DNA of 38,946 bases, taken from the NCBI GenBank assembly GCA_018816555.1, contig JAHIVT010000131.1, forward strand, positions 1 through 38,946, read 5' to 3'. This stretch comes from Pseudomonadota bacterium (GTDB lineage: Bacteria > Desulfobacterota > Desulfobulbia > Desulfobulbales > SURF-16). Positions 1 through 38,946 of the stretch are shown one piece after another. Below the pieces are notes generated by a model. That model ran no database searches. It saw only the letters and a program-made list of their open reading frames with translations, and was not told the origin of the DNA. Made by a program: the position numbers and the translations under genes. Positions within the stretch are counted from its first letter, which is position 1; the number at the start of each line of letters is the position of its first letter.

Positions 1-1
1 A

Positions 2-157
2 ATGGGAAGTCCAAACTACCTTTTACAGACCCCCTACGGATATTATTACCGCCAGAAAATACCCCCCGATTTACGCCAGCTTGTCGGCAAGACAAAGTTA
101 CGCTATTCTCTTAAAACCGACTTGTTGAGCGTTGCCCGATCCCCCTTTTATTCCTGA
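2..157 (+). pseudogene. N-terminal remnant of a tyrosine recombinase/integrase
   Basis: An ATG at base 2 opens a 51-codon frame that stops with TGA at 155-157. The translation has the typical start of phage/island integrases with a DUF6538-type N-terminus: a tyrosine-rich strand (PYGYYYRQKIPPDLR, residues 11-25), then a GKTKLRYSLKTD segment around residues 30-40. A full protein of this type would be roughly 350-450 aa with a C-terminal catalytic domain (R..HxxR..Y). None of that follows here, since the frame closes and the minus-strand gene ends at 194. I read it as a decayed integrase fragment marking an old mobile-element boundary. The ATG may not be the original start, because the window edge lies just upstream. 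Confidence 0.6.
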
Positions 158-193
158 TTTTTATCAGATTTTCCGCAAAGGATCTCCCTAAAA

Positions 194-1084
194 TCAACGG
201 TTTTCGCTACGGCAGTTGCGGTTGTCAAAATAGATTGTTCCCGCACTATCCATGCAATAGGGTACATTGTATGGGTTTGAGGGCAGTGAAGCAAGAATTC
301 CGGAAGAGGTCAGCTCTTCCAGAGATGACGGTTTGCGACCGTATGTTTTTTCATACTGCAGCACAGCCTGCTCGATCACCTGCACGCCTTCCAGGGCATG
401 CAGCCGGTCAACGATGTCGGCATAGCCGGGATCGCTTTCAGGCTTATCGATCAGCATGGATTTCATAAGAACAATTGCCGCGCCTGTTTCGCCGCCTTTC
501 TGGGCCAGACGCGCGCCGAGAATGGAAAGAAATAGCGGTGCATTGGGCCTCTTGACGGCTTCCAGAAAAAATTTCCCCGCCTCTCCAGGTTTCTTCAAAA
601 AATAGTAGGCGTTGAAACCCATGAAATGAGTGGGCTGCCAGTCCCAGAGGCGGCTTTTGGCGGAAATTTTCAGGAACTCCTGGGTTTCCGCCACCATGTT
701 TGCAGGTTCCCAGGGCAGCCAGCCTTGCGCCACAATGTAGGTCTGGGCAAAGGAGGGATCCAGAGTTTGACTGGCAACAAGCAACCGGTGGATGCTCGAC
801 CAGTCGTACTGCTTTTTGACAACCAGGAATCCTCCTTCTGGTTTACGCACCAACTCAGTGCCCATTTGTGCGCCCGCCTCCAGGGTCAGGTAGTCGGCCA
901 TCAGCCCTTTGAACTCACCTGCTATGGCAAGCAATGCCACTGGCGGCAGATTCCATATTCCGGAACTGGAACGGCCGGACTGGGCGGCATCATGACGGTG
1001 TTGAAGCAAGGCGTTGTAGCTGGCCGCATAAAAGCAGGCCAGGGCCAGTCCGGTCAGGAGATGAATGGCCAACCGCCTGCTCAT
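194..1084 (-). CDS. Membrane-anchored accessory protein of the pilus ABC transporter (PilG-like position)
   Basis: 296 aa. One N-terminal membrane segment (about residues 5-24) is followed by a soluble region with helical, TPR-like character. Residues about 150-215 contain repeated aromatic/Ala-rich helices such as GFNAYYFLKK and LSILGARLAQKGG. The C-terminus (YGRKPSSLEEL...LPSNPYNVPY) resembles the end of pseudopilin-like periplasmic domains. The start ATG overlaps the stop of the upstream permease (ATGA), so it is translationally coupled to the ABC transporter. In Myxococcus, pilG-pilH-pilI sit beside pilA and are needed for type IV pilus biogenesis. By position this gene could play the PilG role, but I see no sequence motif that proves homology, so the function is inferred from context. 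Confidence 0.6.
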   Translation of the reverse strand: MSRRLAIHLLTGLALACFYAASYNALLQHRHDAAQSGRSSSGIWNLPPVALLAIAGEFKGLMADYLTLEAGAQMGTELVRKPEGGFLVVKKQYDWSSIHRLLVASQTLDPSFAQTYIVAQGWLPWEPANMVAETQEFLKISAKSRLWDWQPTHFMGFNAYYFLKKPGEAGKFFLEAVKRPNAPLFLSILGARLAQKGGETGAAIVLMKSMLIDKPESDPGYADIVDRLHALEGVQVIEQAVLQYEKTYGRKPSSLEELTSSGILASLPSNPYNVPYCMDSAGTIYFDNRNCRSENR

Positions 1085-1899
1085 GCCAGCTCCTTGCGTT
1101 TGAACAGCAGGGTAGCGAGAAAGATCAGCAACGCCGAATAGGAAATCCCGTAGAGACAGAGCAGCAGAAACTCCTGGCTGCTGAAGGCCATTCCGTAAGC
1201 GGCGACATACTTTTTGTCAAAGAGCGAGAGGTTGGGGAAGAGCCAGGAGAGGGCAATCACCAAATTTTTCTGACCAGTCAGCGCCCCTGCATATGGGTTT
1301 TCAACCACCACCCGGCGCAGCAGCTCCATGTTCTGCCCGACGAGATAAGAGGAAACCGCCAGCAGCAAGGCGACAAAAGGCTGGCTGGCAAAGCTGAAAC
1401 AGAGTACGCTCACCGCCAGCACCACCACAAGGCTCATATACTGGCAGACAATGGCCATCAGATAGGTCAGCCAGGAGAAGTTGGGCGGAACATAAATGGG
1501 ATACTGCCAGAGCACATATTGCATGGATAGGGCGGAGGAGATACCGAGGATGATGGTGGCCAGGAGCAGGATCATGGCAAGTCCCAGGAACTTGCCGGTC
1601 AGATACTGCCAGATGGAGACCGGCCGAGAGAGCAGCATGAAGATCCGGCTACGTTCCAGATCATCCGCCAGTATCTTCATGCCCAGAAAAAAAACCAGTA
1701 ATAACCCGGTGAAGGCCACGGCAGAGAGGCCGAACTCCACCGAGACCTTGCCAAGATCCCAGGAGTAGAGGGTGGTGACCCCGAGATTGGCCATGGTGAG
1801 CAGTACGGCAAGGCAGACAATGGCCCACAGTGCACGGTGTCGGACGCCTTCGGTACAGGTGGCCAGCGCCAGAAACCAGATATTACGCAACGCTTGCAC
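1081..1899 (-). CDS. ABC-2 type permease linked to type IV pili (PilI-like)
   Basis: About 272 aa, hydrophobic, with about six membrane segments and the cytoplasmic stretch typical of ABC-2/NosY-type permeases (ILADDLERSRIFMLLSRPVS near residue 80: a charged loop between the second and third segments). I place the start at GTG 1899. It has a good Shine-Dalgarno (GAGGAGG, 6 bases upstream) and overlaps the ATPase end by 17 nt; the longer frame to 1956 would run deep into the ATPase gene. It lies between the ATPase and the anchored accessory protein in a compact minus-strand operon downstream of pilA. It probably forms the membrane part of the PilH-like transporter, whose substrate is unknown. 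Confidence 0.8.
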   Translation of the reverse strand: MQALRNIWFLALATCTEGVRHRALWAIVCLAVLLTMANLGVTTLYSWDLGKVSVEFGLSAVAFTGLLLVFFLGMKILADDLERSRIFMLLSRPVSIWQYLTGKFLGLAMILLLATIILGISSALSMQYVLWQYPIYVPPNFSWLTYLMAIVCQYMSLVVVLAVSVLCFSFASQPFVALLLAVSSYLVGQNMELLRRVVVENPYAGALTGQKNLVIALSWLFPNLSLFDKKYVAAYGMAFSSQEFLLLCLYGISYSALLIFLATLLFKRKELA

Positions 1900-2653
1900 G
1901 GTTGTCCTCCTCGATGAGACTGACAAAACGTTCTTCCAGACCAACGCCGGCGGCAAGAAACTCCTCCAGCCCCCCGCTATAGAGCAAGACTCCTTTATTG
2001 ATGATGCCGATGCGGTCGCACAGTGCCTCGATGTCGCTCAGGATATGGGAGCTGAAGAAGATGGTCTTGCCTTCCTGTTTCAGCTCGGCGATAAGTTTCT
2101 TGATCTGGTGGCGGCCTACCGGATCCAGCCCGCTCATGGGTTCGTCAAAGATCAGCACCTCCGGGTCGTGCACCAGGGCGTTGGCCATGCCGAGGCGCTG
2201 TTTCATGCCTTTGGAAAATCCCCCCACCCGGCGATCCGCCGCATTGGCAAGATTCATGCGCTCAAGCAGCATGGGGATGCGCTGGTTCATTGCCTGTTTG
2301 GACATGCCGCTCAATCGGCCGGAGAGTCGCAGAGTTTCCCGGGCGGTAAGATGGTCGTAAAAGAAGGGAAACTCAGAGAGGTAGCCGATGCGGTGGCGGA
2401 ACTCATCCTGGCCGACGATCTTGCCCAGGATGCCCAGACTGCCGCTATCCGGTTTCAGAAAGCCCAGCAGCAACTTGATGGTGGTGGACTTGCCCGCACC
2501 GTTGGGGCCAAGGAAACCGAAAACCTCACCTCTGGCAATGGTAATCGAAATATTATCAACAGCCTGATTTTTTCTACGTCCCGTCCCAAAGCCCTTAGTC
2601 AATCTGCTGATTTCAATGATTGGTGACGTGCTTTTATCGTGTGTCATATTCAT
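1883..2653 (-). CDS. ABC transporter ATP-binding protein (PilH-like)
   Basis: About 256 aa, a single nucleotide-binding domain of the ABC-2 exporter class. Visible motifs are Walker A GPNGAGKST (about residues 49-57), a signature-like FSKGMKQRLGMANAL, Walker B VLIFDEPMSGLDP and the H-loop SSH. It is the partner of the downstream permease (17-nt overlap). Its place behind pilA matches pilH of Myxococcus xanthus, an ABC ATPase needed for pilus assembly and social motility; that assignment rests on synteny. The start is uncertain: ATGs at 2665, 2653 and 2647 and a TTG at 2677 are all in frame and none has a strong ribosome-binding site. An intrinsic terminator separates it from pilA, so it probably has its own promoter. 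Confidence 0.85.
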   Translation of the reverse strand: MNMTHDKSTSPIIEISRLTKGFGTGRRKNQAVDNISITIARGEVFGFLGPNGAGKSTTIKLLLGFLKPDSGSLGILGKIVGQDEFRHRIGYLSEFPFFYDHLTARETLRLSGRLSGMSKQAMNQRIPMLLERMNLANAADRRVGGFSKGMKQRLGMANALVHDPEVLIFDEPMSGLDPVGRHQIKKLIAELKQEGKTIFFSSHILSDIEALCDRIGIINKGVLLYSGGLEEFLAAGVGLEERFVSLIEEDNRASVA

Positions 2654-2712
2654 TCGTTTAAACATAAATCTGTTCAAGGTTCAATATGGCTATTTCCTTC
2701 CTGATCTAAGCC

Positions 2713-2744
2713 ATCATAGCAGTCTCTCTAAATATTTTTGCCAA
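2713..2744 (-). promoter_or_regulatory. Candidate extended -10 promoter for the pilus ABC operon
   Basis: Read on the minus strand there is TTGGCA, a 20-bp spacer, then TGC-TATGAT, an extended -10 with a 5/6 hexamer. Transcription would begin near 2706, leaving a leader of about 50 nt before the ATPase start. The spacer is long, so the extended -10 would have to carry the recognition. Its location just past the pilA terminator makes it plausible. Confidence 0.35.
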
Positions 2745-2873
2745 CTGATACTGATTACAATAACGCAAAGATATGGGATGAACAAGGATGCAACAGATGA
2801 TTACCACAGAATGGTCACTAACATTCCATTAGAACCGCAAGAGGGCGGATATATTTAGTATCATTTACAATCT

Positions 2874-2910
2874 AAAAAAAAAAGCCCCGACCAATGGAAC
2901 AGTCGAGGCT
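2874..2910 (-). terminator. Intrinsic terminator of pilA
   Basis: On the minus strand AGCCTCGAC pairs with GTCGGGGCT (9 bp with one G-U pair) around a 10-nt loop and is followed by a run of ten T. It starts 28 nt after the pilA stop codon, a textbook Rho-independent terminator that insulates pilA from the ABC genes. Confidence 0.9.
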
Positions 2911-2938
2911 ATAATGTACTATATGTAAAGCAGATTAA

Positions 2939-3655
2939 TTATTGAACCGCTCCCCAAGTAGCAGTTGGAGCGCCGCCACCAGCAGCCCCGGCAATATTAT
3001 TGGTATTGTCAGTAGCTGCTATAACTGCAACAGGAGTAGTAAGATTCACCAAACCAGCGGAAATCGCCTCCTTGCCCCAAACAGGATTACTGACAGAATA
3101 AAGCACATTAGCCACATCGGAATCAGACCCGTAGGCTGTGTCCCCTTTATCATGACGGGTATAAATAACATTAGAGCAACCGCCACTGGGGCAACTTCCT
3201 CCGGTCACAGCACTTTCAGAAGCTAAAACGGCCATTTGAGCACCGATCCCAAGCGGTACAGAAAAGGTTTTAACGGATGTGATATGTGTTCCAACGATCC
3301 TGCCACCTGCAACAGTTGCCGTTGCGCCAATTGACTGAGCAGCTACCAGAGTTGAAACAGCCTGTTCGGCGGCAGTAATAAGACCTTGCCCGCTAACAGC
3401 AACAGCAGCAAGAGTAGCTGCTGCTGTCTCAGTATGACCATAACAACCCAACTCAGAATTCAGATCAGCCTGTCCGGATACTGCCATTTTATTCATTGCC
3501 TTAGCATTTGCATTGCTGGCGCGGGTCCGGTAGGCCGCAAACTGCGGGATGGCAATGGCCGCCAGGATGCCGATGATGGCCACAACGATCATCAACTCGA
3601 CAAGGGTAAAACCTTTTTGGTTATTTTTCTGCATTTTCTTTAACAATGAAATCAT
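2939..3655 (-). CDS. pilA: Major type IV pilin (prepilin PilA)
   Basis: 238 aa. The class III leader (15 residues, ending QKG) is cleaved before FTLVELMIVVAIIGILAAIA, the conserved hydrophobic pilin helix with Glu at position +5. The mature pilin of about 223 aa has a Gly/Ala/Thr/Val-rich globular domain with cysteines at ELGCYG and GGSCPSGGCSN, which could form a disulfide loop. The start ATG at 3655 has a perfect AAAGGAGG site six bases upstream. The longer frame to 3730 is rejected because it would begin at the predicted transcription start. The gene is monocistronic: a sigma-54 promoter lies upstream and a strong terminator downstream. It is far longer than the roughly 60-aa Geobacter PilA-N, so it is an ordinary long pilin. 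Confidence 0.95.
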   Translation of the reverse strand: MISLLKKMQKNNQKGFTLVELMIVVAIIGILAAIAIPQFAAYRTRASNANAKAMNKMAVSGQADLNSELGCYGHTETAAATLAAVAVSGQGLITAAEQAVSTLVAAQSIGATATVAGGRIVGTHITSVKTFSVPLGIGAQMAVLASESAVTGGSCPSGGCSNVIYTRHDKGDTAYGSDSDVANVLYSVSNPVWGKEAISAGLVNLTTPVAVIAATDNTNNIAGAAGGGAPTATWGAVQ

Positions 3656-3740
3656 GGAACGCCTCCTTTGTTTTATTAAACTGCTAGTTATGATTTTCTT
3701 GTCATCCATGACATTTTTACCAAGTTTCATTTGTTGTTAA

Positions 3741-3756
3741 AGCCAGTTCCGTGCCA
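3741..3756 (-). promoter_or_regulatory. Sigma-54 (-24/-12) promoter of pilA
   Basis: The minus strand reads TGGCACGGAACTGGCT. This is the TGGCACG -24 element at full consensus and a TGGC -12 element, with the essential GG and GC at the correct 10-base separation. The predicted start is near 3729, giving a leader of about 75 nt. RpoN plus PilR control of pilA is established in Pseudomonas, Myxococcus and Geobacter. Confidence 0.85.
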
Positions 3757-3883
3757 GAGAAAAATCTCTCAGAACATTTCTCATAACTATCAGTTTTCAT
3801 ATAACAAAATATCGTTTACCATTCCATTTTCATCTCTTTCAAGCAGTTCATTTATCACTTCATTCATGCTTCATTTATTTTAG

Positions 3884-3920
3884 TGACAATTTTTGTCAGT
3901 GCAGATGACATATTTTGTCA
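3884..3920. promoter_or_regulatory. Twin palindromes: candidate enhancer (PilR-type) sites for pilA
   Basis: Two 15-bp inverted repeats of the form TGACA-N5-TGTCA lie at 3884-3898 (N5 = ATTTT) and 3906-3920 (N5 = TATTT). Their centres are 22 bp apart, about two helical turns, and they sit about 155-190 bp upstream of the predicted pilA start. That is the expected distance for a sigma-54 enhancer-binding protein. PilR of Pseudomonas recognises TGTC-containing elements. The sites lie between pilA and the end of pilY1, so pilA is the only promoter nearby. Confidence 0.7.
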
Positions 3921-3999
3921 AACCCCTGGCAAGCCGTTGATTAAAAAAACTGTTACATTCTCATATCGTCAGCGGCATAAGGGACAACGCTTTACTCCA

Positions 4000-6900
4000 T
4001 CATCTTTCAAACCAGGCGGCTTTACCGCTTCTTATAGTCTGGGCGGTATCGGCGGTCTGACGGAACACATCGCCGGTGGACAGCTGGGTAAAGACACTAA
4101 CCGTGTCATCGCCGCTGCCGGAGCCGGAATGAATGGCCGGCGAGGTTGCCATGCCGCTGCCCAGGTCAACATATTTTAAAGCCCTGTACTTCACCTCACC
4201 ACCGATGATGACGGTCTCGGTGCCGAAAATCGTCGGAGCCGGATAGGCGGTGCCGGTCTTGTAATAAAGGCCGTACAGCCGGCTGTAACCTTCGCCGACA
4301 CAAGGGTCATCGCTTGGCTGAAATACCGAGGTAAACAGAATTCCGCCCAGCAGCGCAGAATGTCCGAGACTGCGGGTCGCCGGCGACACTCCGGCCGTGC
4401 CGACAATGGGCGGCAAGTCGAGGAACCATCCTTTCTTCTGTTGATCAACCTCCTCAACGAGCGTCGGGAAATCGGTTATCTGCGCGCCGCCTACTGTTGC
4501 CGATGGTCCATTTTCTATGGTCTGATCCTGGTCGGTGTACACCTCAATATCGGTTACATCAATCAAATCACCGGCGATATTGACAGCGGCGCCCGAACCA
4601 TCATCCTTTACGCCATAAAGGGTCTGAATGGCGATACTCGTTTTATCCGCCAAGACGTAATAGCGTCCTGTGCCGAAATAGACCCACTTGTTGTGCAGAT
4701 TATCAATACCGACCGCCGGCTGGCCCACAACCGGCTGATTGGCAAGAACCAGGGTCGTCGGCGCGGTCCAGAAAGCCGGGGAGCTGTTTTCGTTTAAGGC
4801 AAACCGCATAAGCCGCCCGGATGTGGCGTTGACATCACCGACCAGCCCGAAATAAGCAGTATCAGCCTGGTAATCGAGATCCCAGTCAACGGTAACGGGG
4901 CTGCCCATAAAGCTGTTGGCTACCGCCGTGTCGCAGGTGATGATCTTCATCGCCGATGCGCCGACTGTCGACAAACTGCAACCGGTGGGTGCGCCGGTTG
5001 TGACCCCGGGGGTCACAAGTTCGGCCAGATCATAAATGTATACCTTGGCAGTCTGAGTGCTGGCCGCGGTTTGCAAGCTATCGGGGCCGTTGCCGAAAAT
5101 CATATACCATTTATTGTTATCACCAAAAGCCATGGTGGCCGGATAGACTAAGCTGAAACTGCCGTCAGGAACCTGCAACTCGGCCAGCAGTTTAGGCTCG
5201 CTCTCCGGATTGGTGATATCAAAAATCACAAAGGCGGAACGCATGGTTTTATCATTGGCCTGATGTGGCGGTCCTAAGCCGTCTGCCGCCGTGTCAATGA
5301 ACATGGCACCGCCGCCCAACCGCATGCCGACGACCATCAAGGTCCCCCAGCCGTTAGGATGATCAGCGTCACTTGCGAAAATCTTGGCATCAAAAACCCG
5401 GGGTTTACTATCCACATAATACACATGGTTGTAATTCGGGTCTTTGAGCCACTTCAGATGCGGCAGAAGATTCATGGGGGCATATGCCCAGATTTCACTG
5501 CCGAGCGGATGGGCCGTGGCAGCAGCGCCGGTAGCGCAATTCTTGCCTGTGGTCAGATAGCTCACCTTGTCAACCCCGGCATCATTGACCACCCCGTAAA
5601 ATCCGGCGTTAAAGGCATGCAGCAGACCGTCGTTGCCACCCACATAAGCCATTATCCTTCTGTCGGCATATCGGGCACGAAAGGCGGCATACGATATATC
5701 GTTGTAGAGGATGTTGAATGCCTCCTGGGGGGAGGAAACGATGGTCGGCGTGGAGTTGATGATGTCGCCAAGCCGCATTATTGAGGCTGCGGCATCGTCA
5801 GCGGTATACTTGACGGTTCGGGTACGGAAACCGGGAATTTCAACGCCGCGGATGTAATTAACAATATTTTCGGCGTCGGCCTGGGTGGCGACATCAAAAA
5901 AACCGTAACTGACTGATCCGAACATCGTCTGTTCAAAATCCACATACTCGCTATTGTCGACAAATGAGTCATAATCGCTGTCGATCCAGGTCATGATATG
6001 ACGTCCGCTGCTTGCATTGGCGCTGTAAATCCGGTTTGATTTTATTTCAGCATCCGTCAATGTTTCCAAGTACAGCTTTTCCCTGGCGTTCCATAAATAA
6101 CCGATTTCATACAATTCTTTTTCGACAAACTGGAAATTTGACAGCATCAGACGGTCACCGGCCTCAATCCAGGCAACCACCGGCGAAACCACAAAGCTCA
6201 GCACTCCCGAATCTGCCAGGGTCACAGAGGAGTTACTGCTCCCGTCAGCCCCGGTTGTCAGGTTGGCTACCTTCCAGTCATCATAGGTATTACCCGCTGT
6301 GCCGTTCATATTAAAGGTGGAGATTTTTACCCGCTCACAGCCGGTGAAAACATCATCTTCAACAGTGACCTCTTTTTCACCGGTGTTTGCCAGGGTAATG
6401 TTGTGAACAATGGTGCTGTCGCCGGCGGCGGAGAGACATTGCACATGCCAGCTGCCGTAACTTTTGCCCTGTTCTCCTTGCATGTGATAAGTGGAAAGGG
6501 TCATGTCATCACCCACAGCCGCCCACTCGCCTGCCGGATCGATGATAAAATCAACGGTCCCGCCGTCAGCCAGGGCAAGACTGGTGCTGCTTCTGGCGCT
6601 GAGTACTGCTGTGGAATCATAGATCTGCCAGTTGTCAAAAATATCCCCGGCAACACCCTGCATACTTCCTGCGGTTATTGCCAGTGAAACCTCGCCGGTA
6701 TCCGGATCATAGGCGGTCACCGTGCCATTCATGGAATAAGGATTAATCGTCATATGCCGCGCATCATAATCAGATATCACTCCCTCAATGGAATACGGTT
6801 CAAGAGTGACTGTCCCGGCATTATAAGCAGTGACAACACCTTCCATGAAATAAGGGTCAAAGGAATCGGGATCGTCACTGGTGAACACCTTTATGCGGGT

Positions 6901-9900
6901 TCTGTTTTCCGTCTCATCGAAATATGTCTGAACAACCTGATCAATATCGTAATTGTCCAGTATGCCGTTTGGCGTACACTCTCCACCGACTCTATCGTCG
7001 GTTGAACGGCAATCCTCCCGGGTAAAACCATACCTGTCCAGCCAGAGGGCATGAACGGTGCCGATCCAGCTCGCCTGTCTGCCATCCAGATCCTTTTTCA
7101 AAGGTTCGAAATATGCCTGATAGAGCGCGCCTTCTCCCCTGACATTATTGGAAACAACAGCTGCCGCCGTACCAGACGAGGTTCTCTCTAGAATGGCATC
7201 AAAAACATTTTGCAATGCGGTTTCAAGTTCTTGGGGATTGCTTGCATAATAATAATTATCCGGGATGCCGTCAGATCCCTTTTCACCGGTCGAATTGATA
7301 ACACTGTCCCATTCCTCAGTCAGATCAGGCAGATCATTATCGTTCTTGTCTTCGAAACCGCCCCATTTAGCCGCATACCAGAGAGGATCTTCCAGCAGGC
7401 CGGCTGTCGCACTGCCAAGTGTATATGTATTGGAACTGAAACCGTCACCCATGTTGCATTTATGTGTAGTTGGGCAATCAGTTACACCTGCTAAAGGATC
7501 ATCATAGACGAAATCATTTGTCCCTGAATGGATATGCAGACCATCCTGGGTGGTGCCGCTGATCACATATCCATTACCAATGCTGTATCCCAGATTTTGA
7601 AGTGTAATGGCTGTAGTAACAGTAATTTGGGTTGCAGTAATTGTGTACTCAATAATCCCGCCGGCATCGAGGTCATAGTCATTACCCTGCAGACTGTCTT
7701 CCCAGATCACCAGGAATTTGCCGTGTCCAACCCCGGCCACCTCGGTGTGCGGCTCCACAATCTTGAAATCAACCATGGTGCAGCCATAATCGCTCTTATC
7801 GTTGTCAATACAGGATGGCAGAAGAGTGACCTTGCTGGTGGAGCCGGGAACCGGTATCTCGATTACCGGATTTCCCGATGCCAGCCTCACCGCATAAGTA
7901 TCAACCTTCTGAATGCCTTCAAGTCCCCTGCCCCCTGCCAGTGTGGCCGGTCTGATGTCATTCACGTGTGAGTACCAGGCAAGTCCGGCGATACGGAAAC
8001 CTCCACGGAGGTCAGGTCCTTCCGGGCAAAGGCCACGAACCTCGCCCAGGTTGGTAATTGCTTTTGCCGTGCACTTACGGTCCTGGCTGGCGCCGCTTTC
8101 ACCGACAAACCATTTCTTGTTCGGATCCGCCGCATCGGGATAAACACCTTCTATTCTGCCGATAATCTCGGTAAGTTCCCGGGAATTTCTGGCAGAACCG
8201 AGATCCTTGACAACACCGAAGCTGTTCGTATCAAGCTCATCCTTAATTTTAGCAGGATCCGTAGTAAAAACCGTATCAGCAGAGATAACGCTGGAGTTGA
8301 AGTTGACCACATTGAGCCGTGCACAGTAATTATCAGAGTCAAGAGGATCAAGCCAGACTCCGGTGTTATAATTGATTCCTTCAATAAACTGCCCATCCCC
8401 GGATTGATAATCGGTTGGAGCATTTTCCCCGGCAAAATAGCGAAGCCCGCTCAGATAAATTTCGGCAAAGGGATTGCCCCAGTTATGGCACTCGCTGTCA
8501 CTGCTGTCCCCGAAAAAATTGATGGATAGCGGGCAGTTGTCACCTCCGGAGGAAGTGACATTGTACGTCCAGCTGCTGTATTTATAACCATAGATACGGA
8601 ACAGGCTCCAAGTATTGATAATTCCCTGAGACTTGACAGCCTGGGTGATAGGCCCGCCCGCTGAGGAATAAACCCGTTTGAAGGTGCCGTCGCCAATATG
8701 TATATCCTTAACTGGATCATGCCAGTCATCCTGATCAACGAAACCCACATCCGTTCCGCCATCAGCCACACCGCCATCATCACCATCACAGTCTCGGCCC
8801 AGATTAATCTCACGACACATGCCGTCCATGCCGTCGCTGTTGGCGACCTTCTGCACCATTTCACCGCCCCTGGTGGCCTTGCCGTAGGTGCCGGCGATCA
8901 TACCGAACATGAGTCTGTCCTCATCACCGTAAACCTGCAGTAATCCGATCGGCTTGAGGTTGCCATAGGGGTATGCCTTGCACTTTTCCGTTCCCGAAAC
9001 CTTGTCCGCAACCCCATTACCATCTGAATCAATATCAGGGATACAGACATGAATCCTGGCCACGTAGTCATTGAGTCCTAAACCGACATCCGCTTTTATC
9101 GGATTATCCTGTGCGGCATAGACACCTGAGGAATAAGGATTATTGTAATTTTTGCCGTTATTGCCCGGATCCTCTTCCTCCCACAGACATTGATGCACCT
9201 CGCCTGCGCTCCAGAAGGCATAATTACCCTGGGCGGCCCTGATAAGCGGCGGATCAGTAACATTCTGGGAAAAAATATTGGCCGTAGCGGAATAGGTGAC
9301 ATTGCAAAGCGTTAAACCGACCCTGGTATGATTGGTGATATCCCCATCATCTATGGCGATGGTGCTTCCTGCCCCTCCGACTCTCTTTACATCTACCGTG
9401 AGGGGATTCCCCGCAGTACTAGGAAAGGCTGTCACCCACCCTTCTATAAAATGTGTAGAATTGCCTTGATCAATAACGCTCACATAATCTCCGATCTTTA
9501 TCATACTCCCTGTCAAATCGGTGTTAAAAGTTTTTGACCCTGTGCCGATTGTAATAGCGGTTTTGTTGAGACCAGTGGGCTCAGAGGTATTGACGGTGAA
9601 AGGAGTCAGGTCATTGACATCAGCTCCCTCATAATATTTGGCAAAGGCATGGATATCCGGCGGCAGATAGGCCCGCTCCAGGACGGTATTGGTGGAGGTG
9701 TCAACCCGGCGGTGTCCGCCGAACAAAATCTTGCGGATGGCATCTATGCGGGTCATGGAAGCCCAATTCAGGAAATTGCCGCTCCAGTAGGCGTCATTTG
9801 CGCCGGTACAGTACTTATTGGCCGTGTAGGTCACCGGCTCAAATCTTTTATTCACTGAGTCATAGTCATAGCACTTATGACTATCAAAATAGCCGTAGTA

Positions 9901-10185
9901 ATCGATGGAATGCTTGTAGGTTATATCAGGTTCTCCGTCCCCATCGAGATCCGAATAATCGTTATAGGCCTTGAAAAAAAGCTGATGATCATTGGATGAG
10001 TTAATGATGACCTGCGGACTGACAACGCTTTCAATAAGGCTGATAGGCGTTGAGGTAAACTCGGCCATGGTGTGACTGGAAACTTCGGCCAGAGCTATCG
10101 TGGATGTTGCCCACAAGGCCGTACCGATAACCATTGTCTGCAGCAGGTATTTCTTATGAGTAAATCTCAATAGAGTTGTAATCAT
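4000..10185 (-). CDS. pilY1: PilY1-family type IV pilus tip adhesin, giant
   Basis: 2061 aa, much longer than Pseudomonas PilY1 (about 1160 aa). The start at ATG 10185 has GGAGG five bases upstream; longer in-frame starts overlap pilX. A signal peptide (about residues 1-33, ending ALA) leads to a large N-terminal domain with calcium-type loops (DLDGDGEPD near residue 75; DIDSDGNGVAD near 390). I see no clear vWA MIDAS motif. Residues about 1108-1348 hold an inserted repeat block. DSDYDSFVDNSE near 1400 is another EF-like loop. The C-terminal beta-propeller (Neisseria PilC/PilY1 domain) begins around 1500 with YVGGNDGLLHAFNAG. It is the last gene of fimU-pilW-pilV-pilX-pilY1. PilY1 primes pilus assembly with minor pilins and mediates adhesion. 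No convincing terminator follows it. Confidence 0.93.
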   Translation of the reverse strand: MITTLLRFTHKKYLLQTMVIGTALWATSTIALAEVSSHTMAEFTSTPISLIESVVSPQVIINSSNDHQLFFKAYNDYSDLDGDGEPDITYKHSIDYYGYFDSHKCYDYDSVNKRFEPVTYTANKYCTGANDAYWSGNFLNWASMTRIDAIRKILFGGHRRVDTSTNTVLERAYLPPDIHAFAKYYEGADVNDLTPFTVNTSEPTGLNKTAITIGTGSKTFNTDLTGSMIKIGDYVSVIDQGNSTHFIEGWVTAFPSTAGNPLTVDVKRVGGAGSTIAIDDGDITNHTRVGLTLCNVTYSATANIFSQNVTDPPLIRAAQGNYAFWSAGEVHQCLWEEEDPGNNGKNYNNPYSSGVYAAQDNPIKADVGLGLNDYVARIHVCIPDIDSDGNGVADKVSGTEKCKAYPYGNLKPIGLLQVYGDEDRLMFGMIAGTYGKATRGGEMVQKVANSDGMDGMCREINLGRDCDGDDGGVADGGTDVGFVDQDDWHDPVKDIHIGDGTFKRVYSSAGGPITQAVKSQGIINTWSLFRIYGYKYSSWTYNVTSSGGDNCPLSINFFGDSSDSECHNWGNPFAEIYLSGLRYFAGENAPTDYQSGDGQFIEGINYNTGVWLDPLDSDNYCARLNVVNFNSSVISADTVFTTDPAKIKDELDTNSFGVVKDLGSARNSRELTEIIGRIEGVYPDAADPNKKWFVGESGASQDRKCTAKAITNLGEVRGLCPEGPDLRGGFRIAGLAWYSHVNDIRPATLAGGRGLEGIQKVDTYAVRLASGNPVIEIPVPGSTSKVTLLPSCIDNDKSDYGCTMVDFKIVEPHTEVAGVGHGKFLVIWEDSLQGNDYDLDAGGIIEYTITATQITVTTAITLQNLGYSIGNGYVISGTTQDGLHIHSGTNDFVYDDPLAGVTDCPTTHKCNMGDGFSSNTYTLGSATAGLLEDPLWYAAKWGGFEDKNDNDLPDLTEEWDSVINSTGEKGSDGIPDNYYYASNPQELETALQNVFDAILERTSSGTAAAVVSNNVRGEGALYQAYFEPLKKDLDGRQASWIGTVHALWLDRYGFTREDCRSTDDRVGGECTPNGILDNYDIDQVVQTYFDETENRTRIKVFTSDDPDSFDPYFMEGVVTAYNAGTVTLEPYSIEGVISDYDARHMTINPYSMNGTVTAYDPDTGEVSLAITAGSMQGVAGDIFDNWQIYDSTAVLSARSSTSLALADGGTVDFIIDPAGEWAAVGDDMTLSTYHMQGEQGKSYGSWHVQCLSAAGDSTIVHNITLANTGEKEVTVEDDVFTGCERVKISTFNMNGTAGNTYDDWKVANLTTGADGSSNSSVTLADSGVLSFVVSPVVAWIEAGDRLMLSNFQFVEKELYEIGYLWNAREKLYLETLTDAEIKSNRIYSANASSGRHIMTWIDSDYDSFVDNSEYVDFEQTMFGSVSYGFFDVATQADAENIVNYIRGVEIPGFRTRTVKYTADDAAASIMRLGDIINSTPTIVSSPQEAFNILYNDISYAAFRARYADRRIMAYVGGNDGLLHAFNAGFYGVVNDAGVDKVSYLTTGKNCATGAAATAHPLGSEIWAYAPMNLLPHLKWLKDPNYNHVYYVDSKPRVFDAKIFASDADHPNGWGTLMVVGMRLGGGAMFIDTAADGLGPPHQANDKTMRSAFVIFDITNPESEPKLLAELQVPDGSFSLVYPATMAFGDNNKWYMIFGNGPDSLQTAASTQTAKVYIYDLAELVTPGVTTGAPTGCSLSTVGASAMKIITCDTAVANSFMGSPVTVDWDLDYQADTAYFGLVGDVNATSGRLMRFALNENSSPAFWTAPTTLVLANQPVVGQPAVGIDNLHNKWVYFGTGRYYVLADKTSIAIQTLYGVKDDGSGAAVNIAGDLIDVTDIEVYTDQDQTIENGPSATVGGAQITDFPTLVEEVDQQKKGWFLDLPPIVGTAGVSPATRSLGHSALLGGILFTSVFQPSDDPCVGEGYSRLYGLYYKTGTAYPAPTIFGTETVIIGGEVKYRALKYVDLGSGMATSPAIHSGSGSGDDTVSVFTQLSTGDVFRQTADTAQTIRSGKAAWFER
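6142..6864 (-). repeat. Tandem repeat block inside pilY1
   Basis: Two kinds of repeat follow each other in the protein. First come three short units of about 20 residues opening with FMEGVVTAYN, SIEGVISDYD and SMNGTVTAYD (about residues 1108-1170). Then come three units of about 59 residues opening with SMQGVAGDIFDNWQIY, HMQGEQGKSYGSWHVQ and NMNGTAGNTYDDWKVA (about residues 1171-1348). All share an aromatic/Ser-Met-polar-Gly opening. The block sits between the N-terminal domain and the propeller and looks like a spacer or extra binding module. Confidence 0.75.
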
Positions 10186-10201
10186 GACAGCCTCCATCAC
10201 A

Positions 10202-10834
10202 TCAATCAAAATTGCAGTCAGCCGAACTGGCATTGTTAATCAGATGACCGCTGAGTTTCCATTCAAGTCCGACAACTGATTCACTGTTTCCCAGACCTCT
10301 ATGCTGCGAGATGATCGTATACAGCACATGAGTGCCGCCTGCAGCCGAGGAGCTGCCCAGCCCTTCATATCCGGCCACCATCGCCAGTCCGCTTCCTGTG
10401 GTTGCCACAGTTTTGCCGACAATGGTCATATTGGTATGGGAATCGTTGTCACTGGCATTACCCGGATAAAAAGCCACGTCCCGCACCACGTCACTCGGCA
10501 GCGGCGCAACTCCCCCCCCCGGACTGGCAAAGGTCAGATTCAGCACTTCAACTTTTCCGATAATCCTTTTCCCCGAGCCGGCCGGATCTTCAGTAAAACC
10601 GCCGGAATTTATACACAGGGCATTCTCATAGGTCACCCTGGAACCAAGCTCCGCTCCGCCGTCAGCCTGGTAGAATGTCTGCTGATGAACCTTTTCATTA
10701 TTGGCAATCTGCATATCGATCGTTGAGGTTGTCGTTGCGGCAATACCGATAACCAGCAGGATGAGAAGAATGAGCAGCGAGGCAATAAGTACAAAACCTC
10801 TTTCATTGCTTAAAATAGATTCATTTTTACACAT
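10202..10834 (-). CDS. pilX: Minor pilin PilX
   Basis: 210 aa. The N-terminus ERG|FVLIASLLILLILLVIG is the PilX_N pattern: a prepilin-like cleavage site and hydrophobic helix without Glu+5, as is usual in PilX/GspK-type tip pilins. The later IDMQIANNEKVHQQTFYQADGG stretch (about residues 40-60) contains the conserved A..A..G helix end of PilX proteins, and the remainder is a small globular domain. It lies 16 nt before pilY1 and 9 nt after pilV, so it is clearly co-transcribed. PilX, PilV, PilW and FimU form the priming complex that carries PilY1 at the pilus tip. Confidence 0.88.
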   Translation of the reverse strand: MCKNESILSNERGFVLIASLLILLILLVIGIAATTTSTIDMQIANNEKVHQQTFYQADGGAELGSRVTYENALCINSGGFTEDPAGSGKRIIGKVEVLNLTFASPGGGVAPLPSDVVRDVAFYPGNASDNDSHTNMTIVGKTVATTGSGLAMVAGYEGLGSSSAAGGTHVLYTIISQHRGLGNSESVVGLEWKLSGHLINNASSADCNFD

Positions 10835-10843
10835 AATGAGCCC

Positions 10844-11287
10844 TTACACACTATCCGCCTTGATATAGGTCATGGTTACTGATTTTGTTGTTCCCTTTTC
10901 CTGCGTGGTGATGATGACGTTTATGGTTTTGACGCCGATAAAAGGGGAATCTACCGAAACATTCCAGTAGATGGCATAATTGCCGTCCGGAGAGGTCAAG
11001 TTCCCGTCAGCACCAGGTACGGTATCGGTAAGTCCTGCATCACCGTCCCCGTCCCCATCATTTAAGGCGCTGTCGTTATAATCGAGCCCCAGCACAGATT
11101 CAACTCTGTCGGAAGCCCAGGAGGTTGATTCGGTTATACGGTTGGCGGTGGAATTTCCACTGATTGCAGTGATCTGCATGACATTAGCGGACAGGATCCC
11201 GATGGTCAGCACGCAAATGGCTATTAAAACCTCAATAAGGGTGAATCCTGTCTGATTGTTGCTTAAATGATTGTCAGCGCATCTCAT
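10844..11287 (-). CDS. pilV: Minor pilin PilV
   Basis: 147 aa. The prepilin site QTG|FTLIEVLIAICVLTIGILS and the following helix place it in the PilV/GspI group. An acidic loop DGDGDGDAGLTD (about residues 78-89) looks like a calcium-binding turn inserted in the globular part. ATG 11287 has a GGGGGGG ribosome-binding site six bases upstream. It lies between pilW (16-nt gap) and pilX. Confidence 0.88.
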   Translation of the reverse strand: MRCADNHLSNNQTGFTLIEVLIAICVLTIGILSANVMQITAISGNSTANRITESTSWASDRVESVLGLDYNDSALNDGDGDGDAGLTDTVPGADGNLTSPDGNYAIYWNVSVDSPFIGVKTINVIITTQEKGTTKSVTMTYIKADSV

Positions 11288-11303
11288 AGGCAGCCCCCCC
11301 TTG

Positions 11304-12101
11304 TCACACCAGGCCCATGTTACGGCAGTTCACTGTGATCTTCAGCAACCGCCGCCGGAAATTAACGGTAGCGGTACCGGTAAACGGCCCCCAGACGGTG
11401 CCGCTGAGAGCACCGCTGGTAAAAAATGCATCATTTGAGGCCGGCAGATACACGCGACTATTGGTGTAATTTTTGTCGGACTTCTCTGTAATGACAAGAA
11501 TTGTAATGCGAACATTTCTGATATCCGCCAACTGAGCGGCGGTTGGCGTCGTGGTCTGGCTGCCGTCATCAAGCACATATTGAAATTCGATATTCTCAAC
11601 ATTTTCGGCAACCGTTTGCCAATTAACGGCGCCTGTCGAAAATCTCTGCAGATTGGTGCCATTAAGACGATATGCAATCCGTTCCATGTCAGACATGTCA
11701 ACGGTACCATTGCCGTCAACATCCTGGGTAACGGCGTCAATGGTCCCATCGCCATCAAGATCAGCGGTAAAGGCTATCTGGGTTGCATTGGTATTGACCG
11801 GCTCAGCATCAAAATTTATGCCATTAACAAAACCTGTGCCGGCGGAACCGTCAGGATTATAACCTGCCAGTCTGATGTCCTTTGACAGCATGTCGAGCCC
11901 GATGCGGACGTTCTGCTGCATCTCGGAAACCTGCTCCTGAGCAACGTAACTGTTCTGCTGTGACTGAAAGGCGGAATAGATCGAGGCAAGAACAATACCG
12001 GAAATCGCCAGAGCCACCATCACCTCGACCAGGGTGAAGCCGCAATCGCCGTTGACAGCCTCCGGACAATTATATTTTTTATTAAATCCAGGTAATACCA
12101 T
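11304..12101 (-). CDS. pilW: Minor pilin PilW
   Basis: About 265 aa. The leader ends at GDCG, before FTLVEVMVALAISGIVLASI, the type IV pilin helix. Downstream, QQNVRIGLDMLSKDIRLAGY is the conserved PilW/GspJ signature helix. Two consecutive calcium-type loops, DLDGDGTID and DVDGNGTVD, occur near residues 125-150. The start is ambiguous: ATG 12101 lies inside the end of fimU and has no good Shine-Dalgarno, while TTG 12116 in the same frame has GGAGG eight bases upstream. Either way it overlaps fimU by 20-35 nt and is translationally coupled. Confidence 0.87.
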   Translation of the reverse strand: MVLPGFNKKYNCPEAVNGDCGFTLVEVMVALAISGIVLASIYSAFQSQQNSYVAQEQVSEMQQNVRIGLDMLSKDIRLAGYNPDGSAGTGFVNGINFDAEPVNTNATQIAFTADLDGDGTIDAVTQDVDGNGTVDMSDMERIAYRLNGTNLQRFSTGAVNWQTVAENVENIEFQYVLDDGSQTTTPTAAQLADIRNVRITILVITEKSDKNYTNSRVYLPASNDAFFTSGALSGTVWGPFTGTATVNFRRRLLKITVNCRNMGLV

Positions 12102-12660
12102 CTTTACTGACTTCAAGCCTGAGACCTCCACCTGCGGAAACAGTAATTTTATACCACCGGTTGTTATTTCTGATTGTCACATTGCCCGTCTGGCTGCCGG
12201 CCGTAACCCCTTTTGCCGTATACGTGATCCTGGAAGCAAAACCGAAAGCAGCATTCACCAGCGAATTCTGCCTGGACATTGTCACAGTATTTAGAGTGAG
12301 CTCTCCTCCATCCTGAATACCGTTGTTGGCTACACCGCCGCCCGCGCCATCATCAATAAACACGGTATAGCCGCCGCCTATAGCCGGATAGACAACGGTC
12401 GTAAAACTCAGGCAGACCAAGGTGTTCCCCTTGATCGCCTGCAGCCTCGCCTGCTGCATGTCGGAATAGATATCACGTGCCGCGGCTTTCAACCGATAAT
12501 CATCGGCAGAAGTTAAAAGATTCGGAAATGATATTGCCACCAATATGCCAATGATACCGATAACGACAAGAAGCTCTATCAGGGAAAATCCATATTCATT
12601 TTTTTGCAATTTGCGACTTCGCCCAAGATATCTCATGTTAAAAAAATTTTCGTAAATCAT
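12082..12660 (-). CDS. fimU: Minor pilin FimU / GspH-like
   Basis: 192 aa. The prepilin site NEYG|FSLIELLVVIGIIGILVAIS is followed by RLKAAARDIYSDMQQARLQAI, the GspH/FimU-type helix. The rest is a beta-rich globular domain ending at a Trp-containing strand, as in GspH-like pseudopilins. ATG 12660 is preceded by an AGAGAG ribosome-binding site. It is the first gene of the minor pilin operon and probably connects the tip complex to the PilA fibre. Confidence 0.87.
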   Translation of the reverse strand: MIYENFFNMRYLGRSRKLQKNEYGFSLIELLVVIGIIGILVAISFPNLLTSADDYRLKAAARDIYSDMQQARLQAIKGNTLVCLSFTTVVYPAIGGGYTVFIDDGAGGGVANNGIQDGGELTLNTVTMSRQNSLVNAAFGFASRITYTAKGVTAGSQTGNVTIRNNNRWYKITVSAGGGLRLEVSKDGITWI

Positions 12661-12714
12661 ATTCTCTCTATCGTGATGCACAAATCATACCCTCATACGG
12701 GGGCTCATATTTAG

Positions 12715-12744
12715 ATGAAACAGCTTTTCCTCTTTAATTGTCAA
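12715..12744 (-). promoter_or_regulatory. Candidate sigma-70 promoter of the minor pilin operon
   Basis: On the minus strand a perfect TTGACA (12739-12744) lies 18 bp before TTTCAT (12715-12720, 4/6 match to TATAAT). It is about 50 nt upstream of the fimU start. No -24/-12 element was found here, so minor pilins and pilA may be controlled differently. Confidence 0.45.
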
Positions 12745-12902
12745 GAAAAAAGGAAATACTTAAAAATCAATGATTCAGCCTGAAATCTGCATAAAAGCGG
12801 CTTTCTCTTTTCGGATTAACCGGTTCCCATCGCACCCCAACTATAAAAAAAGTTTACTCTTCTTCAATACGCCAACGGCTGGCGAAGATTTCCCCAAATT
12901 CG

Positions 12903-12932
12903 CAGGTGGAAGACCAATCAGTCTTCCACCTG
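12903..12932. other. Strong hairpin across the end of the small cysteine-rich gene
   Basis: CAGGTGGAAGAC and GTCTTCCACCTG form a perfect 12-bp stem around a 6-nt loop. The stop codon of the minus-strand gene (12918-12920) lies in the loop. There is no T-run after the stem, so it is not a standard intrinsic terminator. It may stabilise the 3' end or impede ribosomes. Confidence 0.6.
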
Positions 12933-13109
12933 GGACTCATCACCGCATCCGCAACTGATACTTTCTGACTGACACATGGGACACAAAAAAATTCCCTCAT
13001 CCTCGTCGAGCACCAGTTTGGACACATCATGATTTCCCCCGCATCTGTCGCAAGCCACAGTATGATCGTCGGTCCATAAATCCTTATCAGCCATGTTTTC
13101 CGGTTTCAT
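12918..13109 (-). CDS. Small cysteine-rich (zinc-ribbon-like) protein
   Basis: 63 aa, acidic, with CDRC (residues 20-23), CPMC (43-46) and CGC near the end. The two CxxC pairs are spaced as in a zinc ribbon or rubredoxin-like knuckle. Met at 13109 and at 13094 are both possible starts; the latter has GGA five bases upstream. It follows the DUF1566 lipoprotein by 36 nt in the same direction, so it is probably the last gene of a three-gene minus-strand unit. Function unknown; a metal-binding or nucleic-acid adaptor role is only a guess. Confidence 0.65.
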   Translation of the reverse strand: MKPENMADKDLWTDDHTVACDRCGGNHDVSKLVLDEDEGIFLCPMCQSESISCGCGDESQVED

Positions 13110-13145
13110 TTCGCTTGAGTCGGAAGTATTATTATGATACCTGCC

Positions 13146-13610
13146 TTACGGCCGGACAGCCCGGACAACCCCTTGTTCCGTTTTAACATATTTAAACTCA
13201 TTTCCCCCGCAGAGGGGGTATGATTCCCATCTGCCGGCACCTGCCTCCTGCCCGACTCTACCGCTCCAGTAATTACCAGCGAGCTTCATCTCACAGTTAC
13301 CAGCACCCTGCAGTGCAGAAATATAATGCAGCATGTAAAGCTCATCTCTCGTCGGTAGACGCCAATCGGCGTACCCGCCTAAGTTCATCGTTTCCGCATG
13401 TTTTTTTGCTTCTTGCCAGTTGGAGTATTGGGGGCTTTTATCAATCTGCCACATCAGGCCGCTATTTGTCTGCTGACAGATACCGTTGCCGAGATCTACC
13501 AATCCGACTTGGCGGTCTGCCGCGGGAAATGACGAATCATGAACCGCCCCAACGCAGCCCACCAGAATTGACAGCATAAGAAACAACACAAAGCGTCTAC
13601 AAAAAAACAT
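13146..13610 (-). CDS. DUF1566 (Lcl C-terminal) lipoprotein
   Basis: 154 aa. The N-terminus is a lipoprotein signal with lipobox LVGC (Cys about residue 19). The body has the DUF1566/Lcl hallmarks GLMWQIDKSP, a central WRLPTRDEL (about residues 82-90) and a C-terminal segment with NYWSG. The family occurs in many surface proteins and in the Legionella Lcl adhesin. ATG 13610 has an excellent GGAGG site six bases upstream. It is probably exported and membrane-anchored. It lies 42 nt after the ARPP-1-like gene. Confidence 0.82.
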   Translation of the reverse strand: MFFCRRFVLFLMLSILVGCVGAVHDSSFPAADRQVGLVDLGNGICQQTNSGLMWQIDKSPQYSNWQEAKKHAETMNLGGYADWRLPTRDELYMLHYISALQGAGNCEMKLAGNYWSGRVGQEAGAGRWESYPLCGGNEFKYVKTEQGVVRAVRP

Positions 13611-13652
13611 AAAGCGCCTCCGTGATCAGTACAATTGTTTCCCTTCACAATA

Positions 13653-14153
13653 TCAGACCAGATTAAAATGATTGTAGCACACTTCAACCTGCAGAGGGAA
13701 ATCCCCATATCGTTCTCCGCAATTTTTTCCATTTACGATATAGACAACACCGGCCTGGTTATCCATTACCTTGAAATGATGCAGATATTCCTGAATGGAT
13801 ACCATACCCTGATCAAAGAAATAGGTGGATGCCAGGAAAAAGGCAGGGATAACCACACCTGCATTGTGCTGTAATGTAATGGAAATATTGACCATGCGAT
13901 TGCGCATATTGCCGATCAGCTCATTGCCGCTGAAAATTAATATCTTCCAGGATGAATTGTTGGTGATCTTCACATGGGGCACACCGTCAAAATGATCCAC
14001 CTGAACAACCTCGACCAAACCCTGCTTGAGAGCTTCGTCATAGGGTATTATTGCCTCGTCAGAGTTGACGGTTATCGTGTTTTCAACATTGTCGAAATTG
14101 ATTATTGGCAGCAATTCCCGTGATTCAGTCCATGTCTGCATGATTCTTCCCAT
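13653..14153 (-). CDS. ARPP-1-like domain protein
   Basis: 166 aa, no signal peptide. The central part is V.ITNNSSWKILIFSGNELIG, then NMRNRMVNISITL and a hydrophobic VVIPAF. This matches the pattern I recall for ARPP-1 domains (…vlllDGEEL.GakQNR.lNtti…IP…), the ARG/Rhodanese/Phosphatase-associated family found in NAD/ADP-ribose contexts. It is shorter than typical ARPP-1 proteins (about 250-300 aa) and ends soon after that core. ATG 14153 has AAGGAGG five bases upstream. It is divergent from the WYL-macrodomain operon across the palindrome at 14215-14241, which strengthens the link to ADP-ribose metabolism. The family call comes from memory of a motif and was not searched. Confidence 0.6.
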   Translation of the reverse strand: MGRIMQTWTESRELLPIINFDNVENTITVNSDEAIIPYDEALKQGLVEVVQVDHFDGVPHVKITNNSSWKILIFSGNELIGNMRNRMVNISITLQHNAGVVIPAFFLASTYFFDQGMVSIQEYLHHFKVMDNQAGVVYIVNGKNCGERYGDFPLQVEVCYNHFNLV

Positions 14154-14214
14154 AACAACCTCCTTTTTTCATTTTTTCTTGCATTCCTTAACCTTTTCAT
14201 TCACCATACAGACA

Positions 14215-14241
14215 CTGGTAGGACAGATAGTGTCCTACCAG
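14215..14241. promoter_or_regulatory. Perfect palindrome between divergent ARPP-1 and WYL genes (candidate operator)
   Basis: CTGGTAGGACA and its exact reverse complement TGTCCTACCAG flank a 5-nt spacer (GATAG). The arms are perfect over 11 bp. It lies 19 nt before the WYL gene start and about 60 nt from the ARPP-1-like start. WYL regulators commonly bind inverted repeats in their own promoters, so autoregulation with control of both directions is likely. No strong -35/-10 pair could be assigned here. Confidence 0.7.
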
Positions 14242-14260
14242 TTAAACAAAAAGAAAAAAA

Positions 14261-15265
14261 ATGAAAAAATTCAAACCGCAGCACAGCCGCCTGCTCTTTA
14301 TTGACAAAAAGATCAGGGACAGAACCTTTCCGAACTGCGCGTCGCTGGCCGAAGAGTGGGAGGTCAGCGCCAAAACGATCCAGCGTGATCTTGATTATAT
14401 GCGCAACATGCTTGATGCCCCCATGGCTTATGAAGCCAAAATGCGCGGTTATTACTATACGGAAGAGAGCTTTCACCTGCCGGCACTCGCCTTGAACGAC
14501 AGCGACCTCTTTGCCGTTTTCATAGCGGAAAAGGTCCTCAAACAATACGAAAACACGCCGATATACCCTCGCCTGCAATCCCTCTTTGCCAAAATTGCCG
14601 AATCCCTGCCGGACAAAATCACCATTGACACAACCCAACTCAACGACAGATTCTCTTTTTTTATCACCCCTCACAGCATCATTTCGGAGCAGGTATGGGA
14701 AACTGTCTTCGCTGCCCTGCGCACATCGCAATCAGTGGCAATTCGCCATGGCAAACCAGGTGAAATCGATCTCTCGGAACGCACCATTGATCCCTACCAT
14801 GTGGTCAGTTACCAGGGTGAATGGTATGCCATTGCTTTCTGCCAATCACGCCGGGATATACGGACCTTTGCTCTCTCCCGTATTGGTAAGGCTCAGTTAA
14901 CCGGGCATCATTTTACCGTTCCTGATGATTTTGATTTTCAGCAAACATCTCGGGACCGTTTTGGTATACAATGGAGTGATAAACAATATGATGTCAGGAT
15001 ATGGTTTTCACCCGCGGCAGCACCCTATATATGGGAAAGAGAATGGCACCATGGCCAGAAACTTGTTGAAAATAAGGATAAAAGCATCATTCTGTCTTTT
15101 ACTGCCAGTCATCTGCTTGAGATTAAAAAATGGGTGCTCTCCTGGGGCGGTTTGGCCCGAGTCCTTTCGCCCAGGACACTGGCAAATGACATAAGAAAAG
15201 AGCTTGAATTATCGATGGGAAATTATGGAGATTGGGATGAAAAAAAAGATCATCAAACTGGTTGA
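14261..15265 (+). CDS. WYL-domain transcriptional regulator
   Basis: 334 aa. The N-terminal winged HTH (residues about 8-60) includes LAEEWEVSAKTIQRDLDYMRN, the DeoR/HTH_11-type recognition helix, followed by MRGYYYTEESF. The C-terminal half is a WYL domain (about residues 140-235): IDPYHVVSYQGEWYAIAFC corresponds to the P-x-x-L-...-g-x-WYL strand (here GEWYAI), and the DIRTFALSRI motif follows. A C-terminal WCX extension ends with WGGLARVLSP. WYL domains sense ligands, often nucleotides or single-stranded DNA, and many govern stress or defence genes. Its 3' end overlaps the macrodomain gene by 29 nt. Confidence 0.9.
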   Translation: MKKFKPQHSRLLFIDKKIRDRTFPNCASLAEEWEVSAKTIQRDLDYMRNMLDAPMAYEAKMRGYYYTEESFHLPALALNDSDLFAVFIAEKVLKQYENTPIYPRLQSLFAKIAESLPDKITIDTTQLNDRFSFFITPHSIISEQVWETVFAALRTSQSVAIRHGKPGEIDLSERTIDPYHVVSYQGEWYAIAFCQSRRDIRTFALSRIGKAQLTGHHFTVPDDFDFQQTSRDRFGIQWSDKQYDVRIWFSPAAAPYIWEREWHHGQKLVENKDKSIILSFTASHLLEIKKWVLSWGGLARVLSPRTLANDIRKELELSMGNYGDWDEKKDHQTG

Positions 15266-15746
15266 GACAGACATTACTACCCTGTCAGTTGATGTCATTG
15301 TCAATGCAGCCAACTCTTCCCTGCTGGGAGGCGGCGGTGTTGACGGAGCGATCCATCGTGCAGCCGGACCCGAACTGCTGACGGAATGCCGGACGTTGAA
15401 CGGATGCCCCACCAGCGAGGCAAAAATCACCAAGGGCTATAAGCTTCCCGCCCGTTTTGTCATTCACACGGTTGGTCCGATCTGGCGTGGCGGCAATCAT
15501 GAGGAAACGCATCTTTTGGCCGAATGCTACCGCAATACCTTTAAGATTGCCCAGACCCAACACCTTGAAACCATAGCCTTTCCGGCCATCAGCACCGGTG
15601 CATACGGTTTTCCCGTAAAGGTGGCGGCGAAGATTGCCGTGCGGGAAACCATGATTGCTGCCATGCAGATTCCCTTTCTAAAACAGGTTATCTTCGTCTG
15701 TTTTACCCCGGAAACCAGAGAAGCTTATGAGGAAGCCCTGCAATGA
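15237..15746 (+). CDS. Macrodomain protein (YmdB/MacroD-type ADP-ribose hydrolase)
   Basis: 169 aa, a single macrodomain. Diagnostic motifs are DVIVNAANSSLLGGGGVDGA (about residues 19-38), TKGYKLPARFVIHTVGP (about 67-83) and the phosphate loop AISTGAYGFP (about 121-130). These are the MacroD/YmdB pattern, an enzyme class that removes ADP-ribose from proteins or deacetylates O-acetyl-ADP-ribose. ATG 15237 has GGAG six bases upstream; the more upstream TTG is not needed. It overlaps the WYL gene and its stop overlaps the M20 start (ATGA), so all three are translationally coupled. Confidence 0.92.
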   Translation: MKKKIIKLVETDITTLSVDVIVNAANSSLLGGGGVDGAIHRAAGPELLTECRTLNGCPTSEAKITKGYKLPARFVIHTVGPIWRGGNHEETHLLAECYRNTFKIAQTQHLETIAFPAISTGAYGFPVKVAAKIAVRETMIAAMQIPFLKQVIFVCFTPETREAYEEALQ

Positions 15747-16924
15747 AGAACTCTCTCACCCCAGACTCTCAACTGGTTGCCTGGATGACTGATATCCGCA
15801 GGTCGATTCATCAGTATCCGGAACTCGCCCTGCAGGAATTCCGTACCGCGGAGTATGTGTCCGGGAAACTGGAAGAACTCAGCATATCTTATAAAAAACG
15901 AGTAGCCGGCACAGGCATCGTGGCCTTTATCGGCGAAAAGAAAAACGGCGCCAAGGCCGTCGCACTGCGCGCTGACATGGATGCTCTGCCAATCACGGAA
16001 AAAACAGGACTCCCCTTCTCCTCTAAAAATGCGGGAATCATGCATGCATGCGGCCATGACGGCCATATGGCCATGCTCCTGGGTGCCGCAGCACTCCTAA
16101 AAAATCAGCCCCAACTGCCGGGGCAGATCGTTTTGCTCTTTCAGCCGGCCGAAGAGGATGACGGAGGAGCGGAAAAAATGATCGCAGCGGGAGCGCTGGA
16201 GGGAGTAGACGCCATCTTTGGCGGTCATATTGAACGTCATTACGGGGTTGGTGAAATTTCCGTGCAGCCCGGAATCATCTGCGCCTTTACCGATGAATTT
16301 CAAATCATCATCAGAGGCACTGGAGGGCATGCGGCCAAACCCCATGAAAGCGTTGACTGCATTGTTGCCGCCTCTTTTCTGGTGGCTTGCCTCCAGACCC
16401 TGGTTGCCAGGGAAACAAACCCGGTTTTCCCGGCGGTTGTCACGGTTGGCAAAATCAATGGCGGTACCGCCACAAATGTCATTGCCGACCAGGTTGTTCT
16501 GGATGGCACCATCCGCACAACCCATCCCGAGGCACGGGAGAAAATTTTCACAAGTCTGAGACGAATGGTTGCGGCTGTTCAGGATCTGTACAGAACTGAA
16601 ACGGAATTAACTTTGATTGAAGGCTACCCCCCGGTCATCAATGACCCGGTTATCTCCGAGGTGGCGAGAGAGGCCGCCCTGCTGACAGTGGGAGAAAACG
16701 GCGTGAAAAATCAGCCATATCCGAGCTTAGGCGGTGAAGATTTCTCATTTTACCTCAAACAGGTTCCAGGCTGCTTTGTTCGATTTGGCGCGAGACGCGA
16801 TGACCTCCCCAATGCCAATGCCCACAGCCCCATCTTTGATTTTGATGAACGGGTTCTGCCCATCGGCGCTGAATTCCTTGCCCGCTGCGCCCTTCTCTTT
16901 CTGCAACAGGCAGCACAAACTTAA
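15743..16924 (+). CDS. M20D family amidohydrolase (IAA-amino acid/hippurate hydrolase-like)
   Basis: 393 aa, the usual length for M20D peptidases. Metal ligands are visible: HACGHDGH (Cys103, His105), the PAEE motif (Glu137/138), FGGH (His162) and NAHSP near residue 362. A dimerisation insert GTGGHAAKPHESVD lies around residues 193-206. The family hydrolyses N-acyl or N-aryl amino acids; the exact substrate cannot be read from sequence. Coupling to the macrodomain gene by an ATGA overlap is unusual and suggests that the substrate may relate to the same stress or metabolite. The gene ends overlapping the convergent rRNA methyltransferase by 4 nt. Confidence 0.88.
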   Translation: MKNSLTPDSQLVAWMTDIRRSIHQYPELALQEFRTAEYVSGKLEELSISYKKRVAGTGIVAFIGEKKNGAKAVALRADMDALPITEKTGLPFSSKNAGIMHACGHDGHMAMLLGAAALLKNQPQLPGQIVLLFQPAEEDDGGAEKMIAAGALEGVDAIFGGHIERHYGVGEISVQPGIICAFTDEFQIIIRGTGGHAAKPHESVDCIVAASFLVACLQTLVARETNPVFPAVVTVGKINGGTATNVIADQVVLDGTIRTTHPEAREKIFTSLRRMVAAVQDLYRTETELTLIEGYPPVINDPVISEVAREAALLTVGENGVKNQPYPSLGGEDFSFYLKQVPGCFVRFGARRDDLPNANAHSPIFDFDERVLPIGAEFLARCALLFLQQAAQT

Positions 16925-18243
16925 CGACGCAGAGATACAATGGTTTCCAGATGATGGGTCTGGGGAAACATATCAACCATTCTCATCTTTTCCACCACAT
17001 ACCCTTCCCCTTGCAGAAGAACGAGATCCCGACACAAAGTCGCCGGATCGCAGGAGATATAGATAATCTGCGAGATCCCGAGGGCAGTCAGATAAGGGAT
17101 AACGTCCGCACATCCCTGCCGCGGCGGGTCAAGCAGGGCAATATCAAACTTTTCCCCAGTTGCAGCAAGGTTTTTTGCACCTTCAAGGGCGGAATTCTGG
17201 GAAAAAGTGCTGTTAACAATGCCGTTAATTTCAGCATTGCGGTTGGCACTGCGGATGGCTGAACGCTGCAGGTCCATGCCGATAACCGATTTGGCCTGCC
17301 GGGCAAGCGGCAAAGAAAAATTCCCCATCCCGCAGAAGAGATCAAGAACCCTGTGTCCGGCTTCAAGCTTTGCCCATTCCATCACCAGGGCAATGAGCTT
17401 CTCATTCTGGTCCGAATTAACCTGACAGAATCCTCCCGGCTCGATGGTCATCCTGAGGCTTTCTCCATCAGGCAACGCATGGGAGAAAGAGAGCAAGGGC
17501 TGCTCATCACCTGCTTTGTTTTCGGGAAAAACACCTGCCATGGCTGAGCCTGTTGCCTTGACGATCAAATGTTTTATACTGCTGTGGCCTCCGGCGAGCT
17601 CCTCAAAAACCTTTTTTTCAGCCGGTCGAGGTCTTCTGGACAGATGCATAAGAATAACAACAAGATCTTCAGCAGGGCTCAACAACAGCTCAACAGAGGT
17701 CGTTAAAGCGGTAATCTTGGCAAAGGGTGACTTATTGATCAGATAACCCAGAACGTCGTTCAGCTGTTGCCTTGCCAGCAGACAGGCGCTGATGGGTATC
17801 ACCTCATGGGATTGACTGCGGTGAAAGCCGAGTTCTCCATCCTTTCCCACATGCAACCTGATACGCTGCCGGTAGTGAAAATCCTTTGGGGCAGGCAAGG
17901 GAGGAAGAAGAAACGACCTGAAGTCCTGTTTTAAGCCAGATCGCTCAAGCTGCTCAAACAAGATCTGATTCTTCAGATCCGCCTGTTTTGCAAAGCGGAC
18001 ATGCTGGAAATCACAGCCGCCACATTGGGGAAAGTAATGACAGGGAGGTTCTGCACGATCTGTGGAGGATTGCAGAATTTTTACCGCACGCGCCTCCACA
18101 TAATTCTTTTTTTTACTGATCAGCCGAACTTCTACCTCTTCTCCGGGTAGGACATAGGGTACGAGTACTACTTTGCCGTCCGAAAACCGGCCTAAACCGT
18201 TGCCGCCAATCACCAGTTTTTCAATGTGTACGGTTAATGCCAT
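16921..18243 (-). CDS. rlmD: 23S rRNA (uracil-C5)-methyltransferase, RumA/RlmD family
   Basis: 440 aa. An N-terminal TRAM domain (residues about 1-57) is followed by four cysteines that fit the iron-sulfur cluster of RumA: CxxxxxCGGC (Cys68, 74, 77) and Cys154. The SAM fold has VLDLFCGMGNFSLPLA, the catalytic motifs are LLDPPRQGC and YISCDPATL (nucleophile Cys398), and a C-terminal MFPQTHHLETI follows. The enzyme makes m5U in 23S rRNA (the 1939/747-type positions in other species; which one cannot be told here). It is transcribed alone toward the M20 gene and has no visible terminator because the ends overlap. Confidence 0.9.
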   Translation of the reverse strand: MALTVHIEKLVIGGNGLGRFSDGKVVLVPYVLPGEEVEVRLISKKKNYVEARAVKILQSSTDRAEPPCHYFPQCGGCDFQHVRFAKQADLKNQILFEQLERSGLKQDFRSFLLPPLPAPKDFHYRQRIRLHVGKDGELGFHRSQSHEVIPISACLLARQQLNDVLGYLINKSPFAKITALTTSVELLLSPAEDLVVILMHLSRRPRPAEKKVFEELAGGHSSIKHLIVKATGSAMAGVFPENKAGDEQPLLSFSHALPDGESLRMTIEPGGFCQVNSDQNEKLIALVMEWAKLEAGHRVLDLFCGMGNFSLPLARQAKSVIGMDLQRSAIRSANRNAEINGIVNSTFSQNSALEGAKNLAATGEKFDIALLDPPRQGCADVIPYLTALGISQIIYISCDPATLCRDLVLLQGEGYVVEKMRMVDMFPQTHHLETIVSLRR

Positions 18244-18315
18244 TCAACGTATTTTTTTAAAAAGTTTAAGGAATTGAGAGTAAGTGTAAACGTAAAATAT
18301 TCTTCCGATTATGCC

Positions 18316-18363
18316 AAAAAAAATCCCGTCAAACGATAACACCGTCTGACGGGATTTTTTTTT
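18316..18363 (-). terminator. Intrinsic terminator of the dockerin/CTERM operon
   Basis: AATCCCGTCA and TGACGGGATT form a strong stem around a roughly 15-nt loop, flanked by A-run and T-run on either side. It begins 20 nt after the stop of the VPLPA-CTERM gene. The symmetric flanks could allow bidirectional function, but only the minus-strand operon ends here. Confidence 0.9.
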
Positions 18364-18382
18364 ACTGCTTAAGAGAGGAATT

Positions 18383-18916
18383 TCAGCTATTTTTCCGTCT
18401 CAACGCAACCAGTCCTGAAAGACCAGCACCGAGAAGCCAGACTGCGCCGGGGATTGGCACGGCTGCGCCAGTAAAAGTAGCACCTTCCGTGGTGAAAGAA
18501 GCAAGATAAATTGTCCCAGGATACATATTCGAACCAGCAAGATCAGTAAATTGTATCGCATCAAAACCAAAAATTGTACCAGTATAATCAATTGTTAAAA
18601 TTGTACCATTCTGCAAAGGAGCCAAAGGGGCACTTAACAGCAGAGGTCCCCAGTCAGCAGCACCAAATTTTGATATATCACTATAAGTATCCGCCAACCA
18701 CACACCTGTGGTAGGTATGGCATCTCCTAATGTGCTACTATTTTTCACAAAATCATTACTCACATCAAGAAAAAAAGTAAACCCAGCAATACCACTTCCA
18801 GCAACCTCATCTAACCCATTAATATCAATATCAAAAGTAGATGCCTTACTTGATGTTGATACGGTTAATAGAGAAAATAAGAACACACCAAAAATTAATA
18901 AACTTTTTCTTAACAT
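18383..18916 (-). CDS. Secreted protein with VPLPA/PEP-CTERM sorting signal
   Basis: 177 aa. An N-terminal signal peptide (cleavage after about KAS, residue 26) is followed by a roughly 120-aa beta-rich domain of no recognisable family. The C-terminal anchor is VPIPGAVWLLGAGLSGLVAL and ends RRKNS. That is the VPxPxAVWLLGSGLxGL-type membrane helix with a basic tail used by exosortase/EpsH systems. The ATG has a GAGGGG site six bases upstream. It lies 21 nt after the dockerin-tailed gene and is visibly more A/T-rich than the housekeeping genes around it. The protein is probably processed and displayed or released in the extracellular matrix; no exosortase gene is in this window. Confidence 0.85.
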   Translation of the reverse strand: MLRKSLLIFGVFLFSLLTVSTSSKASTFDIDINGLDEVAGSGIAGFTFFLDVSNDFVKNSSTLGDAIPTTGVWLADTYSDISKFGAADWGPLLLSAPLAPLQNGTILTIDYTGTIFGFDAIQFTDLAGSNMYPGTIYLASFTTEGATFTGAAVPIPGAVWLLGAGLSGLVALRRKNS

Positions 18917-18937
18917 TTTAAACCCCTCAAATCAAAT

Positions 18938-19663
18938 TTACATTAATGATTTTATACAAAAAAAGTCAGAATTAGTGATAAGATTATCTGCATTACAATC
19001 TGCATAAACCTTATAAATTCCAGTCGTTATTAAAGTCTTGGCTGCAAAGTAATCAGAATTAGTAATAAGATGATCCGCATTAGCATCCCCACGTTCACGG
19101 ATAATAACACTAGTCATATCCAACGATGCTGTATTATCCAGCACAGCCTCACCAGCGGTGACAAAGTTAGCAAACACCTCACCATCTGTTCTTATGACAC
19201 CAAGTCCAAGTGATGTGGAACCGAAATATGCTTCAGGAGAAGTCCCTGGATCGGTACTGTCTGTTCGGATAAACGTTGCCTTGCCGATGAGTTTTCTTGC
19301 CCCTGTCACACCGGCGGTGGGATTACCCTCATCGATCTTGCCACAGATAAAAACAACGGAACTGCCGGTATCCTGGGGATCCTGATACGGATATTTGACA
19401 GAGGTTGTCCCAAAATACCAATCATCAGTATTTTTCACAGCTGAAGTTAATGTAAGTTTCGTGTTGTCGTATGGCAACTGAACCCCGGCACTGACCAGAG
19501 GATCCCCAGTGATATTCGCATAAATATAAACAACCAGATCCGTATCTGTATAGGCCCCTTCGGCATACACATCCACATCAGCCGCCATTGCCGTGATACT
19601 CGAAGCAGCTATAACAGCTGAAGAAAGGATTGCCCCAATACCGCATAGTGTTTTCTTCTTCAC
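18938..19663 (-). CDS. Secreted cohesin-like protein with C-terminal dockerin-like repeats
   Basis: 241 aa from GTG 19663, which has a GAGGGG site at the right distance; the frame stays open to 19888 but that part lies across the predicted promoter. A signal peptide (about residues 1-28, ending AMAA) precedes a beta-sandwich domain with cohesin-like character (VDVYAEG...LVSAGVQLPYDNTKLTL; residues about 29-180). The last 50 residues hold two dockerin-type calcium loops, DANADHLITNSDYFAAK and DCNADNLITNSDFFCIK, a duplicated F-hand arrangement as in type I dockerins. Having both partner-type modules in one small protein suggests self-assembly or binding to another cohesin. It is the first gene of a two-gene operon with the CTERM protein. 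Confidence 0.75.
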   Translation of the reverse strand: MKKKTLCGIGAILSSAVIAASSITAMAADVDVYAEGAYTDTDLVVYIYANITGDPLVSAGVQLPYDNTKLTLTSAVKNTDDWYFGTTSVKYPYQDPQDTGSSVVFICGKIDEGNPTAGVTGARKLIGKATFIRTDSTDPGTSPEAYFGSTSLGLGVIRTDGEVFANFVTAGEAVLDNTASLDMTSVIIRERGDANADHLITNSDYFAAKTLITTGIYKVYADCNADNLITNSDFFCIKSLM

Positions 19664-19685
19664 CTCAGCCCCTCCCTCTATTTGA

Positions 19686-19714
19686 TCCCCAACCTGCATC
19701 CCAGTATTTGGGGA
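19686..19714 (-). other. Leader hairpin upstream of the dockerin gene
   Basis: TCCCCAA and TTGGGGA pair across a 15-nt loop in the predicted 5' leader, ending 23 nt before the GTG start and about 13 nt before its ribosome-binding site. It could protect the mRNA or modulate translation. It does not match the c-di-GMP (GEMM) riboswitch consensus. Confidence 0.45.
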
Positions 19715-19760
19715 GAAACATGACACTTTAAGACTGCCAGAATTCATTAGATTAAAACCA

Positions 19761-19776
19761 AGCAAATCAGGTGCCA
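19761..19776 (-). promoter_or_regulatory. Sigma-54 (-24/-12) promoter of the dockerin/CTERM operon
   Basis: The minus strand reads TGGCACCTGATTTGCT, against the consensus TGGCACG-N4-TTGCW. Only one base departs from the core, and the GG and GC dinucleotides are correctly spaced. The predicted start near 19749 leaves an 86-nt leader. It is the second -24/-12 promoter in the window after that of pilA. Confidence 0.8.
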
Positions 19777-20101
19777 TCTTATAAAAATTGAAAACAAAAC
19801 TAAAAAAATCTTTTATTTCAAAGGTTAAGCAATGCTCCGACAAGATCAACCAGTTACAAATTATAAAAAAAAGCCAAAACAATATCAATTTTCCTGAAAT
19901 TAATGAAATTTATTCCGGAAAATCGGAAACAATCCCGTAACAACTCGACGGTGAATTGTTGGCCATCAACAAAAAAATATAATCAGATCCTTTTTTACAA
20001 AAAATCAAATAAATACAATCTTCAGGACTTGTCAAGCAAATCCAGAAAAAACCTGACAAAAAACAAACATCCATCAAATACAAGTATTCGCCGGGAACGT
20101 A
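19777..20101. other. A/T-rich intergenic region, enhancer space
   Basis: About 325 bases without a convincing gene. The region is very A/T-rich with several A- and T-runs. TTGTCA and TGACAA occur in inverted order at about 20034-20065, but not in the TGACA-N5-TGTCA form seen before pilA. It would contain any activator sites for the sigma-54 promoter at 19761. No clear terminator for leuD was found here. Confidence 0.5.
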
Positions 20102-20617
20102 TTAATATTTTTTATCGGCATAGGCCAGCCAGCCCCCTGCCAGCACCAGATCCTTATCAAAAGAATTCAAGACAAATTTACAGGTGAATTCTTTCGATCC
20201 ACTGGCGATGATGATTTCCTTATCCATATCAACGGAGATGGTTACATTTTTCCCAAGAGCAGAAAGCGCATCAATATCTTTTTTCGGTAACTCAATGGCA
20301 AGCATACCGCAGTTAAACATATTCTGCCGGAAAATCCTGGCAAAACTCTCGGCAATAACCACATTGATGTCATTCACCTCAAAAACCCACACGGCGTGTT
20401 CCCTGGAGGAGCCGCAGCCGAAATTGGAACGGGTGACGATGACTCCCGCACCTTTCACATCTGCCGTCGGATCAAATCCCGGCAGTTTCAAGTCTTCCAA
20501 TATAAAGGGCTTTAAGTCTTCTTTGGTATTTTCCGTCAGATATTTCGCCGGAATTATCTCATCTGTGTTGATATCGTTTCTGTCCAGAAAAAGTACCTGG
20601 CCGCCGAATGTCTTCAT
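20102..20617 (-). CDS. leuD: 3-isopropylmalate dehydratase small subunit
   Basis: 171 aa, the short archaeal/bacterial LeuD type. Motifs are DRNDINTDEIIPAKYL near the start, SNFGCGSSREHAVW (about residues 66-79) with the active-site Ser-Arg loop, and FARIFRQNMFNCG. With LeuC it isomerises 2- to 3-isopropylmalate in leucine synthesis. The same family also includes homoaconitase-like enzymes, so the exact substrate is inferred. ATG 20617 has TGAGGT upstream. The frame continues upstream to 20713 but there encodes only translated intergenic repeat (NPQSSIPNPQS) and is rejected. It lies 189 nt after leuC in the same direction. Confidence 0.9.
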   Translation of the reverse strand: MKTFGGQVLFLDRNDINTDEIIPAKYLTENTKEDLKPFILEDLKLPGFDPTADVKGAGVIVTRSNFGCGSSREHAVWVFEVNDINVVIAESFARIFRQNMFNCGMLAIELPKKDIDALSALGKNVTISVDMDKEIIIASGSKEFTCKFVLNSFDKDLVLAGGWLAYADKKY

Positions 20618-20634
20618 AAAAACCTCATTATCTG

Positions 20635-20806
20635 ATTGCGGATTGGGGATAGAGGATTGGGGATTGAAAAGAGTAATCCGCAATTTACCATACAGTTTCC
20701 ACAAGCCCGCCATTCATATTTAGTTAGTTTATTTATTTGATCGCAGATTTGGGATTGAAAAGACTGCACCGCATTCAATCCCAAATCCGCAATCAGCGAT
20801 CCGCAA
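20635..20806. repeat. Short direct and inverted repeats between leuC and leuD
   Basis: The spacer is built of GATTGCGGATT/GGGATTGAA-type words. Near leuD, GGATTGGGGAT occurs twice within 25 nt. Near leuC, GCAGATTTGGGATTGAA (20743-20759) and TTCAATCCCAAATCCGC (20774-20790) form a 17-bp arm with one mismatch around a 14-nt loop, followed by two more GCAATCA words. CTTTTCAATCCC recurs on both sides. This is a known style of non-coding repeat in bacterial genomes and would fold into a hairpin in the leuCD transcript. Confidence 0.75.
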
Positions 20807-22090
20807 TCACATCATTTCCCTGGGATCAACGATATAACCTTTTACCGCCGCCGCGGCTGCAGAAACCGGGCTCATCAGGTGAACCATGCCGCCTTTGCCC
20901 ATGCGTCCGTTAAAATTACGGTTCGTCGTTGAAGCGCAGACCTCGCCGGCAGCCAGTACGCCGTTACTCATGCCCAGACAGGCGCCGCAGGTGGGGTTGG
21001 TCACACAGAAACCGGCGTCCATGTAAATTTTAATAAGCCCTTCTTCCATGGCCTGGTTGTAAACCTTGGGTGTGGCCGGAGAAAGAATGGCCCGTACATT
21101 ATCGGCGATTTTCCGCCCTTTAAGAATTTCCGCGCCTGAACGCAGATCTTCGATACGGCCGTTGGTGCAGGATCCCATGTAAACCTGGTCGATGTTTGTT
21201 CCCTTCATGTCGGTGATGTCCTTGACCTCATCCGGTTTGAAACCGTAAGTCACCTGGGGCACAAGCTCTGATACGTCAAAGGTCTTTTCCGCCATATATC
21301 TGGCATCGGCATCGGAATGCCACTTGCGGAAAGCCGCAACCGCGGCATCGATATCAGCATACTCATCCTGGATAAAGGGCCAGAGGTACTCGGCGGTAAC
21401 CCGGTCAGGCAGGCACACCCCGCAGGTGGCCCCTGCCTCGATGGCCATATTGCACAGGGTCATACGGCCCTCCATGCTCATGGCGTCCACCACCGGACCG
21501 CAGAACTCCATCACCTTGTCGGTGGCCCCGTTTACGGTCAGTTCCTTGATGATTTTCAGGATGACATCCTTGGCATATACCCCTTTGGCAAGCTTACCGG
21601 TGATAGTGACCTTCATCGTTTCCGGCAGACGGAAGGAACAGACCCCTTTGAGAATTCCCACCTCCAAGTCCGTGGTACCGACGCCCGCGGCAAATGCGCC
21701 GAAGGCTCCGTGGGTGCAGGTGTGGGAGTCGCCCATGATTACCGTGTAACCGGGACGAATGAATCCTTTTTCAGGGAACAGGGCGTGACAGACACCGTTT
21801 GCGCCGATATCAAAAAAATCCTTGATATTGTTGCGTCTGGCCCAATCCCGCAGGATTTTGGCCTGGGTGGCGGTTTTTGAATCCTTGGACGGTGTAACGT
21901 GATCAATCACCACCTTTATCTTTTGCGGGTCAAAAACCCGGTCCATGTTTCTCGCCTTGAGATCATTGACAGCGATCGGGGTGGTAATCTCATGGCACAT
22001 GACCACATCTATATCAAGCACGACGTTATTATCCGAGGGAACGTCCCGTTTGTGGGTCTCAAAAATTTTCTCAGTGATGGTTTTACCCAT
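20807..22090 (-). CDS. leuC: 3-isopropylmalate dehydratase large subunit
   Basis: 427 aa, the LeuC2/archaeal-like size. Aconitase-fold motifs are GDSHTCTHGAFGAFAAGVGTT in the second quarter, YMGSCTNGR (cluster Cys about residue 306) and NPTCGACLG (cluster cysteines about 368 and 371), giving the three ligands of the 4Fe-4S cluster. It works with LeuD in leucine biosynthesis. ATG 22090 has GGAGG ten bases upstream. The 5' region contains a perfect palindrome and a terminator-like hairpin, suggesting regulated expression. Confidence 0.92.
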   Translation of the reverse strand: MGKTITEKIFETHKRDVPSDNNVVLDIDVVMCHEITTPIAVNDLKARNMDRVFDPQKIKVVIDHVTPSKDSKTATQAKILRDWARRNNIKDFFDIGANGVCHALFPEKGFIRPGYTVIMGDSHTCTHGAFGAFAAGVGTTDLEVGILKGVCSFRLPETMKVTITGKLAKGVYAKDVILKIIKELTVNGATDKVMEFCGPVVDAMSMEGRMTLCNMAIEAGATCGVCLPDRVTAEYLWPFIQDEYADIDAAVAAFRKWHSDADARYMAEKTFDVSELVPQVTYGFKPDEVKDITDMKGTNIDQVYMGSCTNGRIEDLRSGAEILKGRKIADNVRAILSPATPKVYNQAMEEGLIKIYMDAGFCVTNPTCGACLGMSNGVLAAGEVCASTTNRNFNGRMGKGGMVHLMSPVSAAAAAVKGYIVDPREMM

Positions 22091-22123
22091 TGTTTGTTAA
22101 CCTCCAAACTAAATGGCTTCGTA

Positions 22124-22145
22124 TTTTTACCCTTAAGGGTAAAAA
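22124..22145. promoter_or_regulatory. Perfect 22-nt palindrome upstream of leuC
   Basis: Each half is TTTTTACCCTT (or its complement) with no spacer, so the whole is fully self-complementary. It lies 34-55 nt before the leuC start. The symmetry without a loop suits a dimeric repressor operator better than an RNA hairpin. The regulator is unknown. Confidence 0.55.
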
Positions 22146-22239
22146 GTCCGACACCCGAATTTTGTGACGATAAATTAAAAGCTTATCATGCACTGTAGGG
22201 CTGTCGAGCGGCTTTTTGCGAGACAGTCAAATAAACAAT

Positions 22240-22265
22240 AAAAAAATCCCGACTCAAAAGAGCGG
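22240..22265 (-). terminator. Terminator-like hairpin in the leuC upstream region
   Basis: Minus strand: CCGCTC-TTTT-GAGTCGGG (stem with one bulged T) followed by ATTTTTTT. No minus-strand gene lies upstream, because the HD-GAF gene is divergent. The hairpin may therefore be an attenuator in a leuC leader, or end a small transcript. A second imperfect stem (CTGTC/GACAG) at 22199-22228 follows and could be an alternative structure. Confidence 0.4.
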
Positions 22266-22322
22266 AATATGCAGGACTGCAACATTAATAGATACTGTTA
22301 AGTTAATCAATTTTTTTATAGT

Positions 22323-22350
22323 TTGTATCCTGCCAATAATATGCTATAAA
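22323..22350 (+). promoter_or_regulatory. Candidate promoter of the HD-GAF/yej operon
   Basis: TTGTAT, a 16-bp spacer, then TATAAA preceded by TGC (extended -10). Transcription would start near 22357, about 20 nt before the ATG at 22379. Confidence 0.5.
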
Positions 22351-22378
22351 AATCAATATATTGTCATTAGAAAACCAT

Positions 22379-24094
22379 ATGTCAGCTTATTTTAAGCCAA
22401 ATTGCCCCATGCAAAAAAAGAAGACTCAACCCTTACCCGAAAATCTGCCGCCTGAACAATCGGATTCATCACCACAGACCATGATTGAGCAGATTTACTC
22501 CATTTGCCAAACGGAATACGGCAAGGTTGACAAAAAACTGAAACAACTTTTCACCGACGTGACAGCCCTCTATGCCGGCGAGTGGCCGGAATTTGAGGCC
22601 TGCCAGGTGGGTTATCATAATCTGAATCACTGCCTTGCGGTTGCCCTTGCCACGGCACGCATGACAGGCGGATGGAACAAAGTCAATTCCAGCCGGCCCA
22701 TTGCCGGGTCCCTATTTCTTGCCGGCATCGCCGCATCGCTGCTGCATGACTCAGGCTACCTGAAGAACAAAAATGACCGACAGGGCAAAGGCGGTAAGTT
22801 TACCTTTTCCCATGTGGGCCGCAGCATGGATCTCGCCTGCAATTATCTTAGCAGAAAGAGATGGAGTAAAAAAGACATCACTTTTATAAGCCGAATGATC
22901 GGGACCACTGAATTCGGTGAACAACCCGACATGACCGTTTTCAAGAATGATGAGCACCTGGTCATGGCACAAATGGTTGCCTCGGCGGATCTTATTGCCC
23001 AGATGGCTGATATCAACTATATCAGGCGCCTGCATGATCTCCATGATGAATTTCTGGAGGCATACAACACGGAAGGGAAGAAAAATCTCCGGAAACGCGC
23101 TGTCCATGTTTACGATTCTTTTCAGGAAATGCTCAACACCACCCCTGAATTCTATGAAAATTTCATTCTGCCGAGGCTGAAACTCTTTAACAGGATGGAC
23201 AACTATCTGGTCTCCTTTTTCGCTGATGGTAGAAATCCCTATTTTGAAAGCATCACCGCCAATCTCTCCGGTCAGCTGTTAAGTAACCGGGTGCAATGGC
23301 AGAGACTGGGCGATATCCTGCAGGGGCTTGGTCTGGTGGACCCCGATGTCCTCAACGAGGCACTGACCAGACAGCAGCTGGGAAAAGCGACCCAGAGTTC
23401 TGACACGCAACAATCCGCGGAACAACAGGATATCGGTGCACAGCTGCTTGACTGGCTGCAATTAAGATGCACAGGACAGACGCGCCTGGGCGACATTCTC
23501 ATGGAGATGAATGCCGTCGATCCACGCGCCCTCCGTACCGGACTGATTTCCCAACTGCTGCCGCAACAGCTCACAAAAGAACTGACCTACGATGAGCTTC
23601 TCGCCCTGCTGCAGATATCGCTCCTGGCGCAGAACCTCTATGATGATCCCTGGGTATTTGCCCAGATCATTGAAATGGCAGTCAAGCTTCTCGGCGGCGA
23701 GTCAGGCTCTCTCATGCTGGCCAACCGCCGGGATAACGAATTGGTCACCGCCATTCACTGCGGTACCCACAAGGAGCAGCTCGAAGGCAGATCCATTCCC
23801 ATAGATAAAGGACTTTCCGGCTGGGTCTATCGCCATGCCAGGGCCGCCTTTGTCAGCAAATCCGCCGTTGGCGATGTTGCCTGGGAAAACTCCTTTCCCG
23901 GCGGCGAAGAAATTCACAATATTCTTGCCGTTCCCCTGCATATCAATGGTGAAATCATCGGCGTCGCCGAAGTGATCAACAAGGAACAGGGCAATTTCAA
24001 CGACCATGACGCCGATATTCTCACCCTGCTCGCCAATGTCATGACCTGTTCCCTGTCATTGGTAAAAAAATTACAGTTCAATAAAAAATTATGA
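22379..24094 (+). CDS. HD-phosphodiesterase-like protein with MshEN-like repeats and GAF domain
   Basis: 571 aa, cytoplasmic. Residues about 79-84 are YHNLNH and about 121-126 LLHDSG. Together with the later ASADLIAQM they fit the metal-binding scheme of HD-superfamily/class I cyclic nucleotide phosphodiesterases (YHNxxH...HD...D). The middle carries two units that read like halves of a c-di-GMP-binding MshEN domain, RLGDILQGLGLVDPDVLNEAL (from about 308) and RLGDILMEMNAVDPRALRTG (from about 368). They are separated by about 40 residues instead of the usual few. A C-terminal GAF domain (about 410-560) contains GLSGWVYRH and LAVPLHINGEIIGVAEVIN. The start ATG 22379 is preferred over an upstream TTG. 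Its stop lies just before yejA, so it is probably a signal-responsive partner of that operon. Confidence 0.75.
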   Translation: MSAYFKPNCPMQKKKTQPLPENLPPEQSDSSPQTMIEQIYSICQTEYGKVDKKLKQLFTDVTALYAGEWPEFEACQVGYHNLNHCLAVALATARMTGGWNKVNSSRPIAGSLFLAGIAASLLHDSGYLKNKNDRQGKGGKFTFSHVGRSMDLACNYLSRKRWSKKDITFISRMIGTTEFGEQPDMTVFKNDEHLVMAQMVASADLIAQMADINYIRRLHDLHDEFLEAYNTEGKKNLRKRAVHVYDSFQEMLNTTPEFYENFILPRLKLFNRMDNYLVSFFADGRNPYFESITANLSGQLLSNRVQWQRLGDILQGLGLVDPDVLNEALTRQQLGKATQSSDTQQSAEQQDIGAQLLDWLQLRCTGQTRLGDILMEMNAVDPRALRTGLISQLLPQQLTKELTYDELLALLQISLLAQNLYDDPWVFAQIIEMAVKLLGGESGSLMLANRRDNELVTAIHCGTHKEQLEGRSIPIDKGLSGWVYRHARAAFVSKSAVGDVAWENSFPGGEEIHNILAVPLHINGEIIGVAEVINKEQGNFNDHDADILTLLANVMTCSLSLVKKLQFNKKL

Positions 24095-24117
24095 AATATG
24101 ATAAAAGGTTTTGCAAT

Positions 24118-25932
24118 ATGAAAAACTGGCTCTGCTCACTCCCGGCTTTCCTGTTCCTCCTTTGCGGTTCATTGTCCCCGCTTGTTACCGGCAATGCCCT
24201 GGCGGCGCACGGGGAAAGCATTGACGGGAAATTAAAATACCCGGCCGAATTCGCCCGCTTTGACTACACCTCCGACAAGGCGGTCAAGGGCGGAGATATC
24301 ATCCTGCATGCCCTGGGCAGCTATGACAAGATGAATCCCTTCACCCTGAAAGGCAACCCGCCCGAAGGTATTGCCGAACTTATCTTTGAAACCCTTGCCT
24401 CACCCAGCCTGGATGAACCCTTTGCCGAATACGGTTTACTTGCCAAGGATATCGAGCTTGCCCCGGACCGGATGTCCGTCACCTTTACCTTAAATGACAA
24501 AGCCCGTTTTTCCGATGGCTCACCGGTTACCGCCGAAGACGTCAAGTTTTCCCTGGAAACCCTGCAAAGCAAGGATGCTCATCCTTTTTTCGCCTCCTAT
24601 TACCAGGACATCAGCCGGGCCGAAATTATCAATCCCGGTAAAATCCGTTTTTATTTCGCCCGGCCCAATCGTGAAATTCATATGATTGCCGGGCAGCTCC
24701 CCGTGTTTTCCAAGGCCTTTTACCAAAAACACCCCTTTAACGCAGCGGACATGACCCCGCCGGTGGGCAGCGGTCCTTATATCATCAGCGATTTCAAACA
24801 GGGGAAATCCATCACCTACAAGAGAAACCCCGCGTACTGGGGCAATGATGTCGCCTGCCGCCGGGGCATGTTTAATTTCGATACTATTACCTTCAAATAT
24901 TTCCAGGATCAGATCGTTGGGGTGGAGGCCTTCAAGGCCGGCGAATTTGACTTCATGCATGTCAATATCGCCAAGCAGTGGGCACGGGATCTGGAAGGAT
25001 CACAATTCGACAGCGGCAAAATCATCAAGAAACCCTTTGCCCATAAAAACGATCAGGGTATGCAGGCCTTTGTCTTCAATATCCGCAGGCCGCTTTTCCA
25101 GGACAGCCGCGTCCGTCAGGCCCTGGGCATGGCCTTTGACTTTGCCCGGACCAACAAAACCCTGTTTTTTGACCAATATACCCAGACGCAGAGCTTTTTC
25201 AGCAATTCCGATCTGGCCGCAACCGGCCTGCCCCAGGGTCTTGAGCTGGAAATGCTGCAACCTTTCAAGGATCAGGTACCTTCCGAAGTTTTTACCACCC
25301 CCATCACCCCGGTTAAGACCGGTTCCCCCACGGCCCTGCGCAATAATCTCCGCGCGGCCATGAAATTGCTCGCCGAAGCGGGATGGACGGTGCACAACGG
25401 GAAACTGACCGATAAGCACGGCAAGCCTTTTGCGTTTGAAATTCTGCTTTCTTCTCCCTCCTTTGAACGAGTTATGGCGGATTTTGTCAAGAATCTGCAG
25501 ACACTGGGGATCGATGCCACCTATCGCACCATCGACCAGGCCCTCTATGTCCAGCGCATGCAGGACTTTGACTTTGACATGACCGTAGATGTCTTTGGCC
25601 AGTCCCAGTCGCCGGGCAACGAGCAACGCGACTATTGGACTTCGGCGGCGGCGGACCGCAAGGGATCACGCAATATCATCGGCATCAAGAATCCGGCGGT
25701 GGATCAACTGGTGGACCGCATCATCTACGCCACCACCCAGGAGGAACTGACCGCAGCCTGCAAGGCCCTTGACCGGGTACTCTGGTATAACTATTACCTC
25801 ATCCCCAACTGGTATCTTGCCACCTACCGCATCGCTTTCTGGGACAAATTCTCCCGCCCGGAAACTCTGCCTCTTTATTACACGCCCTTTCAACTGCTGA
25901 TGACCTGGTGGGAGAAAGGCAAAGGGGATTGA
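24118..25932 (+). CDS. yejA: Family 5 extracellular solute-binding protein, YejA-like
   Basis: 604 aa from ATG 24118, which has AAAAGG nine bases upstream. A frame start at 24091 overlaps the previous stop but has no ribosome-binding site. The signal peptide (about residues 1-30, ALAAHGES) is followed by the SBP_bac_5 fold: GLAKD-like LLAKDIEL, FTLNDKARFSDGSPVTAEDVKFS and KPFAHKNDQGMQAFVFNIRRP, the last characteristic of the YejA/microcin C subfamily. It delivers peptides (oligopeptides, or microcin C-type compounds in enterics) to YejBEF. A 187-nt gap with a short tandem repeat separates it from yejB. Confidence 0.9.
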   Translation: MKNWLCSLPAFLFLLCGSLSPLVTGNALAAHGESIDGKLKYPAEFARFDYTSDKAVKGGDIILHALGSYDKMNPFTLKGNPPEGIAELIFETLASPSLDEPFAEYGLLAKDIELAPDRMSVTFTLNDKARFSDGSPVTAEDVKFSLETLQSKDAHPFFASYYQDISRAEIINPGKIRFYFARPNREIHMIAGQLPVFSKAFYQKHPFNAADMTPPVGSGPYIISDFKQGKSITYKRNPAYWGNDVACRRGMFNFDTITFKYFQDQIVGVEAFKAGEFDFMHVNIAKQWARDLEGSQFDSGKIIKKPFAHKNDQGMQAFVFNIRRPLFQDSRVRQALGMAFDFARTNKTLFFDQYTQTQSFFSNSDLAATGLPQGLELEMLQPFKDQVPSEVFTTPITPVKTGSPTALRNNLRAAMKLLAEAGWTVHNGKLTDKHGKPFAFEILLSSPSFERVMADFVKNLQTLGIDATYRTIDQALYVQRMQDFDFDMTVDVFGQSQSPGNEQRDYWTSAAADRKGSRNIIGIKNPAVDQLVDRIIYATTQEELTAACKALDRVLWYNYYLIPNWYLATYRIAFWDKFSRPETLPLYYTPFQLLMTWWEKGKGD

Positions 25933-26001
25933 CAGTTCAGTCAACCTGCTCCTGAGAGTGCCTGAAGTTTTAAAGGATATCTTTCACTGAAGGCAGTTTA
26001 A

Positions 26002-26037
26002 ACTTTAGACACTTTAAGTATTTTAGGCATTTTAGTC
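26002..26037. repeat. Degenerate 9-bp tandem repeat between yejA and yejB
   Basis: Four consecutive 9-mers: ACTTTAGAC, ACTTTAAGT, ATTTTAGGC and ATTTTAGTC, with a partial fifth. In reverse these read as GCCTAAAAT/GTCTAAAGT-type units, a style common in intergenic regions of this group of bacteria. No gene lies in the gap 25933-26119. Confidence 0.7.
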
Positions 26038-26119
26038 ACTCAAACCTTAAACAGCCCAGAATCCGAACCAGTGACACAACTCAACAATATAACGTTACGA
26101 CCTCAAGAGTCCTGATATC

Positions 26120-27175
26120 ATGTTTGCCTATATCCTGCGCCGCATACTGCTCATGATCCCCACCCTGTTCGGGATCATGCTGATTACCTTCACCGTCACC
26201 CAGTTTGTGCCGGGCGGACCGGTGGAGAGAATGCTTGCCGACATGCAGCGCTCCTCCCGGGGCGGCGCTGAAGTCAGCGGCGGTGGCTCAAATATCTACC
26301 AGGGCAACAAAGGCCTTGACCCTGAACGCATCCAGGAAATCCGGGCCATGTATGGTTTTGACAAGCCGCCGATGGAACGCTTTATTACCATGATGGGCAA
26401 CTATCTGGTCTTTGACTTCGGCAAATCCTACTACCATCATCAGTCCGTGGTGGATCTCGTCATCTCCAAGCTGCCGGTATCCATGTCCCTGGGCCTCTGG
26501 TCCTTTCTCATCGTCTATGGGGTCTGCATCCCGCTGGGCATCAAAAAGGCGGTGCGTGACGGCTCCCGCTTCGATGTTTTTTCAAGCACCATGATTCTGG
26601 TGGGCTACGCCATCCCAGGTTTTGTGCTGGCCATTGTGCTCATCGTCCTCTTTGGCGGCGGCAGCTTCTGGAATATCTTTCCCCTGCGCGGACTGGTCTC
26701 TGACAACTGGTCCGAACTGAACATGATGAGCAAGGTTCTTGATTACCTGTGGCACATGGTGCTGCCCATTATCTCCAGTGCGGTGGGCAGCCTTGCCGTC
26801 ATGACCCTGCTCACCAAAAACAGCTTTCTGGAAGAGATTCGCAAACAGTACGTTATCACTGCCCGGGCCAAGGGCTTAAGTGAAAACCGGGTGCTCTACC
26901 GCCATGTGTTCAGAAACGCCATTATTCCCATCATTACCGGCTTTCCAGGTTCCTTTATCACCGCCTTTTTCACCGGCAGTCTGCTGATCGAGACCATCTT
27001 TTCGCTGGACGGCATGGGACTGCTGGCCTATCAATCGATTCTTAACCGCGATTATCCCGTTGTGCTGGGCACCCTGTATTTTTTCACCATTATCGGTCTG
27101 ATCTCCCGGCTGCTGTCCGACCTCAGCTATGTGGTGGTTGACCCGCGCATTACCTTTGAAAGCGTGGAGCAGTAA
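26120..27175 (+). CDS. yejB: Peptide ABC transporter permease YejB
   Basis: 351 aa, six predicted membrane helices. It has the N-terminal ILRRILLMIPTLFGIMLITF motif and the long YejB-specific insert with GG-rich SGGGSNIYQGNKGLDPE (about residues 53-70). The EAA loop YVITARAKGLSENRVLYRHV (about 248-267) contacts the ATPase. It heterodimerises with YejE. Membership in the YejB rather than the general DppB group is supported by the insert and the neighbours. Confidence 0.93.
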   Translation: MFAYILRRILLMIPTLFGIMLITFTVTQFVPGGPVERMLADMQRSSRGGAEVSGGGSNIYQGNKGLDPERIQEIRAMYGFDKPPMERFITMMGNYLVFDFGKSYYHHQSVVDLVISKLPVSMSLGLWSFLIVYGVCIPLGIKKAVRDGSRFDVFSSTMILVGYAIPGFVLAIVLIVLFGGGSFWNIFPLRGLVSDNWSELNMMSKVLDYLWHMVLPIISSAVGSLAVMTLLTKNSFLEEIRKQYVITARAKGLSENRVLYRHVFRNAIIPIITGFPGSFITAFFTGSLLIETIFSLDGMGLLAYQSILNRDYPVVLGTLYFFTIIGLISRLLSDLSYVVVDPRITFESVEQ

Positions 27176-27181
27176 AAAAAT

Positions 27182-28219
27182 ATGCCTGCAAGAGCACTCA
27201 AGAAAAACACCATCTTCCAGCGGCGCTGGCGGAAATTCAAGAACAACAGGCGGGGCTACTGGAGCCTTATCATCTTTTCCATTCTCTTTGTCATGAGCCT
27301 TGGCGCCGAGGTGATCAGCAACGACCGGCCCTTTCTCATCATCTACAACGGTTCTTTTTATTTTCCGCTGGTCAAAACTTATGCGGAAACCACCTTTGGC
27401 GGGGATTTCCCCACCGAAGCCGATTACCGGGACCCCTATATTCTTGAAAAGATCACCATGGGCGACAACAAGACCTTTTTCCCGCTTAATCCCTACAGTT
27501 TTGCCTCAATCAACCCCAACCTGGACGTGCCGGTTCCCTCTCCCCCCACCAGGGAGAATCTGCTGGGCACCGATGACCGGGGCCGGGATGTGCTGGCACG
27601 ACTCATTTACGGATTCCGCCTTTCCGTCGTCTTCGGTCTGCTGCTTACCGGGGTGGGCACCCTGCTGGGCATAGCCGCCGGGGCCATACAGGGCTATTTC
27701 GGCGGCAGAACCGATCTTTTCTGCCAACGTTTCATCGAGATCTGGGGCTCCATGCCCGAACTTTATCTGCTGATCATTTTCTCCTCCATCTTCAAACCGA
27801 GCCTGCTGCTGCTGTTGATCCTGCTCTCCATGTTCGGCTGGATGGGCCTGTCCGATTACGTGCGGGCGGAATTTCTCAAAAGCCGCAACCTGGATTATGT
27901 TACGGCGGCAAAGGCCATGGGGGTGGGCAACGTCACCATCATGGTCCGCCACCTGCTGCCCAACGGCATGACCCCGGTCATCACCTTTCTGCCCTTCCGC
28001 ATGTCAGGAGCGATCCTGGCCCTGACCAGTCTTGATTTCCTCGGTCTCGGCGTTCCCCCGCCTACCCCCAGTCTCGGGGAACTGCTGGCCCAGGGCAAGG
28101 CCAATATCGATGCCTGGTGGCTGTCCCTCAGCACCTTTTTTGTTCTGGTGGGCACCCTGATTCTGCTGATCTTTATCGGCGAGGCGTTGCGGGAAACCTT
28201 TGATCCGAGGAAGGTATGA
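27182..28219 (+). CDS. yejE: Peptide ABC transporter permease YejE
   Basis: 345 aa. The N-terminus RRWRKFKNNRRGYWSLIIFS and a long periplasmic segment (YNGSFYFPLVKTYAETTFGGDFPTE near residue 60) are typical of YejE. The LLGTDDRGRDVLARLIYGFR block and the EAA loop YVTAAKAMGVGNVTIMVRHLLPNG follow. It starts 6 nt after yejB with no clear Shine-Dalgarno, so it probably depends on translational coupling. Its stop overlaps the start of yejF. Confidence 0.93.
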   Translation: MPARALKKNTIFQRRWRKFKNNRRGYWSLIIFSILFVMSLGAEVISNDRPFLIIYNGSFYFPLVKTYAETTFGGDFPTEADYRDPYILEKITMGDNKTFFPLNPYSFASINPNLDVPVPSPPTRENLLGTDDRGRDVLARLIYGFRLSVVFGLLLTGVGTLLGIAAGAIQGYFGGRTDLFCQRFIEIWGSMPELYLLIIFSSIFKPSLLLLLILLSMFGWMGLSDYVRAEFLKSRNLDYVTAAKAMGVGNVTIMVRHLLPNGMTPVITFLPFRMSGAILALTSLDFLGLGVPPPTPSLGELLAQGKANIDAWWLSLSTFFVLVGTLILLIFIGEALRETFDPRKV

Positions 28220-29814
28220 AGACGCCACTGCTGCAGATTCATGCTCTCAATGCCGGCTTCCACAGCCAGGACGGTTTTCAGCCGGTCCTCCATGATGTGT
28301 CATTGACCATTCATCATGGGGAGACCGTGGCGCTGGTGGGTGAATCCGGTTCGGGCAAATCCGTAACCGCCTTTTCCATCCTGCAGCTGCTTGACCGCCA
28401 CTCTTTCAGCTGCCAGGGGGAAATCCTTTTTAATGGTCAGGATCTGCTGACCAAAAGTGAGACCCAGCTGCAGAAAATCAGGGGCAATGATATTGCCATG
28501 ATTTTTCAGGAACCCATGACCTCGCTTAATCCTGTCTACACCATCGGTCAGCAGCTCATCGAACCGCTTATGCTGCACCAGCATCTCGCCCCGGATCAGG
28601 CCATGGCCAAGGCGGTGCAGCTTCTTGATAAGACCGGCATCCCTGACCCGGACAACCGTATGCAAAGCTTTCCCCATCAGCTTTCCGGCGGGCAGAGACA
28701 GCGGGTGATGATTGCCATGGCCCTGGCCTGCCGGCCCAAGCTGCTGATCGCCGATGAGCCGACCACAGCACTTGACGTAACCATTCAGGCCCAGATCCTT
28801 ACCCTGCTGCAGGAGCTGCAGACAGAGCTCGACATGTCCGTTCTGCTCATCACCCATGATCTTCACATGGTCAGAAAGATCGCTGATTCCGTCAATATCA
28901 TGCACCAGGGACGCATCGTCGAACACGGCCCCTGCTCCACCATCTTTGCGTCACCCCGTGACCCATATACCATCAAACTGCTTAACAGCGTGCCCAAAGG
29001 GGAACCCGACCATAAGAATACCGGCAAACCTCTGCTCACCATTGCCGATTTCCATTGCCATTTCAGCATCAGAAGGGGTTTTTTCAAACGCAAGGTGGGA
29101 GAGATCCGAGCGGTCAACGGAGTGAGCCTGGTTGTCAAGGAAGGGTCAACCTATGGCATTGTCGGCGAATCAGGCTCCGGCAAAAGCACCCTCGGCCTGG
29201 GGATTTTGCGGCTCATTGAGGGCACTGGGCGGATCAGCTATGGGGAGACGGATCTGCTGGCCAGAAACCGCAGCGAAATGCGCAGCCTGCGCCGGGAACT
29301 GCAGGTCGTTTTCCAGGACCCGTTTTCATCGCTTTCCCCGCGCATGACGATTTTTCAGATCATCGAGGAAGGGCTCAAGGTGCATCATATCGGCCGGAAC
29401 AAACAGCAGCGACGGGAAATTGTCGAACGGGTTCTCAATGAGGTGGGACTGACCCCTGAAATGCTGGACCGCTATCCCCACGAATTTTCCGGCGGACAGC
29501 GCCAGAGGATCGCCATTGCCCGGGCCATTGCCCTGCAGCCGAAATTCATCGTGCTCGACGAGCCCACCAGCGCACTCGACATGACCATCCAGGCCCAGAT
29601 CATCGATCTGCTGCGCTCCCTGCAGGAAAAATACGCCATCACCTACCTGTTCATATCCCACGATCTGCGCGTGGTCCGCGCCCTGGCCGACGATGTGGCG
29701 GTGATGAAAGACGGAATGATCGTTGAAAGCGGTCCGGCGGCAGATATTTTTGCAAATCCCACTCACCCTTATACCCGCAAACTTTTCAGCGCAGCTTTTG
29801 AGCTTAAGGCATAA
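28216..29814 (+). CDS. yejF: Peptide ABC transporter ATP-binding protein YejF (two ATPase domains)
   Basis: 532 aa, with two fused nucleotide-binding domains. Domain 1: Walker A GESGSGKS (about residue 42), signature LSGGQRQR (about 157), Walker B LLIADEP (about 175). Domain 2: GESGSGKS (about 317), FSGGQRQR (about 425) and FIVLDEP (about 445). All catalytic motifs are intact in both halves. ATG 28216 overlaps the yejE stop (ATGA) and has GAGGAAGG upstream. It energises YejBE-mediated import of the peptide delivered by YejA. Confidence 0.94.
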
Positions 29815-29898
29815 TTTTAACTTGTTATTGCCTTTCCCATAACGTTATGATCTAGGCAAATATACTTATTAACCAATTAAAAAATTCCGGTGCCGACT

Positions 29899-30759
29899 AT
29901 GATGAAAACTCGATTTGCCCTGTTTCTGCTTTGCCTCTTTCTCAGCTTTTCCCTCTGCACAGCTGCCTTTGCGGAAAAAAATCCCTGGGACATAAAACTT
30001 CCCTTCAAGGAAGCAACTATCCAGTACAGCATCACCGGGTCCGAGACAGGCTCGGAAACCCTCTATATCCGAGACTATGGCAAAGAAAAAGCAAGCCACC
30101 GCAAGTCAACGTCAAAAATAATGTTTATGACCACCCAAACGGATCAGATCGAAATCACCAATCCCGACTGGGTTTATACCATCGACATGAAGGAAAGGAC
30201 CGGCACCAAGGTGACCAATCCGGTGAAATTCATGATCGAGGAATACAACAAACTGTCATCCAAGGAAAAGGACATGGTTAATAAAAATGTCCAGGAAATG
30301 GGCACGTCCCTTATGCAGGGCATGCAGGGCTCCGTCCAGCAGAATGCCGAAAAAATCCTGGGCTACAACTGTGATCTCGCCTCCGTTGCCGGCACCACGT
30401 CATACTCAATGCACGGCACGGATATTACCCTGAAATCCGATGTGAGCATGATGGGCATGAAATTTTCCACGGTGGCCACCAAGATCACTGAGGGATCAGT
30501 GCCCGGTGACGTCTTTGCCCCACCTCCCGGCATCCAGGTCACCCATGACAAGGAGGCCGATGATGCGGCCAGGGCCATGGCCAAATCCACCATTGACACA
30601 TTGAAATCACCGGATGCTTCCCAGAAAATGCAGCAACAGGCCGGAGATGCCATGAATCAGGCCGAATCCGCCGGACAGCAGGCTCCCCCGGCAAACCAGG
30701 GATCAGGCCAGGATATGCAGAAGGCTATGGATGCCCTGAAAGGTATGTTTGGTAAATAA
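29899..30759 (+). CDS. Periplasmic protein of unknown function
   Basis: 286 aa. A signal peptide (about residues 1-24, TAAFAEK) is followed by a domain that alternates charged and polar beta strands (LPFKEATIQYSITGSETGSETLYIRD) and then a Met/Gln-rich C-terminus (QMQQQAG, NQAESAGQQ). The repeated MGxxLMQGMQ stretch and the single Cys in GYNCDLASVAG are notable. It recalls DUF4412-like periplasmic sensors of other bacteria, but I cannot confirm that. The start has three candidates (GTG 29890, ATG 29899, ATG 29902), none with a strong site. It precedes maeA by 19 nt in the same direction. Confidence 0.75.
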   Translation: MMKTRFALFLLCLFLSFSLCTAAFAEKNPWDIKLPFKEATIQYSITGSETGSETLYIRDYGKEKASHRKSTSKIMFMTTQTDQIEITNPDWVYTIDMKERTGTKVTNPVKFMIEEYNKLSSKEKDMVNKNVQEMGTSLMQGMQGSVQQNAEKILGYNCDLASVAGTTSYSMHGTDITLKSDVSMMGMKFSTVATKITEGSVPGDVFAPPPGIQVTHDKEADDAARAMAKSTIDTLKSPDASQKMQQQAGDAMNQAESAGQQAPPANQGSGQDMQKAMDALKGMFGK

Positions 30760-30778
30760 TTTCAACTGAGAGAAACCC

Positions 30779-32515
30779 ATGACGGAAGACATCTACGCGT
30801 TCAAATACGGTGAGTACGGCAATACCGAGGCGATTATCGCAAAAAAACCAAGCCTCGCCCTGCAATACTTCAACTACATCAACAAAGGCACGGCCTTCAC
30901 CGAGGAAGAACGGAGCAGACTTGGTCTTGACGGCGCCCTGCCCCCCTCGCCCCGTTCTCTGGTGAGCCAGGTGATCAACAGTGCCGAAAAGGTGAAGAAC
31001 AAGGAAGATGACATTGAACGCTACATCTATATCCGCGCTCTTTTCGACCGCAACGCGACCCTGGCCCACGCCCTGATCCGCAGTGATATCAAAACGTACA
31101 TGGGCATCATCTACACCCCCACCGTGGGTCTTGCCTGCCAGCGTTATTCGTCGATCTTCCGCAATGCCAACGGCGTTCACTTTTATCCCGGCAACATCGA
31201 ACGGGCGGAAGAGATCCTGCGCCGCTATGTGCACCTGGGAATCAGGGTAGCGGTGGTGACGGACAACCAGGGAATCCTGGGCATCGGCGACCAGGGGGCC
31301 GGCGGTATCGCCATCTGCCTCGGCAAACTCATGCTCTATACCCAGGGGGCGGGAATAGCCCCCTGGCACTGCCTGCCCATCTCCCTTGACGTGGGCACAA
31401 ACAACAAAGCGCTGCTGGACGATGAATTTTACCTGGGTTGGCGGCATGAAAGGCTCTCCGGCAGCGATTATCTGCGTTTCGTACAGCGCTTTGCCAAGGC
31501 CTTCAGGGCTGTTTTCCCCAATGCCCTCTGCCAGTGGGAGGACTTTTCCAAACAGAACGCCTTTGCCATCCGGGACTCCTACCTGCATGACCTGATTTCC
31601 TTTAATGACGACATCCAGGGCACCGGTGCGGTCACCCTGGCCGGGATACTCACCGCCATGCGCATCAAAAAGGAAAGACTGGAAGATCAGGTCTATCTGA
31701 TCCATGGGGCCGGGGCAGGCGGGGTGGGCATTGCCGAACAGATCGAAACCGCCCTGATTGAAAACGGTTTAAGCCCTGAAACGGCACGCAGCCGGATCTA
31801 TACCCTGGACAGCCAGGGGCTGGTCACCTCGGACCGCAAACTCGAACCGTACAAGGAAAAATTCGCCAAGGACCCGTCCCAGCTCCCATGGCTGAAAGAG
31901 GCGGGCGACGGCAGCCTGGAAAACGTGGTGAAACACGAGAAAGTGACTGTGCTCATCGGCACCTCGGGCCAATCAGGCTGTTTCACCAGGGAAGTGGTGC
32001 AGGCAGCGGCGGCCAACACCCCGCGGCCGGTCATTCTGCCGCTCAGCAACCCCACCTCCATGACAGAGGCCCTGCCGGCGGATATCTACAAGTGGACCGA
32101 CGGCAAGGCCCTGGTGGCCACCGGTAGTCCCTTCCCGACTGTGTCGCACAACGGTAAGACATACACCATCGGCCAGTGCAACAATGTCTTTGTTTTTCCC
32201 GGAGTGGGACTGGGCATCATTGCCTCAGGGGCCAAGGAGGTGCTGCCGTCCTTTTTCACCGCGGCAGCCCATGCGGTTTCCCAGTGCGTCCAGCCCGAGG
32301 CCATGGACAGGGGCGAGCTGCTGCCGCCGGTAGCGGAACTGCAAAGCGTCAGCCTCAAGGTATCCCAGGCCGTGGGGCTTACCGCCATCAGGGCCAATGT
32401 CGGTCATCTCTGCGCCTTCAGCGACTTCCAGCATGACAATGACGAGGAGAAGCTGAACAAACTGATCAGCAACATGCGCTGGCAGCCGGAGTATCTGCCA
32501 ATCGATCTGGCTTAA
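30779..32515 (+). CDS. maeA: NAD-dependent malic enzyme
   Basis: 578 aa, the usual length of large-type malic enzymes. Conserved segments are YIYIRALFDRNATLAHALI, IIYTPTVGLACQRYS (substrate-site Tyr), GIRVAVVTDNQGILGIGDQGAGG (dinucleotide/malate site), FNDDIQGTGAVTLAGIL (metal-binding Asp pair) and LIHGAGAGGVGIAEQ (Rossmann NAD fold). It oxidatively decarboxylates malate to pyruvate. Assignment to the NAD-type subfamily comes from overall similarity to MaeA/SfcA; the cofactor has not been proven. The gene end lies 7 nt from the convergent gene at 32523. Confidence 0.93.
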   Translation: MTEDIYAFKYGEYGNTEAIIAKKPSLALQYFNYINKGTAFTEEERSRLGLDGALPPSPRSLVSQVINSAEKVKNKEDDIERYIYIRALFDRNATLAHALIRSDIKTYMGIIYTPTVGLACQRYSSIFRNANGVHFYPGNIERAEEILRRYVHLGIRVAVVTDNQGILGIGDQGAGGIAICLGKLMLYTQGAGIAPWHCLPISLDVGTNNKALLDDEFYLGWRHERLSGSDYLRFVQRFAKAFRAVFPNALCQWEDFSKQNAFAIRDSYLHDLISFNDDIQGTGAVTLAGILTAMRIKKERLEDQVYLIHGAGAGGVGIAEQIETALIENGLSPETARSRIYTLDSQGLVTSDRKLEPYKEKFAKDPSQLPWLKEAGDGSLENVVKHEKVTVLIGTSGQSGCFTREVVQAAAANTPRPVILPLSNPTSMTEALPADIYKWTDGKALVATGSPFPTVSHNGKTYTIGQCNNVFVFPGVGLGIIASGAKEVLPSFFTAAAHAVSQCVQPEAMDRGELLPPVAELQSVSLKVSQAVGLTAIRANVGHLCAFSDFQHDNDEEKLNKLISNMRWQPEYLPIDLA

Positions 32516-32522
32516 AAGGACT

Positions 32523-33029
32523 TCACTCTTTGCCAAGGCGGCGCAGGAACGGCACCCTGTCAATATTCGCCACCTGTGAACGGCCATCGGCCCTGATCAG
32601 CCAGTAACGCTGTGGGTTTGCGCCGATCTCCTGCAATAGGGTGTCAGACACCCAGTGCGAGTCGTCAATGAGATTATAAAATGCGGAATCTATCCCGAAA
32701 AAACCGTCCAGCAGATGGGCGATTTCATGGACGGTTTTACTGGGATAGCCCTGGGGCATGGCCAACCACTTACCCAGGTCGCCGAAGCCCTCATGCCGCA
32801 ATTCCCCAAGCAGCTGCTGCACCCGCTGCCTGTTCTGCCCCATCCCCTCCGCCAGTTTCTCCTTGAACTCATCCTGGAGGGCGGACACCGATTCTTCGGC
32901 AATGACGTCCACCCGGTCATATTTCACCAGAATGGTATTGTGAAAAAAACGCAGCACATTGTCTCTGCATGACTCATAGCTCTGGCCTGTTACCAAAAGC
33001 ATATGCGAGCTTATTAAATCAGAATCCAT
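32523..33029 (-). CDS. Uncharacterised 168-aa protein
   Basis: Soluble, acidic, with no signal peptide or membrane segment. A His-containing segment SKTVHEIAHLLDGFFGIDSAF (about residues 97-117) has an HExxH-like arrangement (HEIAH), reminiscent of zinc metallopeptidases. However, it lacks the usual downstream ligand pattern I could recognise. The C-terminus ends in basic residues (VPFLRRLGKE). ATG 33029 follows GGGGGAG. It is convergent with maeA and co-oriented with the antiporter gene about 110 nt upstream. I do not recognise the family. Confidence 0.7.
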   Translation of the reverse strand: MDSDLISSHMLLVTGQSYESCRDNVLRFFHNTILVKYDRVDVIAEESVSALQDEFKEKLAEGMGQNRQRVQQLLGELRHEGFGDLGKWLAMPQGYPSKTVHEIAHLLDGFFGIDSAFYNLIDDSHWVSDTLLQEIGANPQRYWLIRADGRSQVANIDRVPFLRRLGKE

Positions 33030-33110
33030 GTCTCCCCCGATATGGCTCTTACTGCATATAAAATACGAAGCTCAAATCTTTAAAATTTTTCCATAACATG
33101 TAATGGCGGC

Positions 33111-33151
33111 AAAAAAAAAAAAAGTCTACGCCCCAAAAAAGCTCAGCGCAG
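33111..33151 (-). terminator. Candidate terminator of the antiporter gene
   Basis: On the minus strand CTGCGC pairs with GCGTAG (one G-U) across a 14-nt loop, then ACT13. The stem begins in the last codons of the antiporter gene. It is a weak stem but is followed by a very long T-run. Confidence 0.5.
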
Positions 33152-35302
33152 CTGCCGGTCAGCCAGCAGGGCCTCATTGGCAGGCCGGTAAACAATCAGC
33201 AGCGGCTTGCGGATCCTTCTGGAGACTGTCTCCACCAATGAGCCGAAAAACAACTTTTTCAGTACATTCTTTTTTGATGTGCCCATGACCACCAGATCAT
33301 GTTTTTCCGATTCTTTGAGAATCGTTTCCTGCCTGGCCTCGGTCTTGTCGATCTGAAAAGTGATCTGCGCCGTGATTTTCAGCCTTTTTACCCAGTCTGC
33401 CAGCTGATGCTTTTTGAATTCCACTCTCTCATCAGGCTCATCGGCGGGCAGCAGGTAGAGGATGGTCAGCTGATGATCACCCACCCGGGACAGGGCATGA
33501 ACAATGGGACCCACATCATTAAGCTCATCCAGGCTTCGCACCGGTACCAGTATCCTTTCCGTATGCAACTCGCCATAAAACCTGACCAGCACCACCGGAC
33601 AGGCAACGTTTTTCGCCACCTTCTCCAGAATCTCCTGGAAGCTCTGAAAGGTCCCTTCAATGGGATAGCCGAGAACAACCGCCTTGGCATCGTTGTATTC
33701 CACCGCTGCAACCAGACCCGAGGCGATATCCTTGTCCGGCACCAGTTCCGTGTGCAGATCATAGCCTAGTTTCTCAATCTCCTCCCGTTCCCCGCTGAAA
33801 AGAGAATCCATGGCTCCCTGCAGGACATATTCCCTGCTGTACGGTTGCACTACCCGCACGGACATGGGCACCGCATTATAATGATGGGCAAAAATCGTTG
33901 CCATGCGGGCCAGACCGACGACTTTGTCTGATTGTTTGGCCCCGAAGGCCACCACCCCGTCAGGGATGGGGTGGGGAACGAGTTTTTCCCAGGTCCATGG
34001 AACCAGGGAAAAGGCCTTGTGCTGTTTGCCGTTGTTATTCTCTTTTTTCCCTGCCCTGCTGTCCGGCTGCAGGTTATGATCAACGATCTCGTCGGACTCA
34101 CCGGCCCTGGTTATTGCCAGCCGGGCGCAGACCGGTCCGGAAAGCTCGGAAAGTACCACGCCGGCGAGGACAACCGGGGTGATGATGGCGGAAAAGGCGG
34201 CCAGATTTTCGTCACTGCTGATCAGAAAAATAAGACCGATGGCCACACCGGCCTGGGGCATAAGTGCCAGGCCCAGATAATTGCGCACGGCAACCGGTGC
34301 ACCGGTAAAAAATGCCCCGGTAAAAGCCCCGCAGTATTTACCCATAATCCTGAAGAAGTAATAGACGAGCCCGACCCAGCCCGCGTTGCCGAGAGAGGAA
34401 AGATCGAGGTGGCAGCCGGCAAGGGTAAAAAACAGCACATAAATGGGAGGTTCAAAGGCATTCAGCGCTCGGAAGAGACGGACATCCCTGGTTACCCTGT
34501 TGATCACGGTAAACCCGGCCGCCATTCCGGCAAGCAGCGGGGAAAGATGAAAAGCCCGGCAACCTTCGCCGCACAGCAGCAGCAGGGCCAGACCAGCGGT
34601 CAGCATCTCGTCCTGCCGTTTGAGATGATGCAGCACAAAGGAGATCACAAGTCCGGTGATCAATCCGGCGGAGAGCGAAAAAGATATCTCCATCATGCTG
34701 CCGAGTATGGCTCCGGCCACGGAACCGCTGCCGGCAACGGCAATCTGCCCGGCAAAGGACATGGCCAGACCGAAAAAGATAATGGCCAGACCGTTGTCAA
34801 TGGCCACCACCGCCATCAGCGTTGAGGTCAGCGGCCCTTTAGCCTTCAGCTCCCGCATGACATGCAGGGTGGTGGCGGGTGCGGTGGCCACGGAAACGGC
34901 CCCCAGCAGCAGGGCCATGACAAGATAATCATCCGTGCTCCAGTCAGCGCATTGCAGACCGCATAACCGGGCCACGAAAAAGGAGGCGGACGCCACTAAG
35001 ACCAACGCGCCGGCTGCCTCGGCAACGCCGATGGCACCAATACTCCTGGCGGATTGGCGCAGCCGTTTGACCTCGATCTGTTCACCGATGCCAAAGGCGA
35101 TCAGCATCAGGGCAATCTGGGTAAAATGGTGCAGCTTATTGCCCACCGACTCCATGGTGACGATGCCGAAGCCCGACGGGCCGAGCAGCAGTCCGGCCAG
35201 GATGTAGCCGGTGACGGAAGGCAGTTTCAGCAGCTGCCCGGCCTTTGCCGCCAGCATTCCTGCAGCCAGCAGCACGGCAAGCCCCAAGGTGACGTCTTCC
35301 AT
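33143..35302 (-). CDS. CPA2-type cation/proton antiporter fused to universal-stress domains
   Basis: 719 aa. Residues about 1-395 hold about 12 membrane segments of the Na+/H+ exchanger fold, including VTGYILAGLLLGPSGFGI near the start and an acidic VVAIDNGLAIIFFG in the core. The cytoplasmic tail carries two UspA-type domains (about 420-560 and 565-715). The second ends with DLVVMGTSKKNVLKKLFFGS and the tail PLLIVYR, with a G-x-(9)-G-(S/T)-like nucleotide loop. Such fusions occur in anaerobes, and ATP/AMP sensing by the tail is a family-based inference. Divergent from gdhA; start ATG 35302 has only a weak ribosome-binding site. Confidence 0.88.
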   Translation of the reverse strand: MEDVTLGLAVLLAAGMLAAKAGQLLKLPSVTGYILAGLLLGPSGFGIVTMESVGNKLHHFTQIALMLIAFGIGEQIEVKRLRQSARSIGAIGVAEAAGALVLVASASFFVARLCGLQCADWSTDDYLVMALLLGAVSVATAPATTLHVMRELKAKGPLTSTLMAVVAIDNGLAIIFFGLAMSFAGQIAVAGSGSVAGAILGSMMEISFSLSAGLITGLVISFVLHHLKRQDEMLTAGLALLLLCGEGCRAFHLSPLLAGMAAGFTVINRVTRDVRLFRALNAFEPPIYVLFFTLAGCHLDLSSLGNAGWVGLVYYFFRIMGKYCGAFTGAFFTGAPVAVRNYLGLALMPQAGVAIGLIFLISSDENLAAFSAIITPVVLAGVVLSELSGPVCARLAITRAGESDEIVDHNLQPDSRAGKKENNNGKQHKAFSLVPWTWEKLVPHPIPDGVVAFGAKQSDKVVGLARMATIFAHHYNAVPMSVRVVQPYSREYVLQGAMDSLFSGEREEIEKLGYDLHTELVPDKDIASGLVAAVEYNDAKAVVLGYPIEGTFQSFQEILEKVAKNVACPVVLVRFYGELHTERILVPVRSLDELNDVGPIVHALSRVGDHQLTILYLLPADEPDERVEFKKHQLADWVKRLKITAQITFQIDKTEARQETILKESEKHDLVVMGTSKKNVLKKLFFGSLVETVSRRIRKPLLIVYRPANEALLADRQLR

Positions 35303-35501
35303 TAAAAATGTCCCGATTGCGTAGAAGAGATTGTCGGAAAAAATTCTTTACCCATTGTAATGGCAATAGCTGAATTTCACCATATTTAGATGGAGAGCGG
35401 GAAAAACTTCTTCTTTGGTTTTCCGGTATTTCTGTGCTAAAATCATCCAATGTTTCAGGGATATTAGCGTCTTTTTTTCCTTTTTTACGAGGTGTGGCGG
35501 G

Positions 35502-36851
35502 ATGAATGAGCTGATGCAGAAAATCAAAGACCGGGACCCGGCCGAAAAAGAGTTTCACCAGGCGGTGTACGAGGTGCTTGAGACCGTTAAACCGGTGTTT
35601 GACCGCTATCCCCAGTACCGCCAGAGCGCGGTTCTGGAGCGGATCACCGAACCGGAGCGGGTCATCATGTTCCGGGTGCCCTGGATGGATGACCAGAACC
35701 AGGTCCATGTCAACCGCGGTTTCCGGGTGGAGATGAACAGCGCCCGGGGCCCTTATAAGGGCGGGCTTCGTTTTCATCCCTCGGTCAATCTCAGCATCAT
35801 CAAATTTCTGGCCTTTGAACAGGTCTTTAAAAACAGCCTGACCACCCTGGCCATGGGCGGCGGCAAGGGTGGCTCGGATTTTAACCCCAAGGGCAGATCA
35901 GATAACGAGGTGATGCGCTTCTGCCAGAGCTTCATGGCCGAGCTCTACCGCCATATCGGCGCAAATACCGATATCCCGGCCGGAGACATCGGCGTCGGCG
36001 CCCGGGAGATCGGCTTTCTCTTCGGCATGTATAAAAAGCTGCGCAACGAATTCACCGGCGTGCTCACCGGCAAAAGTCTCAACTGGGGCGGCAGCCTGAT
36101 CCGGCCGGAGGCCACCGGCTACGGCAATGTCTATTTTGCCGCGGAAATGCTGGCCACCAGAAACCAGACCTTTGCCGGCAAAACCTGCCTTATTTCCGGC
36201 TCAGGCAACGTGGCCCAGTTCACCGCGGAAAAGGTGCTGGAACTGGGCGGCAAGGTGCTGGCCCTGTCTGATTCATCTGGCTACATCTTTGATGAGCAGG
36301 GAATTGATGCGGAAAAGCTCGCCTTTGTCAAAACCCTGAAAAACATCAGGCGTGGCAGGATACGGGAATACGCCGAACAATACCCGGAGGCGGTTTATAC
36401 GGAAAGAGACCCGAGCATCGGTTTTAATCCCCTGTGGAACCATAAGGCGGACTGCGCCCTGCCCAGCGCCACGGAAAACGAGATCAACCAACAGGATGCG
36501 GAAAACCTGGTGGGCAACGGGGTCAGCCTGGTCAGCGAAGGGGCCAATATGCCGTCCACCCCGGAGGCGATCGACATCTTTTTAGACCATAAACTGCTCT
36601 ATGCCCCGAGCAAGGCAGCCAATGCGGGCGGAGTGGCGGTTTCCGGCCTGGAGATGGCCCAGAATTCCATGCGCATCAACTGGCCCCGGGAGGAGGTTGA
36701 CGGCAGGCTGAAGATCATCATGAAATCCATCCATAAAACCTGTCTCGATGCGGCGGTAGAATATAACGAGCCCGGCAATTATCTGGCCGGGGCAAATATC
36801 GCAGGCTTTGTCAAGGTGGTAGACGCCATGCTGGATCAGGGATTGGTGTAA
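35502..36851 (+). CDS. gdhA: NADP-type glutamate dehydrogenase
   Basis: 449 aa, the size of hexameric bacterial GdhA. Landmarks are VNRGFRVEMNSARGPYKGGL (glutamate-binding Lys), MGGGKGGSDFNPKGRSD (second catalytic segment), PAGDIGVGAREIGFLFG, and a Rossmann ISGSGNVAQFTAEKVLELG. The C-terminal EGANMPSTPEAIDIF and NAGGVAVSGLEMAQNS are canonical. It interconverts 2-oxoglutarate plus ammonia and glutamate. I chose ATG 35502 because GAGGT lies about eight bases before it; the open frame upstream to 35415 has no family similarity. Confidence 0.95.
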   Translation: MNELMQKIKDRDPAEKEFHQAVYEVLETVKPVFDRYPQYRQSAVLERITEPERVIMFRVPWMDDQNQVHVNRGFRVEMNSARGPYKGGLRFHPSVNLSIIKFLAFEQVFKNSLTTLAMGGGKGGSDFNPKGRSDNEVMRFCQSFMAELYRHIGANTDIPAGDIGVGAREIGFLFGMYKKLRNEFTGVLTGKSLNWGGSLIRPEATGYGNVYFAAEMLATRNQTFAGKTCLISGSGNVAQFTAEKVLELGGKVLALSDSSGYIFDEQGIDAEKLAFVKTLKNIRRGRIREYAEQYPEAVYTERDPSIGFNPLWNHKADCALPSATENEINQQDAENLVGNGVSLVSEGANMPSTPEAIDIFLDHKLLYAPSKAANAGGVAVSGLEMAQNSMRINWPREEVDGRLKIIMKSIHKTCLDAAVEYNEPGNYLAGANIAGFVKVVDAMLDQGLV

Positions 36852-36885
36852 TGCAAATATGTGATGAATTTGTAAGACTTTTTTC

Positions 36886-36959
36886 ACCACGGAGCACACA
36901 GAGAGCACAGAGAAATATTTTTTATTACAGTTGCTCTGTGGGCTCTGTGCTCTCTGTGG
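36886..36959. repeat. CACAGAG-type inverted repeat after gdhA
   Basis: Left arm CCACGGAGCACACAGAGAGC... and right arm ...CTCTGTGCTCTCTGTGG are complementary over much of their length and are themselves built of CACAGAG words. The centre (ATATTTTTTATTA) is A/T-rich. Such elements are scattered between genes in many bacteria. It could fold into a hairpin at the end of the gdhA transcript, but the T-run lies in the loop and not after the stem, so it is not a clear terminator. It sits between the convergent ends of gdhA and the gene ending at 37003. Confidence 0.7.
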
Positions 36960-37002
36960 TTAATTTCCCGGTTTTACAAATCCATCAGAAAAGTGCCATG
37001 AC

Positions 37003-38946
37003 TCAAGGCGACTTGGCAAACAGTTTCATCCAAAAGGGATTGACCCCTTGCCTGGCCAGAAGATACCAGGAGGTCGCACCGATATGCAGCCGCCTGGGAT
37101 AGGTCCACTGCCCCGACCAGTCACCGATCTCCCTATGGAAACCGGTCTCAGCCTTATTAGGACAGGCGGCATACATACCCATGGCCAGGTCATTGCCCGG
37201 ATTGCTCTTGGCAACAAAAACCGTAGCGGACAGATAACTGATAATCTGCTCGGCCTGCTCTTTGCGGCCGAGGAAATTGTAAACAGCCGCCACCTGGGCC
37301 GTGCCCTCGGACCAGATCCCCCTGCCTTCCCGGCTGAATCTGTAACCCCAGATGCCGTCACAGGCGGGGTCCTGCTCCAATTCCCGCACATTGGCATCAA
37401 GCCACAGGATAGGTGCCGGAAGCGCTGTATCAACCTGCCAGCCGATGCTCCTGCGAAACTCCGGGTCATGTCCCATGGCCAGCACACTCCAGGTCTGCAC
37501 GTCCAGCGGCGCCACATCTCGGTTAAGTGAGCCGTCAAGGTCGCTTGCCCCTGCCAGGAAATGCCCCTCCTGGGGGTCATACATCTTCAGGACAAAACTG
37601 CGGGCGTGTCTTGCCCGTTCAAGCCAGGCCCGGTCACCGGTGAGATCGGCCAACTGCATGAAGGCAACGTAGAGATCGATGTTGTGTTCGGTGCTGCGCC
37701 ACAGTAAACGCTTCGGTCCGCCTTCGCTCCCCACGTCCTCCCACCCGTCGAATCCGCCGCTATAGCCCCCGCCTTGGCCCACCAGGACATCAGGATTATC
37801 TGCTGTTTCATTAACCCGGCAATTTTGCTCAATCCACTCCGCCCCCTGCAGGGCAGCGCGCAGGTAAGGCTTATCCTGGCCCGGCACAGAAAACTTGCGA
37901 TGGGCGGCCAGCAGGGAGATGACAGTCCAGGCCATATTGCCCGTATCCGTGCTGATCTGGTATCGGTCCTCCACCCAGACGGGGGCGGAACCGTTCGGCT
38001 TACCCTGGTCATCCACCGGTATCTGCCACCAGCCTGGTAAACGGGCAGAGTCATCGGCAAGCAGGTCCACCGGAACGGCCAGATAAGCATTGCGCCACCT
38101 GCCATCCCGGTAAGACCGATCATGATTCTGCTGCCAGACCAGGGTATCGGCCAGTATTTTCGCCCTCTTTGCATTTTCCGTGTCCCCTTTGGCCAGATAT
38201 GACAGCAGGGTCAGCGCATTATCATACAGAAAGGCGGCGTTGCGCAGCGACTTGTCCTCGTTCTTACCTGTTGCCCGGTATGATCTGATAAGCCGCAGCA
38301 TGTTCTTGTCCGCATTGTTGTACCGGACATCATCAAGATAAACCGTGGCGCCCTTACGATTTTTGCCCGCATCAAAAAAGATCGAGAGCCCGCCGATCAC
38401 CCCGGTGAGGTTTGATCCCGGCGGGATCTCAATTTTAAACGGCTGCCAGCTGGTTGTCAGTTTCAGGAGTTTCGGCGAGTTTTTCAACAGGTCCAGGGTA
38501 TCGCGGTTCGGTTGGTCGGAATTGCTGCGGCCCTTCTCATTAATACCGCCCACCTCGATTCTGACCTGCTCCCCGCCGAGTTTACCGCGAATCCAGCCGG
38601 TCAACTCGGTGGCCCCCACCAGTACCCGACCGCGCCGTTCTCCCCAGTTTCCTCCGCTCAGATTGGGATAGGCCCAGGTCACCCCGACCCATCCTCTTTT
38701 TTTCGCCGGCTGATAGGTGATGCGCAGGCAGGTATTACCGGAAAAAGGGCTTTCCCGGCTGTCAGGGGCAAGGGTGAGATCGTTCACATCACCCGACCAG
38801 TTGATGGGATAAAAGCCGGCCGCCCCGGTGTCATACTCGTCATAAACAACAGTGCCGTCGGTCAGGCGATCCATCTCCTGGTCCAGATAACCATAGAGGG
38901 AATCCAGAGAGACTGTGGGAACAGGGCTCTCGATTTCGACGGTTGG
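37003..38946 (-). CDS. Large six-hairpin-glycosidase-like protein, partial (N-terminus outside window)
   Basis: At least 647 residues; the frame is open to the window edge (24 codons upstream of Met 38874 remain open and read smoothly), so the true start is outside. The first about 210 residues resemble a carbohydrate-binding beta-sandwich (WGVTWAYP-like strand region; IEIPPGSNLTGVIGGLSIFF; VYLDDVRYNN). The rest has the repeated Trp/Gly-rich helices of an (alpha/alpha)6 barrel: NAYLAVPVDLL, STEHNIDLYVAFMQLADLTG, WSEGTAQVAAVYNFLGR and ATSWYLLARQGVNPFW. The STEHN...D and WSEGTAQ acidic residues are candidate catalytic sites. Probably acts on polysaccharide; substrate unknown. Confidence 0.75.
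   Translation of the reverse strand, partial: PTVEIESPVPTVSLDSLYGYLDQEMDRLTDGTVVYDEYDTGAAGFYPINWSGDVNDLTLAPDSRESPFSGNTCLRITYQPAKKRGWVGVTWAYPNLSGGNWGERRGRVLVGATELTGWIRGKLGGEQVRIEVGGINEKGRSNSDQPNRDTLDLLKNSPKLLKLTTSWQPFKIEIPPGSNLTGVIGGLSIFFDAGKNRKGATVYLDDVRYNNADKNMLRLIRSYRATGKNEDKSLRNAAFLYDNALTLLSYLAKGDTENAKRAKILADTLVWQQNHDRSYRDGRWRNAYLAVPVDLLADDSARLPGWWQIPVDDQGKPNGSAPVWVEDRYQISTDTGNMAWTVISLLAAHRKFSVPGQDKPYLRAALQGAEWIEQNCRVNETADNPDVLVGQGGGYSGGFDGWEDVGSEGGPKRLLWRSTEHNIDLYVAFMQLADLTGDRAWLERARHARSFVLKMYDPQEGHFLAGASDLDGSLNRDVAPLDVQTWSVLAMGHDPEFRRSIGWQVDTALPAPILWLDANVRELEQDPACDGIWGYRFSREGRGIWSEGTAQVAAVYNFLGRKEQAEQIISYLSATVFVAKSNPGNDLAMGMYAACPNKAETGFHREIGDWSGQWTYPRRLHIGATSWYLLARQGVNPFWMKLFAKSP

Follow-up and report, generated by a model that had tools for sequence, protein, structure and literature searches.

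The role that cohesins and dockerins play when no cellulosome is involved is poorly understood. It is already known that these domains occur outside cellulosomes, and that PEP-CTERM genes can be driven by sigma-54. In Ruminococcus flavefaciens, ScaC serves as an adaptor and ScaE is a sortase-anchored single-cohesin scaffoldin (PMC5301203). Non-cellulosomal cohesins and dockerins have been reported in syntrophic sulfate reducers and ANME archaea, where adhesion and aggregate formation were proposed (PMC10553843, PMC9012536). PepA and related PEP-CTERM flocculation proteins are under RpoN, with a TGGCAC -24 promoter (PMC9850573, PMC1569441). The cohesin specificity of a cellulosomal dockerin is set at residues 10 and 11 of its loops, and where these are the same in the two loops, binding in two orientations is possible (PMC8063739).

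Here we describe a gene pair in a 38,946-nt stretch of DNA (the window), which comes from a 4.9-Mb draft genome that is about 97% complete. Protein A is a predicted secreted cohesin-dockerin protein and protein B, encoded directly after it, is a predicted exosortase substrate; loci of relatives are denoted by L and a number. As in the ScaC/ScaE system, a one-cohesin adaptor with its own dockerin would be combined with a separate single-cohesin anchor fixed by a sorting enzyme, a plan seen in relatives L084, L091, L098 and L099. Unlike that system, the present pair is Gram-negative and uses an exosortase (PEP-CTERM) instead of an LPXTG sortase; its putative adaptor and anchor lie in one sigma-54 operon, and its dockerin varies together with the anchor body, as one cassette. 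Moreover, window B is not recognisable as a cohesin, and cellulase cargo is not in evidence here. The sulfate-reducer proteins come from the same bacterial phylum as the window and are likewise non-cellulosomal, but in the available parts of the sulfate-reducer and ANME reports the domains are identified by annotation, and neither a partner anchored by an exosortase nor symmetric loops nor exchange of a cassette is mentioned. The PepA system shares with this locus a PEP-CTERM gene with a TGGCAC -24 promoter; a dockerin partner is not described there, and the PepA matches here (34.7 bits for L089 B and 21.6 bits for window B) fall far under the cut-off of 80. Type I dual-mode cellulosomal dockerins (PMC8063739; 2vn5) have, like that of A, two calcium loops with near-identical recognition residues, whereas the dockerin type of A occurs once per genome and is paired with a neighbour gene rather than common to many enzymes. 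In the open-access literature we found no paper in which an exosortase substrate is combined with a dockerin partner (the single one containing both words is on ANME archaea), and no description of an exosortase-anchored partner, paired exchange or a symmetric private dockerin.

Gene A (18938..19663, minus strand, stop included) encodes 241 aa from a GTG start at 19663, and both this start and the N-terminal sequence are kept in relatives. It is preceded by a ribosome-binding site, GGAGGGG, at 19669..19675 (minus strand); a GGAGGG-type site also precedes GTG in L051-L053. The predicted signal peptide (aa 1-27; 19583..19663, minus strand), MKKKTLCGIGAILSSAVIAASSITAMA, is followed by ADVD, with cleavage between AMA and A. 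Gene B (18383..18916, minus strand, 177 aa) follows after 21 nt (18917..18937, minus strand), and its product has a signal-like N-terminal sequence alongside a C-terminal CTERM motif. The VPLPA-CTERM sorting signal (18392..18460, minus strand) matches TIGR03370 at 26.5 bits against a cut-off of 25.35, in agreement with an earlier note, made from the DNA letters alone, that the next gene 21 nt on carries such a signal.

That note also claimed for the pair its own -24/-12 promoter, an A/T-rich composition and a terminator. A perfect sigma-54 box, TGGCACCTGATTTGCT, lies at 19761..19776 (minus strand) and is the sole zero-mismatch match in the window, where weaker matches are no more frequent than expected by chance. 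An identical box is found in L051 and L053, and TGGCACATGAATTGCT in L052; in these three congeneric loci the full match stands 91-113 nt before A. The region upstream of A at L047, compared with those of L051-L053, contains no sigma-54 match. The TGGCAC-N5-TTGC pattern of the sigma-54 PEP-CTERM regulon is present upstream of A, and a sigma-70-like site, TTGATA-17-TATAAT, with an 11/12 match, is located at 19888-19860. GC content is 0.34-0.45 over the pair vs 0.49-0.55 in the flanking genes. Promoter and composition were thus borne out; the terminator was not, as a search for one serving the pair found 0.

The pairing extends well beyond the window. A is present in 4/5 other genomes of the genus and in two other genera of the family, and occurs sporadically elsewhere in the phylum: matches were found in 9/395 genomes sampled across the phylum, including that of the window and L094, whose match is a B-type cohesin, in 6/46 genomes of one other class and in 1/85 of another. 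Named relatives come from metagenome-assembled genomes, including Desulfurivibrio sp. and a groundwater deltaproteobacterium. Within the genus, A occupies the same site, between leuCD-like genes and an RNA methyltransferase-like gene. A CTERM gene directly follows A, at a distance of 16-69 nt, in the window and at 14 further loci (15 in all; two of the 14 are near-identical), which upholds the suggested operon of A with an exosortase substrate. This count leaves out L047, L050 and L090, two of which are at contig ends; the next gene at L090 is LamG-like and runs off the locus. At L051, L088 and L093 the gene immediately before A codes for a dockerin-tailed protein (Pfam E 0.017-0.059), and at L090, L091 and L096 a similar dockerin motif, without a Pfam call, is visible upstream of A.

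The C-terminal domain of A (aa 192-241; 18941..19090, minus strand) is a predicted type I dockerin with two symmetric loops, DANADHLITNSD (aa 193-204) and DCNADNLITNSD (aa 222-233). Both follow the pattern of a 12-residue calcium loop, with D at 1, D/N at 3, D/N/S at 5 and D at 12, a pattern found in all relatives examined, with an insertion in loop 2 of L088. Pfam Dockerin_1 (PF00404) matches window A with E=6.5e-4 and 20.3 bits, below the cut-off of 22.9, which is exceeded by L096 (52.1 bits), L090 (35.5), L099 (34.4), L093 (28.4) and L088 (23.6). Because the same domain clearly passes the cut-off in relatives, the sub-cut-off domain of window A can be read as a real dockerin, as the earlier note had proposed from its two loops. 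In a VIA comparison, the tail of the A model (pLDDT 49.6) superimposes on the Clostridium cellulolyticum dockerin 2vn5_D with Z 7.3, 1.6 A over 52 residues.

The symmetry of the two loops points to the binding mode. Residues 10-11 of loop 1 and loop 2 read NS/NS, VQ/VQ, GA/GA, LV/LV, PA/PA, NA/NA, MP/MP or LT/LT, depending on the protein, and about eight dockerin specificity types are found in the family so far. At positions 9, 10, 11, 13 and 14 in 17 proteins, the loops agree at 4.29/5 within a protein vs 0.74/5 between proteins, a within-protein agreement reached by 0/100,000 permutations. Loop identity is mostly not due to recent copying, because 36/97 loop-identical residues differ in codon; in most loci it appears to have outlived silent drift. 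Matched loops with different codons are, at the level of sequence, what marks a dual-mode dockerin. For most loci, gene conversion was rejected as the chief source of the symmetry, given the abundant synonymous differences; it may have acted in L084, L093, L096 and L097, whose two loops hardly differ in their codons. The A proteins of L096 and L097 (1309-2076) are near-identical, with bodies 97% identical, and carry a T-to-S change at position 11 in both loops with few silent differences; this double change may reflect gene conversion or coupled selection. Separately, window A has two cysteines in loop 2, C223 (18995-18997) and C236 (18956-18958), at positions 2 and 15; cysteines at these positions are also found in L051, L052, L053, L088, L089 and L092 and never in loop 1, and the pair may form a disulfide that staples a single calcium loop. 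At L090 (1318-2259) and L050 (136-1158), A is a variant whose body and dockerin are separated by thrombospondin type 3 repeats. These two loci belong to different families and have a common NFADLA/DFADLA dockerin type; the downstream sequence there is too short or not CTERM.

The body of A (aa 28-188; 19100..19582, minus strand), taken in the earlier note for a cohesin-type sandwich, has no Pfam match in the window protein (Cohesin PF00963, cut-off 24.1 bits). Distant A proteins do match Pfam Cohesin (L099 7.5e-5, L093 2.9e-4, L098 5.5e-4), the best score being 23.4 bits (L099), under the cut-off. The AF2 model of A is poor (pLDDT 49.6); a Foldseek search with it puts cohesins at the top (E 3.6e-4), and in a second comparison, with VIA, the best match is the cohesin 4uyq (Z 7.8, 3.1 A over 116 residues). 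Sandwiches of the CBM and AP2-mu kinds come near the cohesins (Z about 7), and since these other sandwiches also reach Z 7, the fold search with this model cannot by itself decide between a cohesin and another sandwich. More informative is a two-step profile comparison via the B cohesins of relatives: A bodies match the CTERM-anchored B cohesins (E=3.3e-10, prob 96.7), which in turn match Pfam-recognised cohesins (E=2.2e-7, prob 93.6). Window A body also aligns with L094 B at z 7.9. Compared directly with Pfam cohesins, A bodies give a weak signal (E=0.001, prob 21), which appeared only after distant members had been added; profiles at the genus and family level failed (E=0.12). A single-sequence PDB search with A returned chance matches only, and PDB searches with A-body profiles did not find a cohesin. 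On the profile chain, the body of A is most plausibly a cohesin homologue, so that the proposed cohesin body stands through its relatives and lacks a Pfam match of its own, and the AP2-mu and CBM identities of the model, which are of the same sandwich class, were set aside.

The fold scores also speak for reading the body as a carbohydrate-binding or other sandwich module, with A binding an exopolysaccharide matrix and being fixed to the cell by its dockerin. In favour of such a role, the exosortases are found among exopolysaccharide genes, and one relative locus is followed by a polysaccharide-export gene. This reading is at odds with the profile comparison, which ties the A body to cohesins, and with relatives that match Pfam Cohesin and not a CBM family, and we regard it as highly improbable.

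Among the B proteins of relatives, Pfam Cohesin scores B of L094 at 30.7 bits (over the cut-off, 4.3e-7), of L084 at 23.7 (6e-5), of L099 at 21.2 and of L098 at 21.1. The AF2 structure of window B (pLDDT 42.9) is too poor for structure search. As window B, searched together with L089 B, has no homology to cohesins detectable by sequence, its role as dockerin receptor is inferred from co-variation with the dockerin and from the relatives whose B is a cohesin. At L094, the cohesin-CTERM protein (1345-1950) lies beside another CTERM gene, and an adjacent cohesin-dockerin gene is absent in the available sequence.

Co-variation was assessed in 14 non-redundant loci, which give 91 pairs. Dockerin similarity reaches 0.5 or more in 9/91 pairs, and it is precisely these 9 that have B scores of 137-456, all others scoring 96 or less; thresholds, clades and groupings were picked post hoc, after inspection of the data, and 6/9 concordant pairs come from one clade whose bodies are also similar. 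In partial Mantel tests, dockerin and B correlate given the body (0.33, p=0.0024), and body and B given the dockerin do so at 0.16 (p=0.07); judged by these sequences, body similarity of A is no predictor of B type. The window and L051 are body sisters (79% identity) whose B bodies compare like shuffled sequence (z 0.7). The window and L089, from different families and with a body identity of 53%, agree both in dockerin type and in B type (B z 19.9), and L053 with L092 repeats this pattern across families (B z 21.3). Conversely, L088 and L092 are congeneric, with 83% body identity and unrelated B bodies (z 0.2). The body tree rejects a window+L089 clade (p=1.5e-5) and an L053+L092 clade (p=3e-5), groupings chosen, as said, after inspection. 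In the dockerin tree the window groups with L047 and L089, with support of 86/82 (not strong); a genus clade is marginally rejected (p=0.04) and window+L051+L052 is not rejected (p=0.08). L092 has the B type of L053, but its residues 10-11 are VQ, as in L051/L052, vs GA in L053. Taken together, the strength of the dockerin-B association suggests B as the anchor of A, in line with the original proposal of anchoring by the exosortase substrate.

These data bear on a different arrangement, in which the dockerin of A binds A's own cohesin to form head-to-tail chains and B merely caps or anchors them; such chains would correspond to the self-assembling matrix put forward in the earlier note. A cohesin-like body and a dockerin do lie together in one protein, and A is the sole member of its body family in the genome. 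A self-partner, however, should co-vary with the dockerin, and B does so instead: between the window and L051 the body is 79% identical but the dockerin 47%, with recognition residues NS vs VQ. Such self-polymers are decidedly unlikely.

The pattern along the DNA suggests how dockerin and B came to vary together. Between the window and L051, identity is 96% for leuC, 92% for leuD, 91% for upstream DNA and 79% for the A body, drops to 47% for the dockerin and 32% for the B body, and returns to 84% for CTERM and 85% for the methyltransferase. L088 and L092 show the same course (A body 83, dockerin 41, B body 26, CTERM 81 and gene C, a further CTERM gene after B, 84%). GC3 of A body, dockerin, B body and CTERM is 0.41/0.18/0.23/0.48 in the window, 0.78/0.44/0.39/0.80 in L089 and 0.73/0.41/0.31/0.67 in L092, and over the 14 loci it falls by 0.15 in the dockerin (p=0.004) and by 0.17 in the B body (p=0.0001). 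The exchangeable block would span the dockerin of A and the secretory/body part of B (18461..19090, minus strand). Identity and GC3 show the pattern expected from exchange of a putative cassette made up of dockerin and B body and flanked by the conserved A body and CTERM.

Because the dockerin and B are DNA neighbours, linkage alone could move them together. The main rival to binding is that the dockerin end and the B body were co-exchanged through adjacency only, the dockerin being a calcium-stiffened tail or binding something else, and B varying independently through surface exposure or phage escape. A contiguous low-GC3 block between conserved flanks is just the trace that simple recombination would leave. 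Yet recognition residues that are equal in both loops with different codons suggest selected binding, and joint inheritance has lasted across distant families (window/L089; L053/L092) despite the chance for recombination to part them. The loop symmetry and the shared types across families thus speak against adjacency as the sole cause, which we consider rather unlikely.

The reading that we favour, with about even confidence, is that A acts as an adaptor with a single cohesin and plugs by its dockerin into B, which is anchored by an exosortase, and that this plug-socket pair is swapped as a cassette. A would be secreted, and its C-terminal dockerin, with two equivalent recognition faces, would plug into the B body with calcium. 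The exosortase would sort B and anchor it at the surface or in the matrix. The dockerin-B pair would be private, each lineage having its own type, and the dockerin-coding end of A would be replaced together with the B body as one DNA cassette, while the conserved cohesin of A would stay free for other dockerin-tailed exoproteins of the cell. The operon would then be a minimal adaptor-plus-anchor scaffold, switched on by sigma-54. That co-variation means binding, that the cohesin of A holds cargo and that B is anchored at the surface are steps we infer.

An extension of this scheme would make the cassette a polymorphic lock-and-key, with allelic types circulating horizontally across the phylum and each cell displaying only its own-type A and cargo. 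We regard this extension as unlikely; if true, it would amount to a device for kin recognition, or for privatising public goods, made from cellulosome parts. The family offers a compact case, with one adaptor, one anchor and one candidate cognate pair per genome, in which the role of non-cellulosomal cohesins and dockerins can be tested by swapping dockerins and B bodies between types. If the pairing is true, it would also be a source of new orthogonal binding pairs.

The rest of the genome provides candidate machinery for the adaptor-anchor scheme. As the earlier note had advised, we searched it for exosortases and for other cohesins and dockerins. There are two exosortase loci, both adjoining polysaccharide genes. 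The exosortase gene on C76 scores 391.8 bits against the XrtD cut-off of 400 and 117.8 against the general exosortase cut-off of 105.55, and a regulator near it is GlrR-like, under the PrsR cut-off. VPLPA signal matches with E of 1 or less number 27 in the genome, ten of them over the cut-off. At least six other proteins have dockerin-like loops, mostly C-terminal, including an FG-GAP protein, a subtilase and a MAM-domain protein. A cellulosome would call for a multi-cohesin scaffoldin and dockerin-bearing glycoside hydrolases; a Pfam cohesin search of the genome found none, and the carriers inspected, a non-exhaustive set, include no glycoside hydrolase. The earlier note would have given up the cohesin-dockerin reading had the body fold proved unrelated and the genome been free of other cohesins and dockerins; the outcome is mixed: Pfam recognises no cohesin in this genome, but dockerin carriers are present, and the body is tied to cohesins through its relatives.

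The two exosortase loci differ in layout. On C76, the exosortase and EpsI-like parts are joined in one 511-aa protein; at the second locus, C151 (L103 12590-14340), they are separate genes, with a UDP-GlcNAc 2-epimerase-like neighbour.

A second CTERM gene, C, follows B at L084, L088, L092, L096, L097, L098 and L099, and is absent behind B in the genus of the window. Its family (motif FAIFDD) comprises six loci (L084 1359-1946, L088 3-554, L092 14-562, L096 81-659, L098 2880-3431 and L099 2130-2690) and a near-identical seventh (L097). Gene C of L098, the sole one searched, has no Pfam/NCBIfam family found. At L084 the polysaccharide-export gene comes after gene C, and at L098 a sigma-54 activator lies upstream in the opposite direction.

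Elsewhere in the window, positions 2939-12681 hold a type IV pilin cluster with pilin, PilX, PilV-like, PilW and GspH/FimT-like genes and a 2077-aa protein in the PilY1 position, for which a Pfam match is absent. Positions 11661-11795 were rejected as a dockerin despite an over-cut-off score, because they encode a calcium-type insertion, rich in aspartate, within a minor pilin resembling PilW. In the PilW gene (11304-12131), two motifs of this aspartate-rich calcium type score as dockerin/EF-hand.
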